The notes under the pieces: model-generated | Database searches by the model: none | The model's input: the letters and a program-made list of their open reading frames with translations, nothing else | Told to the model about the DNA's origin: nothing | DNA from: an uncultured Candidatus Melainabacteria bacterium | GTDB lineage: Bacteria > Cyanobacteriota > Vampirovibrionia > Gastranaerophilales > Gastranaerophilaceae | Assembly: GCA_934692485.1 (NCBI GenBank) | Contig: CAKUTX010000001.1 | Coordinates: forward strand, 62,001-126,000 | Length of the DNA: 64,000 nucleotides | Direction: 5' to 3' | Program-made: the position numbers and the translations under genes | Shown: piece after piece, positions 1 to 64,000 of the stretch | Position numbering within the stretch: position 1 is the stretch's first letter | How the letters are laid out: each line of letters opens with the position of its first letter

Positions 1-491
1 CGGTTAGGAATCATAGTTGCATTGTACAAACGTTTTCCGGCAGGAGAAATTTCACGTTTGAAATAAACACCAGGAGAACGAACAATCTGAGATACGATTA
101 CACGTTCAGCACCGTTTACAATGAAAGTACCTTTGTCTGTCATTGTCGGAATATCACCGATGTAAACTTCTTGCTCTTTGATTTCACCACTGTCACGGTT
201 AACCAATCTTACCATTACACGCAACTGTTTTGCATATGTTGCGTCATGAATTCTTGCTTCTTCAATAGTATACTTTGCATTATCAAAAGTATAATTTGGC
301 AAGAAATGCAATTCTAATCTACCTGTATAGTCTTTAATAGGAGAAAAAGAAAGTAATTCTTCCTTTAAACCTTCCTTCAAAAACCATTCAAATGATTTTT
401 TTTGCACTTCAATAAGGTCTGGTAAATCATCCAAACGAGTATGTGGAATACCCATTGGTGTTACTCTTTCTGCATATTTTGTGTTAGACAT
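1..491 (-). CDS. rpoB: RNA polymerase beta subunit, N-terminal part (runs off the window)
   Basis: Only the first ~163 codons are present; the gene continues beyond base 1. The translation begins [20 protein letters not shown] and continues with a segment closely resembling the cyanobacterial RpoB start ([16 protein letters not shown], then [17 protein letters not shown], then [20 protein letters not shown]), which is the beta-subunit lobe/protrusion region that helps form the DNA channel of the core enzyme. The ATG at 489-491 has a good ribosome site (GAGGTG) a few bases upstream. rplL does not precede it; instead a divergent gene starts at 903, so rpoB appears to have its own promoter and a ~220-base leader. 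Identification is by recognition of family sequence; very secure. Confidence 0.97.
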
Positions 492-715
492 TAATTCACC
501 TCGTCTATGTGTACGTACTATATAAAAAATTGTATTATTTTTTTTATTATTTACTGCACATGCGCTGCGCAATAATTTAATTAAATAATTTACAATTAAA
601 AAAATCTAACTTGAGGCTGTAAACCTTTCATTTTACTGAACTTCAGCTAAATGAACTTTCATATATCTTTCAAAATTGGGCATAGTTCACCCGACTTTAA
701 AATTACATGTTACTA

Positions 716-744
716 AATAATAATACATCAATATTTTTCGTCAA
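716..744 (-). promoter_or_regulatory. Candidate promoter for rpoB
   Basis: On the minus strand a TTGACG hexamer (744-739) is followed after 17 bases by ATTATT (721-716). It would give rpoB a leader of about 220 bases (492-710) with no other gene in it. The -35 is good, the -10 weak. The 492-902 stretch otherwise holds only this leader and the upstream region of the gene at 903. Confidence 0.35.
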
Positions 745-828
745 GAAAATATCAATTATTTTAGAAAAATATGTTAAATTTTTGTTACAATTTAAAATTT
801 ACAAATTTTATATACCGCAAAACTTGAT

Positions 829-834
829 TATAAT
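829..834 (+). promoter_or_regulatory. Perfect -10 box (TATAAT) for the gene at 903
   Basis: TATAAT lies at 829-834; the -35 region is not convincing. Transcription would begin near 841, so an upstream TTG codon at 840 cannot be the translation start and the ATG at 903 is preferred. Confidence 0.4.
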
Positions 835-902
835 TAACTTTGAGTGTCAAGACTGTACATAAAATATATTCATTGTATCATAAAACCTGTGGGGATAAAA
901 AA

Positions 903-1541
903 ATGAAAAAAATTATTATTTTATTATGTTTACTATTCATCGGGAAAGTTGCACTATCTGCAGATTTACAGGTAGCAACATTGCAAGACAAAACACCGAC
1001 TTCAATGATTTTGACTGGCAATTTAGTTTTTGATTGGCTTGACATAACTCAAATGGATAGAGATTTGGTTATTGAAAAATATAAAACAGAACTGTTTGGA
1101 AACGACACTGTTTACAAATACAACAAAAAAGAATTTAAAACTGAATACAAGAATTATTTAAAAGACTCTGATTACAAGCGTCATTATATGCTTGTAAAAA
1201 ACAATGTAAAAGAGACTGACAGTGAAAACTTATGTGGTTTTTATAGAAAAAATCTTTTAATTAGTTATGCTGTTCAATACAAAAATAATTTACGCACGGT
1301 ATATTATTACGATGCACTTGGAAATCTTCGTTATATAGACAAATTTTCAGAAAATTACCCGAACTTTCCATACATGTCAAAACAGTACAGAGCAAACGGG
1401 ACACTAGTCAGTGCAATATATTTCATGTCACATGATATGCAATATATGTACAACAACGATGCGACATTCCAAGGTGCTTGGTACAAAGATAAAATGTATA
1501 ACCGTCACGCAAAACAAGTTCTCACTAGAACAAATTGGTAA
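903..1541 (+). CDS. Secreted protein of unknown function, 212 aa
   Basis: The start is placed at ATG 903, preceded by GTGGGGA, because it opens a classical signal peptide (MKKIIILLCLLFIGKVALSA, cleavage about residue 20). The mature part is basic and aromatic-rich. Its C-terminal half has short Tyr/Gly/Asn units (YYYDALGNLRYID, then YRANGTLVSAIYF) that recall the beta-hairpin units of MORN or YD-like repeats, but I cannot assign it to a named family. It is monocistronic, with its own -10 box and a terminator shared with the convergent protease gene. Probably periplasmic or surface located; function unknown. Confidence 0.75.
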   Translation: MKKIIILLCLLFIGKVALSADLQVATLQDKTPTSMILTGNLVFDWLDITQMDRDLVIEKYKTELFGNDTVYKYNKKEFKTEYKNYLKDSDYKRHYMLVKNNVKETDSENLCGFYRKNLLISYAVQYKNNLRTVYYYDALGNLRYIDKFSENYPNFPYMSKQYRANGTLVSAIYFMSHDMQYMYNNDATFQGAWYKDKMYNRHAKQVLTRTNW

Positions 1542-1570
1542 TCCAAAAGCCTTAATGAGTATATAAAAAA

Positions 1571-1606
1571 TTAAAGGATAGAAAGATTTTCCATCCTTTA
1601 ATTTTA
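1571..1606. terminator. Bidirectional intrinsic terminator
   Basis: A 9-bp stem TTAAAGGAT/ATCCTTTAA (1571-1579 with 1593-1601) sits between two convergent genes, with A-rich sequence on one side and T-rich sequence on the other. It can serve both the secreted-protein gene and the M16 protease gene. Confidence 0.7.
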
Positions 1607-1621
1607 TTTAATCTCATAAAT

Positions 1622-4201
1622 TTACTTTGGTTTCACCACGGACAGCACATAATTTTCGGTAAACACTTTATTTGCGACTTCTATAATATCACTTTCGGTC
1701 ACACTATTAATCAATTGAGCATATTGATTATCAAAATTATATCCTCTGCCAGATGCCTCAAACCAACCAATAGTAGTCGCTTTATCCAAATTAGTTTCTT
1801 GTCCTATAATATAATGCCCCAAAAGTTTATCTTTCGCTTCTTGCAATTCTTTTGAGCCAACAAACTCTGTTTTCAATCTAAAAACTTCTTCTTTCATTCT
1901 CTTTTGCGCATAATCAAGATTTTCAGGATTTGTGCCAATATACGTAATAAATGCTCCCTTCAAAACATGTGGAGAAAATTGTGATCCCAATTGATAAGCC
2001 AAACCATCTCTATCTCTTAAATTTTTAAACAAACGAGAACTCATTCCTGAGCCCAACAACGAGTCTATAACTTGTAAAGTTGCGTATTCTTTACGATTTA
2101 GAACCCCTGACGTTTGCCAACCCATTATTATCCAATCTGTTTTCAAGTCTTTTACTGTTGAGCATGCCTGTTTTTTCGTCAACAAAGATGGTATAACAAA
2201 TCTGTCATAATCAAGTTTTCCGCCTTTTTTCTCATTAAATATTTTTGTAAGCTCTGTCATAATTTTGTCTTTATCAACATTTCCGTTAACAGAAATCACA
2301 ACATTTTCAGGGTAAAAAGCTTCATCATAATAAGCTTTTACGTCTTTTTGAGAAATTTTCGGCAATGATTTTTCCAACACTTTATTCGAATAAGAATATG
2401 GAGTATTCTCATATATCAAAGTTTTATAATTATCTACCGCAATATTTAGTGGAATGTCTTTGCTTTTCTTTATAGAATTCAATTCATCATTTCTTGATTT
2501 TTCAATTTCGAAATCATCAAGCGTAGCATTATTAACAACTTCATTTAACAAATCCAAAGTTTTGTCCAAATCTTTTTTCGTCGACAAAACAGTTATATCA
2601 AAGCTATCAAATTTTGCGGACGGAACAATTTTTATCCCGTTGTCCTCTAAAATTTGAGCAAATTCAACGGATGAATATTTTTTAGAACCTTTGGTCAAAA
2701 CATCTGCCAGCAAATCAGCCGTTCCTGGAATTTTTTCCAAGAGATTTCCACCTTTTGCAAAAATACTTATTGCCACAATATCATTAACTTTATTCGGAGT
2801 TAACAACAAAGTTGCACCATTTGATAATTCATATTTTTGCGTTGTTTTATTTTCACTTATAAACTTTGCATCTTCAACTTTTTGTGAAACATTAGAAACC
2901 TTAACCTCTTTGCATTTTTCTGGTAAAACTATTGATATAGCGCTTTTTTCTTTACCTAAATATTTATTTGCAGCATTTTTCACATCCTGAGCTGTAACTT
3001 TTTTTATATTATCTAAATAATTTTCATAATATTTTGTATCCCCAGTAGTTACAAACGTGTACCCTATTTCTCCAGCAATATTAGAAATAGACTCCCTTTC
3101 ATAATACGTATCACGCTCTATAACATTTTGAGCGAGTTGTAATTGTTCCAGAGTTACGCCGTGTTTTTGAATATTCGTAATTTCTTCAAATATACTATCC
3201 TGAAGTTTTTCGCATTTATCTGGTGCAAATGTAGATGAAATATAGAAAATTCCATCATCTTTAAAGCCTGTATTTGCGGCACCTATGGTATCAGCAAGCA
3301 ATTTTTGCTCTTTTATGTTTCGATAAAAAACAGATGAGCGGCCATCTCCAAGAATCGTTGCTAAAACATCCAAAGCATATGAATCTTTAGCATCAATTTT
3401 TGCTCCTCTAAAACCTATCAACATATAACCTGACTGAGTATCGAAATACGCTATTTTTTTAGCTTGAGCAGATAATTTTTTTTCTTTAGGGTAAACATTT
3501 TTTATAGGGATTTTATATTCAGCATTAAAATCAGATTTAACTTTTTCTATCACAGAATTCGATTCAACATCTCCAACGATTACAGTAACCATATTAGACG
3601 GATTATAATACTTGTTATAATAATCCATTATTTGCTCTCTATGAATAGTACTAATTATATCAGCTTTCCCAATAACTTTTCTTTTGTAAGGGTGATTAGA
3701 ATATAACATATTAACCAAATTGTCATAAACAAGAGTATTCGGGGAATTTGCATCCTTCATAATTTCTTCAATAACAACTTTTCGTTCTTTTTCCAGCTCT
3801 TTTCTCGGTATAAGCGGATGGAGCAACATATCTGAATGCATTTCAAGAGCCAAATCAAAATCTTTAGAAGGGATTGTTACATAATAGTGGGTAAAATCTT
3901 TACTTGTTGCTGCGTTTGTAATTGCACCTTTTGTTTCTAATATTTTGTCAAACTCCCCAGGAGCGTGATTTGTAGAACCTTTAAAAAACAAATGCTCTAA
4001 GAAATGTGAAACACCGTTATTTTCATCATTTTCGTTTATAGAACCAGTTTTTATCCAAGTATCAATTGTAACAATCGGATTAGACTTAACCTCTTGAATT
4101 ACAACATTCTGCCCATTAGGCAGTTTATAAACATTAAAATCTGCAGCAATAGCACAATCTGCGAACAATACTAATGCACAAATAATTAAAAATTTTTTCA
4201 T
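1622..4201 (-). CDS. Two-domain M16 zinc metalloprotease, exported, 859 aa
   Basis: Signal peptide MKKFLIICALVLFADCAIAA, then two consecutive M16 (pitrilysin/MPP-like) units. Unit 1 carries the inverted zinc motif HFLEH (His66, Glu69, His70) and a downstream acidic ligand region (KVVIEEI, Glu145/146). Unit 2 (about residues 450-859) has lost the zinc motif (GTADLLADVL at the equivalent place) but has the Arg/Tyr pair (LFKNLRDRDGLAY, about 729/736) usual in non-catalytic M16 partners. So one chain contains both the catalytic half and the substrate-binding half that M16B enzymes often split between two subunits. Likely a periplasmic peptidase. A stand-alone catalytically dead relative is encoded at 12284-13498. 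Start supported by the signal peptide and an upstream GAAGGGG ribosome site. Confidence 0.93.
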   Translation of the reverse strand: MKKFLIICALVLFADCAIAADFNVYKLPNGQNVVIQEVKSNPIVTIDTWIKTGSINENDENNGVSHFLEHLFFKGSTNHAPGEFDKILETKGAITNAATSKDFTHYYVTIPSKDFDLALEMHSDMLLHPLIPRKELEKERKVVIEEIMKDANSPNTLVYDNLVNMLYSNHPYKRKVIGKADIISTIHREQIMDYYNKYYNPSNMVTVIVGDVESNSVIEKVKSDFNAEYKIPIKNVYPKEKKLSAQAKKIAYFDTQSGYMLIGFRGAKIDAKDSYALDVLATILGDGRSSVFYRNIKEQKLLADTIGAANTGFKDDGIFYISSTFAPDKCEKLQDSIFEEITNIQKHGVTLEQLQLAQNVIERDTYYERESISNIAGEIGYTFVTTGDTKYYENYLDNIKKVTAQDVKNAANKYLGKEKSAISIVLPEKCKEVKVSNVSQKVEDAKFISENKTTQKYELSNGATLLLTPNKVNDIVAISIFAKGGNLLEKIPGTADLLADVLTKGSKKYSSVEFAQILEDNGIKIVPSAKFDSFDITVLSTKKDLDKTLDLLNEVVNNATLDDFEIEKSRNDELNSIKKSKDIPLNIAVDNYKTLIYENTPYSYSNKVLEKSLPKISQKDVKAYYDEAFYPENVVISVNGNVDKDKIMTELTKIFNEKKGGKLDYDRFVIPSLLTKKQACSTVKDLKTDWIIMGWQTSGVLNRKEYATLQVIDSLLGSGMSSRLFKNLRDRDGLAYQLGSQFSPHVLKGAFITYIGTNPENLDYAQKRMKEEVFRLKTEFVGSKELQEAKDKLLGHYIIGQETNLDKATTIGWFEASGRGYNFDNQYAQLINSVTESDIIEVANKVFTENYVLSVVKPK

Positions 4202-4312
4202 ATTATCCCCTTCTGAAATTTAATATTAACTATGTAAACATAATACAATAAATTTTGAAATTAGAAAACAGGGGGATTAATAAAAGTACACTCTATATTT
4301 GAGGATTAACAC

Positions 4313-4582
4313 TTACTTAAATATTTTTTTAATAAACGGGAAAGCTACAGCCAAAGCACCCAAGCCTAGTGCAACAAATACAGACGTTGGAGTTTTCTTT
4401 TTTCGAATGTCCTCAGAATTTTTCATAGAGACGTATAAATCGTGATTTAAAACCTGAAAATCCTTTGATGCCTGAACATGAGAATACAGAACAGGCTTGT
4501 AATGATTGTCCGGCGGAACAATCACCCCAACTCTGAGTGGCGAATTTTTCATATTTTGATTTACACTAACACTATTCTCCAT
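4313..4582 (-). CDS. Small protein with C-terminal membrane anchor, 89 aa
   Basis: Unrecognised. I place the start at ATG 4582 (MENSVSVNQN...), preceded by AGAAAG, rather than the upstream GTG at 4603. The N-terminal two thirds is polar; the C-terminus is a single hydrophobic helix (TSVFVALGLGALAVAFPF) ending in lysines (IKKIFK), as in tail-anchored inner-membrane proteins. Divergent from perR, with which it shares the 4583-4720 intergenic region. Possibly stress-linked only by position; function unknown. Confidence 0.55.
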   Translation of the reverse strand: MENSVSVNQNMKNSPLRVGVIVPPDNHYKPVLYSHVQASKDFQVLNHDLYVSMKNSEDIRKKKTPTSVFVALGLGALAVAFPFIKKIFK

Positions 4583-4661
4583 ACTTTCTATAAAACAAAT
4601 CACAATATTTAATTGCTTAAAAATGAAGAAATGTAAAAAGAATAATGTTCATTAAATTGTC

Positions 4662-4689
4662 TTGACAAAAATTTTTCTTTGAATAAAAA
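4662..4689 (+). promoter_or_regulatory. Candidate sigma-70 promoter of the perR-rubredoxin-flavodiiron operon
   Basis: TTGACA at 4662-4667, 16-base spacer, then TAAAAA at 4684-4689. The -35 is perfect, the -10 weak. It directly abuts the palindromic operator at 4690. Confidence 0.5.
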
Positions 4690-4704
4690 TGATAATTGTT
4701 ATCA
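4690..4704 (+). promoter_or_regulatory. Per/Fur-like operator palindrome
   Basis: TGATAATTGTTATCA is a perfect 6-3-6 inverted repeat. It closely resembles Per-box and Fur-box half sites (TGATAAT). It lies between the promoter and the start of a PerR-like gene, where bound repressor would block initiation. Inference: negative autoregulation of the operon. Confidence 0.7.
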
Positions 4705-4720
4705 CTTTTATGGAGAAATA

Positions 4721-5110
4721 ATGAATTACTCAAGACAACGTGAAATAATTCTTGAAACTCTTAAACAAAATGTAGTTCATCCGACTGCAGAGTATCTATA
4801 CAAGATTTTACACGAAAAAGAACCTAATATTAGCCTTGCCACATTATACAGAAATCTTAATCAATTGGCTGAAAACGGGATTATAAAAAAAATTGACGGT
4901 TTAGAAAGTAGTTCTCATTTTGACCATAACACACACGAACATTTCCATTTTATTTGTGATAATTGCAAAAAAGTTTTTGACGTATCTGTTGATGTTGCCC
5001 CAGACGTTGTAACAAAAACAGAGTCAGAAACTGGTTTTGAAGTAAAAGGTTATGACATATCTTTGCATGGACTTTGCAAAGAATGTAAAAAACAATTAAA
5101 AAATAAATAA
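4721..5110 (+). CDS. perR: PerR-like peroxide-sensing repressor of the Fur family, 129 aa
   Basis: N-terminal winged helix (NISLATLYRNLNQLAENGIIKKI) followed by a Fur dimerisation domain. Both structural zinc pairs are present (CDNC and CKEC). The five residues known as the regulatory iron site of Bacillus PerR have counterparts: His in HPTAEYLYK, Asp in SSHFDHN, the two His of HEHFHF, and Asp in KKVFDV. In this family iron-catalysed His oxidation by peroxide releases DNA. ATG 4721 with TGGAGAA upstream is chosen over a TTG at 4679, which lies in the promoter. Heads a run with rubredoxin (5143) and a flavodiiron protein (5333). Fur or Zur remain alternatives. Confidence 0.8.
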   Translation: MNYSRQREIILETLKQNVVHPTAEYLYKILHEKEPNISLATLYRNLNQLAENGIIKKIDGLESSSHFDHNTHEHFHFICDNCKKVFDVSVDVAPDVVTKTESETGFEVKGYDISLHGLCKECKKQLKNK

Positions 5111-5142
5111 ACTAAAATAACAGTAAAAGAAAGGACAGAAAT

Positions 5143-5280
5143 ATGGAAAAATACGTATGCACAGTATGCAATTATGTTTACGATCCGGAAGAAAATGACG
5201 GAATAAAATTTGAAGACTTACCGGACGATTACGTTTGCCCACTTTGCGGAGTTGGCAAAGATATGTTTGAAAAAGAATAG
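5143..5280 (+). CDS. Rubredoxin, 45 aa
   Basis: A short gene with start [20 protein letters not shown] and a second knuckle [10 protein letters not shown]: the two CxxC pairs (Cys6/9 and Cys32/35) that hold the single rubredoxin iron. Length is slightly short but normal for the family. Ribosome site AAGGACAG upstream. It lies between perR and the flavodiiron protein gene, which fits its role as the electron donor to that enzyme in reduction of O2 or H2O2 in anaerobes. Confidence 0.95.
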
Positions 5281-5332
5281 TATATTACCACTAAATCTTT
5301 TAGTGATAAAATATTCACGAAAGGAAAGTATA

Positions 5333-6520
5333 ATGAAATTTCAAGAAATTAAAAACAATATATATTATTGTGGATTAAATGACTGTGACAGAAGAATTTT
5401 TGATGAACTTATCCCACTTGAACACGGCACAAGTTACAATTCATACTTAGTTAAAGGCTCTGAAAAAACAGCCATTATAGATACAATGTATCCACCAAAA
5501 ACAAAAGAATACTTAAAAAGATTATCCGACAACCAAATAGGAAAAGTTGATTACATCATAGCAAACCACGGAGAACAAGACCATTCAGGCTCAATTCCGG
5601 CATTGTTGGAAAAATATCCGAATGCAATTGTTTTAACTAATCCAAAAGTTGCCGAAAATATTAAAAACATGCTCTTCGTTCCTGCTGAAAAAATACAAGT
5701 TATTGCAGACGGAGAAGAAGTTTCTCTAGGAGATAAAACTCTAAAATTTATTTTTGCTCCGGGAGTTCATTGGCCTGATACAATGTTTACATATATTAAA
5801 GAAGATAATGTAATTTTCACTTGCGACTTTTTAGGAGCACACTATACATTTTCAGATGTATTTGCCCAAGAAAGTGTTGAACTCGAAAAAAGCGCAAAAC
5901 GCTATTATGCTGAAATTATGATGCCATTTAGAATGATGTGCAAAAAATATACTCAAATGATTAAAGATATGAATGTCGATATGGTTTTACCAAGTCACGG
6001 ACCTGTATATAAAAACCCAAGCTTTATTTTAGATTTATATACAGACTGGACTTCTGACAAACCGAAAAATTTAGTTGCGTTGCCGTACGTGTCAATGTAT
6101 GAAAGCACAAAAGACATGATTGATTACTTAAGCAAAAAATTGGAAGAAAAAGGCATTCAAACTTTCAAATTCGACATGGTAGAAGATGATTTAGGCGACT
6201 TGGCAATGACATTAGTAGATGCCGCAACAATTGTCATGGGCACATCAATGGTACTTGCAGGTCCTCATCCTGTTTCCGTAAATGTTGCTTATATAGCATC
6301 AGTGCTAAGACCAAAAGCAAAATTCGCTTCATTAGTCGGTTCATATGGATGGGGTGGCAAATTATTTGATTTAATAGCCCAAATTCTAACTCCATTGAAA
6401 TTAGACTTGATAGAACCACTTCAAGTAAAAGGAAAACCGACAGAAGAAGATTTCAAAAAACTCGATGTAATGGCAGAAACCATTTATGAAAAACATAAAT
6501 CAATAGAAATAGTAAAATAA
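5333..6520 (+). CDS. Flavodiiron protein (FprA/rubredoxin:oxygen oxidoreductase type), 395 aa
   Basis: An N-terminal metallo-beta-lactamase-like domain carries the diiron ligands: HGEQDH (NHGEQDHSGS), His in GVHWPDT, Asp in FTCDFLGAH, and His in LPSHGP. A C-terminal flavodoxin domain (from about residue 250, LVALPYVSMYESTKDMIDYL; later VGSYGWGG) binds FMN. The enzyme reduces O2 to water, protecting anaerobes. Start at ATG 5333 with GAAAGGAAAG upstream; the frame stays open 41 codons further, but that part overlaps the rubredoxin gene and is not protein-like. Third gene of the PerR operon, 52 bases after rubredoxin; a small CACTAAA/TTTAGTG hairpin lies between them (5289-5305). Confidence 0.93.
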   Translation: MKFQEIKNNIYYCGLNDCDRRIFDELIPLEHGTSYNSYLVKGSEKTAIIDTMYPPKTKEYLKRLSDNQIGKVDYIIANHGEQDHSGSIPALLEKYPNAIVLTNPKVAENIKNMLFVPAEKIQVIADGEEVSLGDKTLKFIFAPGVHWPDTMFTYIKEDNVIFTCDFLGAHYTFSDVFAQESVELEKSAKRYYAEIMMPFRMMCKKYTQMIKDMNVDMVLPSHGPVYKNPSFILDLYTDWTSDKPKNLVALPYVSMYESTKDMIDYLSKKLEEKGIQTFKFDMVEDDLGDLAMTLVDAATIVMGTSMVLAGPHPVSVNVAYIASVLRPKAKFASLVGSYGWGGKLFDLIAQILTPLKLDLIEPLQVKGKPTEEDFKKLDVMAETIYEKHKSIEIVK

Positions 6521-6523
6521 AAA

Positions 6524-6549
6524 AAGAGCGGATTTAAAAATCCGCTCTT
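6524..6549. terminator. Hairpin after the flavodiiron gene
   Basis: AAGAGCGGAT and ATCCGCTCTT form a strong GC-containing stem just after the stop codon. The plus-strand T tail is poor, whereas the minus-strand side has a long T run. It most likely ends the PerR operon; bidirectional use is possible. Confidence 0.6.
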
Positions 6550-6634
6550 AACATTTGTAATATTTTATAAAATTTTAGCAATTATTTTACTGTACATGTT
6601 TTACTAGTAGTATAAAAATTGGAGGAAAAATTAT

Positions 6635-6859
6635 ATGATTAAAGCAATTAACTTTTTAGGAAAACCAGATGCCCCAGGAGCAGTATCAAATGTAGCTGCA
6701 ACAAAGCCAGAAATTAAAGCAGAAGCACCAGCTCCAAAAACTGCAGAGCCTGCAAAAGATACATTTGTTCCATCTGCACCAAAGGCTGAAGAAGCTCCTA
6801 AAGCAGACCCGAATGATAAATTCGAAAAAGCAGAAGCTAAACCGGCAGAAGCTAAATAA
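6635..6859 (+). CDS. Small Ala/Pro/Lys/Glu-rich low-complexity protein, 74 aa
   Basis: Good ribosome site (GGAGG at 6621) and a start MIKAINFLGKPDAPGAVSNV. The rest consists of imperfect KAEAPAP/KAEEAPKA units with no secretion signal or membrane segment, so it is expected to be disordered. No family recognised. Its first residues resemble the N-termini of other small proteins in this window (10130, 9662, 42600): Met, then an I/IN pair, then F-x-G. Followed by a strong terminator, so a single-gene transcript. Confidence 0.6.
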   Translation: MIKAINFLGKPDAPGAVSNVAATKPEIKAEAPAPKTAEPAKDTFVPSAPKAEEAPKADPNDKFEKAEAKPAEAK

Positions 6860-6890
6860 TAAAAATAAGAAATATTTTTATGAAAACAAC

Positions 6891-6918
6891 AAAAAAGCTC
6901 GAAAATTCGAGCTTTTTT
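6891..6918. terminator. Bidirectional intrinsic terminator
   Basis: AAAAAGCTCGAA/TTCGAGCTTTTT is a perfect stem with an A run before and a T run after, so it works in both directions: for the small gene at 6635 and for the efp-accB-accC operon coming from the other side. Confidence 0.85.
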
Positions 6919-6936
6919 ATTTTATTTATTTCGAAA

Positions 6937-8295
6937 TTACTTTTTATTCCGACCTGTTCGTTCATAAAAATCTTCAATAAATCCTGTATTGAATTTTCCA
7001 CTCATGAACACCGGATCCTCAATAATAGCTTGATGAAACGGAATAGTTGTTTCAACACCGGTAATAACGTATTCTTTCAAAGCTCTGTACATTCTACGAC
7101 GAGCTTCATTTCGTGTTCTACCCCAACAAATCAATTTACCTATCATTGAATCGTAATACGGAGGAATTGAATAATCTTGATAAGCATGAGAATCAACTCT
7201 CACACCAAATCCGCCTGGTGTAACGTAACCTGTAATAGTTCCAGGATTTGGCATAAAATCTTTTTCAGGATTTTCAGCATTAATACGACATTCAATAGCA
7301 TGTCCTCTCAACATTATATCATCTTGAGTAAAGTCTAATCTTTCTCCAGCAGCAACCATAATTTGTTCTCTAACCAAATCCACATTAGAAATCATTTCTG
7401 TAACACAATGTTCAACCTGAATTCTAGTATTCATTTCCATGAAATACCATTTGCCGTCATGGTCTAGTAAAAATTCACAAGTTCCAGCGCTTTCATAATT
7501 AATAGCTTTTGCAGCTCTAACAGCAGCAGCACCCATTTCTTTACGAGTAGCTTCATCAATCGCTGGAGAAGGAGCTTCTTCCAAAAGTTTTTGATGTCGT
7601 CTTTGAATAGAGCAATCTCTTTCGCCTAAGTGAACAACATTGCCATATTGGTCAGCCAAAATTTGAACTTCAATATGACGAGGATTTTCAAGAAATTTTT
7701 CAGCATAAACATCAGGATTACCAAAGAAATTTTGAGCTTCTGATTGGCAAAGATTCATATTTACATCAACTTCTTCATCAGATCTGCAAATTCTCATACC
7801 TTTACCACCACCACCAGCAGTAGCTTTCAATATTATTGGATAACCAACTTTATGCGCAAATTCTTTTACTTCTTCTGGAGTTTTTAAAATTCCTGTACCT
7901 GGAGTAACTGGAACATTATTTTCTATCATTGTTTTACGAGCTGTAGCTTTATCACCCATTTTTCTCATAGCTTCAGCAGTAGGTCCGATGAATTTGATAC
8001 CATGTTTTGCACAAATCTCAGCAAAATCAGCTCTTTCAGACATAAATCCATACCCTGGGTGAATTGCGTCTGCACCAGATACAATAGCAGCAGAAATAAT
8101 TGCTGGAATACTCAAATAGCTTTTTGCACTTTGAGCAGGTCCTATGCAATATGCTTCCGTAGCCAATCTTACGTGTAAAGAATTCGCATCAGCTTGAGAA
8201 TAGATAGCAACGGTTGGAATACCGATTTCTCTACAAGCTCTTATAATCCTTACTGCAATCTCCCCACGGTTTGCAATTAATACTTTTCTAAACAT
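6937..8295 (-). CDS. accC: Biotin carboxylase subunit of acetyl-CoA carboxylase, 452 aa
   Basis: ATP-grasp biotin carboxylase; it carboxylates the biotin on AccB with bicarbonate and ATP, the first step of fatty acid synthesis. The start [21 protein letters not shown] is diagnostic. It also has the Gly-rich ATP loop [11 protein letters not shown], the catalytic region [16 protein letters not shown] and the C-terminal biotin carboxylase domain. Full family length (~450). Downstream of accB by 67 bases in an efp-accB-accC cluster, and ends just before the shared terminator at 6891. Confidence 0.97.
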
Positions 8296-8362
8296 TTTTT
8301 CTTATCCCTATAAAAAGTGAAAAGCGAATTTATTAAATTCACCTTTCACTAAAATTTTACGA

Positions 8363-8815
8363 CTATTCAATATACATCAAAACCTGACCAAACTCAACAG
8401 GTTGACCATCCTCTACACAGATTTCGGTAACTTTACCTGAAAAATCAGATTCGATTTCATTCATAAGTTTCATAGCCTCAACTATACAAACAACGTCACC
8501 TTCTTTAACAGATTGACCAACTTTTACAAAAGCATCAGCATCTGGAGATGGAGCTGAATAAAAAGTTCCAACCATTGGTGATGTTAAAGCTTTTCCTTTG
8601 TGAGCTGTTTCTACTGCCGCACTTGCAACAGGAGCTTGAGCCGGAGCAGAAGCAACAGGAGCCTGAGGAGCAGCAACCGCTACTGGTGCAGCTACACCCA
8701 TAATTTCTTTTCTCAATGTAATAGCTTGTTCGCCTTCTTCAAGAGAAATTTCAGTCAAAGAATTGTCTGCCAAAACTTTTGCTAATTTTTCTACATAATC
8801 TATATCGAATTTCAT
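8363..8815 (-). CDS. accB: Biotin carboxyl carrier protein, 150 aa
   Basis: N-terminal helix region ([27 protein letters not shown]), an Ala/Pro/Val-rich flexible linker (about residues 43-73), and a C-terminal biotinyl domain with the signature EAMKLMNE; Lys116 is the biotinylation site. It is the mobile carrier between AccC and the carboxyltransferase, whose genes are not in this window. Start at ATG 8815 with a GAAAGGTA ribosome site. Confidence 0.96.
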
Positions 8816-8932
8816 TATTTTTTACCTTTCATGATATTTTAATCTTGTTTCGCTCACCCACAACAGAGCCAGAATGGACTGTAACATAAATAAAATACTT
8901 TCGGTTACAAGCCCCTCAGCGCTAAGTTTGCG

Positions 8933-9490
8933 TTACGCTCTATCAAGATACTCATTTGTTCTTGTATCAACTCTAATTTTATCACCATTAGAAATAAAGA
9001 ACGGAACGTTAACTACTGCACCTGTTTCAAGAGTAGCAGGTTTTGTACCGCCTTGTGCAGTATTACCTTTTTCTGATGGAGGAGTATCAGTAACTTCCAA
9101 AATTACGTGAGCTGGTAAATCTACTCCGATAATTCTAGAATCGTGCATCAACACTTGAACAACCATATTTTCTTTCAAATATTTAATACCGTCACCGATT
9201 TGTTCTTCTGTTAATTGAAGTTGTTCATATGTTTCATTATCCATCATAACATATTCTTTGCCTTCTTTATAAAGATATTGCATTTCACGTCTATCAAGCA
9301 TAGCCTTCGCAACTTTTTCACCTGCACGGAATGTTTTTTCAACAACCTGACCTGTTTCAACGTTTTTAAGTTTAGATCTAACAAATGCAGCACCTTTACC
9401 TGGTTTTACGTGTAAAAATTCAACAACAGACCATAAACCGTTGTCCAATTGAAGCGTCAAGCCTGTTTTTAAATCGTTTACTGAAATCAT
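8933..9490 (-). CDS. efp: Translation elongation factor P, 185 aa
   Basis: Full-length three-domain [23 protein letters not shown], a tip loop [12 protein letters not shown] with the lysine (Lys32) at the position that reaches the peptidyl-transferase centre, and the C-terminal OB domain ending TRTNEYLDR. It relieves ribosome stalling at polyproline. The Lys32 modification system is not visible here. First gene of the run with accB-accC, a gene order common in cyanobacteria-like and other bacteria. The 117-base gap to accB shows no clear element. Confidence 0.97.
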
Positions 9491-9661
9491 ATTTTTCCCC
9501 TTTTTTAAATAATAATCTGTCTATAGGCTGATGATAACATAAACAAACGAAACTTCAAACAATTGTAACAATCATAACGCAAAATGTTAACATAGTAGCA
9601 AGTTTTGTCTTGTTGCAATATTATATAAGCAGTAATAAAAATTAAAAGGAGAATTCTAATT

Positions 9662-10129
9662 ATGCATATTTCAGCAATCAACTCTTGTTGTCCAAAACCA
9701 CAATTCAGAGGGAATAAAAACGGATACGAAAACCCGATTAACAGAAAAACAGAAAAAAATCTTGCAATTTGGGGTTCTATCGGTGGCAGTGCAATTCTTG
9801 GTACTGTGGCTGCAGGAATTGGTTCTTGCTTTATTAAATCTGGCGCAAAAAACAGAGCTTGGAAACTTGGAGGAATAGGGGCTGCAGTTGCAGCGTTAGG
9901 TCTTGCAATAACTTTACCAGCTAAACTATACAATACAAAAGTTAATGCATTTGCCAGAGAAAAAGAAATGGACGTATTTAGCCGCGATAAAGAGCTAAAA
10001 TCAAACATAATGGAAGAAGTCGACAAAGAAGTTAAAGATGAAAATGTTGACTTGGATCAAAAAATCAATCATTACACAACTGTTCAAATGGCAAATAACG
10101 GAAACGGAATGCTTGTAAAAGGAGCCTAA
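9662..10129 (+). CDS. Small membrane protein of unknown function, 155 aa
   Basis: Ribosome site AAAAGGAGA. An N-terminal tag (MHISAINSCCPKPQFRGN) is followed by two hydrophobic helices (about residues 34-58 and 68-90) and an acidic C-terminal tail. The segment KVNAFAREKEMDVF after helix 2 recurs as KVNAFKKGKEMDVY in the next gene, so the two are diverged paralogues. Stop codon and next start are directly adjacent (TAA ATG at 10127-10132), indicating translational coupling. Unknown family. A 173-codon open frame on the other strand is a shadow. Confidence 0.65.
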   Translation: MHISAINSCCPKPQFRGNKNGYENPINRKTEKNLAIWGSIGGSAILGTVAAGIGSCFIKSGAKNRAWKLGGIGAAVAALGLAITLPAKLYNTKVNAFAREKEMDVFSRDKELKSNIMEEVDKEVKDENVDLDQKINHYTTVQMANNGNGMLVKGA

Positions 10130-10681
10130 ATGAAAATAAGCTCCGTTAATACATATTCATTTGGCACAAACAAACAACCCCAACAACAAAACACCAACCC
10201 TATTTCCGAAAACGGAGAAAAAGCAAAGCTTGCAAAAGCTACTTTTGTGGCAGGTCTTGGTGTTGGGACCAGATTGTTGTTTGAAATTGTTGATGATTTC
10301 GATTTTGTCGGAGAAAAACTGGGCAAGAAAGCTGAAAAAATTGTAAACGAGCAACATAAAGATGTTTCAGCCAACAAGAAAATGCTACTTAAAGCTGGTG
10401 CATGGATTGGCTTGATAGCTACGTTTATTTCTGGATTTGCTCTTTTATATACTTTATTTAAAGCCCCAAAAATAAATTATGAGGGGAAAGTAAACGCTTT
10501 CAAAAAAGGTAAAGAGATGGATGTTTACATAAAAGGGAACTCGGCAGAAAAAGAAATTTACACTCAGATGAATGAAAAAGCAAAAAACGCAAACGATGAC
10601 GAAAAAGCAAAATTAAAAGAGCAATATATGCAGATGCAAATGGCAAAAAATAGAGTCCCTGATTTTGTGAAACTAAAATAA
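10130..10681 (+). CDS. Small membrane protein, paralogue of the preceding gene, 183 aa
   Basis: Starts immediately after the stop of the 9662 gene. N-terminal tag MKISSVNTYSFGTN, a Gln/Asn-rich linker, a hydrophobic stretch at about residues 40-58, a clear membrane helix at about 86-110 (WIGLIATFISGFALLYTLF), then KVNAFKKGKEMDVY and a Lys/Glu/Met-rich tail. No known family. The shared motif and coupling suggest the two proteins act together, perhaps as a hetero-oligomer in the inner membrane; that is inference. Confidence 0.65.
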   Translation: MKISSVNTYSFGTNKQPQQQNTNPISENGEKAKLAKATFVAGLGVGTRLLFEIVDDFDFVGEKLGKKAEKIVNEQHKDVSANKKMLLKAGAWIGLIATFISGFALLYTLFKAPKINYEGKVNAFKKGKEMDVYIKGNSAEKEIYTQMNEKAKNANDDEKAKLKEQYMQMQMAKNRVPDFVKLK

Positions 10682-10845
10682 TAAACCTTCGAAAAATTTT
10701 TAATTTTTACATCTCATGACAATTGTTTTCTGAAAAACCGTTTTAAAAATTTAATAAATCTTAAACATTTCCTCTTTTTAAATGATGTAACAAAAATTAT
10801 ATTAGCTAGAATAGATATGTAAAGAACAATAATTTGGGAAGTTTA

Positions 10846-11673
10846 ATGAGCCAGAGTTTTGATTTTACATCATATAATAATATAAAAAGGCTATCGGAAG
10901 ATGAGCTTGTTGCGTTGTGGGAAGAATATCTCAATGACAAATCCAACAAAACAGCTCGTGACACGCTTATTGTTCAGTATATATATTTAATCAGATATGT
11001 TGTAGGTCGTGTTAAAGTAACCCTTCCGTCCACTATTTCTATCGAAGATATTGCCGGATACGGTGTAGAAGGACTTATTAACGCTATTGAAAGATATTCT
11101 CCTCAGAAGAATACCCGTTTTGAAACTTACGCCCTTATAAGAATTCGTGGTGCAATATTAGACAGAATTAGAGCGCAAGACTTTTTACCGAGAAGCGTTA
11201 GAAAAAAAATTAAAGATATAAAATCCGCTCAAGAACATTTAAAACAAGAACTCGGGAGAATGCCGACTACAACAGAAGTTGCTCATTATCTTGATATGGA
11301 ACCTGAAAAGATTTCCCAACTTTTGTCAGAAGACACAACAATGACATCCCTATATGACAAACGCGGAAATAGTGATGATAGTGTAGAAATTATCGACACA
11401 ATTCAGGATGAAAACAAATTAAATCCACAAGAAAAAGCAGAAGAACAAAACGTCAAACAAGAATTGGAAAAAGCATTGAAAAGGCTACCTGAGAGAGAAC
11501 GAATTATAATGGTTTTGTACTACCAAGAAAACATGACACTAAAAGAAATCGGTGCAACCATAAGCATGTCAGAATCACGCGTTTGCCAGCTTCACGCGCA
11601 AGCCATTATGAAATTAAAAAATATTCTCAGCGAGAACAGAACAACAAGACTTCGTCAGAGCATTATCGCCTAA
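10846..11673 (+). CDS. Sigma factor of the FliA/WhiG (sigma-28) group, 275 aa
   Basis: Region 2 is clear (RDTLIVQYIYLIRYVVGRV, IEDIAGYGVEGLINAIERY, RFETYALIRIRGAILDRIR), with the sigma-28 hallmark RSVRKKIKDI entering region 3, and region 4 (LPERERIIMVLYYQENMTLKEIG, SESRVCQLHAQAIMKLK). Region 1.1 is absent, as usual for this group. ATG 10846 is preferred to the in-frame TTG at 10834. Group members direct flagellar, sporulation or envelope genes; no flagellar gene is in the window, so the regulon is unknown. Its 3' end overlaps the convergent OmpA-like gene by 11 bases. Confidence 0.9.
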   Translation: MSQSFDFTSYNNIKRLSEDELVALWEEYLNDKSNKTARDTLIVQYIYLIRYVVGRVKVTLPSTISIEDIAGYGVEGLINAIERYSPQKNTRFETYALIRIRGAILDRIRAQDFLPRSVRKKIKDIKSAQEHLKQELGRMPTTTEVAHYLDMEPEKISQLLSEDTTMTSLYDKRGNSDDSVEIIDTIQDENKLNPQEKAEEQNVKQELEKALKRLPERERIIMVLYYQENMTLKEIGATISMSESRVCQLHAQAIMKLKNILSENRTTRLRQSIIA

Positions 11674-12196
11674 CTTCATATTCTATAATGACAAAGTCAA
11701 CTCGGCTGTCAAAGCCTTTGGAGTTATTGAAAACATTACCCTTAAATGGCATATATTCTGCAAAGCCGATAGGGAAAAGTCTTTCTTTATTAATTTTGCC
11801 ACATACAGTCATGTATTGCGCAATATTTTGAGCCCTCGCGGTAGAAAGTTCCCATTTTTCTCTATAAAGACTTCCTTGCGGAATATCTTCCTGAGTATGG
11901 CTTTCTATAACGCAATAATTTGGGAGCTCTTGTAAAATAGCAGCAATCACGTCTAATATATAAAGAGAACTTTCTTTTATAGCAGCTTCACCAAGATTAA
12001 AAAATACTTTTTCATCTATGCTTAAAATCAAACCTCGAGGGACTTTTGTGTACAAAATCCCCTGTTTTAAAGGCATATGAGTTTTGAAAACACTTTCTAA
12101 CCCGTCAACACCCGAGCGATAAGATGTAATTTTTTCCGCAAACCCTGTACAAAAAAAGATTATTAATATAAAAAAAATCAAATAAAAATACCGCAC
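11663..12196 (-). CDS. OmpA/MotB-type peptidoglycan-associating protein, 177 aa
   Basis: An N-terminal hydrophobic signal or anchor (YLIFFILIIFFCTGFA) precedes an OmpA-like domain: LYREKWELSTARAQNIAQYM is the typical helix with the LSxxRA motif, and a SRVDFVII strand ends the domain. Such domains bind meso-diaminopimelate of the cell wall. A GTG start at 12196 is supported by AGAGG ten bases upstream, embedded in a hairpin (12204-12239). Convergent with a FliA/WhiG-type sigma gene, which makes a MotB-like origin conceivable, but no proton-channel helix motif is evident. Confidence 0.8.
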   Translation of the reverse strand: MRYFYLIFFILIIFFCTGFAEKITSYRSGVDGLESVFKTHMPLKQGILYTKVPRGLILSIDEKVFFNLGEAAIKESSLYILDVIAAILQELPNYCVIESHTQEDIPQGSLYREKWELSTARAQNIAQYMTVCGKINKERLFPIGFAEYMPFKGNVFNNSKGFDSRVDFVIIEYEVRR

Positions 12197-12203
12197 AATA
12201 CAA

Positions 12204-12239
12204 AAACCTCTAAAATATTATTTTATATTTCAGAGGTTT
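12204..12239 (-). terminator. Terminator-like hairpin that also contains the next gene's ribosome site
   Basis: Minus strand: AAACCTCT (12239-12232) pairs with AGAGGTTT (12211-12204) and is followed by two more T. It lies after the M16-like gene and before the OmpA-like gene; the AGAGG in its 3' arm is the only ribosome site for the OmpA-like GTG start, so folding would both end transcription and hide the site. Confidence 0.55.
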
Positions 12240-12283
12240 ATACTATTAGACATCCCGACAAAATCAGGGAACGCAAACATAAA

Positions 12284-13498
12284 TTACGGTTTCAAAACTG
12301 TCAAAACATATTTGTCATTGAAATATTTATTAGCACAATCCATAATATCTTGCGGAGTCACAGCCTTAATTTTATCAACGGCTTTTTTATGAAAATCAAA
12401 GCCAAATCCCATTATACCGTAATGAGCGAGCCAATTTGCCTGTTGAGAATTTGTTTCGCTTATAAAAGCCCATTTCCCAAAAATATTATTTTTTGCATTT
12501 TCTAATTCTTCATCAGAAACAAGATTAGTCTTAATTTTTTCAATTTCTTCTTCAAACCCTTTCAAAGACGTTTCGATATTTTTAGGTTCTGTAGCAATAT
12601 ATATAGAAAAATTTGCCGACAATCTTGCTACATCATAAGCGCTTCTTACAACATAAGCCAAGCCTTTTTTATCTCTTAATTCCAAAAATAGTCTTGAAGA
12701 CAAGCCACTTGCGCCCAAGATGATATTTAACAAAGAAATAGCTGGGAAATCTTCGCTATCGGCAGAACCAACCAACCAACCTTTCAAGATATGAGCTTGA
12801 TTTAAGTCTGCTTGAATTACATCAGCATTTTTTGCATTGTTCAATTCAGGTTTTCGAAGTTGCGGAAGTTCATCAACAGAAGGAGTTAAATCTCCAAATT
12901 TCGCATCAAGTACAGAATTAACCAAATCAAAATCCAAATCACCGACAAATGCGGCAACTTTTTTGCTATTGTCAACTATCGCTTTGTAGGCATTTATCAC
13001 ACCTTCTTTTGTAATATTTTTCAAATTCTCTAAAATAACGGTATTAGTATACCCATAATTATGACCAGCATAAATATTTTTATAATAACTATCAATTATT
13101 TTTGCTCTAGGAGAATCCAATTCTGCAATAATTTCGCCTTCAAGCTTAGTTCTTTCCTTTTCAAATTCTTCAAAAGTAGTATTTTTGATTATATCTTCAA
13201 AAATATCCATCGCATGTTCAAAATCTTCATTCAAACAAACAAACTTAAATTTTATATAGTCAAGCTTAAGTTCCGCAGAAAATTCTATAGCATATTTGTC
13301 CAATTCTTCAGACAATTGTTGAGCCGTACGATTTTTAGTACCCTGCATAAAGAGTCTTACCATCAAAGAATAAACCCCAGGTTCAAGCAACGGTTTATTT
13401 AGTGAAAAATTCAAATAAAACGCAACACGAGGGGTATCTGGGTTTCTTTTATACGCGAATTCTATATTATTATTTAGCTTTACTATCTTAGTATCCAT
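12284..13498 (-). CDS. M16-family protein without catalytic zinc site, 404 aa
   Basis: Single M16B-length protein without a signal peptide. Where active relatives have HxxEH this one reads GVYSLMVRLFMQGT, so zinc cannot be bound. The Arg/Tyr pair characteristic of non-catalytic M16B subunits is present (LFLELRDKKGLAYVVRSAY). Such proteins normally pair with an active subunit; none is adjacent. The exported two-domain protease at 1622 is the only other M16 in the window, but it has a signal peptide and already has its own dead half. Ribosome site AGGAGAG before ATG 13498. Divergent from tmk. Confidence 0.88.
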   Translation of the reverse strand: MDTKIVKLNNNIEFAYKRNPDTPRVAFYLNFSLNKPLLEPGVYSLMVRLFMQGTKNRTAQQLSEELDKYAIEFSAELKLDYIKFKFVCLNEDFEHAMDIFEDIIKNTTFEEFEKERTKLEGEIIAELDSPRAKIIDSYYKNIYAGHNYGYTNTVILENLKNITKEGVINAYKAIVDNSKKVAAFVGDLDFDLVNSVLDAKFGDLTPSVDELPQLRKPELNNAKNADVIQADLNQAHILKGWLVGSADSEDFPAISLLNIILGASGLSSRLFLELRDKKGLAYVVRSAYDVARLSANFSIYIATEPKNIETSLKGFEEEIEKIKTNLVSDEELENAKNNIFGKWAFISETNSQQANWLAHYGIMGFGFDFHKKAVDKIKAVTPQDIMDCANKYFNDKYVLTVLKP

Positions 13499-13594
13499 AC
13501 AATCTCTCCTATAATTACGATTATTCTAGCATAATTCAGCGCAAATTACAAATTATAATATTTCATGTTAGAATAGAAAAAACGGAGAAATAAA

Positions 13595-14212
13595 ATGACA
13601 CACGGATTATTTATCACATTTGAGGGGCCTGACGGTTGTGGCAAGACAACACAAATGAAATTATTGGCCGAATATTTAGAAAAAAGAGGGAAAGAAGTAG
13701 TTCTAACTCGAGAACCTGGAGGAAAGGGGCTTGGAGAAAAAGTTCGCGAAATTCTTTTGAATTATGACGGAGAAGTTTCTGACAGATGTGAATCTTTTTT
13801 GTTTCTTGCAGACAGGGCTCAAAACATTGATATTATAGTCAATCCAGCAGTTAGAGCAGGAAAAATAGTTCTATGTGACAGACATATAGATTCTACAGTA
13901 GCATACCAAGGTTACGGCAGAGGACTTGATATTGAACGTATTAATTTATTGAATAATCTTGCAACAAACGGGCAAAAGCCTGATTTAACATTTGTCTTTG
14001 ATATAGATGTTGACACTTCTATGCAACGTGTCGGCAAAGAAAAAGACCGTATGGAAAATGCTGGAACAGATTTTCATAACAGAGTTAGAGCTGGCTACTT
14101 GGAACTTGCGAAACAAGAACCTGAGAGAATTAAAGTAATTGACGCAACAAAATCTATTGAAGAAATCCATAAAGAAGTCGTTAATATTTTAGACAGATTT
14201 TTTAAGAATTAG
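13595..14212 (+). CDS. tmk: Thymidylate kinase, 205 aa
   Basis: P-loop FEGPDGCGKTTQ (residues 9-20), REPGG dTMP-binding motif, DRHIDSTVAYQGYGR (DRY/H-type motif) and a Gln-rich lid region. It phosphorylates dTMP to dTDP for DNA synthesis. Normal length. Ribosome site ACGGAGA. Immediately downstream begins the 3' flank of the variable prepilin-like gene A. Confidence 0.96.
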   Translation: MTHGLFITFEGPDGCGKTTQMKLLAEYLEKRGKEVVLTREPGGKGLGEKVREILLNYDGEVSDRCESFLFLADRAQNIDIIVNPAVRAGKIVLCDRHIDSTVAYQGYGRGLDIERINLLNNLATNGQKPDLTFVFDIDVDTSMQRVGKEKDRMENAGTDFHNRVRAGYLELAKQEPERIKVIDATKSIEEIHKEVVNILDRFFKN

Positions 14213-14214
14213 AA

Positions 14215-14234
14215 CAAGCCGAGCAGAGGCACGA
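14215..14234 (+). repeat. Left copy of a perfect 20-bp inverted repeat around gene A
   Basis: The 20 bases at 14215-14234 (start CAAGCCGAGC, end AGGCACGA) recur as an exact reverse complement at 15551-15570, inside the leader-coding part of gene A. The two copies bracket the mature prepilin and variable region, 1.3 kb apart. They are GC-rich compared with the surroundings and may belong to a genome-wide repeat family. Confidence 0.7.
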
Positions 14235-14283
14235 ACGAACAAGTACATGTCATTGCGAAGCCGGAGCAGAACGTAAAACAGAG

Positions 14284-14351
14284 GGGCGGAATTTCATTCC
14301 GCCCTGTCTGATATTATTTCCGCAAAAAGTTCCCGTGGTTCGCGCAGAGCA
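14284..14351 (-). promoter_or_regulatory. Conserved post-stop block with GC-rich hairpin (candidate IMH, copy A)
   Basis: Directly after the TGA the block TG-C/T-TCTGCGCGAACCACG, GAACTTTTT, CGGAAATAATATCAGAC is conserved with copy B with only 4 differences, and ends in a 9-bp stem GGGCGGAAT/ATTCCGCCC (14284-14304) whose 3-base loop differs between copies. A conserved segment plus hairpin just after a variable region is how DGR initiation-of-mutagenic-homing sites look. The hairpin could instead, or also, be the gene's terminator. Confidence 0.55.
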
Positions 14352-14477
14352 TCAATCACCTAAGCAAAGCACCTGAGCGTCGCCGCTGCTGCGGTAGTTG
14401 CCTCTGGCGCCGCGCGTGACCGACGAGTAGAAGAAGCGGTTGCTCGCGTTGGATCTATCGTTCTCCTCTCCTGACCA
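14352..14477 (-). other. DGR-type variable region at the 3' end of gene A
   Basis: The last 41 codons (from the Trp of FVWSGEE to the stop) align without gaps to 56580-56705. Counting by eye, codons 6-40 differ at 37 bases: 17 first, 13 second and 7 third positions. Fifteen codons end in C in both copies and differ only in bases 1 and 2, as expected when AAC codons of a template are randomised at adenines. About 20 of 28 core codons are NNC in this A/T-ending genome. No reverse transcriptase or template repeat is in the window. Confidence 0.82.
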
Positions 14478-15698
14478 AACGAAGAAGCCAGCTTTACTTG
14501 TTGGGAAGCCCATTGAAGAGACTTTTGAGGTGTCTAAGGTTATACCACTATATATACTTTCATAATTTCCTACGCTTGGATGTTCTTTGTATAACTCTGT
14601 TGCAAGTTTGCCTAAGTCCTCCATGGTTGGCATTTTACTTACTCCTCCACATTGTTTTACTGCACCGGCCCAATAATCATTGTCGGAATGACATTCTTTT
14701 ATACCTAACTTATCTTTCTCGGATTCGCATTGAGCTTTTGTTAACGGTGTTGAAGGAACTGGGGCTGTAAAGCATTTTCCACCAAGTTCAAATGCACAAT
14801 TATTACCTAAACCACTCGCTGGGGCTAACATTGTGACATCTTTGCCTAATTTATTCGGCTTTGAGCTCCCGTTCCAGTCAAAAACTCCTGCCAAGCAAGA
14901 AAGGGAGCTCGATTTTGAGTCAGAATAACTAAAACCTTTATCATCTACGCTAAATTCACATTTTTTGTTGTAACTCAAAATCATGCCTGTGCCATCACCT
15001 GTAACTATTCCGACGGTATCCGCCCAATCTTCAGTATTTGTTGAGATTTTTAAGGTTTTCGCATTCTTTGTCTTTGCGATTTCCCAAGTTTTTCCTTCAT
15101 CATTAAGGGTAACTTCTTGAGTCGGCCAACACTCGGCCAAGTGTTCGTTATCACAAATTTTAGCGATTTTCATGTGTTTTGACATTTCTTGGACAAAAGC
15201 CATTGTCGTGTCGTAACCTGTCAAACCGCTCTGTACAGCCATTTTATCTGTGACTTTACTTAGTTTTTGATTAATGTTTTCAATACGTTTTTGCTGAACT
15301 CGGTCTTGGATATTAGTGATTAGTGCAGGCATTGTTAATGCTGCAACAACACCGATTATGCCCAATGTTATCAATACTTCTGCAAGGGTGAAGGCTGCTT
15401 GGCCCCCTCTATTTTGACGATTAACTGCGCCTCGCGTTAAACGGCACCGTTCGCAATCATCTCCACACCAACGTATGAGGTAGGAACCAATATTGTCACA
15501 GTGGGCTACGTGCGTAGCACCCGCTGATTCTTGCTCACCTCTCGCTCCGCTCGTGCCTCTGCTCGGCTTGCTCTCCCTACGTGGGGCGAGGGAACTAGTT
15601 TCTATGCACGTCTGCGAAGTAGATCGCGCAACTAGTGCGCGATGACATAAAGTCTCGCTCGACTTGTCTGCACGATTACATGCATAACCTGTCCACAA
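14352..15698 (-). CDS. Prepilin-like surface protein A with DGR-type variable C-terminus; probably out of frame with its proper start
   Basis: Contains the prepilin methylation signature QAAFTLAEVLITLGIIGVVA, a coil of about 50 residues, a Cys-containing middle domain, and an end (VWSGEE...CLGD) resembling the C-type-lectin-like domains diversified by DGRs. Such proteins are exported by type II secretion/type IV pilus-like machines and displayed on the surface. The listed frame starts at a TTG with no ribosome site. The proper start is almost certainly ATG 15760 behind AAGGAG, but a run of 7 G (15730-15736) puts it out of frame (stop after 12 codons); 8 G would restore a ~468-residue product. 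The leader is unusually long (about 100 residues) and shares shuffled modules with gene C. Copy B is at 56580. Confidence 0.8.
   Translation of the reverse strand: MWTGYACNRADKSSETLCHRALVARSTSQTCIETSSLAPRRESKPSRGTSGARGEQESAGATHVAHCDNIGSYLIRWCGDDCERCRLTRGAVNRQNRGGQAAFTLAEVLITLGIIGVVAALTMPALITNIQDRVQQKRIENINQKLSKVTDKMAVQSGLTGYDTTMAFVQEMSKHMKIAKICDNEHLAECWPTQEVTLNDEGKTWEIAKTKNAKTLKISTNTEDWADTVGIVTGDGTGMILSYNKKCEFSVDDKGFSYSDSKSSSLSCLAGVFDWNGSSKPNKLGKDVTMLAPASGLGNNCAFELGGKCFTAPVPSTPLTKAQCESEKDKLGIKECHSDNDYWAGAVKQCGGVSKMPTMEDLGKLATELYKEHPSVGNYESIYSGITLDTSKVSSMGFPTSKAGFFVWSGEENDRSNASNRFFYSSVTRGARGNYRSSGDAQVLCLGD
15551..15570 (-). repeat. Right copy of the 20-bp inverted repeat
   Basis: Exact reverse complement of 14215-14234, lying in the leader-coding region of gene A and continued by more GC-rich sequence (CTCGCTCCGC before it). 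No counterpart is present in copy B, so it came with the extra leader modules. Confidence 0.7.
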
Positions 15699-15729
15699 TC
15701 CACTACTAACGGGAGTTGAGCTTAGAGTA

Positions 15730-15736
15730 CCCCCCC
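15730..15736 (-). repeat. Poly-G tract (7 G) near the start of gene A
   Basis: Seven C on the plus strand, i.e. seven G in the message, 8 codons after ATG 15760. In copy B the tract has nine. Length 7 terminates both possible ATG frames early. Typical of contingency loci that switch by slipped-strand mispairing, though homopolymer sequencing error must be excluded. Confidence 0.65.
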
Positions 15737-15878
15737 GTTACAATTCTTAACATTTGCCATAGCTCATTCTCCTTTCGGTTATTTAAACTCTTTAAACTCT
15801 TTCTATTCTCTTTCCCAGTTTAATTCGTTTTTTCACTCATGTACATACTTCTTTTAATCGAAATTTACATTTGATAAA

Positions 15879-17294
15879 TTATTTACCCAACTCAACTACT
15901 TCTGAATTATTTGCGCCTAAATTTTTCCCTATAGCCTTTTCCAATGCTGCTTTAGACGTATTATACTGATAGAGTGAATTGTAGTACGTCAATTGAGCTT
16001 GTTGATAATTTATTTGAGCATCTTTCAATTCAGTCGGGCTTGCTTCTCCAACTCTATATCTGCCATAAGAAAGCTCGTAGTTCTCTTTTGCTTGCTTTAC
16101 TCCAAGAATTGCAACCGGCATTTGGTTTTTCTTTTCTTCCAATGTTAAATATGCGTTTTGAATTTCCAAATATATTGAATTTTGGGTATTTTTTGCGTTA
16201 GCAATTTCTTTATCATATAAATATCTTGCTTCTTTAATCTCATTTTTGATAAGCATTCCGTTTATTGTCGGGAAATTTAAGTAACCTCCTAAATTATAAC
16301 CATAGTTTGAATTCCAACTTCTTCCGCCTCGTTGATATTGACCTTCTATGGAAATAGTAGGGAAATAAGATTTTTTTACAAGTTTAAGTGTCTGATTTGC
16401 ACTCTCAACTTTGATTTCCGCCAATTTTAATTCAGGTCGCGCATCTCTAGCTATTTCAACAGATTGATTAAAAGTTACGTCAACAGGATTGTACTGCAAA
16501 CGCTCTTGAACATTATATTTGTCTATAAACGGTACACCCATAACGTTATTAAGCTTTGCAACCGCAAGATTTACAGCATTATCCGCCTGAATAAGTTGCA
16601 ACTTTGCATTACTCAAGTTTACTTCCGCAATAGTTACGTCAACTTTAGGGTTTAAACCAATTTCATAAAACGCTTTTGCCTGATTATAAAACATTTCAAA
16701 TTTCTTAACCGTATCTTCTGCCACACGACGATTTTCAAACGCGTATAACAAATTGTAATACGCATCTTTTGTCTGATAAATTACGTCGTTAATTGTTGCG
16801 CTAAGAGTCGTTTTGTATGCCTCATAATCTAATCGCTTGATTGTGGCTTGGTTTTGTGTAACACCAAAGTCGTAAAGCATTTGTTGAAGCGTAATTTGAC
16901 CTAATATATAATAATTAAACGTCAAATTCTGTCCTAAAGCATCAGACAATTGCAATTGTTTAATCTTTGTATAACCTGTCTGCCAGCTTAATTGCGGAAA
17001 ATAATTTGCCCAAACTTGTTTTATTCTTGCGTCTGAAGCCAAAATATCATGAAAAGCAGCATTTATCTGAGGGTTATTACCCAATGCCAGCTCAATACAT
17101 TTGTCCAAAGTCATATCTATATTTTTTTCTACGGAACCCTCTATTACAAAATCTGCTTTTTGCGGCTTGTTCGGCAAAACAGCATCAGCACTCGGATATT
17201 CCTTTTCGTTCACCTTATTCCCAATATCTGCTGAATACGCAATATTTGAGCTTATTCCAAGTATTAAACATAAAGATATTATTCTTTTTAACAT
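15879..17294 (-). CDS. TolC-family outer membrane efflux protein, 471 aa
   Basis: Signal peptide (MLKRIISLCLILGISSNIAYS), then two outer-membrane-factor repeats with heptad-rich helices, beginning IDMTLDKCIELALGNNPQINAA and with the second repeat starting QSVEIARDARPELKLAEIKV. It forms the trimeric exit duct of a tripartite pump. Its ATG overlaps the stop of the RND transporter (TAATG), so it is translationally coupled and is the last gene of the MFP-RND-TolC operon. Confidence 0.94.
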   Translation of the reverse strand: MLKRIISLCLILGISSNIAYSADIGNKVNEKEYPSADAVLPNKPQKADFVIEGSVEKNIDMTLDKCIELALGNNPQINAAFHDILASDARIKQVWANYFPQLSWQTGYTKIKQLQLSDALGQNLTFNYYILGQITLQQMLYDFGVTQNQATIKRLDYEAYKTTLSATINDVIYQTKDAYYNLLYAFENRRVAEDTVKKFEMFYNQAKAFYEIGLNPKVDVTIAEVNLSNAKLQLIQADNAVNLAVAKLNNVMGVPFIDKYNVQERLQYNPVDVTFNQSVEIARDARPELKLAEIKVESANQTLKLVKKSYFPTISIEGQYQRGGRSWNSNYGYNLGGYLNFPTINGMLIKNEIKEARYLYDKEIANAKNTQNSIYLEIQNAYLTLEEKKNQMPVAILGVKQAKENYELSYGRYRVGEASPTELKDAQINYQQAQLTYYNSLYQYNTSKAALEKAIGKNLGANNSEVVELGK

Positions 17295-20200
17295 TATTTA
17301 TTATCCTTTTTTAGACGAATTTCTTTTACTTTATTAGCCGTGAAAACTTTCAAATCTTCTACCAGTACAAAAAATGCAGGAACTAGGAAAGTACCAATAA
17401 ATGCAACAGCCATCATTCCGCCAAATACTGTCATACCAACAGAATTTCGACTTGCGGCACCTGCTCCTTTTGCAAATACCAAAGGCAACAAACCTAATAT
17501 AAATGCAATGTTAGTCATCATTACAGCTCTAAACCTTAATTTCGCGGCTTGCAGTGCTGATTCTATAATACTCATCCCTTTTTCATGAGCATCTTTCGCA
17601 AACTCAATAATCAAGATTGCCTGTTTTGTAGACAAACCGATTAACATAACAAGACCAATTTGAGAGTACAAATCGAGCGAATATCCGAACACATATTGAA
17701 AGAACAAAGCTCCAACAAGCGCAACTGGAGAAATTAAAAGTACTGCTATCGGAAGCATCCAGCTTTCATATAAGCCTACCAAGAACAAGTATATGAAAAC
17801 AACAGACATCAAAAGTATCGGTACTATTTGTCCTGAAGACTGTTGTTCTTGCAATGAACTTCCTGACCAAGCATAACCCATATCTTTTGGCAATGCTTTA
17901 TTTGATATATTTTCCATTTCAGCCATCGCTTGACCAGAACTTACACCATTTCGCGCTTGCCCGTTAATCGTAATAGCTGGATACATATTAAACCTTGTCA
18001 AACTGTATGGCCCTACAATATTAGAAACACTCACAACTGCTGACAATGGGACCATTGTTCCATTGTTATTTTTTATGAAAATTTTATCAATATCTGCCGG
18101 CTTCTCCCTAAACTCAGAGTCTGCTTGCAAATACACACGATAAACACGACCGTATTTGTTGAAGTCATTCACATAAGATTTTCCAAAATAACCTGACAAT
18201 GCATTATAAATCTCAGAAATGCTTACACCCTGAGCAAGTGCTTTATTCTCATCAACTTTGATTAACAATTGAGGCAAGTTCGCTGTAAATGACGTATAAA
18301 CCATTTGAAAAGCAGAACTTTTATTTGCCTCTGCTATTAGTTTTTGAGCTTCATCATAAAGTTCTTGCGGAGTTCTATCTCCTTTATCCAACAATTGATA
18401 TTCAAAACCTCCAAACATACCTAAACCTGAAATAGATGGAGGTGAAAATGATGCAATTGTCGCAGAAGGATAATTTGCAAACTCACCTTTGATTTTGCCC
18501 ATTATACTTTCCATAGACAAATCTTTGCTTTTACGTTTTGACCAATTGGAAAGTTCTGAAACAATAAGCGCGGTGTTTTCACCAGAAAAACCAACCAATG
18601 TAATCGTATTTTGTATCCCAGGAATTTTCAAAAGTCTTTCTTCTACTTCATTTGCAACAATATTTGTTCTTGAAGCAGATGAGCCGTCAGGCAATTGGAT
18701 TTGAGTGAATACTGCACCTTTATCTTCCGTTGGCAAAAAGCCCTGAGGAATTAAATAAAACATAAATGCCGTAAATATAACAATACCTGTTAGCACAGAC
18801 AATGTCAATTTTGGAGAATTTATAAATATTTTTACCCCATCCAAATATTTATCCCTGATACCGGCAAACCAATCATCAAATTTTTGAATAAAGTCAAAAT
18901 CAGCCTTTTCTTCTCCTGATTTTAATATCATTGCACACAAAGCTGGAGCAAGAGTTAAGGCAACAAGAGTTGATAAACCGATTGATGAAGCTATACAAAG
19001 TGCGAATTGTCTAAACATTTGCCCTGTAATTCCGGACATAAAAGATACAGGGACAAAAACGGCCATCAATACCAATGATGTAGCCAATACTGCGCCAAAA
19101 ACTTCATTCATTGTAACTTCAGTAGCTTCTGTCGGATTTTTACCTTCCTGAATATGTCTTTGAGTATTTTCCAATACAACAATCGCGTCATCTACAACCA
19201 ACCCAACGGCTAGTACCAAACCAAATAAAATCAGCATATTTATAGAAAACCCGAAAATATTCATAAATATAAATACACCGATTAGAGAAACCGGAATTGC
19301 ACAAAATGGAATAAGTGCGGCTCTCGCACTTCCTAAAAACATATACGTTACAATTCCTACAAGCAAAATTGCAAGTCCGATTGCACTAATAACTTCTTTA
19401 ATAGATTCGCGAACAAATTCTGTTTCATCACGCTGAATTTTATATTCAATACCTTGCGGAAAACTTTTGCTAAGTTCTGCCATTTTTTTTGTAATTTTAT
19501 TAGACAAATCAATCGCATTTGCTTCAGGCAACTGACTTACAGAAATAATTGCAGAGTCCTTTCCGCCAATACGGGAGAAGAAAGAATAACTTTCTGCACC
19601 AAGTTCAACTCTTGCAATATCTTTTAACTTTATTTGTGAACCATCAGCTTTTGAACGAACAATAATATTTTCGAATTCAGAAACATCTTTCAAACGTCCT
19701 TTTGTTCGCATCGTTAACTTAATCATCTGTTTATTCTTCATCGGTTCAACACCCAAATCACCAGCTGGAACCTGAGTATTTTGTGACTGTATTGCCGCAC
19801 TGACTTCAGAAACAGATACCCCTAAATTTGCCATTTTTGCAGCATCAAGCCAAATTCTCATTGAATAATCAGATGAACCGAATACTGCAACTTTACCAAC
19901 ACCTTTTATACGGGCAAGTTCATCTTTAATATAAATTGAAGCGTAGTTTGCGATATACAGCGAATCATAAGTATGCGAAGGAGAATTTACAGAAATCATC
20001 ATTAAACCAGGGCCACCTGTAGACTTTTTAACAGACAACCCATAACGTCTAACTTCTTCTGGCAAACGAGGAGTAACAAGTTGCAATTGGTTTTGAACGT
20101 TAACAACAGCCATATCAGGGTCTGAACCGATATTAAAATATAACGTTAATTGATACTGTCCATTTTGCGATGTAGATGACATATAAATCATATCTTGAAC

Positions 20201-20437
20201 ACCGTTTAACTGAGCTTCAACTGGCGCCGCAATAGTATCTTCTACAACATCAGAACTAGCTCCAGCATATGTCGCAGTAACAACAACCTGAGGAGGTGTA
20301 ATTGACGGATATTCTTCCAGCGGAAGCATTAACATCATCAAAGCCCCTGCAAGCATAATTACTAACGATATTACAATTGCAAGTTTTGGTCGTTTTATAA
20401 ATATATTCCCTTGTTTTTCGTGTTTGTCGTTCGGCAT
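17294..20437 (-). CDS. RND multidrug efflux transporter (HAE1/AcrB type), 1047 aa
   Basis: Full-length inner-membrane RND pump: first helix LAIVISLVIMLAGALMMLMLPLEEYPSI, two large periplasmic loops, and the proton-relay segment GLVLAVGLVVDDAIVVLENTQRH with the paired Asp in helix 4. AcrB-style motifs near the second half include LLISPVALVGALFFQ and GLSTKQAILIIEFAKD. It exports hydrophobic compounds using the proton gradient. Lies between the adaptor (20540) and TolC gene (overlapping). No regulator gene is adjacent. Confidence 0.96.
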   Translation of the reverse strand: MPNDKHEKQGNIFIKRPKLAIVISLVIMLAGALMMLMLPLEEYPSITPPQVVVTATYAGASSDVVEDTIAAPVEAQLNGVQDMIYMSSTSQNGQYQLTLYFNIGSDPDMAVVNVQNQLQLVTPRLPEEVRRYGLSVKKSTGGPGLMMISVNSPSHTYDSLYIANYASIYIKDELARIKGVGKVAVFGSSDYSMRIWLDAAKMANLGVSVSEVSAAIQSQNTQVPAGDLGVEPMKNKQMIKLTMRTKGRLKDVSEFENIIVRSKADGSQIKLKDIARVELGAESYSFFSRIGGKDSAIISVSQLPEANAIDLSNKITKKMAELSKSFPQGIEYKIQRDETEFVRESIKEVISAIGLAILLVGIVTYMFLGSARAALIPFCAIPVSLIGVFIFMNIFGFSINMLILFGLVLAVGLVVDDAIVVLENTQRHIQEGKNPTEATEVTMNEVFGAVLATSLVLMAVFVPVSFMSGITGQMFRQFALCIASSIGLSTLVALTLAPALCAMILKSGEEKADFDFIQKFDDWFAGIRDKYLDGVKIFINSPKLTLSVLTGIVIFTAFMFYLIPQGFLPTEDKGAVFTQIQLPDGSSASRTNIVANEVEERLLKIPGIQNTITLVGFSGENTALIVSELSNWSKRKSKDLSMESIMGKIKGEFANYPSATIASFSPPSISGLGMFGGFEYQLLDKGDRTPQELYDEAQKLIAEANKSSAFQMVYTSFTANLPQLLIKVDENKALAQGVSISEIYNALSGYFGKSYVNDFNKYGRVYRVYLQADSEFREKPADIDKIFIKNNNGTMVPLSAVVSVSNIVGPYSLTRFNMYPAITINGQARNGVSSGQAMAEMENISNKALPKDMGYAWSGSSLQEQQSSGQIVPILLMSVVFIYLFLVGLYESWMLPIAVLLISPVALVGALFFQYVFGYSLDLYSQIGLVMLIGLSTKQAILIIEFAKDAHEKGMSIIESALQAAKLRFRAVMMTNIAFILGLLPLVFAKGAGAASRNSVGMTVFGGMMAVAFIGTFLVPAFFVLVEDLKVFTANKVKEIRLKKDNK

Positions 20438-20539
20438 TTCTTGTCCTTTTTTACTTGGTAAATAAATTTAGATAAATGAATTTTTTAATATAAATAGTTT
20501 TTATTTTAAAAATTTTGCTACAGAAATTGTTTATTAGCC

Positions 20540-21700
20540 TTATTTACTTTTATTTCCGCTTTTAATTTTTTTCATTTCTTCCGCTGTAACAATTGTTACC
20601 GGTTTTCCAGGTGTAACTTTCTGCAAACCTTCAGTAACAATCCTATCACCTTTTTTCAACCCCTCTTTAATAATCCAATTTTCTCCATTTTGTTCACCAG
20701 TTTTTACGTAAACCAACTGCGGAAGATTATTTTCATCTAATTTATACACATATTTACCTGCTTGGTTTTCCAATACAGCCGTTATTGGAGCGACAGGCAC
20801 TTCAACAGGTTTGTTTGAATATAATTTTACCGTAACAAATTCCCCATGAATAAGTTCATTATTTGGGTTTGCAAAAGTTGCTCTCATGGTTACTGTACCA
20901 GTAGATTGGTCAACTTTGTTGTCTTGAAAATCTTGAACACCTGTTTTTGAATATTTATTTCCACCATTCAAAATTAATTCAACTTTTCTGTTAATATTGT
21001 TTGATTTATCCGCATTCGCTAATGCCTGAAAATCTGCCGAATCAATAGGGAAAGTAACATAAATAGGGTCAGTACTGTTAATCGTTGTTAGCGCGCCAGA
21101 AGTTGGAGAAACGTAGTTTCCGACAGTAACATTAATAATCCCAACTTTTCCGTTAACAGGTGATTTCACATGCGTATATCCCAAATTACGATTTGCATCA
21201 TTGTAAGAAGCTTGTGCTGAAGCTAATTGAGCTTTTAGAGCATCTCTTTGAGATAACATTTGGTCATACTGAGCTTTTGCTATATAATCTTTTTTTACAA
21301 GTTCCGCAGCTCTGGCAAGTTGTTTTTCGGCATAAACCAATTGTGCTTTCAAATTTTTAACATTTGCAGCTGCAACATTAGAAGCATTGGAGTATTCTGT
21401 AGGCTCTATTTGAAAAAGAATTTGACCGGCCTTAACAGTATCACCTTCTTTAAAATAGCTTTTTAACAAGTATCCTGAAATACGAGCCATTACATCAACT
21501 CTGTACTTTGACACAACACGTCCAGGAGCTTCAAAACTCCTTATTACACTTTTGTTTTCAATTTCTTGCACAGTAACAGACGGTGCTGGACGATTTTTCA
21601 TCGCCTTACCCTGCATAATATTGTTAAACATTGAATACCCATACCTAAACAAAATTGCGGCAATAATCACCAACAAAAATATAATAATATTTTTTTTCAT
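20540..21700 (-). CDS. RND-pump periplasmic adaptor (membrane fusion protein), 386 aa
   Basis: N-terminal membrane anchor (IIIFLLVIIAAILFRYGYSMF), lipoyl half-motif (VMARISGYLLKSYFKEGDTVKAGQILFQIEP), an alpha-hairpin rich in Ala/Lys/Gln (about residues 110-165), then HlyD-like beta-barrel and membrane-proximal domains. It joins the RND pump to TolC. First gene of the operon, 102 bases before the pump gene. Start ATG 21700 with GGGAGAG upstream. Confidence 0.94.
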   Translation of the reverse strand: MKKNIIIFLLVIIAAILFRYGYSMFNNIMQGKAMKNRPAPSVTVQEIENKSVIRSFEAPGRVVSKYRVDVMARISGYLLKSYFKEGDTVKAGQILFQIEPTEYSNASNVAAANVKNLKAQLVYAEKQLARAAELVKKDYIAKAQYDQMLSQRDALKAQLASAQASYNDANRNLGYTHVKSPVNGKVGIINVTVGNYVSPTSGALTTINSTDPIYVTFPIDSADFQALANADKSNNINRKVELILNGGNKYSKTGVQDFQDNKVDQSTGTVTMRATFANPNNELIHGEFVTVKLYSNKPVEVPVAPITAVLENQAGKYVYKLDENNLPQLVYVKTGEQNGENWIIKEGLKKGDRIVTEGLQKVTPGKPVTIVTAEEMKKIKSGNKSK

Positions 21701-21824
21701 TTACTCTCCCTGTCTGAACTAATCAGTAATATTTTGCAGTATTTATTGTATTATTAATTAAAATTCATGTCAACTAATACAAAAAAATCTGATATTTTTA
21801 TTTTTTATCTATCAACAAAAAAAT

Positions 21825-21848
21825 AAGACTGGCTTTTTAACCAGTCTT
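21825..21848 (-). terminator. Intrinsic terminator of the small gene at 21940
   Basis: AAGACTGG/CCAGTCTT stem with ATTTTTTTG on the minus-strand side. Its orientation fits the end of a short transcript from the 58-codon gene just upstream on the same strand. Confidence 0.75.
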
Positions 21849-21939
21849 TATAATAATCAATTCCTATCCTAAAAATTTTCCTTATCCATTCCTATTTGTT
21901 TAAATTAATTTCCTTTATTATCCTATTGATTTTCCAACT

Positions 21940-22116
21940 CTAAGCGATGAAATTTGTTCCAAACCTGCTTGCGCCGTGGAAAAATGACTGCTTCATCATA
22001 TCCACCAAAGTTTTTTTAACAATATACTTTTTATTCAAATCTATTGAATTAACAGCCTCTGATGTTTGTTTATATGTATCTGTAACCGTATTTGAAAATA
22101 ACAATGTGTTAGCCAT
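21940..22116 (-). CDS. Short protein of unknown function, 58 aa
   Basis: An open frame MANTLLFSNTVTDTYKQTSE... ending RFGTNFIA, preceded by a proper ribosome site (AGAGG nine bases before ATG 22116) and followed 90 bases later by a strong minus-strand terminator. There is no signal peptide or membrane helix; the middle is Lys-rich (DLNKKYIVKKTLVDMMKQ). Start, stop, ribosome site and terminator agree, so it is likely real although too short to classify. A 94-codon frame on the other strand is its shadow. Confidence 0.55.
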   Translation of the reverse strand: MANTLLFSNTVTDTYKQTSEAVNSIDLNKKYIVKKTLVDMMKQSFFHGASRFGTNFIA

Positions 22117-22285
22117 CTCTTTTAAAACCTCTCTTTATCTCTCGTACTTATATAAAAAAAATTTAGAGAAAATTATTGACTTTTTATATCCTATTTATAT
22201 AAAACTTGTTACATTTCTTCATATTGTTTAAAGTTTTATTCAAAAAAATCCGTATTAAAACATATCATACGAAAGGAGAAAACAA

Positions 22286-22798
22286 ATGGCAGATTCAATG
22301 AGTGTAACAGGTTCAACACAAGGGATTGATATATCTAGATGGAAAAAACTTACTCCACAAGAAATTATGAAAGAAGAAAGTAAAGGAGAAGATATTCCAT
22401 CAGAAATCGTAAACTGGGCGCAGCAAATGGCAGCATTTTCAAAAATTCCTGACGATGTAACTTATGAAGAAGTTGACGGAGACACAGGACTTGATGCTCT
22501 TGATAAACTTGGGATTTCGCCGGAAGAAGTAGGACTTGTCGAAACACAAAATGCTACACCTCCCGACAAAACAGAAACTCCGGATGCAATAAAAGATCCG
22601 GCAGCAGTAGAGGAAACTCCTCCTGAAGAAAATAACATATTTATGAATCCAACCCCTGGACAAGCAGCAGAAGCTCCTAAAAACGAGGGTAACAAACAAC
22701 CTGAAAAAACTGACGAAAGTCTTACAATTGCTGATTCTGCACTTGTTACGGACCCTGAAGAAATCCGCAAACGAAAATTCAAATTAGGTTTAGCGTAA
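22286..22798 (+). CDS. Acidic, Pro/Glu-rich protein of unknown function, 170 aa
   Basis: Strong ribosome site (GAAAGGAGAA). The first ~90 residues look folded (ISRWKKLTPQEIMKEESK, IPSEIVNWAQQMAAF, GLDALDKLGISPEEVGL); residues ~90-150 are a disordered linker rich in Pro, Glu, Thr and Asn; a short basic tail follows (EEIRKRKFKLGLA). No signal peptide, no known domain. The 3' end overlaps the convergent rpe gene by 9 bases. Function unknown. Confidence 0.65.
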   Translation: MADSMSVTGSTQGIDISRWKKLTPQEIMKEESKGEDIPSEIVNWAQQMAAFSKIPDDVTYEEVDGDTGLDALDKLGISPEEVGLVETQNATPPDKTETPDAIKDPAAVEETPPEENNIFMNPTPGQAAEAPKNEGNKQPEKTDESLTIADSALVTDPEEIRKRKFKLGLA

Positions 22799-23422
22799 AG
22801 AACTTATAGCTTCTTCAACATTTTCTGACTTATAAATATAGCTACCAGCAACTAAAGAATTTGCACCATATGACGTGCAAATTCTTGCTGTTTGAGCATT
22901 TATTCCACCATCAACTTGAATAATTAAGTTTTCATCGGCATTCTGACGTATAAACGGAATTTTTTCTGCACAATCTTGCATAAATTTTTGACCACCAAAA
23001 CCAGGTTCTACAGTCATTACAAGAACTAAATCCAAATTATTCAAATATGGTAACAAAACTTCCGGATTTGTTTTTGGTTTTATAGAAAGCCCTGCTTTTA
23101 ATCCAAAAGATTTTATCAAATCTACGGTAGAAATAATATCAGAGCCACTTTCATAGTGAAAAGTTAAAATATCAGCACCAGCTTTTGCAAACGCTTCAAC
23201 ATATTTCTCAGGATTTTCAATCATTAAATGGACATCCAACGGAAGTTTAGTAACTTTTCTGATAGAAGCAACTACTGGAACTCCAATCGTGATATTTGGG
23301 ACAAAATGGCCATCCATAACATCTACATGTATCCAGTCTGCACCATTATTTTCAACCAACTTTATATCACGTTCCAAATTTGCAAAATCTGCAGACAAAA
23401 TTGATGGAGAAATATAAATCAT
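22790..23422 (-). CDS. rpe: Ribulose-phosphate 3-epimerase, 210 aa
   Basis: TIM-barrel enzyme interconverting ribulose-5-P and xylulose-5-P. Motifs: ISPSILSADFANLERDI at the start, HVDVMDGHFVPNITIG with metal ligands, HLMIENPEKYV, VMTVEPGFGGQKF, QVDGGINAQTA. The start is placed at ATG 23422, which overlaps the rnc stop (ATGA), giving the standard N-terminus; an upstream in-frame start would add 8 residues inside rnc. Last gene of pyrH-frr-cdsA-rnc-rpe. Confidence 0.96.
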   Translation of the reverse strand: MIYISPSILSADFANLERDIKLVENNGADWIHVDVMDGHFVPNITIGVPVVASIRKVTKLPLDVHLMIENPEKYVEAFAKAGADILTFHYESGSDIISTVDLIKSFGLKAGLSIKPKTNPEVLLPYLNNLDLVLVMTVEPGFGGQKFMQDCAEKIPFIRQNADENLIIQVDGGINAQTARICTSYGANSLVAGSYIYKSENVEEAISSLR

Positions 23423-24105
23423 TGAACTGCTCCTAAAATTTTGCAAGCCTCATAAGCAGCATGCTGCTCAGCTTCTTTTTTAGATTTTCCAGTGCCTTTT
23501 GCAATAACTTTATCTTGATAAGAAACCTCTATTTCAAAAGTTTTGTTATGCGCCGGCCCTGACTCGCCAATCAATGTATAAACAGGAATTTCTTTTGTTA
23601 ATCCTTGAGTATATTCCTGCAAAATCGCTTTAGCATTAAATTTTTCAAAATTTTTATCAACTTCTTCAATATATGGCGTCAAAACTTTTTGCAAAAACGG
23701 AACTACAAGTTCAAATTTTCCATCCAAGTAATATGCTCCTAAAACAGCCTCAAAAGCACACGCACAAACAGATTCAATATTTGCCAATCCTTGTTTTGCT
23801 TCGTGATGAGCAAGAATTATTAATTCACAAAGTCCTATCTCGTGCGCAATTTTTGACAAAGTACTGTCTGACACTATAATAGAACGGATTTTAGATAAAT
23901 CACCTTCCGGATAATCAGGGTATTTTTTGTACAAAATATCTGATGCTGATAATTTCAAAACAGCATCTCCCAAAAATTCCAAACGCTCGTAATTTTCAGT
24001 ATATGGCAAATCCTTTTCTTTTGTGTAAGACGGATGAGTAAGCGCTCTCCTGAAGAAATCGGCATTATCAATTTTTATACCAAAAATTTCTTCCAAATTT
24101 TTCAT
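23419..24105 (-). CDS. rnc: Ribonuclease III, 228 aa
   Basis: Signature ERLEFLGDAVLKL (residues 40-52; catalytic Glu43 and Asp47) and a second acidic site in ACAFEAVLGAYYLDG, followed by a double-stranded RNA-binding domain from about 155 (AKAILQEYTQGL... GTGKSKKEAEQHAA). It processes rRNA precursors and other duplex RNA. Begins one base after the cdsA stop. Confidence 0.96.
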   Translation of the reverse strand: MKNLEEIFGIKIDNADFFRRALTHPSYTKEKDLPYTENYERLEFLGDAVLKLSASDILYKKYPDYPEGDLSKIRSIIVSDSTLSKIAHEIGLCELIILAHHEAKQGLANIESVCACAFEAVLGAYYLDGKFELVVPFLQKVLTPYIEEVDKNFEKFNAKAILQEYTQGLTKEIPVYTLIGESGPAHNKTFEIEVSYQDKVIAKGTGKSKKEAEQHAAYEACKILGAVQ

Positions 24106-24984
24106 CTAAAACAAACCTCTTATATAGTTTACAATATCGTGAGAAAACACAAAATATTTACAGAAATAATACATCATTGGGATTGTAAATATAAAGCTAT
24201 CTGTTCTATCCAAAAAGCCACCATGGCCAGGGAGAGAATTTCCTGAGTCTTTAACTCCAGCATCACGTTTTAATAATGATTCACACAAATCGCCAACTTG
24301 AGCAAAAACAGTACATATTAATGCAACTGCAATTGAAATATACCATTTTACATCTATCATATAAACTTTTGAAATAAATAATCCAACGATAGAAGCACCG
24401 ATTATCGCACAAATAGCACCGCCAATAGAACCTTCAATAGTTTTATTCGGACTAACAACAGGAGCAAGTTTATGCTTTCCAAACCTTGTACCAGCATAAT
24501 AACAACCAATATCTGTCAAAAGGATTGAAGTAAACATCATTACCACAAAACCAAGCCCATCGTTATACTGAGAAGAATGCATATCTCTTAATAACTGCAA
24601 GTGTAGTGGGAAATAACCACAATACACAAAACCCAAAATAGTTGTTGCAACATTGGCAATATAAGGCTGTCTACCCCTAAACAATACCCAAAGGAATGCC
24701 ATGATTGTACACAGACTCAACGCAGATGCAACATATTGAGCTCTATCAAAATAAGTTATTATCGCAAGCAACGCTGCAGCTAACAAGATGATTTTAAGGC
24801 TTGGATAAAAACCTTTATGCTCCAAGATTTTTACATATTCTTTTGATGCAAAAAATATTATTACAGCCAACAATGCCAATAAATAAACACCGCCAAGCAT
24901 AATACAACCCATGGCAATTGTTCCCATTATAAAACCTGTCAGCATTCTTGTTGCGTTTTTATTCAAGCCTTTTGTTTCATCCAT
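24106..24984 (-). CDS. cdsA: Phosphatidate cytidylyltransferase, 292 aa
   Basis: Polytopic membrane enzyme making CDP-diacylglycerol from phosphatidic acid and CTP. The C-terminal CDS signature is present: SPNKTIEGSIGGA and SLLKRDAGVKDSGNSLPGHGGFLDRTDS with the DxxxxK...GHGGxxDRxDS pattern. About eight hydrophobic helices. Start overlaps the frr stop (TAATG). Confidence 0.95.
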   Translation of the reverse strand: MDETKGLNKNATRMLTGFIMGTIAMGCIMLGGVYLLALLAVIIFFASKEYVKILEHKGFYPSLKIILLAAALLAIITYFDRAQYVASALSLCTIMAFLWVLFRGRQPYIANVATTILGFVYCGYFPLHLQLLRDMHSSQYNDGLGFVVMMFTSILLTDIGCYYAGTRFGKHKLAPVVSPNKTIEGSIGGAICAIIGASIVGLFISKVYMIDVKWYISIAVALICTVFAQVGDLCESLLKRDAGVKDSGNSLPGHGGFLDRTDSFIFTIPMMYYFCKYFVFSHDIVNYIRGLF

Positions 24985-25544
24985 TATACTGTCATAACCT
25001 CTTTTTCTTTGTCTGTTACAGCTTTGTCAATAATTCCTGTATACTTATCAGTCAATTTTTGAATTTTGTCCTGATTATCTTTTACAGTATCTTCCGGTAA
25101 GTTTTCACTTTTTTCAATCTTTTTCAACTCATCTGTCATATCACGACGAATGTTTCTGATTGCAACTTTAGCTTCTTCACCTATTTTTTTAACTTCTTTA
25201 GCTGTTTCACGGCGTCTTTCTTCTGTTAACGGAGGGAAAGGCAATCTTATGCAAACACCGTCACTGTTTGGAGTAATCCCAATTTCAGCTTTAATAATTG
25301 CTTTTTCAATTTCTTTCAAAATAGTTTTGTCATAAGGTGTAATTACCAAAGTCGTACCGTCTTGTACTGTAACTTGTGACATCTGTCTTAATGGAGTTGG
25401 AGCTCCATAATAATCAACCAAAACTTTATCCAAAATCATCGGATTAGCTCTGCCTGAACGAATAGAGCCAAATTCTCTGTGAAGCTGAGTGATAGATTTT
25501 TCCATCTTTTCTTCACCGAACAAAAATAGTTCTTCTAATTCCAT
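24984..25544 (-). CDS. frr: Ribosome recycling factor, 186 aa
   Basis: Complete RRF: EEKMEKSITQLHREFGSIRSG, GRANPMILDKVLVDYYGAPTPL, ITPYDKTILKEIEKAI, and the C-terminal helical bundle ending DKEKEVMTV. It splits post-termination ribosomes with EF-G. Follows pyrH by 66 bases and precedes cdsA with overlap, a widely conserved order. Confidence 0.97.
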   Translation of the reverse strand: MELEELFLFGEEKMEKSITQLHREFGSIRSGRANPMILDKVLVDYYGAPTPLRQMSQVTVQDGTTLVITPYDKTILKEIEKAIIKAEIGITPNSDGVCIRLPFPPLTEERRRETAKEVKKIGEEAKVAIRNIRRDMTDELKKIEKSENLPEDTVKDNQDKIQKLTDKYTGIIDKAVTDKEKEVMTV

Positions 25545-25610
25545 TTTTACCTCTTTCTTTTATAACTACAAATTTTATTATAAATTATATATTCGCAACA
25601 AGCAAGAAAA

Positions 25611-26321
25611 CTAGCTTATGTAAGTCCCGATTTTTTTGCCGTTTAATATTTCTTTAATCGCATCTTTTGCATCAAAATCAAACACAACAATCGGTATATT
25701 ATTTTGTTTGCATAATGCGCAAGCCGATGTATCCATAACTTTCAATCCATTTACAATAATATCATCATAAGTAATATTATCTAATTTTTTCGCATTTGGA
25801 TTTGTTTTAGGGTCATCAGTATAAACACCATCAACCCCGTTTTTAGCCATCAGCATTGCTTCTGCATTAATTTCTGAAGCTCTTAATGCTGCTGCCGTAT
25901 CTGTCGTAAAAAATGGATTACCTGTTCCTGCTGCAAATATAACAACTCTACCTTTTTCCAAATGTCGAATTGCCCTATGGCGAATATAAGGTTCTGCAAC
26001 TTGGTTAATAGCAAGAGCACTCTGCACTCTACACGGAATATTCATTTGGTTTAGCGCACTTTGCAAAGCAATTGCATTCATAACCGTTGCAAGCATTCCT
26101 ACATAATCTCCAGATGCTTGGTCCATGCCAAGTTTTGCACTATTTCTCATTCCTCTGAATATATTCCCGCCACCGACAACTACAGCAATTTCTGCACCTA
26201 GTTCGCGGACTTTTTGAATTTCTTCAGCAATCATCCTTACAGGCTTTTGGTCTATCCCAAACTGTTGGTCGCCTAACAAAGCCTCTCCACTTATTTTTAG
26301 TAATATACGTTTGTATTCCAT
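25611..26321 (-). CDS. pyrH: Uridylate kinase, 236 aa
   Basis: Amino-acid-kinase fold UMP kinase: YKRILLKISGEALLG, VVVGGGNIFRG, MLATVMNAIALQSAL, FAAGTGNPFFTTDTAAALRA and NGVDGVYTDDPKTNPNAKK. It phosphorylates UMP to UDP. First gene of the pyrH-frr-cdsA-rnc-rpe run. The 277 bases upstream contain a loose inverted repeat (GATAAGG at 26431 with CCTTATC at 26480) of unknown meaning. Confidence 0.97.
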   Translation of the reverse strand: MEYKRILLKISGEALLGDQQFGIDQKPVRMIAEEIQKVRELGAEIAVVVGGGNIFRGMRNSAKLGMDQASGDYVGMLATVMNAIALQSALNQMNIPCRVQSALAINQVAEPYIRHRAIRHLEKGRVVIFAAGTGNPFFTTDTAAALRASEINAEAMLMAKNGVDGVYTDDPKTNPNAKKLDNITYDDIIVNGLKVMDTSACALCKQNNIPIVVFDFDAKDAIKEILNGKKIGTYIS

Positions 26322-26598
26322 CGGATACCTCTCTTTTTGTCATACTAACGCAAAATCTCTCGATTGTAAAGCTATTTCAATAAAATTTTATATTCTCAAA
26401 ATTATATTTGTATAAAAAAAGAATTAATAGGATAAGGCGCTTTTGTAAAGTTATGTTAACTTAAATTAAAAGGCAAAACCCTTATCTCATCAATGTTTTA
26501 AAAATTAGTATATATTTCTTGTATAAAAATTAGCACTTTTTTAAATCAAAATGTTTTTATTTAAGTATAGCGTTCATAGTTAAAGAAAAGGAGAATAT

Positions 26599-26787
26599 AT
26601 GGCACGAGTACTAATTTCTATGCCCGAAGAATTTTTGCAAAGAATTGATCAGGTTGCAGACGGAGAAAACAGATCTCGCAGTGAGTTGATTAGAGAAGCA
26701 CTAAGAACCTATATTTACAAACAAAAAGTTCGAGAATCAACAACTTCAGCTAGAAACGCAGAAATTTTAGAATCATTATTAGAATAG
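26599..26787 (+). CDS. Ribbon-helix-helix (CopG-type) DNA-binding protein, 62 aa
   Basis: MARVLISMPEEFLQRIDQVA forms the ribbon and first helix, and RSRSELIREALRTYI the second helix. A charged tail follows. RHH proteins bind DNA as dimers and are often antitoxins or plasmid/transcription repressors. No toxin gene is beside it and it has its own terminator, so a solitary regulator is more likely than an antitoxin. Ribosome site AAAAGGAGA. Confidence 0.88.
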   Translation: MARVLISMPEEFLQRIDQVADGENRSRSELIREALRTYIYKQKVRESTTSARNAEILESLLE

Positions 26788-26809
26788 ACCGCAAGCAGCG
26801 GTCTTTTTT
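26787..26809 (+). terminator. Intrinsic terminator of the RHH gene
   Basis: GACCGC/GCGGTC stem starting at the last base of the stop codon, loop of 5 bases, then nine T. Textbook form. Confidence 0.9.
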
Positions 26810-26915
26810 TTTACGCAACAAAAAACAATGTAAATTTATCTTCATAAAACAGCAAAAAACTTCTTGCTGTTTTTTTATAAATAGTGTATCATTAGCGACA
26901 GAGGTAATTGTGTGT

Positions 26916-28055
26916 ATGAATAAATCTAAGAATTCAAAAAAATCAAATTTACATCAAATAAAAATCAGCGACATTAAAATAGATTTACCGGACTTAAAAA
27001 ATTCAAAAGAGCCAAAAGCTATTGCAATTGGCAAGTGGTTAATGAATTGGATAGATGAAGACAAAAATCTTCAACCCAACTATCTATTACCTTCAAAGCC
27101 TGAACTAGCATATCTTTTAGGTGTAAGTATCGGAACAATACAAAACAGCCTTAGATATATCGAAGATTTAGGCTATGTTGAATCAAAACAATGTATTGGC
27201 ACGATTATTCGAGATAAAAACAATGAATGTACAAGTTTCAGAAAACTAACTTCTAAAAGAGAAATTGCAATTAATACAATAAAAAAATATATTCTCGAAA
27301 AGAAATTTTCTTGTGGAGATTTTTTACCATCATCCAGAACAATTGCCTCTCAAATCGGCTATTCTTCCAACACAACCAGATTAGCTCTAGAAAATTTGGG
27401 AACTCTTGGAATTATAGAACATAAATTTAAGTCCTCAAATGAAACTGGTTGGCAAATTAAATCACTGGATTTTTCTATAAACGAAAACAATGACGAGAAC
27501 GAAACACTTGTAAAAAAAGTTGAAGCAGATTTAAAAAAATATATTAATGAAAATCTTCACATTGGCGATAAAATTCCAGCGCATGCGGAATTATCAGAAA
27601 TATTATCAGTCAGCATTAAAACAATCCATGATGCACTAAAAACATTGATAGATGGTGGAATTCTACTTGCCAGACGAGGCAGATACGGAACAACTGTTCT
27701 AAAAATGCCAAATAATAACAAAATTAGCGAAAAACGAGAAACATCTATTTTTGCACCTGCACCTGATACAGCATTTTACTATTATGAAAAAACTCAAAAT
27801 TACATAAAAAAAATGATTGCCGAGAATTACGAAATTGGCGCTAAACTTCCATCTATAACAGAATTTTCAAAACAGTTAGATTTGAGTCCAAACACTATTA
27901 GAAAAGCTTTTCATAATTTGGCCAAAGAAGGATATTTAGCTTTTTCGCGCGGTCGCTACGGCGGAACATTCGTAATAGATATTCCTGAAACAGACGAACA
28001 AACATTCAAATGGCTTGCGGTAAACCCTAAATACGCAGAGGTTTACCAAAATTAA
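26916..28055 (+). CDS. Regulator made of four tandem GntR-type winged helices, 379 aa
   Basis: Four successive units, each with the GntR wHTH pattern (Pro-Ser before the recognition helix, a Thr-Ile helix, Leu-x-x-x-Gly wing): about residues 35-98 (LLPSKPELAYLLGVSIGTIQ), 115-181 (FLPSSRTIASQIGYSSNTTR), 201-263 (KIPAHAELSEILSVSIKTIH; RRGRYGTTV wing) and 291-355 (KLPSITEFSKQLDLSPNTIR; SRGRYGGTF wing). No UTRA, FCD or aminotransferase effector domain is visible. ATG 26916 is chosen for its spacing to GAGGT at 26901. GntR proteins usually have one wHTH plus an effector domain, so this one may bind a long or repeated operator or bridge sites. Targets unknown. Confidence 0.85.
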   Translation: MNKSKNSKKSNLHQIKISDIKIDLPDLKNSKEPKAIAIGKWLMNWIDEDKNLQPNYLLPSKPELAYLLGVSIGTIQNSLRYIEDLGYVESKQCIGTIIRDKNNECTSFRKLTSKREIAINTIKKYILEKKFSCGDFLPSSRTIASQIGYSSNTTRLALENLGTLGIIEHKFKSSNETGWQIKSLDFSINENNDENETLVKKVEADLKKYINENLHIGDKIPAHAELSEILSVSIKTIHDALKTLIDGGILLARRGRYGTTVLKMPNNNKISEKRETSIFAPAPDTAFYYYEKTQNYIKKMIAENYEIGAKLPSITEFSKQLDLSPNTIRKAFHNLAKEGYLAFSRGRYGGTFVIDIPETDEQTFKWLAVNPKYAEVYQN

Positions 28056-28068
28056 AAAAGATATTAAA

Positions 28069-28099
28069 CACTTTAGGTTTACACAGAAAATCTAAAGTG
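28069..28099. terminator. Convergent hairpin between the GntR-repeat gene and ychF
   Basis: CACTTTAG (28069-28076) and CTAAAGTG (28092-28099) form an 8-bp stem overlapping the ychF 3' end. There is no strong T run, so its terminator role is uncertain. Confidence 0.35.
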
Positions 28100-29176
28100 A
28101 ACCAAATCCCCGTCTTGAACAACGTAATCTTTGCCTTCAAGACGAGTTACACCTTTATCTTTACATGCTGAATATGAGCCATTTTTAACAAATTCTTCAT
28201 AAGGAGTAATTTCTGCGCGAATAAAACCTTTTTCAAAATCGGTATGAATAACTCCTGCAGCTTGAGGAGCCTTTGCCCCGGCTGGAATAGTCCACGCATG
28301 AACCTCTTTTTCTCCAGCAGTAATAAATGTTCTCAAATTCAACAATTTGTAAACTGATTTAATCATTCTGTTTATTCCGCTGTCTTCTACACCTAAATCG
28401 TGTAAATATTCAGCAGCTTCTTCTGGAGAAAGTTCTGCCAATTCTTCTTCAATTCTTGCAGAAATTATTACCATTTCTGCCCCATGAGAAGCGGCATATT
28501 CACCAACTTTTTTCGTATAATCATTACCATCTTTCAAATCAAATTCAGAAACATTCGCTGCATAAATCACAGGTTTTGTAGACATCAAATTTAAGCTTTT
28601 CGCAACCGGAATTTCATCCTCATTAAAATTATCTTCAACATTAACAAATGATGCGCCTTCAAGAAGCTTTTGCATTTTTTCTAAAACAGTAAGCAATAAA
28701 ACAGCATCCTTATCACCTGATTTTGCAACTTTTGAAACTTTTGCAATTTGTTTTTCTACAGATGCCATATCTGCCAAAGCCAACTCTGTATTAATAATCT
28801 CAATGTCATCCAACGGATCAACTTTACCTGATACGTGAATTGTGTTCGGGTCATCAAAACATCTAACAACCTGAATTATTGCATCTACTTCTCTAATATT
28901 ATGCAAAAACTGATTTCCTAATCCTTCGCCTTTACTTGCTCCTTTAACAAGCCCTGCAATATCAACAAATTCAATCGCAGTAGGGATTATCACATCTGTT
29001 TTACAAAGTTTCGCAAGAATATCCAACCTTTCATCAGGAACATTTACGACTCCGACATTCGGTTCAATTGTACAAAACGGATAATTCGCACTCTGAGCGT
29101 TTTTTGCACTTGTCAAAGCATTAAATAAAGTTGATTTCCCAACGTTAGGCAATCCCACAATTCCGGTTCTTAGCAT
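28079..29176 (-). CDS. ychF: YchF/Ola1-type P-loop NTPase, 365 aa
   Basis: G1 motif GLPNVGKSTLFNAL (residues 7-20), switch region NYPFCTIEPNVG, G3 VDIAGLVKGASKGEGLGN, and the C-terminal TGS domain (FITAGEKEVHAW... KDYVVQDGDLVHFRF). These Obg-related proteins bind ribosomes and prefer ATP to GTP. Complete length. Stands 87 bases after the HicB-like gene and may be a separate transcript. Confidence 0.96.
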   Translation of the reverse strand: MLRTGIVGLPNVGKSTLFNALTSAKNAQSANYPFCTIEPNVGVVNVPDERLDILAKLCKTDVIIPTAIEFVDIAGLVKGASKGEGLGNQFLHNIREVDAIIQVVRCFDDPNTIHVSGKVDPLDDIEIINTELALADMASVEKQIAKVSKVAKSGDKDAVLLLTVLEKMQKLLEGASFVNVEDNFNEDEIPVAKSLNLMSTKPVIYAANVSEFDLKDGNDYTKKVGEYAASHGAEMVIISARIEEELAELSPEEAAEYLHDLGVEDSGINRMIKSVYKLLNLRTFITAGEKEVHAWTIPAGAKAPQAAGVIHTDFEKGFIRAEITPYEEFVKNGSYSACKDKGVTRLEGKDYVVQDGDLVHFRFSV

Positions 29177-29263
29177 ATTTATATTTCCTTTTTCTTAAAC
29201 TTCACTATAAAATAATTTTAGCATAAATAATAAATATGCAAAACAAATTTTGCACAAGCAAAA

Positions 29264-29533
29264 CTATGGGCACAAACTTTCCCAATCAGGCTCGTCATCA
29301 TCTTCACCTGGTTCGACAATATGTTCACCACTTTCGAGCATGACTTGTAGCGTCCATTTTAGTTGTTGTTTATATTTTTCTCTTGCGCGCTCTGCGGTCT
29401 TGGCACAAAACAAAAAGCTTGGAATTTCTTTGATTTCAATGTAATGATACGGGTTACCATCAAAATCCAAATCTTCACCTTCTTCTACAGTCCAATCCAA
29501 ATTAAGGTAATAGTCCAAATCTTTTTCAGCCAT
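29264..29533 (-). CDS. HicB-like small acidic protein, 89 aa
   Basis: The translation from ATG 29533 (MAEKDLDYYLNLDWTVEE) has the strand order and spacing of the HicB partial RNase-H fold (YHYIEIKEIPSFLFCAKTAERAREKYKQQLKWTLQVMLESGEHI) and an acidic tail. HicB antitoxins normally pair with a HicA toxin; no HicA-sized gene is adjacent and no DNA-binding tail is present, so an orphan HicB-fold protein is likely. Starts 3 bases after the GerMN gene stop, end of the rbfA-truB run. Confidence 0.6.
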   Translation of the reverse strand: MAEKDLDYYLNLDWTVEEGEDLDFDGNPYHYIEIKEIPSFLFCAKTAERAREKYKQQLKWTLQVMLESGEHIVEPGEDDDEPDWESLCP

Positions 29534-29536
29534 CAA

Positions 29537-30148
29537 TTAACCATCCAACGAGTTTTCATTCAAAGGTTGAGTAATCATAATACCTTCGCCACCTATAACA
29601 TCAGCTTTTTGGCCATCTATATATAAATAGACAGGTTTGTTTGTATTTTTTTTAGCTGTTTTTATAAGTTGATACAACCTTTTATAAAGGCTATCAGTAC
29701 CACCACCGTTTTCAAATGCTGAATTCAAATTAATAACAACTTTGTCAGTTGTTTCTGTAATTGAGATAACTCTGGTTCCTGTCGGGATTTCAGAATAAAC
29801 ACCTTTTGATTTTTCATAAGCTGTAGGTCCTGAAACAAGCGCATTTATTGCAAATTTTATCTTTGAGCCGTCAATATCTTTGTTATAAGTTCTATTTACA
29901 GCTCTATAAATTTCTTCTTTATTAGAATTTTGACCGATAAAGAAAACATTTGCATAAACTTTCTCAACAGGCTTAGGAGTTTCCTGCTGTTGCTCATTTT
30001 CTTGCGGAATTTCTGATTCTGGAACAGGAGTTAACGGTCCTGAAACATTTTCATCATTATGGTAAAGCATTCTAAGTCCCAAAACACAACAAACAACCAC
30101 CATAATTACAGCTGTTACACCTAAAAAAACTCTTTCATTTTTACGCAT
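29537..30148 (-). CDS. GerMN-domain lipoprotein-like or membrane-anchored protein, 203 aa
   Basis: One N-terminal membrane helix (VFLGVTAVIMVVVCCVLGLRML), a Pro/Glu/Gln linker, then a GerMN domain (VYANVFFIGQNS, EIYRAVNRTYN, KFAINALVSGPTAYEK, VVINLNSAFENGGG, LYKRLYQLIKTA, PVYLYIDGQKAD). GerMN domains occur in spore germination and in envelope proteins of non-sporulating bacteria; here an envelope role is more plausible. Four bases downstream of the DUF2993-like gene. Confidence 0.87.
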   Translation of the reverse strand: MRKNERVFLGVTAVIMVVVCCVLGLRMLYHNDENVSGPLTPVPESEIPQENEQQQETPKPVEKVYANVFFIGQNSNKEEIYRAVNRTYNKDIDGSKIKFAINALVSGPTAYEKSKGVYSEIPTGTRVISITETTDKVVINLNSAFENGGGTDSLYKRLYQLIKTAKKNTNKPVYLYIDGQKADVIGGEGIMITQPLNENSLDG

Positions 30149-30152
30149 ATGT

Positions 30153-31010
30153 TTAATCCTTATCTTTTAGAATTGTCATCTTGCCATCAATATTAATTTT
30201 ACCATCAGTAATTTTCACATTTTCGACACTGACTTTTGCCTCTTTATTTTCTAATATTTTCGCAGAAAAATCAAGTGGATTTATATAATTAAAAAGTTTT
30301 GACAATTTTTCAACATCTAAAGCTGTGTTATTATTCAAAAAACTTGTATTAGCTAAAACAATCTGCCCGTTTTCAACATTCAAATCAGCGCTAATAACCA
30401 GTTCTTTAGTTTTTCTGACAAACGGAAGCGCATATTTTAAAACATAATACATTTTCCCATTTTTCAATTTTACAGAAGTCGAGGTAATCTGAAAAATATT
30501 CAAGCTACCGCCAATTCCGTTTATATCATCAATCATGCGTCTGTAATCAGCAGAATTCATAGTTCTATTCAAATCTTGCTCTGTAATCTCAGCTTTAAAT
30601 GCAGCTGGAATATCTTCTTTTACGATATAATTCCCTTTTTTATCGTTTGCGATATAGTTAAAATTACACAACGTTTTTGCATTAAATGACGAAATATAAA
30701 CACCTTGAATATTTACATTTTTTCCATTTATTTCTAACGACTTAAACCGACCTGCCTTCAAATCTCTTGTGCTGTACGAATCAAGATTAACTTTCACATC
30801 TCCGCTTGTAACATTTTTCTTTATTGCTTTTTTGACAAGACTTTCGCCTATTTTTTCGGCCATAAATCTTTGACCCGTAACAGTACTAATTCCTCTTGAA
30901 AAGCCTGATGTCAAATCGTACGGAGCTGAACATTTCAATGTTGAACAGTCTTGAGCTTGAACACTTTGTACAGCAAGCATCATTACCAAACCTAAAATTA
31001 TCTTTTTCAT
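30153..31010 (-). CDS. Secreted DUF2993/LmeA-like lipid-binding protein, 285 aa
   Basis: Signal peptide MKKIILGLVMMLAVQSVQA, then a domain like the LmeA/DUF2993 family, which is common in cyanobacteria and actinobacteria and binds phospholipids in the cell envelope: GDVKVNLDSYSTRDLKAGRFKSL fits the usual beta segment, and AAFKAEITEQDLNRTMNS the helix that follows. ATG overlaps the truB stop. Probably periplasmic; partner GerMN protein downstream. Confidence 0.75.
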   Translation of the reverse strand: MKKIILGLVMMLAVQSVQAQDCSTLKCSAPYDLTSGFSRGISTVTGQRFMAEKIGESLVKKAIKKNVTSGDVKVNLDSYSTRDLKAGRFKSLEINGKNVNIQGVYISSFNAKTLCNFNYIANDKKGNYIVKEDIPAAFKAEITEQDLNRTMNSADYRRMIDDINGIGGSLNIFQITSTSVKLKNGKMYYVLKYALPFVRKTKELVISADLNVENGQIVLANTSFLNNNTALDVEKLSKLFNYINPLDFSAKILENKEAKVSVENVKITDGKINIDGKMTILKDKD

Positions 31011-31888
31011 TATAAAAACACTTTCTTTAACTTAATTTTATCACCATCTGCAATTCCAACCGCGCAGATTTCGACATTATTATATATCAAAACTACAAAA
31101 TTGCCAATTTTTACATTTTGATTTAATTTTATCGGCATACCATTTTTTATCAGTGACAAATCTTCTTCAACCACTTCAATTTTAGGCAAATCCAACACAT
31201 CTAGAGGATTAATCAAATTTTCATCAACATTAATTTCATCCAATTTCACACTTTTTTCAACTCTGAAACTTCCTGCTTGAGTTCTGACAAGTTTCACTAA
31301 ATGAGCTCCACAGCCCAATTTCTGCCCTAAATCATTAGCAATTGAACGAATATAAGTTCCTTTTGAACATTTAATCAATATTTCAGCCTGTTGCAAGTTT
31401 TCATCAAAAGATTTCTGTTCTATTTTTTCTATAAATACTTTTCTCGGCTGGATTTCGACCTCTTCACCTTTTCTCGCATATTCATAAAGTTTTTTACCTT
31501 TAACCTTTATTGCAGAAAATATTGGAGGCAATTGAGAAATTTCACCCTCAAAGCTTTTCAAACAATTTTCAACATCTCTATGCGACACTTTTTTTTCTGA
31601 GGTAGAAACAACTTGGCCATCGACATCAAATGTATTTGTAGAAGCGCCAAATTGAACCGTAGCAAGATATTCTTTGTCATCTTTTAAATATTCAATAAGT
31701 CTGGTCGCTTTGCCTATACAAACAGGTAAAACTCCCTCTGCAAAGGGGTCAAGCGTACCTGTATGGCCAATTTGTTTAATTTTTGTTAAACGGCGCAAAA
31801 CAGCCACAACATCATGAGATGTCATTCCGACAGGCTTATAAATATTTAAAAAACCGAACATTTTTTTGTTATCAGGTTCGCCTGACAT
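31010..31888 (-). CDS. truB: tRNA pseudouridine-55 synthase, 292 aa
   Basis: FLNIYKPVGMTSHDVVAVLRR, then the catalytic motif GHTGTLDPFAEGVLPVCIG with Asp47, RLIEYLKDDKEYLATVQFG and GTYIRSIANDLGQKLG. It makes psi-55 in the T loop of tRNAs. Start overlaps the rbfA stop (TAATG). Confidence 0.96.
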   Translation of the reverse strand: MSGEPDNKKMFGFLNIYKPVGMTSHDVVAVLRRLTKIKQIGHTGTLDPFAEGVLPVCIGKATRLIEYLKDDKEYLATVQFGASTNTFDVDGQVVSTSEKKVSHRDVENCLKSFEGEISQLPPIFSAIKVKGKKLYEYARKGEEVEIQPRKVFIEKIEQKSFDENLQQAEILIKCSKGTYIRSIANDLGQKLGCGAHLVKLVRTQAGSFRVEKSVKLDEINVDENLINPLDVLDLPKIEVVEEDLSLIKNGMPIKLNQNVKIGNFVVLIYNNVEICAVGIADGDKIKLKKVFL

Positions 31889-32232
31889 TATAATTCTCCA
31901 CGAGAAATTTTATCAATTAACTCACTGACTCTTGAACCTTTTTCTAAAGAATCTGTATAAACAAATTTCAATTCCGGTGTCAAACGCAAACGAATCCGTT
32001 TACCAACCTCATAACGAATTTTTGGAGTGCTTTTTTCTATAACTTCTTTTGTTTTTTCGACTTGTTCAGGATTACCCAAAACGCTGTATATAACTTTAGC
32101 AAATGAATTATCATGCGAAACTTCTATATCCAAGACAGATACAACACCAGCCAAACCTCTGATTTCTTTCCTCAAAATATCAGAAATATCTCTCATTAAT
32201 TCTTTTCTAACACGTTCATTTCTTAAAGTCAT
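31888..32232 (-). CDS. rbfA: Ribosome-binding factor A, 114 aa
   Basis: KH-like RbfA fold: RNERVRKELMRDISDILRKEI, VSVLDIEVSHDNSFAKVIYSVLG, RYEVGKRIRLRLTPELKFVYTDSLEKG. It helps maturation of the 30S subunit. Start ATG 32232 with AAGGAGAA upstream; a further upstream in-frame ATG would add 23 unrelated residues. Normally follows infB directly; here 1.2 kb with an oppositely oriented gene and repeats lies between. Confidence 0.95.
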   Translation of the reverse strand: MTLRNERVRKELMRDISDILRKEIRGLAGVVSVLDIEVSHDNSFAKVIYSVLGNPEQVEKTKEVIEKSTPKIRYEVGKRIRLRLTPELKFVYTDSLEKGSRVSELIDKISRGEL

Positions 32233-32407
32233 AATTTTCTCCTTGGTAGTAAAAAGATTATAACATAAAAAAACTAAATCAAAAACAACCTGCAAAATCA
32301 TAATTTTCTGACAGCATTCCTATTACCTGCAAGCATAAATGTACTACTTGTTTAACATATCGTAAATAATAATTGTTTTTAATTTAGTTTGCCATATAAT
32401 AATTCGT

Positions 32408-33094
32408 ATGAGTTCTATAACATCACATTATATTAATTCTCAACAAAAATACCTGTTTACAAACAACATTGAAAAAATCCACGAACCAATAAAAAGACAT
32501 CGCGTACGAAACTACAATAGAGAAATTTCGAAAGCTGATAAAACTAAAGCACTAATTGGCTCTATTGTCGGAACTGCCATTCCTATGATGTTTATGATGA
32601 AAAAACAACATCTGAAAAACCCATTAAAACTTAAATATGGAATGTGGGACATGATAGCTGTTTCTGCAGGCTCAATTGTTGGTGGGGTTGGTGCAGGCTT
32701 GATTGCAGAAGATAAAAAAGTTCAACGTAACAGATTGAAAGAAGGGCTATTCCAGTTTATGAACGCTTCTATCCCTACTTGGATTGTCGGCGGAGTAATT
32801 AGCCTTTGCGAAAACAGCAACAAATACAACACAAAATTAAATAAAATATTATCCGTAATGGGTGGGCTTTTGGTTGGCATGTACGGCTCGGCAGCTTTAG
32901 CCAACATAATTACAGACCCTAAAGATAAATTTCCAGATAGAAAACTCACGTTTAAAGATGCTCTTGCAAACATTGATGATGGACTTGGAGCACTTGCTCT
33001 TGCCAAATTCCCGTTAATCGAAAAATTAAATATTGGAAGATTTTTACCAATAATTTATGCAACTTGTGGCTATCGCGCTGGACAAAGTAATTAA
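32408..33094 (+). CDS. Polytopic membrane protein of unknown function, 228 aa
   Basis: About four hydrophobic, Gly/Ala-rich helices (ALIGSIVGTAIPMMFMM; DMIAVSAGSIVGGVGAGLIA; ASIPTWIVGGVISL; ILSVMGGLLVGMYGSAALANII) after a basic N-terminus. No recognised family. No clear ribosome site (ATAATTCGT before ATG), so it may be leaderless or weakly translated. Oriented against, and inserted between, infB and rbfA; a repeat block follows directly, suggesting later insertion of this segment into a conserved operon. Confidence 0.6.
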   Translation: MSSITSHYINSQQKYLFTNNIEKIHEPIKRHRVRNYNREISKADKTKALIGSIVGTAIPMMFMMKKQHLKNPLKLKYGMWDMIAVSAGSIVGGVGAGLIAEDKKVQRNRLKEGLFQFMNASIPTWIVGGVISLCENSNKYNTKLNKILSVMGGLLVGMYGSAALANIITDPKDKFPDRKLTFKDALANIDDGLGALALAKFPLIEKLNIGRFLPIIYATCGYRAGQSN

Positions 33095-33112
33095 AATAAT
33101 ATAAACAACAAA

Positions 33113-33499
33113 AGTAGGGTGGAGGAAACCAAAGTAGTAGTAGGGTGGGGGAAACGACAGTGCCCCCACCATTTTAATATCATAATTTGGTGGGCACGCA
33201 AACAAATATCACATTGCAAAAACTTCTTTTTACGAAACTTTGCCCACCCTACGCTTAACATAACAACTTGGTTGGCTCGCAAATCAATATCACATTGCAA
33301 AAACTTCGTTTTACACAACTTTGCCTACCCTACGGTTTACATCATAATTTGGTGGGCTCACAAACTAATACACTTTGCAAAAACTTCGTTTTTCGTAACT
33401 TTGCCCACCCTACGGTTTACATCATAATTTGGTGGGCACGCAAACCAATATCATATTACAAAAACTTCATTTTACGCAACTTTGCCCACCATACGTTTT
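33113..33499. repeat. Degenerate tandem repeat block, period 80-81 bp
   Basis: Four units begin with GGT(T/G)GGC at 33189, 33270, 33351 and 33431. Each contains CAAAAACTTC, an ACTTTGCCCACCCTACG core and CATAATTTGG. Before them, 33113-33188 holds related inverted pieces (TAGGGTGG) and a perfect hairpin GGTGGGGG/CCCCCACC (33144-33170). The last unit stops exactly at the infB stop codon. All units are similar throughout, so it is not CRISPR. Open frames across it are repeat artefacts. Confidence 0.85.
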
Positions 33500-36031
33500 C
33501 TACAAACTTTGACGTTCAACTTCTTCTTTTGTCGAAACTTCAATAATATCGCCAACTTCAATATCGTTCCATTTCGCAAAAGATATACCGCATTCAAAGC
33601 CCTGCGCAACTTCTTTAACATCGTCTTTGAAACGTTTCAATTGGTCAATCGCTCCACGGAAAATTTCTTTGCCATCACGGTAAAGAACAGCATCTTTGCT
33701 TCTTACAATTTTACCTTCAGTTACGTAACAACCAGCAATTCTAGTCGTTTTACCAATTGTAAACACTTGACGAATTTCAGCTTTACCAAGTTCAACTTCT
33801 TTAACCTCAGGTTCAAGCAATGACAACATCGTTTTTTCAATATCTTCCAAAATTTGGTAAATAATGTCGTATTTTTTAATTGTAACACCTTCTTTTTCAG
33901 CTGCAGCGAGAGCATTCGCATCCTCTTTTACTGTAAAGCCTAAAATTAAAGCGTTAGAAGCTGAAGCTAACATAACATCGGCTTCTGAAATATCACCGAC
34001 ACCAACGTGAATAATCTTTGTCTTAATTTCGTTAGATTCAAGTTGAGCAATAGCCTGAGAAACAGCTTCAGCGGAACCATTTGTATTAGCTTTTATAATC
34101 AAATTCAATTGAGGGATGTCATCTTCACCAGCAACGGCTTCACGACGAACGTGTGCAGGAAGCATTGCATCCAATCGTTTGTCACGTTCTTTTTCTTTAC
34201 GTTCTTGAACAATGGCCTTCATTTCTTTTTCATTCTTAACAACTTCAAAGTAATCCCCAGCCTGAGGCACTTCTGACAACCCTAAAATCTCTACAGGAGT
34301 AGATGGTTCAGCCTTTTGAATTCTTTCTCCAGAGTCAGAAAGTAATGCCCTAACTCTTCCGCAAGCAGTACCTACAACAATACAATTACCTACTCTCAAT
34401 GTTCCATTTTGAACCAACAATGTCGCAACAGCACCCTTACCTTTATCAAGATTTGCTTCAATTACAACACCAGATGCTTCTGCTTTAGGATTTGCTTTCA
34501 AATCTTGAACATCTGCAACAAGCAAGATATATTCAAGCAATTCATCAATACCCGTTCCTTGCAACGCTGAAACCTTCACAGTAATAGTATCTCCGCCCCA
34601 TTCTTCAGGAACAAGACCATGTTCTGTCAACTGTTGCAATACTCTATCAGGATTTGCGCCAGGTTTATCAATTTTGTTTACTGCAACTATAATCGGTACA
34701 TCAGCAGCTTTTGCGTGGTTAATAGCTTCAATTGTCTGAGGCATAATACCATCATCAGCCGCAACAACCAAAATCGCAATATCTGTTGCCTTCGCACCAC
34801 GAGCTCTCATTTCAGTAAAGGCTTCGTGACCAGGAGTATCAACAAAAACAATTTTTTTATCTTTCTTGTTATCCAAATATACTGTATAAGCACCGATTGA
34901 CTGTGTAATGCCGCCAACCTCAGATGCAACAATCTTGTGTTTAGAAGCTCTGATACTATCTAGCAAAGTAGTTTTACCGTGGTCAACGTGTCCCATGATA
35001 CTAACAACTGGAGCTCTACGTTTCAATAATTTTTTATCAACCTCGGTAAGTTTCTTTTCTTTTTCTTCTTTTTCAAGTTCTTCTTCCATATAAGCATCCA
35101 AGTCCTCATCAAGAACTTCTAACTCATATTCGGCACAAACTTTTTTAATAACATCAACATCAATAAGCTGGTTAACTGTAGCCATAACACCGTTCAACAT
35201 CAAAAATTTAACAATTTCTGCAGGAGTTTTTTGAATTTTTTCAGATAACTCACTGATTGTCATGGCTCTATTTACAACAACTTGAGTCACTTGAGCAGCT
35301 TCTTCCTCTTTATGAGAACGTTTTTTGTGTTTTTGAGCTGCAGCTTTTTCTAAGGAAATTCTTTCTTGCTCCTCTTTTTTGTTATTAAAATCTTTTCCTT
35401 TTTTCTTTCCGTCAGTTCTACGTCTGCCAGCGCCCTTATTTTCATAAATATCTTGAGAAATAATCGTTCTTTGGATAGGTTTTCTTTCTCCTGACGGTTT
35501 TTCAAACGGTTTTTTAGGAGCTCCGTCTTTAGAACGAGGTGTAAACGGTTTGTCCCCTCTAGGAGCTCTATCGCCTCTTGCAGGTCTTTCGCCTCTTGGA
35601 GGGAATTTACGTTCTCTCATCGGTTTATCAGTTGGAGTAGAAGTTTCTCCAACAGGTTTTTTAGGTGCACGTCTGACAATTTCCAAGCGACTTTGAGTTT
35701 TTGGTTTTACTATTTCAACTTTAGGAGCAGTCGATTTTTTAACCTCTACCTTTTTAACCTCTTCCTCTTTTTTTTCGCCAACTTCAATTTCCTTTACAAC
35801 AGGTTTTTCTGACGGCTTAGCTTTTTTTACGACAAACGCTTTCGGTTTTTTATGTTCTTTCACACCACCTGACGCGATAAAATCTTTCAATCTTTTTACC
35901 TGTTCAACCGTAACAGTACTTGAATGAGTTTTGCCAGTAACAGAAAGTTGTGCAAATTTTTCGATAACTTCTTTGCTGGTTAGCCCAAGTTCTTTTGCTA
36001 ATTCATTTATTCTTATTGTTTCAAAACTCAT
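33500..36031 (-). CDS. infB: Translation initiation factor IF-2, 843 aa
   Basis: N-terminal IF2 helix bundle (IRINELAKELGLTSKEVIEKFAQL), a long Lys/Glu/Pro/Arg-rich linker (about residues 60-240), a second IF2-N motif (MTISELSEKIQKTPAEIVKFLM), the GTPase domain with GHVDHGKT (about 345-352), DTPGHEAF and NKID, and the C-terminal beta-barrel domains. It delivers initiator tRNA to the 30S subunit. Overlaps the ylxR end by 11 bases. The tandem repeat block abuts its stop. Confidence 0.97.
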   Translation of the reverse strand: MSFETIRINELAKELGLTSKEVIEKFAQLSVTGKTHSSTVTVEQVKRLKDFIASGGVKEHKKPKAFVVKKAKPSEKPVVKEIEVGEKKEEEVKKVEVKKSTAPKVEIVKPKTQSRLEIVRRAPKKPVGETSTPTDKPMRERKFPPRGERPARGDRAPRGDKPFTPRSKDGAPKKPFEKPSGERKPIQRTIISQDIYENKGAGRRRTDGKKKGKDFNNKKEEQERISLEKAAAQKHKKRSHKEEEAAQVTQVVVNRAMTISELSEKIQKTPAEIVKFLMLNGVMATVNQLIDVDVIKKVCAEYELEVLDEDLDAYMEEELEKEEKEKKLTEVDKKLLKRRAPVVSIMGHVDHGKTTLLDSIRASKHKIVASEVGGITQSIGAYTVYLDNKKDKKIVFVDTPGHEAFTEMRARGAKATDIAILVVAADDGIMPQTIEAINHAKAADVPIIVAVNKIDKPGANPDRVLQQLTEHGLVPEEWGGDTITVKVSALQGTGIDELLEYILLVADVQDLKANPKAEASGVVIEANLDKGKGAVATLLVQNGTLRVGNCIVVGTACGRVRALLSDSGERIQKAEPSTPVEILGLSEVPQAGDYFEVVKNEKEMKAIVQERKEKERDKRLDAMLPAHVRREAVAGEDDIPQLNLIIKANTNGSAEAVSQAIAQLESNEIKTKIIHVGVGDISEADVMLASASNALILGFTVKEDANALAAAEKEGVTIKKYDIIYQILEDIEKTMLSLLEPEVKEVELGKAEIRQVFTIGKTTRIAGCYVTEGKIVRSKDAVLYRDGKEIFRGAIDQLKRFKDDVKEVAQGFECGISFAKWNDIEVGDIIEVSTKEEVERQSL

Positions 36032-36290
36032 TTAATAATTTTCCTTTCAAATCTTCAGGCACAGAAGCTTTCAAGATTTTTGATATTTTGTCTTTTTTAA
36101 AAGCAGCTTCTATACAAGCATTATTATAGCAAAGATATGCAGATCTGCCAAATATTTTATTACTATGGTTTACAATAACTTCTTTGTGTCCGTCACAAGC
36201 CTCTTTCGAGGGCTTATTTACGCGGGTAATCTTAATTAATTCATTTGTATCTTTAATTTTTCCGCAACCGACACATTTTCGTTCAACCAC
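36021..36290 (-). CDS. ylxR: YlxR-family RNA-binding protein, 89 aa
   Basis: The family start RKCVGCGKIKDTNELIKITR and the later GRSAYLCYNNACIEAAFKKDKI motif with paired Cys are present. YlxR (RnpM) proteins bind RNA, including RNase P RNA in some bacteria. Usual neighbours are nusA and infB; here prfA takes the upstream position. Overlaps both neighbours (stop of prfA, start of infB). Confidence 0.93.
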   Translation of the reverse strand: MVERKCVGCGKIKDTNELIKITRVNKPSKEACDGHKEVIVNHSNKIFGRSAYLCYNNACIEAAFKKDKISKILKASVPEDLKGKLLNEF

Positions 36291-37372
36291 TAATTTACCT
36301 CTGCCAGTTTTTCCAATTTTAATTTTTGGTCGTGTTCTATCAACAGATTTATCAACTCATCCAAATCGCCGTCAATAACAGTATTAACATTCAAATTATG
36401 ATTAATTCTGTGGTCAGTCAAGCGACCTTGAGGGAAATTATAAGTTCTGATACGTTCGCTTCTATCGCCAGTTCCGACTTGAGAGCGACGCAAATCCGTA
36501 ATTTCCTGCATCTGCTTCTGAACTTCCATATCATAAAGTTTTGCTTTCAAAATCTGTAAAGCACGTTCTTTGTTCTGAAGTTGGGAACGTTCTTCTGTAC
36601 AGAAAATCATAATTCCTGTAGGCTTGTGGAATACTCTGGCAGCTGTTTCAACTTTGTTTACATTTTGTCCGCCAGCGCCACCAGAACGAGCTGTTGAAAT
36701 TTCAACATCATTCATATTAAGTTCAACTTCAACGTCATCAACTTCAGGCATAACCGCAACTGTAGCCGTAGACGTATGAACACGTCCTTGAGATTCCGTA
36801 GCTGGAACTCTCTGAACTCTATGAACACCTGATTCATATTTTAATTGAGAATAAACTGCATCACCTTTTATTGAAATAATAATTTCCGACACACCGCCGG
36901 CTTCGCATTCTGTTTTACTCAAAACTTGAGTCTGCCAACCTTTTTTATCCGCATATCTCATATACATACGAGCTAAATCTCCGGCAAAAATATTGGCTTC
37001 ATCTCCGCCTGCACCACCTCTAATTTCTAGCATAATATCTTTATCATCCATTGGGTCACGAGGCAAAAGAAGAACTTTCATTCTTTCTTCATACTCAGGC
37101 AATTTTGCTTCATTATTTGCAATCTCAGCTTTCAAAAAAGCTTTCATTTCTTCATCGTGCTCAGCTTTTATCATTTCTTTAGCTTCTTCAATCGCATCTA
37201 CAGCTTTTTTCCAGTCATAATAAAGGTTTACTGTTTCTTCCATAGATTTGCGTTGTTTTGATAAATCACGAAATTTATTATAATCCTGTATTACAGCAGG
37301 GTCTGAGAGGGTAATCCCTAATTCATTGTATTTTTTCTCTATTTGGAGAATTTTATCTAACATATCTTTCAT
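36290..37372 (-). CDS. prfA: Peptide chain release factor 1, 360 aa
   Basis: Class I release factor: [40 protein letters not shown], the GGQ loop [14 protein letters not shown] (about residue 232), and [20 protein letters not shown] read RF1 rather than RF2 from the start region, the length and lack of a programmed frameshift. It reads UAA/UAG. Start of the prfA-ylxR-infB run. Confidence 0.95.
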
Positions 37373-37589
37373 AACTAAAGTATATCAAGAACAAAAAATT
37401 TTTCAAATGGGAGTAATAAGCAAGATTTGAACAAGAATTAAACATCAAAATAAGACAAATTAATATTTTTGCCATGACAATATTGAAATATAGACTACTT
37501 TAACTGTTTTATCCTGACTACATCTCAGCAAAAACCTCATTAACTTTCCTTCCGTTTTATACGCGATTTTGTACTTTTAAGATTTATAT

Positions 37590-37617
37590 TTTACAAAGCT
37601 TATCTTTATGTTACAAT
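37590..37617 (+). promoter_or_regulatory. Candidate promoter for the gene at 37651
   Basis: TTTACA (37590-37595), 16-base spacer, TACAAT (37612-37617), followed 33 bases later by the start codon. The rest of 37373-37589 shows no recognisable feature. Confidence 0.5.
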
Positions 37618-37650
37618 AAACTTATACACAAAAAAGAGAGTAGGATTTTA

Positions 37651-38112
37651 ATGACAATTAGTATTTTAAATACTGGATATGAAGCACTTTCAGCTGGAGT
37701 TTTGGCTGCGTTTTTTGCACAAATTATCAAATTTTTTATTTTTACAATAAAAACAAAAAAAGTTAATTTTAAGATTTTTACAACTACAGGCGGAATGCCA
37801 AGTTCTCACTCAGCAGGAGTAATGGGATTAGCAACATCTGTCGGACTTATTGACGGATTTGATTCCGTTCTTTTTGCAATGTCTGTCGGATTTGCGCTCA
37901 TCACAATGTATGATGCTGCCGGAGTCAGACGTGCTGCTGGTAAAACAGCTGCTTGTTTAAACCGTATGATGGATGATTTTTACAAACACGATGTTCAAGC
38001 TATAGGCGGAAAATTAAAGGAATTATTAGGACACACTCCTTTCGAAGTTATTATGGGAGCACTTTTCGGTATTACATTTGCATATTGTTACCACTTTTAT
38101 GTCTTAATGTAG
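37651..38112 (+). CDS. Divergent PAP2-family (DUF212) membrane protein, 153 aa
   Basis: The family signature GGMPSSHSAGVMGLATSVG (residues 47-65) resembles the phosphatase motif of acid phosphatase/vanadium haloperoxidase relatives, followed by DAAGVRRAAGKTA and LGHTPFEVIMGALFGI, which is typical of DUF212. Several membrane helices. Presumed lipid-phosphate phosphatase but activity in this family is not established. Ribosome site GAGAGTAGGA. Confidence 0.9.
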   Translation: MTISILNTGYEALSAGVLAAFFAQIIKFFIFTIKTKKVNFKIFTTTGGMPSSHSAGVMGLATSVGLIDGFDSVLFAMSVGFALITMYDAAGVRRAAGKTAACLNRMMDDFYKHDVQAIGGKLKELLGHTPFEVIMGALFGITFAYCYHFYVLM

Positions 38113-38170
38113 TTTGTTAAAAAAATTTAAGCTATTGCCTTTTTTTATTATTCATGTAATAATTTTCGTA

Positions 38171-38215
38171 TAAGGGCTTATAGAGAAAATCTATATCCGG
38201 AAGTTTGTACCCTTA
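38171..38215 (+). other. Possible structured leader RNA before the SNF2 gene
   Basis: TAAGGG (38171-38176) can pair with CCCTTA (38210-38215), enclosing a second stem TATAGA/TCTATA (38179-38184 with 38190-38195). It sits about 25 bases before the start codon. Not a riboswitch class that I recognise. Confidence 0.3.
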
Positions 38216-38238
38216 GGGAAAGAAAGAGATACTCATTA

Positions 38239-41200
38239 ATGAGTGCTAAACAGCAGGAATTTAACTACAAATTTATAAAAGAACACGCAGGTGCCGGAAG
38301 TTGGCGCAGAGGTTATGAATACCATTTAAAAGATATGGTATTTGATTCGTACCCTGAAAAAAACTTTTACATGGCAAAAGTAAAAGGGAATTTTCAGGAC
38401 CATTATAACACTGACCTCATCTTCAAAAAAAATAAAGTTGAAGCGAGATGTAATTGTCCGCTAAAAGAAGAATGGTGTAAACACGCTGTTGCTGTCGCCC
38501 TAAAAGCTATTGACGAACACGCTTATGAGGATTGGCTAGAAACAAAATACGGAATGGAATTTGAATTTCCTGATGAAAACACAGAATTAACTGAAGAACC
38601 TCAGGGTTGTTACATATTTCATTTTAACTCGAAAAGAAAAGCAAATTTCTTCTCAATTTTAGTTCGTTCAAGAGAAACTGGAAAAGTCGTCAGACAAATT
38701 GAACCGATTTTGAGAGCACTTATAGAAGCACAAAAACAAAATCCAAATTTTGAATTAAACAACTCTCAGAAAGTTGAAGTTGCTATATTTCAGCAATTGC
38801 TAACAATTTCAAGACAAGATAAAAAAGCCGGTTGGTATGATATTCCAATAACAAAATTTGGACCAATGTTCACATTGTTATCAAAAGCTGATGAAGTTCT
38901 TGATGAAAAAACAAAAGAAAGACTAAAGTTTACTGATGAAGAATGGAAACTTGTCCTTAACGTTAACACGGGAGCTCAAGGAACAATTCTTTTATCTTTA
39001 GAATGGCGTAGACCAGATAAGGATGATGTTTATCCGCTTGAAGAAGTTAGATATTTTTCAAGACATTTGAAATGGGGAAGATACAAAAACGTAATTTTCC
39101 CAACGAATATAGCGATGAATTCTTTGCCACAAAATATTTTAAAATCATCCTTCACAGACTTAAAAGATGCTGACGGCGGGAAATTTATTTACGAAGAACT
39201 CCCTAAATTGCAAGAGATTATGGAAGTTGAGATTGCCGATAACATTAATCAACTAATGTTAACCGAGCGTCCTCCGCTTAACATAGTTACACTTGGAATA
39301 GACTACGACCAATCGCTGAAAGCGTCATTAGAATTTGAATATGATGGAGTTGTTGTTCCTTATTCAAAATCAACCGCGCAAAAATCGCCATACATAACAA
39401 TTAAAAAACCTGGCGAGGACTTAGTTTATTGGATAAAAAGAAATATTAAGCACGAACAAGAAGCATATCAAATGCTTTTGGCTTGCAAATTTGTTCCTAT
39501 GCAAACAAACAATTTGGCTCTCGAAAAAGAAAACGCAATAGATTTTTATAATTATTATATTAAACAAGCTGGAGATGGCTGGAAATTCGTTGAAAAAGAC
39601 GACATGAATTTCTTCAAATTAATGGATAATCCATTCAAACTTTGTGCAAAAATAGATTTTTCTGAGGAAGCAGAGGACAGCTTTGAAATCTTCTTGTATG
39701 GCCAAGTTGGAGAAGAAGTTATTAGTTTTGATGAAGTTTATGAAACAATTCAAAGTGGTGAAAAATATAGCCGAATAAGAAGTCTTGGCTTTGTAGAATA
39801 TCCGACTCAGGATATATATTCCATAATGCGCGCATTCAATTCTTTTGATGTTTACCGCAATAATGAAAACAAATTTATCGTAAAGACATACCGCGCAGGA
39901 CTTATTAACGAGCTTAAGAATTTGAACGTAGAGCTGGTATTGAGCGAAAAATTTGAAATGTTTTGGAAACAGATGTCAAATTTCTCTACATCAGAAGATT
40001 TGAAACTTCCATCAGGAATTAATGCTGAGTTCAGAGAGTACCAAACTAAAGGTTTTGGATGGCTTTGGTTTATGTACAAGTACGGGCTTAACGGAATTTT
40101 AGCCGATGATATGGGGTTAGGTAAAACTCTGCAAGCATTGGCTGTTGTCCAAAAAGCAAAAGAAGAAGACGGGCCAATGCCTGTTTTAGTAATTTGTCCG
40201 ACAACTGTTGTTTTTAACTGGAAATCAGAAATTCAAAAATTTGCACCTACATTAACAACGTTAGAGCTTGCTGGAGTTGAAAGAAAACAGTTTTTCAAAG
40301 AAATTCCAAATTTTGATGTTGTAATAACAAGTTATGCACTTGTCAGACGCGACATCAATAAACTTAAAGAATATAACTTTAGGTATGTAATTTTAGATGA
40401 ATCACAAAACATTAAAAATGCGATGTCACAAACAGCGCAAGCCGTAAAGAAATTGCAAGCTTCGCACAAGTTGGCATTATCAGGTACTCCGATTGAAAAC
40501 AAACTTGAGGAATTGTGGTCTGTATTTGACTTTTTGATGCCAGGATTTTTGTTTAGTATGGCAGAATTCAATTCTCGTTACGTTAACCCTATTATGGAAC
40601 GTCAAGACAAGACTGTTGAAAAACGTCTTAAACTACAGATTTATCCGTTCATTTTGCGTCGTATGAAACGAGATGTAGCAAAAGACTTGCCAGATAAAGT
40701 TGAAAACATTGCATATTGCGAACTTACAGACGAGCAAAAAGATTTTTATTTACAAGTTCTTGACAGCACTAAAGAAGAATTGTTCAAATCTATTGAGCAA
40801 AACGGGCTTGAAAAAAGCAGATTGTCAATTTTCTCTGCACTTTTGAGATTGCGTCAAATCTGTTGTCACCCAAGACTTTACGACAAAGAAAATGTTAAAC
40901 ATATTATGAAATCAGGCAAATTTGAAAAACTGAAATCAATGCTTGAAGAAATTATCGACGAAGGTCACAGAATTCTTTTATTCAGCCAGTTTGTAAATAT
41001 GCTTGATATTGTAAAAGCTTGGCTTGAACGAGAAGGAATTCCTTACGAATACTTGACCGGAAAAACTAAAGATAGACAGGGTGCCGTTGAAAGATTTAAC
41101 TCCAATCCGCATATACCTATTTTCTTAATTAGTTTAAAAGCTGGCGGAACAGGTTTGAACTTGACTGGTGCAGATTACGTAATCCATTACGACCCTTGGT

Positions 41201-41424
41201 GGAACCCTGCAGTTGAAGATCAAGCAACAGACCGAGCTTATCGTATCGGACAAACTAAAAAAGTTTTTGTATACAGATTGATTACAAAAAACACTGTAGA
41301 AGAAAAAATTCAAAAATTAAAAACAGTTAAACGAAATCTTGTTGATAGCGTAATTTCAGTCGACAGAAATATCGTGAAATCATTGACAATGGACGACATC
41401 AGAGAAATCTTCTCTGTTGATTAA
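38239..41424 (+). CDS. SNF2-family DNA translocase with N-terminal SWIM zinc finger, 1061 aa
   Basis: SWIM finger CNC...CKH at residues 71-82, a ~500-residue middle region as in bacterial SNF2 proteins, then the helicase core: Walker A DDMGLGKTLQAL (about 620), DESQNIKN box II (about 720), ALSGTPIENKLEELWS, and the C-terminal half with LLFSQFVNMLDIV, SLKAGGTGLNLTGADYVIHYDPWWNPAVEDQATDRAYRIGQ. It probably remodels protein-DNA or RNA polymerase complexes (RapA-like) or acts in repair. Own leader, shared terminator with fabI. Confidence 0.95.
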   Translation: MSAKQQEFNYKFIKEHAGAGSWRRGYEYHLKDMVFDSYPEKNFYMAKVKGNFQDHYNTDLIFKKNKVEARCNCPLKEEWCKHAVAVALKAIDEHAYEDWLETKYGMEFEFPDENTELTEEPQGCYIFHFNSKRKANFFSILVRSRETGKVVRQIEPILRALIEAQKQNPNFELNNSQKVEVAIFQQLLTISRQDKKAGWYDIPITKFGPMFTLLSKADEVLDEKTKERLKFTDEEWKLVLNVNTGAQGTILLSLEWRRPDKDDVYPLEEVRYFSRHLKWGRYKNVIFPTNIAMNSLPQNILKSSFTDLKDADGGKFIYEELPKLQEIMEVEIADNINQLMLTERPPLNIVTLGIDYDQSLKASLEFEYDGVVVPYSKSTAQKSPYITIKKPGEDLVYWIKRNIKHEQEAYQMLLACKFVPMQTNNLALEKENAIDFYNYYIKQAGDGWKFVEKDDMNFFKLMDNPFKLCAKIDFSEEAEDSFEIFLYGQVGEEVISFDEVYETIQSGEKYSRIRSLGFVEYPTQDIYSIMRAFNSFDVYRNNENKFIVKTYRAGLINELKNLNVELVLSEKFEMFWKQMSNFSTSEDLKLPSGINAEFREYQTKGFGWLWFMYKYGLNGILADDMGLGKTLQALAVVQKAKEEDGPMPVLVICPTTVVFNWKSEIQKFAPTLTTLELAGVERKQFFKEIPNFDVVITSYALVRRDINKLKEYNFRYVILDESQNIKNAMSQTAQAVKKLQASHKLALSGTPIENKLEELWSVFDFLMPGFLFSMAEFNSRYVNPIMERQDKTVEKRLKLQIYPFILRRMKRDVAKDLPDKVENIAYCELTDEQKDFYLQVLDSTKEELFKSIEQNGLEKSRLSIFSALLRLRQICCHPRLYDKENVKHIMKSGKFEKLKSMLEEIIDEGHRILLFSQFVNMLDIVKAWLEREGIPYEYLTGKTKDRQGAVERFNSNPHIPIFLISLKAGGTGLNLTGADYVIHYDPWWNPAVEDQATDRAYRIGQTKKVFVYRLITKNTVEEKIQKLKTVKRNLVDSVISVDRNIVKSLTMDDIREIFSVD

Positions 41425-41480
41425 GCTTGATTATTTTTTTCTGTTGTAATTTACTGTTTTATCAAAATTTAAACAAACAA

Positions 41481-41508
41481 AAACGGAATATTAACAAATA
41501 TTCCGTTT
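41481..41508. terminator. Bidirectional intrinsic terminator
   Basis: AAACGGAATATT/AATATTCCGTTT, 12-bp stem with A run and T run on either side, between the convergent SNF2 and fabI genes. Confidence 0.85.
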
Positions 41509-41534
41509 TTACATTTAGTTTATTATTATATCAC

Positions 41535-42347
41535 TTACGCTTTTTGAGCAGCGTTTGCAATAATATCCATTTCATCCAATGAAGCATATACTGCGTGACA
41601 TCCGCAATCTACATACAAGATTTGACCAGTTGTACCTGTTGACAAATCTGATGCCAAGTAAAGACCAGCTTTACCAACATCTTCCAATGCAACGTTTCTG
41701 CCAAGAGGAGCTTTTGCAATAGCAGCTTTAAGCATTTTATCAAATCCTGAAATACCTTTAGCTGCAAGAGTTTTAACAGCTCCTGCAGAAATACAGTTAA
41801 CTCTAACACCTTTCTTACCTAGGTCTGCTGCCAAATATCTCATTGAAGATTCAAGAGCTGCTTTTGCAACACCCATTACATTGTAATTTGCAACAACGTA
41901 TTCAGAACCCAAATAAGTTAGAGCAAAAATTGAACCACCTTCGTTCATAATAGGTTCAGCATGATGACACAAAGAAACTAAAGAATAAGCACTTACGCCA
42001 AGAGCTAAATCCCAACCTGCGCGAGATGTATCGATAAATCTACCTTGCAAATCTTCTTTAGCAGCAAAAGCAACTGCATGAACTACAAAGTCCAACTTGC
42101 CATAAACTCTTTCACATTCTTTAAAAACAGCTGCAACTTCATCATCTTTTGTAACGTCACAACTCATAATAATTTTAGCACCCATATCTTCTGCGATAGG
42201 TCTAACACGTTTTTCCATAGCTTCTCCAGCATATGTAAACGCAATATCTGCACCTGCATCGTGAAGTTGTTTCGCAATAGCATAAGCAATTCCGTGAGTA
42301 TTTGAAACTCCGAAAATTACACCTTTTTTACCTTCCATTAGTTTCAT
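41535..42347 (-). CDS. fabI: Enoyl-[acyl-carrier-protein] reductase (NADH), 270 aa
   Basis: Short-chain dehydrogenase fold with the FabI-type nucleotide loop GVSNTHGIAYAIAKQL, catalytic Tyr-x6-Lys in YNVMGVAKAALESSMRYLA, and ISAGAVKTLAAKGISGF. Last step of each fatty-acid elongation cycle; uses the product of acetyl-CoA carboxylase encoded at 7-9 kb. ATG 42347 with GGGAG nine bases upstream is chosen; an in-frame upstream start would add 17 unrelated residues. Confidence 0.95.
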   Translation of the reverse strand: MKLMEGKKGVIFGVSNTHGIAYAIAKQLHDAGADIAFTYAGEAMEKRVRPIAEDMGAKIIMSCDVTKDDEVAAVFKECERVYGKLDFVVHAVAFAAKEDLQGRFIDTSRAGWDLALGVSAYSLVSLCHHAEPIMNEGGSIFALTYLGSEYVVANYNVMGVAKAALESSMRYLAADLGKKGVRVNCISAGAVKTLAAKGISGFDKMLKAAIAKAPLGRNVALEDVGKAGLYLASDLSTGTTGQILYVDCGCHAVYASLDEMDIIANAAQKA

Positions 42348-42599
42348 AAGATATATCTCCCTCTTTTTACTAACTAAAATACGTATCAATCGTACCACGA
42401 ACAGAAAAAAATGGCAAATGCTTTTATAGAACAGGAAATAACCAGTAATTTTTACAGAAAGAAAATTCTCAACATTTGTTATTATTCTAATTTTTTCTTT
42501 ACTAAATTATTAACATTTGTAACAACATGCAAACATGCTGAAATCAGAGATTTTGAGATGTTTTTATATATTAAAGAGAGTAAAAAAAGAGAGCTAATT

Positions 42600-44342
42600 A
42601 TGGGTATTTCACATATTAACAATAAAAATGCCGTAAACTTGCTAAAGCTTAACCTAAATTCCAGAGCACAAAAAGCTGAAGCAAACAAACCTGAATATCT
42701 CAAGATGACAGGCTCAATTTTTAATGCTCCAAACGCAAACGCAAAACCACAAGTTAACAGTCTTAATAACCTTAATACTGAAAAAAGTTTACAAGAATTG
42801 AATAAAAAACCTACTAATGGTGCTGTATTAGAAAATCCGACAAGTTCTAACGGAACAACACAAAGTGGTGATGCTTCATCTGTAAAAAGTATGGGCGAAA
42901 AAGCTGAAAAGTTAACTGCTGATGCCGAAAAAGAAGGAAAAGTAGTTACCAAATTCAACACTGACGCTATTAAATTAAACAAAGATTTAATAAAAAGTGA
43001 TAAGAAATTTAAACAAACTTTAAACAAGCAAGAAGCTGAATTAAAAAGAGATAATGAAAAATTACAAAAATTAATCCAAAATACAGAAGAAACTCAAACA
43101 GAAATCGACAATGCTCAAAAAGAATTAGACAGTTTGTTGGGTTCTTCAAGCTTTTCAATTAATCAAAATGGTCAAGCTCAAGGTAGCGGCAATAATAATT
43201 CAGCAAGAATAAAAGAATTACAACAGATTATCGGAACAAAAACAACACTTGTTCAAAGCAATGGTAAAAATATTTATTCTTTGCAAAGAAGTTCTTCTAG
43301 GACAATTGCAAGAATGAATGCCACAAATGCCAGATATATAAAAACAAACAAAGCTCACCAAAAAGCTATTCACAATAATCAATCCGAAACAAGTAACGTT
43401 GTAAAATTCGCAACTACCGTCGAACAAATCAGCGCATTAACAGAACAAGGCGGTAAAACTTTAGATTTGACAGGTCAAGGATTGGTTCTTGCTGGACAAG
43501 CTTTACTTGGAACTCCTGCAGGTTCTGCAATGATTGCAACAGGAACCTTTTTTTCAAAAGTTGGTGTTGTTGTAGAAATGGCTGGTCAATATGGACAAGC
43601 CGCAGCAAATATCACAAAAACAGCAGCTTATGTTTCAGAAGGAAATTTGGTCGGAGCAATGACCAGCGCAACAGCAGCCGTACAAACAGGGACTGCTGCA
43701 GTAAAATCTACTAAAGACATGAAAAAAACATTTGAAGCTATCAACGATAGAGCTACCGAAGCCACACAAAAAGGTACAGCTGACGCACTCGCGAAAGATG
43801 CTGTAAAAGGGATGGATCAGAAAAAAGCAGATGAGCTTGGGCTTGGAGGATTATCCAAAAAAGAAATGAAAAAAGCTATTAGCGGACAACTTCAAGAAAA
43901 GATGGCAAAAGGCGAACTTGATGCAAAAACAGTACTTTCAGAATTGAAAAAAAATAACTTAAATGAAAAAACATTTGGTGCTATAAAAGATGCAGCAGGT
44001 GAAGCAAAAAAAGCTTTCAGCGACAATATTACAGCAGCAGGTGGAACATTGAAAGATGGTGTTGTCAGCGGCTTAACTAAAAAAGAAACAAAAAAAGCAA
44101 GACAAAAGACTGTTTCAGGTTTTACAAACACTGTTTCTAAAGATGCTGAAAAATCAAGTAGAAAATTCGATTTTGGAAATTTCTCTGATGGAATATTATC
44201 AACAGCTGCTATGTTCTCATCTCAAAATAGCAACACTAGTGGTACAAATTCTACAGGTTATGCTCAACAATGGGATTTGACTCAAGATAGAAAATTTATG
44301 AAAATAAGAAAATCTCATATGGCTCGTTCTGCTAGAGCATAA
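42600..44342 (+). CDS. Large coiled-coil protein with hydrophobic central region, 580 aa
   Basis: Unrecognised. Start ATG 42600 (MGISHINNKNAVNLLKLNLN) with GAGAG upstream; the frame stays open 63 codons further but has no good start there. Segments: Asn/Lys-rich N-terminus, heptad-rich coiled coil about residues 95-180 and 200-260, a hydrophobic Gly/Ala-rich stretch about 287-330 (LDLTGQGLVLAGQALLG, MIATGTFFSKVGVVVEMAG), an Ala/Thr-rich stretch to 370, then Lys-rich helical sequence. Coiled coil followed by hydrophobic segment recalls pore-forming translocators, but no sequence motif supports that. No signal peptide. The upstream 250 bases show nothing notable. Confidence 0.65.
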   Translation: MGISHINNKNAVNLLKLNLNSRAQKAEANKPEYLKMTGSIFNAPNANAKPQVNSLNNLNTEKSLQELNKKPTNGAVLENPTSSNGTTQSGDASSVKSMGEKAEKLTADAEKEGKVVTKFNTDAIKLNKDLIKSDKKFKQTLNKQEAELKRDNEKLQKLIQNTEETQTEIDNAQKELDSLLGSSSFSINQNGQAQGSGNNNSARIKELQQIIGTKTTLVQSNGKNIYSLQRSSSRTIARMNATNARYIKTNKAHQKAIHNNQSETSNVVKFATTVEQISALTEQGGKTLDLTGQGLVLAGQALLGTPAGSAMIATGTFFSKVGVVVEMAGQYGQAAANITKTAAYVSEGNLVGAMTSATAAVQTGTAAVKSTKDMKKTFEAINDRATEATQKGTADALAKDAVKGMDQKKADELGLGGLSKKEMKKAISGQLQEKMAKGELDAKTVLSELKKNNLNEKTFGAIKDAAGEAKKAFSDNITAAGGTLKDGVVSGLTKKETKKARQKTVSGFTNTVSKDAEKSSRKFDFGNFSDGILSTAAMFSSQNSNTSGTNSTGYAQQWDLTQDRKFMKIRKSHMARSARA

Positions 44343-44378
44343 TTGAAATATCACATCTATAAAAAATTAAAACATATG

Positions 44379-44413
44379 AAAAGCTCCAAAACCTAATCAG
44401 TTTTAGAGCTTTT
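44379..44413. terminator. Bidirectional intrinsic terminator
   Basis: AAAAGCTCCAAAAC pairs with GTTTTAGAGCTTTT (44400-44413) with one mismatch, 7-base loop, between the convergent coiled-coil and adhesin genes. Confidence 0.8.
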
Positions 44414-44439
44414 ATTATTTTATATCCCTATCTTTCGAC

Positions 44440-47400
44440 TTATTTTATATAAGAAATATCATTTGAATGACTTCTGGCAGCTGCTTGTTCTTCCAACAAC
44501 AAGTTCATATAAAGAAGTTTGTTTGCAGTTATTTGATCAAGATTTACAAACTCTGCTCCAGCTCGTCTATCTGTTGCTGAAACGACTTTTACATCTGCAT
44601 TAATGTTCAAGTTGCCATAAGAAATGTTTACTGGAACAACATCGCCGACTCTTAAATCGTTATGGTGAGTCACTGCAATTCCACCTCTTGAAATGTCTAA
44701 CAGTGAATCAATTTGAGTGTTTTCCGCCAAATTTACAGGATTTCTGTTGTCTTGTGCTGGAAATCTCATATATTGACGTTTATCAATTGAATTTACACTG
44801 TATTCTACAACACGCTGCTTATAAGTATCTTTTCCATAATCAGTCGCTCTGTTTACTGGAGTAGGTTCCGTATCAGGATCAGGGTCAACATCAGTATCCG
44901 TATCATTATCTGTATCTACGTCGGTATCTGTATCAGTATCGTTATCCGCATCAGAGTCACTATCTGCATCCATATCGGTATCTGTATCGTTGTCTAAATC
45001 CGTGTCTGAGTCACTGTCTAAGTCGTTGTCTAAATCATTATCAGCATCTGTGTCGGTGTCTGTATCGGTGTCAGAATCACTGTCCACATCTGTATCAGTG
45101 TCAATGTCTGTGTCGGTATCATTATCGGTATCATTGTCTGTATCTGTATCGGTATCTAGGTCGGTATCAGTGTCTGAATCCAAATCTGTATCTGTGTCAC
45201 TATCTAGGTCAGTGTCACTGTCTGTGTCGGTATCAATATCAGTATCTGTATCAGTGTCAGTATCAATGTCGCTGTCCGTATCATTATCGGTATCATTGTC
45301 TGTATCTGTATCGGTATCAATGTCGGTATCAGTGTCCAAGTCAGTATCAGTATCTGAGTCCAAATCTGTATCTGTATCACTATCTAGGTCAGTGTCCATA
45401 TCTGTATCGGTATCAATATCAGTATCAGAATCTGAATCCGTATCAATCGGTTGCTTTTTATCTTCTGGAACTACTAAGTTATCATCATCTTCTTCTGTTC
45501 CCTGCTTATTAGGGTCTAACGTTCCATCATAGTTAGGGTCGTCACCTTGAGAACTTCCGCCGTAATAATAATTACGTTCTTCCGGATTTCTTCCTATTGC
45601 CGTAACATCATCTGGTCTAACAGCTTTTACTCTTATAGAAACAGGTTTTGACGGGTCATTTGAATTTGTAATAGGATTAGTTGTATTATCTTTTACCAAT
45701 GTTGATTTTCCATCAGGTCTGTGTTTACCCATATTGAAGTAATAGCCGTCAGCATAAGCATTATCTGCAACCAACATCAAGTCTTGTTCTTTTGATGGTC
45801 TGCCTTGTCCGTTTCCGTGTATAGTTGCATTTTTTACAACTATTGTCGAATCAGCTGCATGCCTGTATTCAGGTTTTTCACTTTCATCTTTATAGCTTCC
45901 TAAATCCAATGCTGTTAATGTTGCTTTTTCCAATTTAACACCATTCGGACCGTAATAGTCTTGAGGATAAGTTGGAACTTCTCCTAAATGCTCGATATAC
46001 ATATTTTTTCCGCGAGTCGTAATTTTTACATTTTTCGCAGTTGTTTCTCTAACATAAACATCTCCTGAAAATTCAGCGTTTACGTCACCTGTTCTGGAAA
46101 TTATTGCACAAGCATTTGTATCAAGCTTTGTTCCGTCAGCTTTGTCCATCCCTTTAACATTAATATCTTTAATAGCTAAAATATCAACCCCTTGGGATGG
46201 TTTATTTATATCTGTTACAATGTGAGGCTTAGTCGCATCATCACCATAAAATATATGTTCAACACCATTTTGTCTGAATGTTAAGGCTTTATCTTTAGAA
46301 CCAATATTTCCACTTGAAATTAAAGAAATTCCCGTTCCTTCCACATTAGGATTTTTTTCGTTTGTAGAAGCATTAATTATGTCATAAGCCCTAGAACCTT
46401 TCACCGAGCTATCTGCCAATAAAATTACTCTACCATCAGACTTAATTTGGTCAACATTCATATTTTTGTTCAAGCTTGCCATATTAACCAATGACGCGTT
46501 TGAACCTTTCGTACTTAATGTATTTATTTTTCCATCAACGGCAACATTTACAGATTTTGTTAAATCTCTACCATCAGGTCCAATACCTGTACAAACACCA
46601 CCGTCACAAGGTCCTACTTCCTGACCTACAGCACCGTTTTTAACATTAATATTAAGGTCTTTATTCGCACTAATCAATGTTTCTTTGGTGCCAAAATTAT
46701 ACAAATTTCCGTTAACTATATCTATATTAACATTTCCGGACGATGCTAAATTATTTTTTCCTGTTTTATCTCCAAGAATAACGTTTGAATTACTGTTGTT
46801 TATATTTATACCGTTACTAGAAACATTTCCTTTTACATTTATACCATTTTTTCCTGTGTTTGTAATATTAACTAAATTATTCAAGTTTTTAACTTGACCG
46901 CCATTTGCAATATTAACACCATTCGAACCGCTGTTATTAACGGTCAAAACTCCGTCTTGGTTGCGTAGCAATCCTGTTGAGGCAATCAAAACTCCGGAAC
47001 CTGTATTATCAACTAATAATTGACCACCTTTATTGATAACATTACCTGAAACATTTACTTCGCCATTTTTATTAATTAATAAAGTGTCCCCACTTGCATT
47101 TACAGTTTTACCAGTAACATTAATTCCTTTAGAGCCAGTATTTATTACCTCAATACTACCGTTTCCAAAGTTTTTCATATTACCTGAAATAGCTGTTCCG
47201 CCATTTGAGCCATACGAATTAATTATAATACTTCCGTTATCATTTTTATAAGAATTTGAACTTAAATTATCTGTATTAACTAATTTGTTAAATAAAGCCT
47301 CTGCTTGCATGTTTGAAAGGACTTTAGTTGCATCCTTAACACCTGCCATGATAAGAGCGTTGTCAGAAATATTCACATCTGCAGCATTTATATCTACAAA

Positions 47401-47949
47401 ATTTCTGGCCAAGACTTTTCCATCAATTGTAACTGTTCCATTCCCAGGCGCACTAAGTTTTGTTCTATAATCCTTAATCAATGATGGTCTGGACAAATCA
47501 CTTTTGTATTTTTCATAAGCATCGTTATCCGGAGTCATAACAGATAATGACCCAACGTTTAAAACTCCGCTTGAACCGACAACCATACCGTTAGGTGAAA
47601 CAAATACTGCATGCCCGTTATTAAATTCGCCGTTTTTATTAACTGCATTAACAATACCTTGAATATTAATCTGATTATCAACAAAGTTTACGAATGTTGA
47701 AATATCTTTTCCCTGCAAATGATAAATTAAGTTTGCAATATCGCCTTCGCTCAAATTAAAGTCTTTATACTTTCTAAATCCAATATCACCATTCATTGCA
47801 GTAGGATCAACATTGTAAACTCCATTGTTTCCGGTTACACCAGAAATATTGGTTGCCAAAACCTGTAAACAAAACGATTGCTGCAAAAAGAAACAAAATG
47901 TTAACGCAGAAGCAACTGCCTTTCTTTTACCGGCTTTTATCTTTATCAT
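44440..47949 (-). CDS. TPS-type filamentous adhesin with Asp-rich repeat and C-terminal PilZ-like domain, 1169 aa
   Basis: Extended signal peptide ([21 protein letters not shown]), then a two-partner-secretion/haemagglutinin N-terminal domain (about residues 33-230; [46 protein letters not shown]), as in LktA-family filamentous adhesins. A beta-helix of Asn/Gly/Val repeats follows to about 500 and a variable region to 830. Residues ~833-1026 are almost entirely DT/DS/DI/DN dipeptides. The last ~110 residues look like a PilZ domain: RQYMR (RxxxR) at ~1056, then [12 protein letters not shown] (DxSxxG) and [10 protein letters not shown]. PilZ normally binds cyclic di-GMP in the cytoplasm, so its place on an exported adhesin is unexpected. 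No TpsB partner gene is nearby. Confidence 0.87.
44880..45447 (-). repeat. Hexanucleotide-like DNA repeat encoding (Asp-Ser/Thr)n
   Basis: About 190 codons of GAx-TCx/ACx dipeptides, with larger units such as [11 protein letters not shown] repeated. Near-identical tandem units make length variation by recombination likely. The antisense frame reads as a Ser/Val repeat and is not a gene. Confidence 0.85.
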
Positions 47950-48062
47950 GGTTTTCCTTTCAAAAATTTCCCTAATTTAAGTTATATATAAATTTCGACT
48001 AGCAGAACAATTTTATCAAGAGGACAATTGTTTTTCCATTTTTTATTACAATATCTTAATAA

Positions 48063-48076
48063 ATTTGCATGCAAAT
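48063..48076. promoter_or_regulatory. 14-bp perfect palindrome upstream of the adhesin gene
   Basis: ATTTGCATGCAAAT, about 115 bases before the adhesin start, with a further palindrome TTGTTAACAA near 48125. Could be operator sites; no binding protein can be named. Confidence 0.35.
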
Positions 48077-48143
48077 CTACCTTTTTGGTAAATATAAAAT
48101 TCAAAAAGAAATTTTGTTGCTACATTGTTAACAAATATTAACA

Positions 48144-49601
48144 CTATTCAGGTCTTTTCAAAATTGTTTTGGTCAATGTAAAATAGCAGATATAGAACGC
48201 AAACATTAAGCTCAACATTTCAAACAACGCTGGAAGTTGAACAAATTTTGCAAATAAATAATACAGCACTACAAACGGCACAAATGATATTGCCATTCTT
48301 GTAATAATCAATTTCGGAAAAATCAATCTTAACCCCGGAAGTACAATAATTATGCTTAACAAAAAGTACAAGAAATTTGCGCCTAATGTTGCAATTCCGA
48401 CACCTATCAAACCATATTTTGGAATTAACAAAATATTTAACACGATGTTTGAAATTCCTGAAATCAATTTGATAATAAAATCAAAGTACGTTTTATTTGC
48501 CAAATGATATTGCAATGTCGTGTAATCAGTTAATGCCATAAAAAATGTTCCAAAAGCGAAATAAGGTATCAGCTTAAACGCAACCAAGAACTTATCGTTT
48601 GACGACAACATTTGAACGTAATCAGTTGCATATAAAGATATTACGATAATTATAGGCAAAGCTATCATCACATAATACCCTGTAAATCTTGATATTAATG
48701 GTCTTACGTCAATCTTTTCTTCATACATGTTTATAATACGAGGGATTGCTGCTACAGTAATTATCGAAAATATAGTCATCAACAATGGCAATGTCAGGCC
48801 GTATGCGACTCCGACAATTCCAACTTGAGAAAACCCATGGATACTGTTCATAATGAATTTGTTACTTTGGTTAATTATCCATGCGCTCAAAGATGTTGCC
48901 GCAATAGGAATACCATATTTCATTATTGGCAAAACTGAATGCCATTCAATTTTTTGCAACTTAAACCAAGATAAAATATTACTTTGATAAATCAACAATA
49001 AATCTATTAAAGAGATTGAAACTCCCATTCCCAAAAGTAAAGCTATTGCTCCCATGTGGAAAAATTTAACAAAAAAGATTGATAACAATATCGTCAAAAA
49101 TTGATTTATTATTGTTGAAAAAGTAAATGATATTGATTTTAATTGAGCTCTCAAGAGTTGGAACAACAAAGCTCTTATCGCAACCGGAATTATGAGCACT
49201 AAAATCGAAAGAAAATATTTTACTGGTATGTGGAAAAACGAATAAAAATTATGTCTAAACGTCAAAGCTAAAACAAACATTAAAACCAAGTTTGTTGAAA
49301 GCATAGTAACAAGAGTCGTCAAATATTTTGGCATATCTTGAGACATTTGATGGTGTTTAAAAAATCTCAAACCAGATAATCCAACCCAGTCAGAAAAAAT
49401 TATGCATAAGAATGATAAGACAGCAATTGATAATGAATACAGGCCATATTGATCCGGAGTTAAAAGACTTGTATAAACTGGAACAATAATTGCGTTACCA
49501 AGCATTCCGACAATTTTTGACGGTGAATACTTCACCATATCTCTAAATATAGCTTTTAACTGTTCTTTTTCAACTTCTCTATTTTCAACAAATTCCATCA
49601 T
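48144..49601 (-). CDS. Polysaccharide flippase (Wzx/MOP superfamily), 485 aa
   Basis: Twelve to fourteen hydrophobic helices with the family start SPSKIVGMLGNAIIVPVYTSLLTPDQYGLYSLSI and a central GIPIAATSLSAWIINQSNKF. Such proteins flip lipid-linked sugar repeat units across the inner membrane for O-antigen, capsule or exopolysaccharide. No glycosyltransferase genes are nearby. Two adjacent ATG codons (49601, 49598); the upstream AAAGG fits either. Lies 21 bases after rimO. Confidence 0.9.
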   Translation of the reverse strand: MMEFVENREVEKEQLKAIFRDMVKYSPSKIVGMLGNAIIVPVYTSLLTPDQYGLYSLSIAVLSFLCIIFSDWVGLSGLRFFKHHQMSQDMPKYLTTLVTMLSTNLVLMFVLALTFRHNFYSFFHIPVKYFLSILVLIIPVAIRALLFQLLRAQLKSISFTFSTIINQFLTILLSIFFVKFFHMGAIALLLGMGVSISLIDLLLIYQSNILSWFKLQKIEWHSVLPIMKYGIPIAATSLSAWIINQSNKFIMNSIHGFSQVGIVGVAYGLTLPLLMTIFSIITVAAIPRIINMYEEKIDVRPLISRFTGYYVMIALPIIIVISLYATDYVQMLSSNDKFLVAFKLIPYFAFGTFFMALTDYTTLQYHLANKTYFDFIIKLISGISNIVLNILLIPKYGLIGVGIATLGANFLYFLLSIIIVLPGLRLIFPKLIITRMAISFVPFVVLYYLFAKFVQLPALFEMLSLMFAFYICYFTLTKTILKRPE

Positions 49602-49622
49602 TAACCTTTACTATTACTTATT

Positions 49623-50933
49623 TTATTCTTGTATTTCTCCAAACAAATCGTAATCGTCAGCGCGATTAATCAAAACGTTTACAATATCACCTGGAACAAC
49701 TGAAACTTTTGATTTTGCATAAACCATTCCATCAATTTCTGGAGCATCGTATTCTGAGCGCATCAAAATAAGTCCGTCATCCGTAAATCCTTCAACTATA
49801 CAAGAAACCACTTTCCCAATATAAGTTTCATTTACTTCTTTTGAGATTTTCTTTTGCAACGTCATCAATTTTTTATATCTTTGTTTCTTTATCTTCGCCG
49901 GAACTTGATTTTCCATAGAATAAGAAACAGTATTCTTTTCTCTTGAATATTCAAACACACCCATTTTTTCAAATCTTGCACGTTTAACGAATTCATAAAG
50001 TTCATTAAATTGTTCATCTGTTTCACCCGGATAACCGACAATAAAAGCTGTTCTTATCGCAACATTAGGAATTCTGTCCCTAATTTTTTTAACAAGAATA
50101 TCGTAATCCAAAACAGGTCTGCGCATCGCCTGTAGAATTTCTTTGTTGTAGTGTTGCAAAGGCAAATCAATATATTTAACAACCTTATCTAACTTTGCAA
50201 TTGCATCAATCAATTCATCCGTAACCTGAGTCGGATATGCATATAAAATTCTAATCCAACCAAGTCCTTCTATTTTGTTTAATTCTTCAAGAAGTTGAGG
50301 GAGTGCTTGTTTTCCATACAAATCAATACCATAACTTGTTGTATCTTGAGCAATCAAAACGATTTCTGTCACACCTTTTTTTACAAGAGAATTAGCTTCT
50401 TCCAAAATATTTTCAATAGTTCTTGAATGATATTCCCCTCTAAGCTGAGGTATAATACAGTATCCGCAATGATAATTGCAACCGTCCGCAATTTTTATAT
50501 AAGAGCTGGAACCAACTGTAATCTGTTGTCTTTCAATATTTTCAGGATAAAAATATTCAGGTTTTTCAGAAACACGTTCTACGTAATCTTTTTTATCTCC
50601 TGTAATTCTATCAACAACTTCAATAATTTCTTTAATATCAGAAGTTCCAATCATGCCTGCGATTTCTGGAATAGCTTTTTTAAGTTCGCCTTTATATTTT
50701 TGAGGTAAACAACCTGTTACAATAACTTTTTTGCCATCTTGAACCATTTGTAAAATTGATTGAACAGATTCTTTTTCTGCATCATGGATAAAAGAACAAG
50801 TATTCACAACAACAATGTCCGCGTCCTTTTCATCTAACGTAACTTCATGCCCTCTTTGTGCCAAAAGCCCAAGCATAAGTTCCGAGTCTACCAAATTTTT
50901 TGCACATCCGTGATTTAACAAAGCTATTTTCAT
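49623..50933 (-). CDS. rimO: Ribosomal protein S12 methylthiotransferase, 436 aa
   Basis: Radical-SAM methylthiotransferase: N-terminal cluster cysteines Cys10 (LNHGCAKNLVDSE), Cys46 and Cys75, the radical SAM motif GCNYHCGYC (Cys152, 156, 159), and a C-terminal TRAM domain. The GCAKNLVDSE start distinguishes RimO from MiaB. It adds methylthio to an Asp of S12. Upstream of the flippase in the same direction. Confidence 0.96.
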   Translation of the reverse strand: MKIALLNHGCAKNLVDSELMLGLLAQRGHEVTLDEKDADIVVVNTCSFIHDAEKESVQSILQMVQDGKKVIVTGCLPQKYKGELKKAIPEIAGMIGTSDIKEIIEVVDRITGDKKDYVERVSEKPEYFYPENIERQQITVGSSSYIKIADGCNYHCGYCIIPQLRGEYHSRTIENILEEANSLVKKGVTEIVLIAQDTTSYGIDLYGKQALPQLLEELNKIEGLGWIRILYAYPTQVTDELIDAIAKLDKVVKYIDLPLQHYNKEILQAMRRPVLDYDILVKKIRDRIPNVAIRTAFIVGYPGETDEQFNELYEFVKRARFEKMGVFEYSREKNTVSYSMENQVPAKIKKQRYKKLMTLQKKISKEVNETYIGKVVSCIVEGFTDDGLILMRSEYDAPEIDGMVYAKSKVSVVPGDIVNVLINRADDYDLFGEIQE

Positions 50934-51015
50934 ATTTTACCTCTTTTAAAACCACTTTAACATGAATAAAAAATTTTGTAATCAGTAAAAAGAATAAATT
51001 GATAAAAGATAAAAA

Positions 51016-51045
51016 ATATCGAATTTCTTTTGAGAAATTCGATAT
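51016..51045 (-). terminator. Intrinsic terminator of prepilin-like gene C
   Basis: Perfect 13-bp stem ATATCGAATTTCT/AGAAATTCGATAT with 4-base loop, ending with TTTTTT on the minus strand. Confidence 0.85.
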
Positions 51046-51051
51046 ATACAA

Positions 51052-52101
51052 TTAATAGTCAAACTTAAAATTGTTATTCAACAAGTGACCAAAACATCCG
51101 CCGTAGCTGTCATCTTTACAAATATTTTCAAATCGCCATTCTCTTTTTTCTTGCGCAGAATATTGCTCACATTTGAAATCATCATCATTATAGTCGGCAT
51201 CAATTCTTCCTCTACACTCAGGTCCAACACTACCTTCGTCAATAACTCCATCATAGAATATACTCATTGACCATAAATCATAACCTATTCTATTAGGTCC
51301 TTTCTTGCCGTTTACATCTACAAATAAGTCAATTGGAGCAGGATGCTCTTTATTTCTCCAATATCCAATTTTTATAACACTACCGTCCGCTAGAACATAG
51401 TCTCGATATTCATTCCACCTTGCTGTTGAAGTTGTAAAATCACGTGCTTCATCCGGAATTGAATTATCCCACCATCTATACACAGGCGCAAAACAATTGT
51501 TATCGGCCTCGTCACTATGATTACATTCTTTAACAACTTTTAAGTATTTAGTCGCAAAATCTCTGATAGATGCTATGGCTTCAGGAGTATCATTATCTTC
51601 ATAATTATCACCAGCAAGAGGGGTATTGCGCAAATCATCTACTCCATAATCCGCCATATATTGTTTCACTGCCTGTGACATAGTTGAATAAAATTTTTGT
51701 GTTTGTGTCGCAAGTGCTTTCTTTTGGTAATTTTGTATCAAGCTCGGCAACGTCATCGCCGCAACAACACCGATTATGCCCAAAGTTATCAATACTTCCG
51801 CCAATGTAAAAGCTGCTTTGCCCCCTCTATTTTGGCTACTTACTTCGCCTCGCGATAAACGGCACCGTTCGTCTAGGCCCCCTCTCCCTAGCCCGTCTTG
51901 GATTTGCTCCACGCTCACAGAGTTTCGCATAAATTGCTCCGCAATAACATGCTCAATCTGTTCGCTATCCGGACTCGCTTCGCTCCGTCCGTACGCAAAT
52001 CCGCTCTCCCATCGAGGGGCGAGGGAATTAGTTTCGCCACTGTTGGCTACGTGCGTAACACCTTCCGCCAAAGTAAGTCCAAAATTATGTCCTAATTTCA
52101 T
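51052..52101 (-). CDS. Prepilin-like protein C with unusually long leader, 349 aa
   Basis: Strong start (AGGAGG before ATG 52101). A leader of about 105 residues precedes the prepilin signature KAAFTLAEVLITLGIIGVVAAM (hydrophobic N-helix of pilins and pseudopilins); typical prepilin leaders are 5-30 residues. The mature part (~245 residues) has the pattern of large Cys-containing pseudopilins of this group and ends GGCFGHLLNNNFKFDY. Leader modules shared with gene A: GVTHVANS, ETNSLAPRWES, and ERCRLSRGEVSSQNRGG, in a different order. No DGR-type variable end. Own promoter with an operator-like palindrome at 52208-52236. Confidence 0.82.
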   Translation of the reverse strand: MKLGHNFGLTLAEGVTHVANSGETNSLAPRWESGFAYGRSEASPDSEQIEHVIAEQFMRNSVSVEQIQDGLGRGGLDERCRLSRGEVSSQNRGGKAAFTLAEVLITLGIIGVVAAMTLPSLIQNYQKKALATQTQKFYSTMSQAVKQYMADYGVDDLRNTPLAGDNYEDNDTPEAIASIRDFATKYLKVVKECNHSDEADNNCFAPVYRWWDNSIPDEARDFTTSTARWNEYRDYVLADGSVIKIGYWRNKEHPAPIDLFVDVNGKKGPNRIGYDLWSMSIFYDGVIDEGSVGPECRGRIDADYNDDDFKCEQYSAQEKREWRFENICKDDSYGGCFGHLLNNNFKFDY

Positions 52102-52207
52102 TAATCCTCCTTATTTGTGAAGTCGTATATCACTATTATAGAATTATACACCAATATTATCAACTGCAAAACCTCTTTTTTTTAATATTTTGCAATATTT
52201 GAGTTAT

Positions 52208-52236
52208 ATTCTACACTATATAGTGCACATTGTCAA
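52208..52236 (-). promoter_or_regulatory. Promoter of gene C with a palindrome in its spacer
   Basis: Minus strand TTGACA (52236-52231), exactly 17 bases, TAGAAT (52213-52208). The spacer contains the perfect 12-bp palindrome CACTATATAGTG (52214-52225), ideally placed for a repressor. The divergent HTH gene starts at 52277 with TATAAT at 52248-52253. Confidence 0.7.
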
Positions 52237-52276
52237 TTGATTTTTATTATAATCCATTAAATAGTATTATTATTTA

Positions 52277-52510
52277 ATGAACAATGAATATAAACTTGAA
52301 ACAGAAAATCTAAAAGAACAAATAAAATATTTGGCGGCATTACAAGGAATTACAATGTCAAGACTTAAAGATGAAGTTAATTCTAAGTTCAACAAAACAG
52401 ACAGTGTGCGCAATCTCGGCAACAAACTTCGCAATAAAACATTCCGAGTTTCCGAACTATCAGAAATTCTAGACATATTGGGATACGAAATTGTTTTAAG
52501 GAAGAAATAA
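52277..52510 (+). CDS. Small helix-turn-helix (XRE-like) protein, 77 aa
   Basis: LKEQIKYLAALQGITMSRLKDEV and NLGNKLRNKTFRVSELSEILDILGYEIVL match the layout of compact XRE-type regulators (helix 2-3 HTH followed by RVSELxEIxxxLGY). No ribosome site; the start is only ~17 bases from the expected transcription start, so it may be leaderless. Divergent from gene C, separated by the palindromic operator; plausibly its regulator. Confidence 0.75.
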   Translation: MNNEYKLETENLKEQIKYLAALQGITMSRLKDEVNSKFNKTDSVRNLGNKLRNKTFRVSELSEILDILGYEIVLRKK

Positions 52511-52550
52511 CAAACGCACAAATACTATCATTACGCAGCAAATACTATTT

Positions 52551-53789
52551 CTACAAATAATTTACATAGTTTTCAACATCTTCATCCGAGGTTAATTCGG
52601 TTGTAGCAACAAGAATTTTATTGTCATCAAGCTTCAAACCTCCGATAATACCTTTTGATTTAAGGTTCGTAAGCATTTTATCAGCATCCTCAACCTCTAT
52701 AACAAATTCATTATAAAAATCTTTGTTAAGCGTTTTTATACCTTTATTTGCCAATTTTTCAGATAATTTATGAGCCATTTTAGCAGACAAATAACTTGCT
52801 TGCCTAAACCCCTTTTCGCCCATAACAGACAAATAAATAGTCGCGCAAAGTCCCATCAAAGCTTGGTTTGAACAAATATTACTTGTAGCTTTTTCTCGTT
52901 TAATATGTTGTTCTCTGGTTTGGATTGTTAAGCAATAAGCAGGATTTCCGTCAACATCTACAGTTCTACCGGCAAGACGTCCTGGAAGTTGACGCATAAA
53001 TTTTTCTTTACACGCTATAAATCCAGCATACGGGCCACCGAAATTCATCGGAATTCCTAAAGTTTGTATATCACCTGTAACAATATCAGCTTCAACAGGA
53101 GGGTTAATTATACCAAGAGAAGCCACATCAACACACACAATAAACAAGCAATCCGGTTTTGTATAATCTTTTATTTCGCCGTAAAAATCTGGGTTTTGAA
53201 CTAATACACAAGCATAGTCAGACGTATTTTCCGGAATTGCTTCAAATAATTCAAGTTCAATTTCGTTTGCCCAACAGTATGTCTTGATTACGTCAATATA
53301 TTCAGGGTTAAGGTTTTTAGATACCAAAGCCTTATTTTTCTTAGAAATTCTAACAGCCATCAAAATACTTTCTGCACAAGCTGTTGCAGCATCGTACATT
53401 GTAGCATTAGAAATATCCATCCCCGTAATTCTGCAAATCATAGTTTGGAATTCGTACATAACTTGAAGTGTACCTTGAGAAATTTCTGGTTGATATGGAG
53501 TATAAGCTGTCAAAAACTCAAAGCGATTAGCAACTTGCGCAATACATGCCGGTATAAATTTGTTATACGTACCTGCTCCAAGAAACGACACATAATCTAT
53601 GTTATTTCTTTTAGCCAAATTTTTAACTCTTTTTTGAGTTTCAGCTTCGCTTAAAGCGTCTTCCAAATCCAAGTTTTGCATTCTAGCCTTTGTCGGAATT
53701 TGCTTGAACAAATCTTCAATACTTGAGGCTCCAATGCTTTGTAACATCTCTTTTTTCACTTCTTCAGTATGTACTAAAAAATTTTTCAT
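52551..53789 (-). CDS. gcvPA: Glycine dehydrogenase (decarboxylating) subunit 1, 412 aa
   Basis: Alpha part of the two-subunit P-protein: YTPYQPEISQGTLQVMYEFQTMICRITGMDISNATMYD is highly conserved, with GDIQTLGIPMNFGGPYAGF and QTREQHIKREKATSNICSNQAL. The PLP lysine lies in the partner subunit GcvPB, and no gcvPB follows (the HTH gene and prepilin gene C come next), so the partner must be elsewhere. Three bases after gcvH. Slightly shorter than typical (~440). Confidence 0.95.
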   Translation of the reverse strand: MKNFLVHTEEVKKEMLQSIGASSIEDLFKQIPTKARMQNLDLEDALSEAETQKRVKNLAKRNNIDYVSFLGAGTYNKFIPACIAQVANRFEFLTAYTPYQPEISQGTLQVMYEFQTMICRITGMDISNATMYDAATACAESILMAVRISKKNKALVSKNLNPEYIDVIKTYCWANEIELELFEAIPENTSDYACVLVQNPDFYGEIKDYTKPDCLFIVCVDVASLGIINPPVEADIVTGDIQTLGIPMNFGGPYAGFIACKEKFMRQLPGRLAGRTVDVDGNPAYCLTIQTREQHIKREKATSNICSNQALMGLCATIYLSVMGEKGFRQASYLSAKMAHKLSEKLANKGIKTLNKDFYNEFVIEVEDADKMLTNLKSKGIIGGLKLDDNKILVATTELTSDEDVENYVNYL

Positions 53790-53792
53790 ATT

Positions 53793-54176
53793 TTATTCCA
53801 ATTCTTCTTTATAATCTTCATATTCCAAAAGGTCGTTTTGTTCTGTGTCACTACCTGTAGCTTCTATTTTTACAAGCCATCCTTTTTCGTAGCTGTCCTC
53901 GTTTAAGATTTCAGGAGAATCAACAGCGGCTTCATTTATTTCTAGAATTTTACCACTAATCGGCATATAGATTTCAGAAGCGGCCTTAACAGATTCGATA
54001 GTTGCGAAAGTTTCACCTTTTTTAAATTCTGTTCCGACTTCTGGCAACTCAAGAAAAACAATATCACCGAGCTGTTCTACAGCATAATCAGTTAACCCGA
54101 TAGTAAAAGTTTTATCTCCGTTATCCAATAAAAATTCGTGAGATTTTGAACATAAAATTTTTTCTGTAATACTCAT
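53793..54176 (-). CDS. gcvH: Glycine cleavage system H protein, 127 aa
   Basis: Lipoyl carrier: FTIGLTDYAVEQLGDIVFLELPEVG, and ATIESVKAASEIYMPISGKI with the lipoylated Lys64. It shuttles the aminomethyl group between P-, T- and L-proteins. 15 bases downstream of gcvT. Start ATG 54176 with AAGGAGAAA. Confidence 0.96.
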   Translation of the reverse strand: MSITEKILCSKSHEFLLDNGDKTFTIGLTDYAVEQLGDIVFLELPEVGTEFKKGETFATIESVKAASEIYMPISGKILEINEAAVDSPEILNEDSYEKGWLVKIEATGSDTEQNDLLEYEDYKEELE

Positions 54177-54191
54177 TAATTTCTCCTTATA

Positions 54192-55295
54192 TTATAATTT
54201 TATTTTATTTCTTTTTTCAATAAATGGTCGTTTTACAACTTCTGCGTCATGAAGTTTTTCTCTTATCATAACCTGAACAGTAGAACCTATGCAAATATCT
54301 TTATTATTTTTAACATAAGCAAGCGCGATATTTGCACCCAACATTGGAGAAGGTCCGCCACTTGTAACCAAGCCAACCTTTTCTCCGTCTTTATAAACCT
54401 CATATTCATGTCTTGCAATCGACTTATCCAGCATTTTTAAGCCGACAAGTTTTTTTGAAACACCATTCTTAATCTGTTCCATAATAACTTTTTTCCCGTT
54501 ATAATCAGCCTCTTTATCTTTTGGAATAGACCAACTCAAGCCTGCTTCTATAGGAGTTGTGTTTTCGTCCAAATCATTGCCATACAAATGCAATGCAGCT
54601 TCAAGCCTCAAAGTATCACGAGCGCCAAGTCCGATAGGCTTAATCCCGAATTCTTCACCATTTTCAAGAATTTTGTCCCAAAGATATTCTGAATGCTGAT
54701 TTTCAACCAAAATTTCATAACCATCTTCACCTGTATAACCTGTTCTTGAGGCAAGAACTTTTATTCCAGCAATTGTTGCTACTTTTATTGAGAATGATTC
54801 TTGGTGAGTTGTTAAGCCCATTTTTCTCAAAAGCTTATCTGCTAACGGACCCTGCACAGCTAAAAGTGAATAATTATGAGATTCATTTTCGATTTTTACA
54901 TCAAAATTTTTGCTATTTCGAACCATCCAATTCAAATCTTCATCAATTCGAGAAGCATTACAAATCACCAAATATTCAAGAATTCCAAGTTTATAAATAA
55001 TCAAATCATCAATCAAACCGCCGTTTTCATTTGGCAATTGACAATAAACCGCTTTTTCGTAGTTTAATTTAGTAATATCTTGGGGAACAATTTTATTCAA
55101 GAACTCCATAGACTCTTTTCCGGTTACAAAAACTTCTCCCATATGAGAAACATCAAAAAGTCCAACTTTTTCTCTAACCGTTTTATGTTCTTCAATAATT
55201 GAAGAATACTGCACAGGCATGTGCCAACCGGCGAAATCAACCATTTTAGCCCCTAATTGTACGTGTTTGTCGTGTAAAAAAGTTTCTTTAGTCAT
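54192..55295 (-). CDS. gcvT: Glycine cleavage system T protein (aminomethyltransferase), 367 aa
   Basis: Full-length: LHDKHVQLGAKMVDFAGWHMPVQYSS, VREKVGLFDVSHMGEV, SRTGYTGEDGYEI and LEAALHLYGNDLDENTTPIEAGL. It transfers the methylene unit to tetrahydrofolate. ATG 55295 with GGGGGA seven bases upstream is preferred to a start 11 codons further out, which would lie within the intergenic hairpin. First gene of gcvT-gcvH-gcvPA. No glycine riboswitch is visible in the 67-base gap upstream. Confidence 0.96.
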   Translation of the reverse strand: MTKETFLHDKHVQLGAKMVDFAGWHMPVQYSSIIEEHKTVREKVGLFDVSHMGEVFVTGKESMEFLNKIVPQDITKLNYEKAVYCQLPNENGGLIDDLIIYKLGILEYLVICNASRIDEDLNWMVRNSKNFDVKIENESHNYSLLAVQGPLADKLLRKMGLTTHQESFSIKVATIAGIKVLASRTGYTGEDGYEILVENQHSEYLWDKILENGEEFGIKPIGLGARDTLRLEAALHLYGNDLDENTTPIEAGLSWSIPKDKEADYNGKKVIMEQIKNGVSKKLVGLKMLDKSIARHEYEVYKDGEKVGLVTSGGPSPMLGANIALAYVKNNKDICIGSTVQVMIREKLHDAEVVKRPFIEKRNKIKL

Positions 55296-55340
55296 AAAAA
55301 ATCCCCCTTTATAGGCATTATTTTCCATTTAAAGGGAGAT
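55296..55340 (-). terminator. Terminator-like hairpin containing the gcvT ribosome site
   Basis: Minus strand: AUCUCCCUUUA (55340-55330) pairs with UAAAGGGGGAU (55311-55301; one U-G pair), 18-base loop, then five T directly before the gcvT ATG. The GGGGG of the 3' arm is also the ribosome site of gcvT. Confidence 0.7.
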
Positions 55341-55362
55341 TTTGTCAATGGTTTATTGAGTT

Positions 55363-56406
55363 TTATAACTCTGCAATTTTCTTATACAATTCAATTTGCT
55401 TGTCCGTAATATTTTTTGGTATAACAATTTTTACTTTTGCATTAAGATTTCCATAGCCACCGCCTTTCTTAGGCAAGCCCAAATCTTTTAATCTCAATGC
55501 TTGACCAGATGAGGTTTTTGGAGGAATTTTTATAGCAATTTTTCCGTGCATAGTTTCTATCTCTTTTTTGCAACCAAGAACAGCTTCCGAAGGAGTAACC
55601 TCAATCTCTTTAATCAAATCAGCGCCATTAACCTCATATTCTTTATCCTTAACATTAATAACCAAGAACAAATCGCCTTTGCGGCCATAGGCATCAGTTT
55701 TTCCTTCGTTTTTAATTCTAACTTTTTGACCTTCGGAAATATCAGGAGGCAATTTTACCTTAATTGTTTTTGGTTCCGAAACAAATCCAGTTCCTCCGCA
55801 ATTACTGCAATAACCTGCATTGCCCGAACATTTTGTGCAACGCTCAATATTATTAAACTTTACGGTTATCGGTTTTTTGTCAAACAAATCTTTAACCGTA
55901 ATATTCAAGTTCATTGTTACATCAAGATTTTCCGCTTTAGGTTCCTGTTGACGACGAGTTCTACCAGAAGAAGTTCTTTGTTTAGGGCCTGCAGCGCCAC
56001 CGAAATCAAATCCGCCAAAATTCATACCCTGAGCGCCACCGCCCATCATATCGCCGAACAAAGAGCTGAAAAAGTCTGAAAACCCTCCCATATCTTGTCC
56101 GTTAAAATTAAAGCTTTGGTATCCGCCTTGTCCTCCGCCAAACCCAAACTGTTCAAACCCTGGAGGCGGAGTATAGCTTTGACCGCCTTGCCAGTTTGAG
56201 CCTAAACTATCATATCTTTGACGTTTTTGTTTATCACCAAGAACTTCATAGGCTTCATTTATATCTTTAAATTTACTTTCTGCTTCTTTAGTTTTATTCA
56301 CATCGGGGTGATATTTTCTTGCGAGTTTTCTGTAAGCCGATTTAATCTCAGCTTCTGTCGCATCACGTTTTACGCCCAACGTTTCGTAATAATCTTTGTA
56401 TTCCAT
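55363..56406 (-). CDS. DnaJ-type co-chaperone with reduced zinc centre, 347 aa
   Basis: J domain with the HPD motif ([17 protein letters not shown]), Gly/Phe-rich region (about residues 75-135), then DnaJ C-terminal substrate-binding domains ([46 protein letters not shown]). Standard DnaJ has four CxxCxGxG knuckles; here only two cysteine pairs remain ([19 protein letters not shown]), i.e. half a zinc centre, between DnaJ and CbpA in layout. It stimulates Hsp70 (DnaK); no dnaK nearby. Upstream of the gcv genes with a terminator between. Confidence 0.9.
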
Positions 56407-56511
56407 TTTGTATTATCTCCTAATCATATGATAATATAAAAAACATCAAACCCCAATTTTATTAATTATTTTTTAATTATGTAAGGGTAGAATTACAATA
56501 TAATCAAAGAA

Positions 56512-56579
56512 GGGCGGAATGGAATTCCGCCCCGTCTGATATTATTTCCGTAAAAAGTTCTCGTGGTTCGCGCAGAACA
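56512..56579 (-). promoter_or_regulatory. Conserved post-stop block with GC-rich hairpin (candidate IMH, copy B)
   Basis: Counterpart of 14284-14351. The stem GGGCGGAAT/ATTCCGCCC (56512-56532) is kept while the 3-base loop changes, so the structure, not just the sequence, is maintained. IMH or terminator, or both. Confidence 0.55.
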
Positions 56580-56705
56580 TCAATCAGCTATGCACACCGC
56601 CTGAGCTCTGCCGCCGTCGCGGCGGTAGCTGTTGTGCCAGCCCGTGCTCGATGAGTCGAAGTACCGGTAGTACGCGCTGAGGCTATCGCCCTCCTCTCCC
56701 GACCA
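56580..56705 (-). other. DGR-type variable region at the 3' end of gene B
   Basis: Last 41 codons, gap-free with 14352-14477; same NNC codon enrichment and first/second-base divergence. Encodes VWSGEEGDSLSAYYRYFDSS and onward to AVCIAD, an aromatic/Ser/Gly-rich surface as in C-type-lectin DGR targets. Confidence 0.82.
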
Positions 56706-57722
56706 AACGTAGAACTCAGAGCCTGTAAAGCCCATTGAAGAGGCTTTTGAGGTGTCTAAGGTTAGATTTGATGAGCGTATATTTGATGTATTATATAAAA
56801 CCTTTGCTAGTTCTGTTAAATCTGCTTCTGTTGGCATTTTACTTACTCCGCCACATTGTTTTACGGCACCCGCCCAATAATCATCGGCGTAATTACATTG
56901 TTTTATTCCTAATTTGTCTTTTTCTGCTCTGCATTCGGCTCTTATTAATGGTGTTGGAGTAACTGGTGCTGTGAAACATTTTCCATTTACTTCAATCGCG
57001 CATTCTGTTCCTAAACCTGTTGCCATTCCGAGGGTTGTAACGTCTTTTTTTAGCTTATTTGGTTTTGAGTTTCCGTTCCAGTCATAAACTCCTGAAAGAC
57101 AAACTAATGAGTTGGATTTGCCTGTAGAATTATCGTATTTTAGACCGCCATCATCTACGCTAAATTCACATTTTTTGTTATAGCTCAAAATCATGCCTGT
57201 GCCGTCACCTGTGACTATCCCCACGGTGTCAGCCCAATCTTCAGTATTGGTTGAGATTTTTAATGTTTTCGCATTCTTTGTCTTTGCGATTTCCCAAGTT
57301 TTGCCTTCGTCATTAAGGGTAACTTCCTGTGTAGGCCAACATTCGGCCAAATGTTCGTTATCGCAAATCTTGGCGATTTTCATGTGTTTTGACATCTCTT
57401 GGACAAATGCCATAGTCGTGCCGTAGCCTGTCAAACCGCTCTGTACGGCCATTTTATCTGTGACTTTACTAAGTTTTTGGTTAATGTTTTCAATACGTTT
57501 TGCCTGAATTCGGTCTTGAATGTTAGTGATTAATGCAGGCATTGTTAGTGCTGCAACAATGCCGATTATGCCAAGGGTGATTAGGACCTCGGCCAATGTA
57601 AAAGCGGCTTTGCCCCCTCTCTTTTGGTTACTTACTGCACGATGACATTCATAATCTGTCCACAATCCACTATTAACGGGAGTTGAGCTTAGAGTACCCC
57701 CCCCCGTTACAATTCTTAACAT
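56580..57722 (-). CDS. Prepilin-like surface protein B with DGR-type variable C-terminus, 380 aa
   Basis: Paralogue of gene A: near-identical prepilin helix (KAAFTLAEVLITLGIIGIVAAL) and first ~150 mature residues, diverging in the middle and strongly in the last 41 codons. With nine G at 57697-57705 the frame runs from ATG 57722 (MLRIVTGGGTLSSTPVNS). That ATG is 14 bases from AAGGAG; the ideally spaced ATG 57729 is out of frame unless the tract has 8 (or 11) G. So B is probably expressed, perhaps weakly. Leader ~42 residues. Surface pseudopilin-like adhesin, likely exported by the machine that includes the GspF/PilC protein at 60887. Confidence 0.82.
   Translation of the reverse strand: MLRIVTGGGTLSSTPVNSGLWTDYECHRAVSNQKRGGKAAFTLAEVLITLGIIGIVAALTMPALITNIQDRIQAKRIENINQKLSKVTDKMAVQSGLTGYGTTMAFVQEMSKHMKIAKICDNEHLAECWPTQEVTLNDEGKTWEIAKTKNAKTLKISTNTEDWADTVGIVTGDGTGMILSYNKKCEFSVDDGGLKYDNSTGKSNSLVCLSGVYDWNGNSKPNKLKKDVTTLGMATGLGTECAIEVNGKCFTAPVTPTPLIRAECRAEKDKLGIKQCNYADDYWAGAVKQCGGVSKMPTEADLTELAKVLYNTSNIRSSNLTLDTSKASSMGFTGSEFYVWSGEEGDSLSAYYRYFDSSSTGWHNSYRRDGGRAQAVCIAD
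57697..57705 (-). repeat. Poly-G tract (9 G) near the start of gene B
   Basis: Counterpart of 15730-15736 but two bases longer. With 9 G the second ATG is in frame; with 8 G the first ATG would be. Confidence 0.65.
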
Positions 57723-57894
57723 TTGCCATAGCTCATTCTCCTTTCGGTTATTTAAACTCTTTCTATTCTCTTTCCCAGTTTAATTCGTTTTTTCACTCAT
57801 GTACATACTTCTTTTAATCGAAATTTACATTTTACTTAATTCGCACAAACCAAACAAAAAAATCTTTATCAACCAAAATTAAAAAATAAAAAAA

Positions 57895-57914
57895 AGGAAG
57901 GCTTTTACCTTCCT
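57895..57914 (-). terminator. Intrinsic terminator downstream of tRNA-Lys
   Basis: AGGAAGG/CCTTCCT stem with a run of eight T on the minus strand. Confidence 0.8.
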
Positions 57915-57922
57915 CTTTATTT

Positions 57923-57995
57923 TGCGCTTGGCGCGATTCGAACGCGCGACCTATCCCTTAAAAGGGGAGTGCTCTACCTGCTGAGCTACAAGCGC
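57923..57995 (-). tRNA. tRNA-Lys (anticodon UUU)
   Basis: Cloverleaf by eye: acceptor GCGCTTG/CAAGCGC, D arm GCTC/GAGC with AGCAGGTA, anticodon loop CTTTTAA (anticodon TTT), variable loop AGGTC, T arm GCGCG-TTCGAAT-CGCGC, discriminator A. The outermost anticodon-stem pair is a C-U mismatch. CCA is not encoded. Followed by a terminator, so a single-gene transcript. Confidence 0.96.
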
Positions 57996-58121
57996 AAGAA
58001 TTATTTGCTATTCATTTCGTCAGTGATTAAATCTTAACAAGAACATTTTTGAATGTCAACAGTTTTTTTATTATTTTTTTTATTTTTATTATTACATTTA
58101 TTATTCCATATGTCTAAATGC

Positions 58122-58148
58122 AAAAGCCCGTCTGCAAAACGGGCTTTT
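58122..58148 (-). terminator. Intrinsic terminator of the XRE regulator gene
   Basis: AAAAGCCCGT/ACGGGCTTTT stem right after the stop at 58151; T run in the 3' arm on the minus strand. Confidence 0.8.
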
Positions 58149-58150
58149 TA

Positions 58151-58714
58151 TTATTTTAGATGAATATATTTTTTTGCACAGTCAAACATGGAATTTACTA
58201 AAGCGGCATTAGAATATATGTTCATTCCATTACTCTCTAATACTTGTTTCATGCGTTTTTCCCACATGGAGTATATGTCCTCTTTGCTCAAATCCAATAC
58301 TTGGGCCACCATAGTCAATTCTTTATAATCTATTGGAATTGGTAAAGCCCCTCTCAACATATCAACAATATCAATTCGTTTTTTTCGCGGAAAAGATTTC
58401 AAAAAATTTACCACAGACATGCCCTTTTCCTTCATTACACTCTTAAAAAATTCTATCGCATCATCCACCAAAATCGGCTCTTGAGGAATTTTATACTCCT
58501 CAAATTCCTCAGGTTCAATCTCCATCACCGTCGCAATCCGTTCTAATGTCGTAGAACGAGTAGAAAAAGGAATTGAATTATCTATCAGGTTATATACGTA
58601 TGATAATGTAACTCCTATCATTTCAGCGAAATCTTTTTTGTGTAAGGAATTTTTATCCAAAAATTTTGCAACTTTTTCAGAACTTTTTTCTTGAACAATT
58701 GGTTTATTTTTCAT
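58151..58714 (-). CDS. XRE-family regulator, 187 aa
   Basis: An N-terminal HTH (FLDKNSLHKKDFAEMIGVTLSYVYNLIDNSIPFSTRSTTLERIATVMEI) of the Cro/CI type, followed by a region that looks like a second HTH-sized helical unit (MSVVNFLKSFPRKKRIDIVDMLRGALPIPIDYKELTMVAQVLDL). No enzymatic domain. Lies between the tRNA and pth, divergent from pth. Targets unknown. Confidence 0.85.
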   Translation of the reverse strand: MKNKPIVQEKSSEKVAKFLDKNSLHKKDFAEMIGVTLSYVYNLIDNSIPFSTRSTTLERIATVMEIEPEEFEEYKIPQEPILVDDAIEFFKSVMKEKGMSVVNFLKSFPRKKRIDIVDMLRGALPIPIDYKELTMVAQVLDLSKEDIYSMWEKRMKQVLESNGMNIYSNAALVNSMFDCAKKYIHLK

Positions 58715-58847
58715 AATTACATCCTCATTTTTTCAACTGGCATGTTCAAGATAAATGTTTTTTGTCGATTTGTTAAGCGAAAGCATGGTAAACAGGTGTG
58801 GTAATATTTATTTACGTTAAAATAATAAATATAAAGGATAGAAAAAT

Positions 58848-59393
58848 ATGAAATTAATTGCAGGACTTGGAAACATCGGAGAAAAATATTGCTTTACTCG
58901 CCACAATGCAGGGTTTATGGTCTTGGATAAACTGGCTTATGACAACAATTTTTCTTTTAAAGAAGAAAGCAAACTAAAATGCTTTTTAGCAAAACATAAT
59001 GATATATTATTCGTAAAACCTACAACTTATATGAATTTGTCTGGAGAAGCCATCAGAGCGGTTATGGATTACTACAAAATAGATGTCAAAGATATTTTGA
59101 TAATCTATGACGATATAGCCATAGATTTAGGTAGAATTCGGTTTAGAGCAAATGGTTCGGATGGCGGACATAATGGGATAAAATCAATTATCCAACATGT
59201 GGGCACTAAAAATTTCGACAGGTTGAAAATCGGGATTGGACCACAGCCAAATATCCCGTCTGAAAACTATGTTTTACAAAATTTTCCAAAAAATCAGCTT
59301 GATGATTTGAAAGAAGTTCTAAAAATGGCAGATGAAGCAATTTCTTTTTATCTGGAAAATGATATACAAAAAGCACAAAACAAGTATAATTAG
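58848..59393 (+). CDS. pth: Peptidyl-tRNA hydrolase, 181 aa
   Basis: GLGNIGEKYCFTRHNAGFMVLD with Asn9 and catalytic His19; KPTTYMNLSGEAIRAVMDYYKI; IIYDDIAIDLGRIRFRANGSDGGHNGIKSI. It releases peptides from stalled peptidyl-tRNA. Ribosome site AAAGGATAG. Confidence 0.96.
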   Translation: MKLIAGLGNIGEKYCFTRHNAGFMVLDKLAYDNNFSFKEESKLKCFLAKHNDILFVKPTTYMNLSGEAIRAVMDYYKIDVKDILIIYDDIAIDLGRIRFRANGSDGGHNGIKSIIQHVGTKNFDRLKIGIGPQPNIPSENYVLQNFPKNQLDDLKEVLKMADEAISFYLENDIQKAQNKYN

Positions 59394-59463
59394 CCAAGTT
59401 GATTATTGATATTGGCATGTTTCATATATAATTAAGAAAAGTCAAAACCGTAAGGAGTTTTAA

Positions 59464-60870
59464 ATGAGTATACAAACAGCAGAACAATACGAAGATAACG
59501 AACAATATACACAAGCCTTTGAAGAATACAAAAAACTTCATGAAAGAAATCCAAAAGATTTAAGTATTTTGGAACGTTTGGGGCACCTTTCAATGTTGCT
59601 TGAAAACAAAGAAGAAGCTGCTGAGTATTACTCAAAAATTTTGGAATTTGATGCGACAAATGTTTTGGCATACGAACAGCTAATGGATATTTACGTAACA
59701 ACTGACAGATACAAGTATTACGTATACAGGGGCAACTTGCACACTGTGGAACATCAGCTTGAACACGCAATCAATGATTACAAAAAAGCAATTAATTCCG
59801 CTCAAGATGACAATAGCATGTTATCTGCAAGATTTGTTTTGGGAACTCTGTATGAACAAACTGGCAATAACATCAAAGCAATAGATGAATATTTGAAAGT
59901 TATTGACCACGAAGGAACTCATGAAGAAGTTTATACAAGACTTTCAAACCTTTATCTGAAAGAAGATGCACTCCCTAGCGCAATCGAAGTACTTGAAAGA
60001 GCTAGAAAATCAGGCTTTGACACTGTTAACATAAAAGAAACTCTTGCAGATTTATATCTAAAAAATGGAAATGCAAAAAAAGCTTTTGAAATTACTTCTG
60101 ACGAACTTACAAAAGTAAAATGTTTACTTGATATGGACAAAAAAGGTGAAGCTTATGAAAAACTTGAGCAAATGGAAGGACAATACAGTCACATCGCACA
60201 ATTCCATTCTCTAAAAGCGCAATATTTCTATATGATTAGAGAGTTTGACAAAGCTTTTGAATGTGTTGAAAAATTCGACGAATTAGAAAAAAATTCTCCG
60301 CTCACATACCAAATGCGAGCACTTATTTATGAAGAAAAAAATGACGATTTTAATGCTCACATGAATTGGGGGAAATACAATATAGTCAGAGGGAATAAAG
60401 ATATTGCAATAAATGAATATCTAAACGCATATCAATTTAAAAGTGATGATTTAGACTTGTTAAACACTCTTGCAATGCTTTTAGAAGAAGCAAACGACAA
60501 AAACCACGCAATGGAATTCTACGAAAAAATTGCGCAAATTGACGAAAATGACAAAAAATCATTAGAAAAACTTGCAGAATTCAGAGAAAACATTGGAGAT
60601 TACAAAATGCAAGCAGATTATTTGTTGAAACTTTACCACCTCGACAAAAGAAACGCTCAAACCGTAAAAAAACTGGGTGAAGCTTATGACAAATTGAGAA
60701 ACAAACCTGCTGCCATCGAATGTTATGAAAAATTCTTGGAAATCGGAAAAGGAAGTCCAGAATATTCAAAAATTCAACACAAACTTGAAAAATTGAAGAA
60801 CTCAGACGTTCAAGAAGATGAAGGTTTTTTGGATAAATTTATCAATTGGTTTAACAAAAATAAAATGTAA
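59464..60870 (+). CDS. TPR-repeat protein, 468 aa
   Basis: About ten tetratricopeptide units through the whole chain (for example NPKDLSILERLGHLSMLLENKEEAAEYYSKI). No signal peptide or other domain, so a soluble scaffold for protein interactions. 70 bases after pth and possibly cotranscribed; ribosome site AAGGAG. In this lineage TPR proteins often assist pili or secretion, and a GspF/PilC gene lies convergent next door, but the link is inference. Confidence 0.88.
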   Translation: MSIQTAEQYEDNEQYTQAFEEYKKLHERNPKDLSILERLGHLSMLLENKEEAAEYYSKILEFDATNVLAYEQLMDIYVTTDRYKYYVYRGNLHTVEHQLEHAINDYKKAINSAQDDNSMLSARFVLGTLYEQTGNNIKAIDEYLKVIDHEGTHEEVYTRLSNLYLKEDALPSAIEVLERARKSGFDTVNIKETLADLYLKNGNAKKAFEITSDELTKVKCLLDMDKKGEAYEKLEQMEGQYSHIAQFHSLKAQYFYMIREFDKAFECVEKFDELEKNSPLTYQMRALIYEEKNDDFNAHMNWGKYNIVRGNKDIAINEYLNAYQFKSDDLDLLNTLAMLLEEANDKNHAMEFYEKIAQIDENDKKSLEKLAEFRENIGDYKMQADYLLKLYHLDKRNAQTVKKLGEAYDKLRNKPAAIECYEKFLEIGKGSPEYSKIQHKLEKLKNSDVQEDEGFLDKFINWFNKNKM

Positions 60871-60886
60871 TATTTTTTATATTTTT

Positions 60887-62125
60887 TTATAATATAGCAC
60901 CAATTGCCGCATAATACATTTGGATAATACCTAAAGCAATAAAGCCAACACAAATACCCATAACAATTATCAGTGTCGGTTCAAAAAGCTTTGATAGTGT
61001 CGTTAAGGCAATATCTACCTTCTTGTCTATAACATCTGCGACATCTCGAAACATTTTACCAAGAGTTCCAGATTTTTCACCAGTCGCTACCAACGAATGT
61101 AGAGCATTTGGAAGTATATTTGTTCTCTCAAATGCCTCAGATAGAGATAAACCCCTTTTTATATAAGTGATTAAATAAGTTGCTTGATTTTTTATTGTAT
61201 TATTTCCAATAGTTTTAGTTGCCAACTCTATACAGTCCATAATTGGCATTCCAGCTTCATAAGCAACGTGCAAAACCGACATAAAATTAGACAAATTTAT
61301 GTATTTTATAAATTCAGATACAGCCGGAATTTTCAACACAAAATTATCCCACTTACTTTTAATCGCAATATTATGAAACATTGAAGTTATTGCACAAGAA
61401 AAAGCTCCAATACCAACCAAAACAAGCCACCAAAACTTGTCTATAAACTGACAAAAGCCAATAAGCATTTGTGAATAAATCGGCAAATCAATACCATTAG
61501 TATTCAACATCCCATAAAAAACAGGAAAAACAAGTTTTGAGAATAAGATTAAAAGCCCAACCATTAAAGCTACAACAATAGTCGGATATATAGAGGCACT
61601 TATTATTTTATCTTTTATCCTTTCTTGTTTTCGCAATAAAACTAACATTCTATCAAGCGTTACTTCAAGCTCACCTGCTTCTTCTCCTGTTTTCATCAAT
61701 GCTGTATATACAGGGCCAAAAACAGAACCATACAAACTGGTCATCGCTTGTGCAAAAGTCATGCCAGCCATAATTTTTTCAGCAATTTTATGACAAATTG
61801 TAGCAATTTTGGGCTTTGGTGTATTTTTTTCAACTGTATGTAATGCTGTTACTATTGGAATTCCTGATGACAACAACACTTGCAATTCTGATGTAAAAAA
61901 TATTTTTTCTTGCAAGCTCAAACGTTTTACTTTTTTGTCTGCCGTATCATCAGTCGAAGAATTTTGAGAATAATCCTCTATAATAGCTTCTTCAGTATAA
62001 ACTTTTGTAGGTAAAAAACCTAATTGGCGAATTTTTTCTCTTGCTTCTCTTGCACATGAAGCCTCTACTTCGCCTTTTATAATTTGCCGATTATTTTTTA
62101 ATGCACTATATTGATATTTAGCCAT
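60887..62125 (-). CDS. Type II secretion/type IV pilus platform protein (GspF/PilC), 412 aa
   Basis: N-terminal segment YQYSALKNNRQIIKGEVEASCAREAREKIRQLGF, then two GspF domains (LSLQEKIFFTSELQVLLSSGIPIVTAL... and a second beginning LSNFMSVLHVAYEAGMPIMDCI) with three membrane helices and the TGEEAGELEVTL/TGEKSGTLGKMF motifs of each half. It anchors the assembly ATPase in the inner membrane; likely serves prepilin-like proteins A, B and C. No GspE/PilB or prepilin peptidase gene is in the window. Confidence 0.94.
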   Translation of the reverse strand: MAKYQYSALKNNRQIIKGEVEASCAREAREKIRQLGFLPTKVYTEEAIIEDYSQNSSTDDTADKKVKRLSLQEKIFFTSELQVLLSSGIPIVTALHTVEKNTPKPKIATICHKIAEKIMAGMTFAQAMTSLYGSVFGPVYTALMKTGEEAGELEVTLDRMLVLLRKQERIKDKIISASIYPTIVVALMVGLLILFSKLVFPVFYGMLNTNGIDLPIYSQMLIGFCQFIDKFWWLVLVGIGAFSCAITSMFHNIAIKSKWDNFVLKIPAVSEFIKYINLSNFMSVLHVAYEAGMPIMDCIELATKTIGNNTIKNQATYLITYIKRGLSLSEAFERTNILPNALHSLVATGEKSGTLGKMFRDVADVIDKKVDIALTTLSKLFEPTLIIVMGICVGFIALGIIQMYYAAIGAIL

Positions 62126-62183
62126 TATTCAAAACCACACCTTATATACAACATAATATTATAACTTTAGCTACTGTGACAAA

Positions 62184-63548
62184 TTAAGCTATTTCTTCGT
62201 GTTTTTCTTCACTATTTTGAGGTTCATCACGCTTAATTATTTCTAATTTAGTTATTCTTGCACCATCAACCTCTTTAACAACAAAAGTTATATTATTAAA
62301 TGTTACCGTATCATTAACTTCAGCAATTCTTCCAAGCAATTTAATTACCAAACCACCGATAGTATCAATGTCATCGTCATCAATTTCTTTTTCATTGATT
62401 TGGAAAAACTCCGCAAACTCGTCCAATCTCATCATAGAATTTGCGATATAAGTATTAGGAGCAACCTCTTTTATTTCATCAGTAACTTCTTCTTCTTCAT
62501 CAAACTCATCTTGAACATCTCCAAAAATTTCTTCAATAACATCTTCCAATGTTACAAGTCCTGATGTTCCACCAAATTCATCAACAACAATAGCCATTTG
62601 ACCTTTACGTTTTTTGAATTCCAAAACCAAATTATCCATCGTAATAGTTTCTGGAACCAACAAAACATCTCTCAATATTTTTGATATAGGACAAACTTCA
62701 TCCTTAATAGCCAATGAATACAAATCCTTTACGTGAACAAGACCAATAATATGATCAATATCATCTTCATAAACTGGGTATCTTGTATATTGATTTTCTG
62801 CAGCAAGTTTATTCAATTCCTCAAGAGGCATATCTATAGGAATACAAATCATATCTGTTCTCGGTATCATAACCTGTTTTGCCGTCAAATCAGAAAACTT
62901 GAATACATTATGCAACATATCTTTTTCTGTTTCGTTCAACACTCCACCATCATAACTTGCATTAACCAGCATATCCAGTTCTTCTGTAGAATGAACTAAT
63001 GAACCCTTATGAGAATGCGGAATATTCAAAACTTTTAAAACAAAATTTCCAAAACCATTCAACAACCAAATAAACGGGTTAAAGAAAAAAGTCAAAACCT
63101 GCATTGGTCTTGCTACCAATAGCGCAGTTTTTTCTGTATATTCTAACGCAATAGATTTCGGAATTAATTCACCCAAAACGACATGGAAAAACGTTATCAG
63201 GGCAAAAGCAATAGATACTGACACTGTATGAGTTGCGATATTTTTACCTATTCCAGGCAAAAACACAAAAAGAGGCTCTATTATACGAGCAAGAGTTCCT
63301 TCTCCAACCCAACCTAGACCAATACTTGATATTGTAACACCTAACTGTACTGCAGCTATAAACTTATCTAAATCTTTCAGTGCCTCAAGAGCTATTTTTG
63401 CACTAAAATTTCCCTCATTAACAAGCTGCTCAATTCTGGTCTTTCTAACCTTTACCATCGCAAATTCTGATGCGACAAAAAAACCGTTAGAAAATAACAA
63501 AAATGCTATTAAAAATAAATTAAATATCGTATTGCCCGATCCGTCCAT
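62184..63548 (-). CDS. CNNM/CorC-type transporter-associated protein (HlyC family), 454 aa
   Basis: DUF21 membrane domain with about four helices (LFLIAFLLFSNGFFVASEFAMVKVRKTRIEQL, VGEGTLARIIEPL), a CBS pair (MIPRTDMICIPIDMPLEEL... YPVYEDDIDHIIGLVHVKDL, and MAIVVDEFGGTSGLVTLEDVIEEIFGDVQDE), and a C-terminal CorC_HlyC domain. The family handles Mg/Co ion efflux. Standard length. Confidence 0.94.
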   Translation of the reverse strand: MDGSGNTIFNLFLIAFLLFSNGFFVASEFAMVKVRKTRIEQLVNEGNFSAKIALEALKDLDKFIAAVQLGVTISSIGLGWVGEGTLARIIEPLFVFLPGIGKNIATHTVSVSIAFALITFFHVVLGELIPKSIALEYTEKTALLVARPMQVLTFFFNPFIWLLNGFGNFVLKVLNIPHSHKGSLVHSTEELDMLVNASYDGGVLNETEKDMLHNVFKFSDLTAKQVMIPRTDMICIPIDMPLEELNKLAAENQYTRYPVYEDDIDHIIGLVHVKDLYSLAIKDEVCPISKILRDVLLVPETITMDNLVLEFKKRKGQMAIVVDEFGGTSGLVTLEDVIEEIFGDVQDEFDEEEEVTDEIKEVAPNTYIANSMMRLDEFAEFFQINEKEIDDDDIDTIGGLVIKLLGRIAEVNDTVTFNNITFVVKEVDGARITKLEIIKRDEPQNSEEKHEEIA

Positions 63549-63650
63549 TATATGTCCTTTGAATTATATTTCTCTCTTATTGATTTGGAATTACTACCAA
63601 AATATATATTATAAGTGTAATTATAATATTATTTACAAAAAAAAGCAATC

Positions 63651-64000
63651 CTATTTTTCAGGAATTTCAACTTCTTTCAATTCTGTATAAATCATTGGTG
63701 AGAATTTTTTAGAAGTACTTATTGTAATAATTTTGTAAACAGGCGGATTACTCAACAAAGTAGGAGTCACAATATGATATACTCCATTTCTCATAATTTC
63801 ACTGTTGCCGTGCAAGTGACCTGCAATTACAGAAACTACATTATCATGCTTGTCCAAAATATCGAAATACGCTTCTTTTTTGTATATTTCGTGAGATGGA
63901 ATTATCCTGTTGGCAACCAATGGAAAATGCTGAAATATTACAACCGGCTCATTTTTATGTTTTGTAAGCTGTTTATCCAACCATTTCAAAGTGTTTTCTC
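63651..64000 (-). CDS. Metallophosphoesterase, C-terminal part (runs off the window)
   Basis: The frame is open to the window edge, so the N-terminus with most metal ligands is missing. The visible ~115 residues include VVIFQHFPL and VSVIAGHLHGNSE, the histidine motifs (H near FQHFP and GHLH) of calcineurin-like phosphoesterases. Substrate unknown. The apparent TTG start at 63989 is an artefact of the truncation. Confidence 0.8.
   Translation of the reverse strand, partial: ENTLKWLDKQLTKHKNEPVVIFQHFPLVANRIIPSHEIYKKEAYFDILDKHDNVVSVIAGHLHGNSEIMRNGVYHIVTPTLLSNPPVYKIITISTSKKFSPMIYTELKEVEIPEK

What the first reader, a model, noticed from the sequence alone, without database searches (positions are those of the whole stretch)
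14352..14477. Two prepilin-like genes end in DGR-type variable regions
Genes A (14352-14477) and B (56580-56705) align without gaps over the last 41 codons. By eye, codons 6-40 differ at 37 bases: 17 first, 13 second, only 7 third. Fifteen codons end in C in both genes and differ only at bases 1-2 (AAC/GGC, TCC/CTC, GTC/AGC, GCC/CAC, TAC/CGC, AGC/GAC), the expected result of adenine mutagenesis of AAC codons. Both ends code for aromatic/Ser/Gly-rich sequence closing in a Cys, like the C-type-lectin ligand surfaces of known DGR targets, while the preceding ~150 mature residues are almost unchanged. A hypervariable tip on a pilin-like, exported protein of a gut cyanobacterial relative would be a self-evolving surface binder.
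Basis: partly seen in the sequence, partly recalled or inferred. Interest (0 to 1): 0.95.

Follow-up and report, generated by a model that had tools for sequence, protein, structure and literature searches.

The report
Retroelement-diversified pilin lectin repertoire
Two pilin-like genes of a bacterium related to the gut group Gastranaerophilales end in hypervariable tips whose letter changes follow the signature of a diversity-generating retroelement, and in three related genomes one template beside a reverse transcriptase matches 8 to 23 such variable regions, so these bacteria likely keep rewriting a whole set of predicted surface-binding proteins.

Summary
Genes A (14352-15698, -) and B (56580-57722, -) differ in their last 41 codons at 17/13/8 bases by codon position; the first 160 mature codons differ at 12/5/46. 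The window holds no detectable RT or template repeat (TR), and its genome is not held. Relatives hold the machinery: in G034 an Avd gene, an AAC-rich TR and a DGR-type RT follow a prepilin gene with a variable region (VR). That TR matches 20 VRs; TR adenines are changed at 375/869 sites, other bases at 95/1637. G053 (23 VRs) and G175 (8) agree. In 108 unique tails of A, B and homologs, all 15 columns aligned to TR Asn codons are hypervariable; 21 of 27 others carry 2 bits or less. The C-terminal domain is predicted to be a C-type lectin fold. Best reading: VRs of a DGR acting in trans on dispersed type IV prepilin-like lectins. Untested: whether this genome still has the RT, pilus display, ligands. 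Against: 12 of 16 sampled genomes with GC-rich VR-like tails show no DGR RT.

The parts
14352..15698 (-). Gene A ORF: prepilin-like variable protein; the upstream part of the called ORF is probably read-through, the true start lying shortly before the FTLAEV motif
   Evidence: N_methyl E=2.4e-4 (21 bits, cut-off 21.2); TIGR02532 18.6 bits, cut-off 16.3
15318..15392 (-). Gene A prepilin N-terminal helix FTLAEVLITLGIIGVVAALTMPALI
14355..14801 (-). Gene A region homologous to B's predicted C-type lectin domain (limits approximate)
   Evidence: model of B
14352..14477 (-). Gene A variable region (VR)
14284..14304 (-). 9-bp-stem hairpin 47 bases after gene A's stop, within a flank shared with B; role unknown (terminator or homing feature)
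56580..57722 (-). Gene B ORF: prepilin-like variable protein
   Evidence: N_methyl E=3.3e-4 (20.5 bits, cut-off 21.2); TIGR02532 19.2 bits, cut-off 16.3
57528..57602 (-). Gene B prepilin N-terminal helix FTLAEVLITLGIIGIVAALTMPALI
56583..57005 (-). Gene B C-terminal domain, predicted C-type lectin fold (model residues 201-341)
56580..56705 (-). Gene B variable region (VR)
56512..56532 (-). 9-bp-stem hairpin 47 bases after gene B's stop
60887..62125 (-). T2SSF/PilC-type inner-membrane protein of a pilus or type II secretion system, 3.2 kb from gene B; shows that an assembly-system gene is present, no more
   Evidence: PF00482 E=6.5e-48

Best explanation
The last 41 codons of genes A and B are most likely variable regions written by a diversity-generating retroelement (DGR) that would act in trans on a dispersed family of type IV prepilin-like proteins with a predicted C-type lectin tip. 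Shown in relatives: an Avd gene, an AAC-rich template repeat and a DGR-type reverse transcriptase sit together, and the same template matches 8 to 23 VRs scattered over the genome; of the 26 VR genes there that are not cut by a contig end or a fetched edge, or truncated near a contig start, 22 carry the prepilin motif. Inferred from known DGRs: template RNA is copied with random bases at adenines and the cDNA replaces the 3' end of a target gene. An AAC codon can then become only NNC codons (15 amino acids, no stop), while codons without adenine (Arg CGC, Phe TTC, Ala GCG, Cys TGC) cannot change and would keep the fold. The protein would be processed by prepilin peptidase and displayed through a type IV pilus or pseudopilus, giving each lineage its own set of ligand-binding tips. 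Mosaic modules upstream of the VR suggest a second layer, recombination among paralogs.
For: (1) Codon-position pattern in the VR against the gene body: 17/13/8 against 12/5/46, p=4e-7. (2) G034 (L065, all on +): prepilin VR gene 3675-4967, Avd 5298-5669 (NF033474 E=1e-19, 70.8 bits, under its cut-off 80; PF22296 62.9 bits, over its cut-off 40), TR 5875-6005, RT 6195-7391 (PF00078 over its cut-off; GLPIGNLTSQ and YVDD motifs). (3) TR against VRs: G034, 20 VRs, A sites changed 375/869, others 95/1637, p=1e-111; G053, 23 VRs, 441/965 against 65/1905, p=2e-170; G175, 8 VRs, 172/370 against 45/616, p=3e-46. (4) Window A and B against the best-scoring of three foreign TRs: p=2.8e-4 and 2.6e-8; both against the G034 TR: p=7e-5 and 5e-6. 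(5) 108 unique tails of A, B and 120 homologs: the 15 columns aligned to TR Asn codons carry 2.97-3.75 bits and 4.6% K/E/Q/M/W (74/1596) against 24% upstream; 21 of the 27 other columns carry 2 bits or less (Cys 108/108, Phe 102/108, Arg 98/108 and 101/105). (6) Predicted CLec fold with the VR in its last strands. (7) Prepilin peptidase and T2SSE ATPase in 5 of 5 DGR-bearing genomes searched; T2SSF in the window.
Against: No RT, Avd or TR found in the 64 kb; genome not held. The window's shared 3' flank is in 0 of 146 order genomes. The three nearest held genomes by a CNNM/CorC-type protein (G038, G076, G035; 91-92% identical) are not among the 41 of 383 with an RT like that of G034; G166 (89%) and G044 (87%) are. 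Of 16 sampled genomes with a GC-rich VR-like tail, 12 have no such RT; one tail from each, tested against foreign TRs, shows a weaker pooled bias (254/503 against 211/975) and in 2 of the 12 it is not significant at 0.05. Six of the 27 columns that are not Asn in the G034 TR carry more than 2 bits; four of these (Tyr, Ser, Lys, Tyr) have adenines in their codon, two (Trp, Arg) do not, perhaps because the TR of this species differs. The mid-protein patch also varies and is also low in K/E/Q/M/W (9.0%), so that shortage is not unique to the VR. P0003, a close relative protein, has B's exact VR, so the VR is not changing in every lineage.
Confidence: 0.9

Rival explanations
1. Fossil DGR: A and B were diversified by a DGR that this lineage has since lost; the VRs are now static leftovers. 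(It shares the DGR origin with the best explanation, so the two confidences overlap.)
For: No RT or TR found in the window; 12 of 16 sampled genomes with GC-rich VR-like tails lack a detected DGR-type RT; Treponema denticola strains with leftover VRs and no RT or TR are described (PMC4891356, passages); a protein with B's exact VR but a partly different N-terminal part exists (P0003).
Against: The 122 tails of A, B and the 120 listed homologs fall into 108 distinct sequences. Assembly gaps can hide RTs: G117 has a TR-like repeat but no DGR-type RT hit.
Confidence: 0.25
2. Recombination and gene conversion among paralogs with positive selection on a surface loop, without a DGR.
For: The family is large (280 of 286 genomes have a homolog of B; up to 211 first-look candidates in one genome); modules upstream of the VR occur in different combinations among 16 G034 paralogs.
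Against: It does not predict changes concentrated at adenines of a separate AAC-rich repeat beside an RT, nor conserved codons between hypervariable ones.
Confidence: 0.05
3. Ordinary divergence of two old paralogs; the codon-position bias is chance.
For: Two sequences alone are few data.
Against: p=4e-7 against the gene body, and adenine-focused change in 51 VRs of three genomes.
Confidence: 0.02

Closest known systems
Treponema denticola TvpA-type DGR (PMC4891356, passages read)
   Same: one RT and TR serving several remote targets (two to seven per isolate); strains with VRs but no RT or TR; CLec fold of TvpA (recalled, and the title of a reference seen)
   Different: several targets there are predicted lipoproteins; here prepilin-like proteins, with 20 and 23 VRs in two genomes
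Cyanobacterial DGRs with remote variable proteins (PMC7517822, passages read)
   Same: CLec variable proteins with remote paralogs (76 remote targets in 21 genomes); same broad phylum (recalled)
   Different: most of those proteins are predicted to be cytosolic; no prepilins in the passages read
Bacteroides type V tip pilins diversified by DGRs (Macadangdang 2024, not held; known here from one passage of PMC12632263)
   Same: gut bacteria, DGR, pilus tip protein
   Different: type V pili built from lipoproteins in Bacteroidales; here type IV prepilin-like proteins of Gastranaerophilales
DGRs with very many VRs per TR (Yan 2019, PMC6642488, passages read)
   Same: 271 of 948 DGRs have multiple VRs and some single TRs have a dozen or even hundreds
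   Different: the worked example there (91 TR-VR pairs, six TRs) is atypical, with few A-to-N substitutions; here changes are concentrated at adenines
Bordetella phage BPP-1 mtd DGR (prototype; described in PMC4891356 passages; cassette order recalled)
   Same: VR-Avd-TR-RT order as in G034, adenine mutagenesis, CLec target
   Different: phage tail protein, one target (recalled)
Bd2740 C-terminal domain of Bdellovibrio (8oks), intimin and Legionella Lcl C-terminal domain
   Different: sequence identity 13-15%; a fold resemblance shows no shared function

Membership tests
Diversity-generating retroelement target (VR) | VR at the 3' end of a gene whose differences from a TR fall at TR adenines | tested here: met
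   Against foreign TRs only: A 24/43 against 18/81, B 27/47 against 8/77; the species' own TR is not available
Diversity-generating retroelement (cassette) | TR near a DGR-clade RT in the same genome as the VR | tested here: inconclusive
   Not found in the window; genome not held. Present in relatives G034, G053, G175
Diversity-generating retroelement (cassette) | accessory Avd protein | tested here: inconclusive
   Not found in the window; in G034 NF033474 70.8 bits (cut-off 80), PF22296 62.9 bits (cut-off 40), phrog_3206 E=3.3e-27
Diversity-generating retroelement target (VR) | C-type lectin fold carrying the VR | tested here: met
Diversity-generating retroelement (cassette) | IMH/IMH* element at the 3' end of VR and TR | tested here: inconclusive
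   A and B share a 3' flank with a hairpin; 14 of 20 G034 VR flanks have some hairpin within 150 bases, but of other sequence and place; no own TR to compare
Diversity-generating retroelement (cassette) | mutagenic retrohoming activity | not testable with these tools
   needs reads or experiments
Type IV prepilin-like protein | prepilin N-terminal cleavage/methylation motif | tested here: met
   TIGR02532 18.6 and 19.2 bits over its cut-off 16.3; PF07963 21 and 20.5 bits, just under its 21.2
Type IV prepilin-like protein | prepilin peptidase and assembly ATPase in the genome | tested here: inconclusive
   5 of 5 DGR-bearing relatives searched have both; genome of the window not held, T2SSF in the window

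The most novel reading that the evidence does not exclude
An adaptive, antibody-like repertoire on pili: one template repeat continually rewrites the lectin tips of dozens of dispersed type IV prepilin paralogs in gut Gastranaerophilales, while recombination shuffles the modules behind the tip, so that each cell lineage shows its own evolving panel of binders for host, diet, microbe or phage surfaces.
Probability: 0.5. Interest if true: 0.88.

Novelty: new variant of a known kind. Interest (0 to 1): 0.78.

Why it matters
DGRs with several VRs are known (271 of 948 in Yan 2019; up to seven targets per isolate in Treponema denticola). Here one template serves at least 20 and 23 variable regions in two genomes of a gut bacterial order, changes fall mainly at adenines, and 22 of the 26 uncut VR genes in three genomes are prepilin-like. 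If the proteins are displayed, this is a bacterial surface repertoire that could be read directly from metagenomes, linking a mutator to what these bacteria bind. It also warns that assemblies may break at such near-identical genes: 21 of 23 G053 VR genes run off an edge, so repertoires of this kind are probably undercounted.

Tried and rejected
TR or RT inside the window: none found. Window 3' flank: exact pattern in viral contigs 0, a 281-base stretch in phage records no match, 0 of 146 order genomes with up to 2 mismatches. P0002 in viral contigs: none. TR reading fused to an RT protein in the database, looked for to find the window species' own TR: 8 of the 120 listed RTs have an Asn-rich stretch, but it is an N-terminal low-complexity tail, not a TR. 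The A/B hairpin as a conserved homing element: not supported, as hairpins after G034 VRs differ in sequence and place. RTs of G114 (26% identical to the G034 RT, IGYYLSQ motif), G058 (334 aa, PQGGICSP) and G163 (no motif hit) were not taken as DGR RTs. G055 has a DGR-type RT, but my scans found no TR or Avd beside it. Foldseek alone gave no match under E 0.001; the fold rests on VIA-align. A regex look at eight further loci printed nothing. Papers: 'diversity-generating retroelement' with Gastranaerophilales 0; 'diversity-generating' with Melainabacteria 0; DGR with 'pilin' 10 and with 'type IV pil' 8, of which I read passages of three only (PMC6642488, PMC6199706, PMC12632263); Gastranaerophilales with pili 6, listing only; five-term searches, listings only apart from the papers named (none of the 10 listed holds the DGR term). 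Subscription papers and bioRxiv are not held, so a report elsewhere cannot be excluded. Roux 2021 (PMC8144416): 0 hits for pilin, pilus, prepilin or Melainabacteria in the main text.

Rows dropped before counts: one search dropped 3 of 23 non-TR hits (L101-L103, score under 90); one search dropped 1 of 24 in G053 (L158) and 0 of 8 in G175. The first look scored at most 30 candidates in G034 and G053, so VR counts are lower bounds. One search ignored TR positions past 125; one search used all 131 and so counts a few end mismatches against adenine bias. One search used 108 unique tails of 122 proteins (A, B and the 120 listed of 5568 found). The structure alignment used 83 sequences. One search used 16 of the 20 G034 VR genes. 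The '16 genomes' are those of the 22 tails printed (from 30 loci) with GC of at least 0.50 in the last 135 bases, a cut chosen after seeing the rows. The '26 uncut VR genes' are my count: 18 in G034 (all but L082 and L091), 2 in G053, 6 in G175.

Full report
What is there. Genes A (14352-15698, minus) and B (56580-57722, minus) lie about 41 kb apart. Each has, after a probably read-through N-terminal part, a prepilin motif (FTLAEVLITLGIIG; TIGR02532 over its cut-off) and ends in a 41-codon stretch rich in Tyr, Ser, Gly and Asn, closing in a Cys three residues before the final Asp. In this last stretch A and B differ by 17/13/8 bases at codon positions 1/2/3, while the first 160 mature codons show 12/5/46, the usual sign of purifying selection. 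The contrast has p=4e-7. Nineteen of 41 codon pairs end in C in both genes.

Is the machinery in the window? Not that I could find. A relative's RT and Avd find nothing above noise (best E 0.49 and 5.8), and a relative's TR finds only A and B. The window's genome is not held. A third prepilin at 51052-52101 has no such tail.

Relatives. The one locus found in the genome collection is a Candidatus Gastranaerophilales MAG (L001). Of 286 genomes of its order, 280 have a homolog of B, some with over 100 first-look candidates. A CNNM/CorC-type protein of the window is 92% identical to that of the nearest held genome. A reverse transcriptase family search rang in 141 of 383 genomes; in 41 of 383 there is a hit to the G034 RT at E 1e-30 or better. 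One of the 120 listed RT relatives is named after a Candidatus Gastranaerophilales bacterium by its source (P0262).

The cassette. In G034 contig C19 (L065) a prepilin gene with a VR, an Avd gene, an AAC-rich template repeat and a DGR-type RT follow each other in one orientation. The TR reads FWLWSSEEYSKNNAYNRNFNSTNTNRNNNNRNNSNNQAVCLG; the window family reads ..VWSGEExxSxxAYxRxFxSSxTxWxxxxRxxSxxQAVCLGD (by eye). Among the 30 loci brought by this TR from the order, 8 hold an AAC-rich repeat of the same frame (G034, G053, G175, G178, G052, G103, G117, G292); G149 has another.

The adenine test. With the TR of each genome: G034, 20 VRs, adenine sites changed 375/869 (43%) against 95/1637 (5.8%); G053, 23 VRs, 441/965 (46%) against 65/1905 (3.4%); G175, 8 VRs, 172/370 (46%) against 45/616 (7.3%). 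In G034, 17 of 20 VR ORFs show the prepilin motif (one, L087, is only 153 codons long); of the other three, L082 and L091 lie within 400 bases of a contig start and L100 is different. In G053 1 of 23 shows the motif, 21 run off an edge and 1 (L156) lacks it; in G175 4 of 8 show it, 2 are cut and 2 lack it. A and B of the window, tested against the best-scoring of these three foreign TRs, give 24/43 against 18/81 (p=2.8e-4) and 27/47 against 8/77 (p=2.6e-8).

Protein-level test in close relatives. A database search found 5568 homologs of B among the 7998 candidates scored; the best 120 were listed, 66-99% identical. With A and B they give 108 unique tails. Aligned to the G034 TR, the 15 columns with Asn (14 AAC, one AAT) carry 2.97-3.75 bits, whereas 21 of the 27 other columns carry 2 bits or less (Cys 108/108, Phe 102/108, Arg 98/108 and 101/105). 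K, E, Q, M and W, which NNC codons cannot encode, make up 74 of 1596 residues (4.6%) at the Asn columns against 24% upstream. Of the six other columns above 2 bits, four have an adenine in their G034 codon and so may mutate; two do not. The mid-protein patch is also low in these five residues (9.0%), so that measure alone is not specific.

A second layer. Sixteen complete G034 paralogs are nearly identical over the first 140 mature residues (mean entropy per ten residues 0-0.4 bits), variable in the VR, and mosaic in between: alternative modules recur in different combinations. This looks like recombination among paralogs and also fits the A/B differences upstream of the VR. I did not test it statistically.

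Display. All five DGR-bearing genomes searched have a prepilin peptidase and a T2SSE ATPase; the window has a T2SSF protein. Export and display are therefore plausible but inferred; whether these are pilus tips or pseudopilins of a secretion system is unknown.

What speaks against. Of 16 sampled genomes whose best B homolog has a GC-rich VR-like tail, only G034, G053, G055 and G175 have a hit to the G034 RT. Loss of the RT, as in some T. denticola strains, and gaps in assemblies are both possible. The three nearest held genomes to the window lack such a hit, though G166 and G044, 89% and 87% identical by the same protein, have one. So the origin of the VRs by a DGR is well supported, but an RT in this genome is not shown.

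Known or new. DGRs with dispersed targets are known (T. denticola, two to seven per isolate; cyanobacteria with remote CLec proteins), as is DGR diversification of type V tip pilins in Bacteroides (one passage). Yan 2019 reports that 271 of 948 DGRs have multiple VRs and that some single TRs have a dozen or even hundreds, its example being atypical with few A substitutions; it also mentions putative pilin structures linked to DUF1566 CLec domains. In the held library I found no paper joining DGRs with Gastranaerophilales or Melainabacteria. The type IV prepilin-like targets, their number per template and the lineage make this a new variant of a known kind.

Noticed in passing
G034 paralogs L081-L099; window 14478-14912 and 56706-57122 (upstream of the VRs): Mosaic modules between the conserved N-terminal part and the VR (for example HVWNGC.../VTKAEC.../LTHAEC... 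and QEQLDQLARDLY/DTELMKLAEELY in mixed combinations) suggest recombination among paralogs.
   Followed up: partly
G055 contig C65 (L062:1-600): A DGR-type RT without a TR or Avd found beside it; by eye a GIY-YIG-like ORF and dispersed repeats occupy the upstream stretch.
   Followed up: no
window 14352-15698 and 56580-57722, N-terminal ends: The called ORFs start upstream of the prepilin motif in stretches that look like translated dispersed repeats (ERCRLTRG.., HAELVSAS.. types in relatives), so annotated starts of this family are unreliable and vary between proteins.
   Followed up: no
window 51052-52101 (-): A third prepilin-like gene without a VR.
   Followed up: partly
G053 contigs (L135-L157): Of 23 VR genes, 22 lack the prepilin motif in the fetched stretch and 21 of these run off an edge, several VRs lying within a few hundred bases of a contig start, as expected if near-identical paralogs break assembly.
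   Followed up: partly
L067 (G149:C48) and L106 (G175:C118): The TR lies in the same open frame as the downstream RT, so TR and RT could be read as one ORF.
   Followed up: partly
L087 (G034:C3:79081-79196): A VR gene of only 153 codons that has both the prepilin motif and a VR tail, perhaps with an internal deletion.
   Followed up: no
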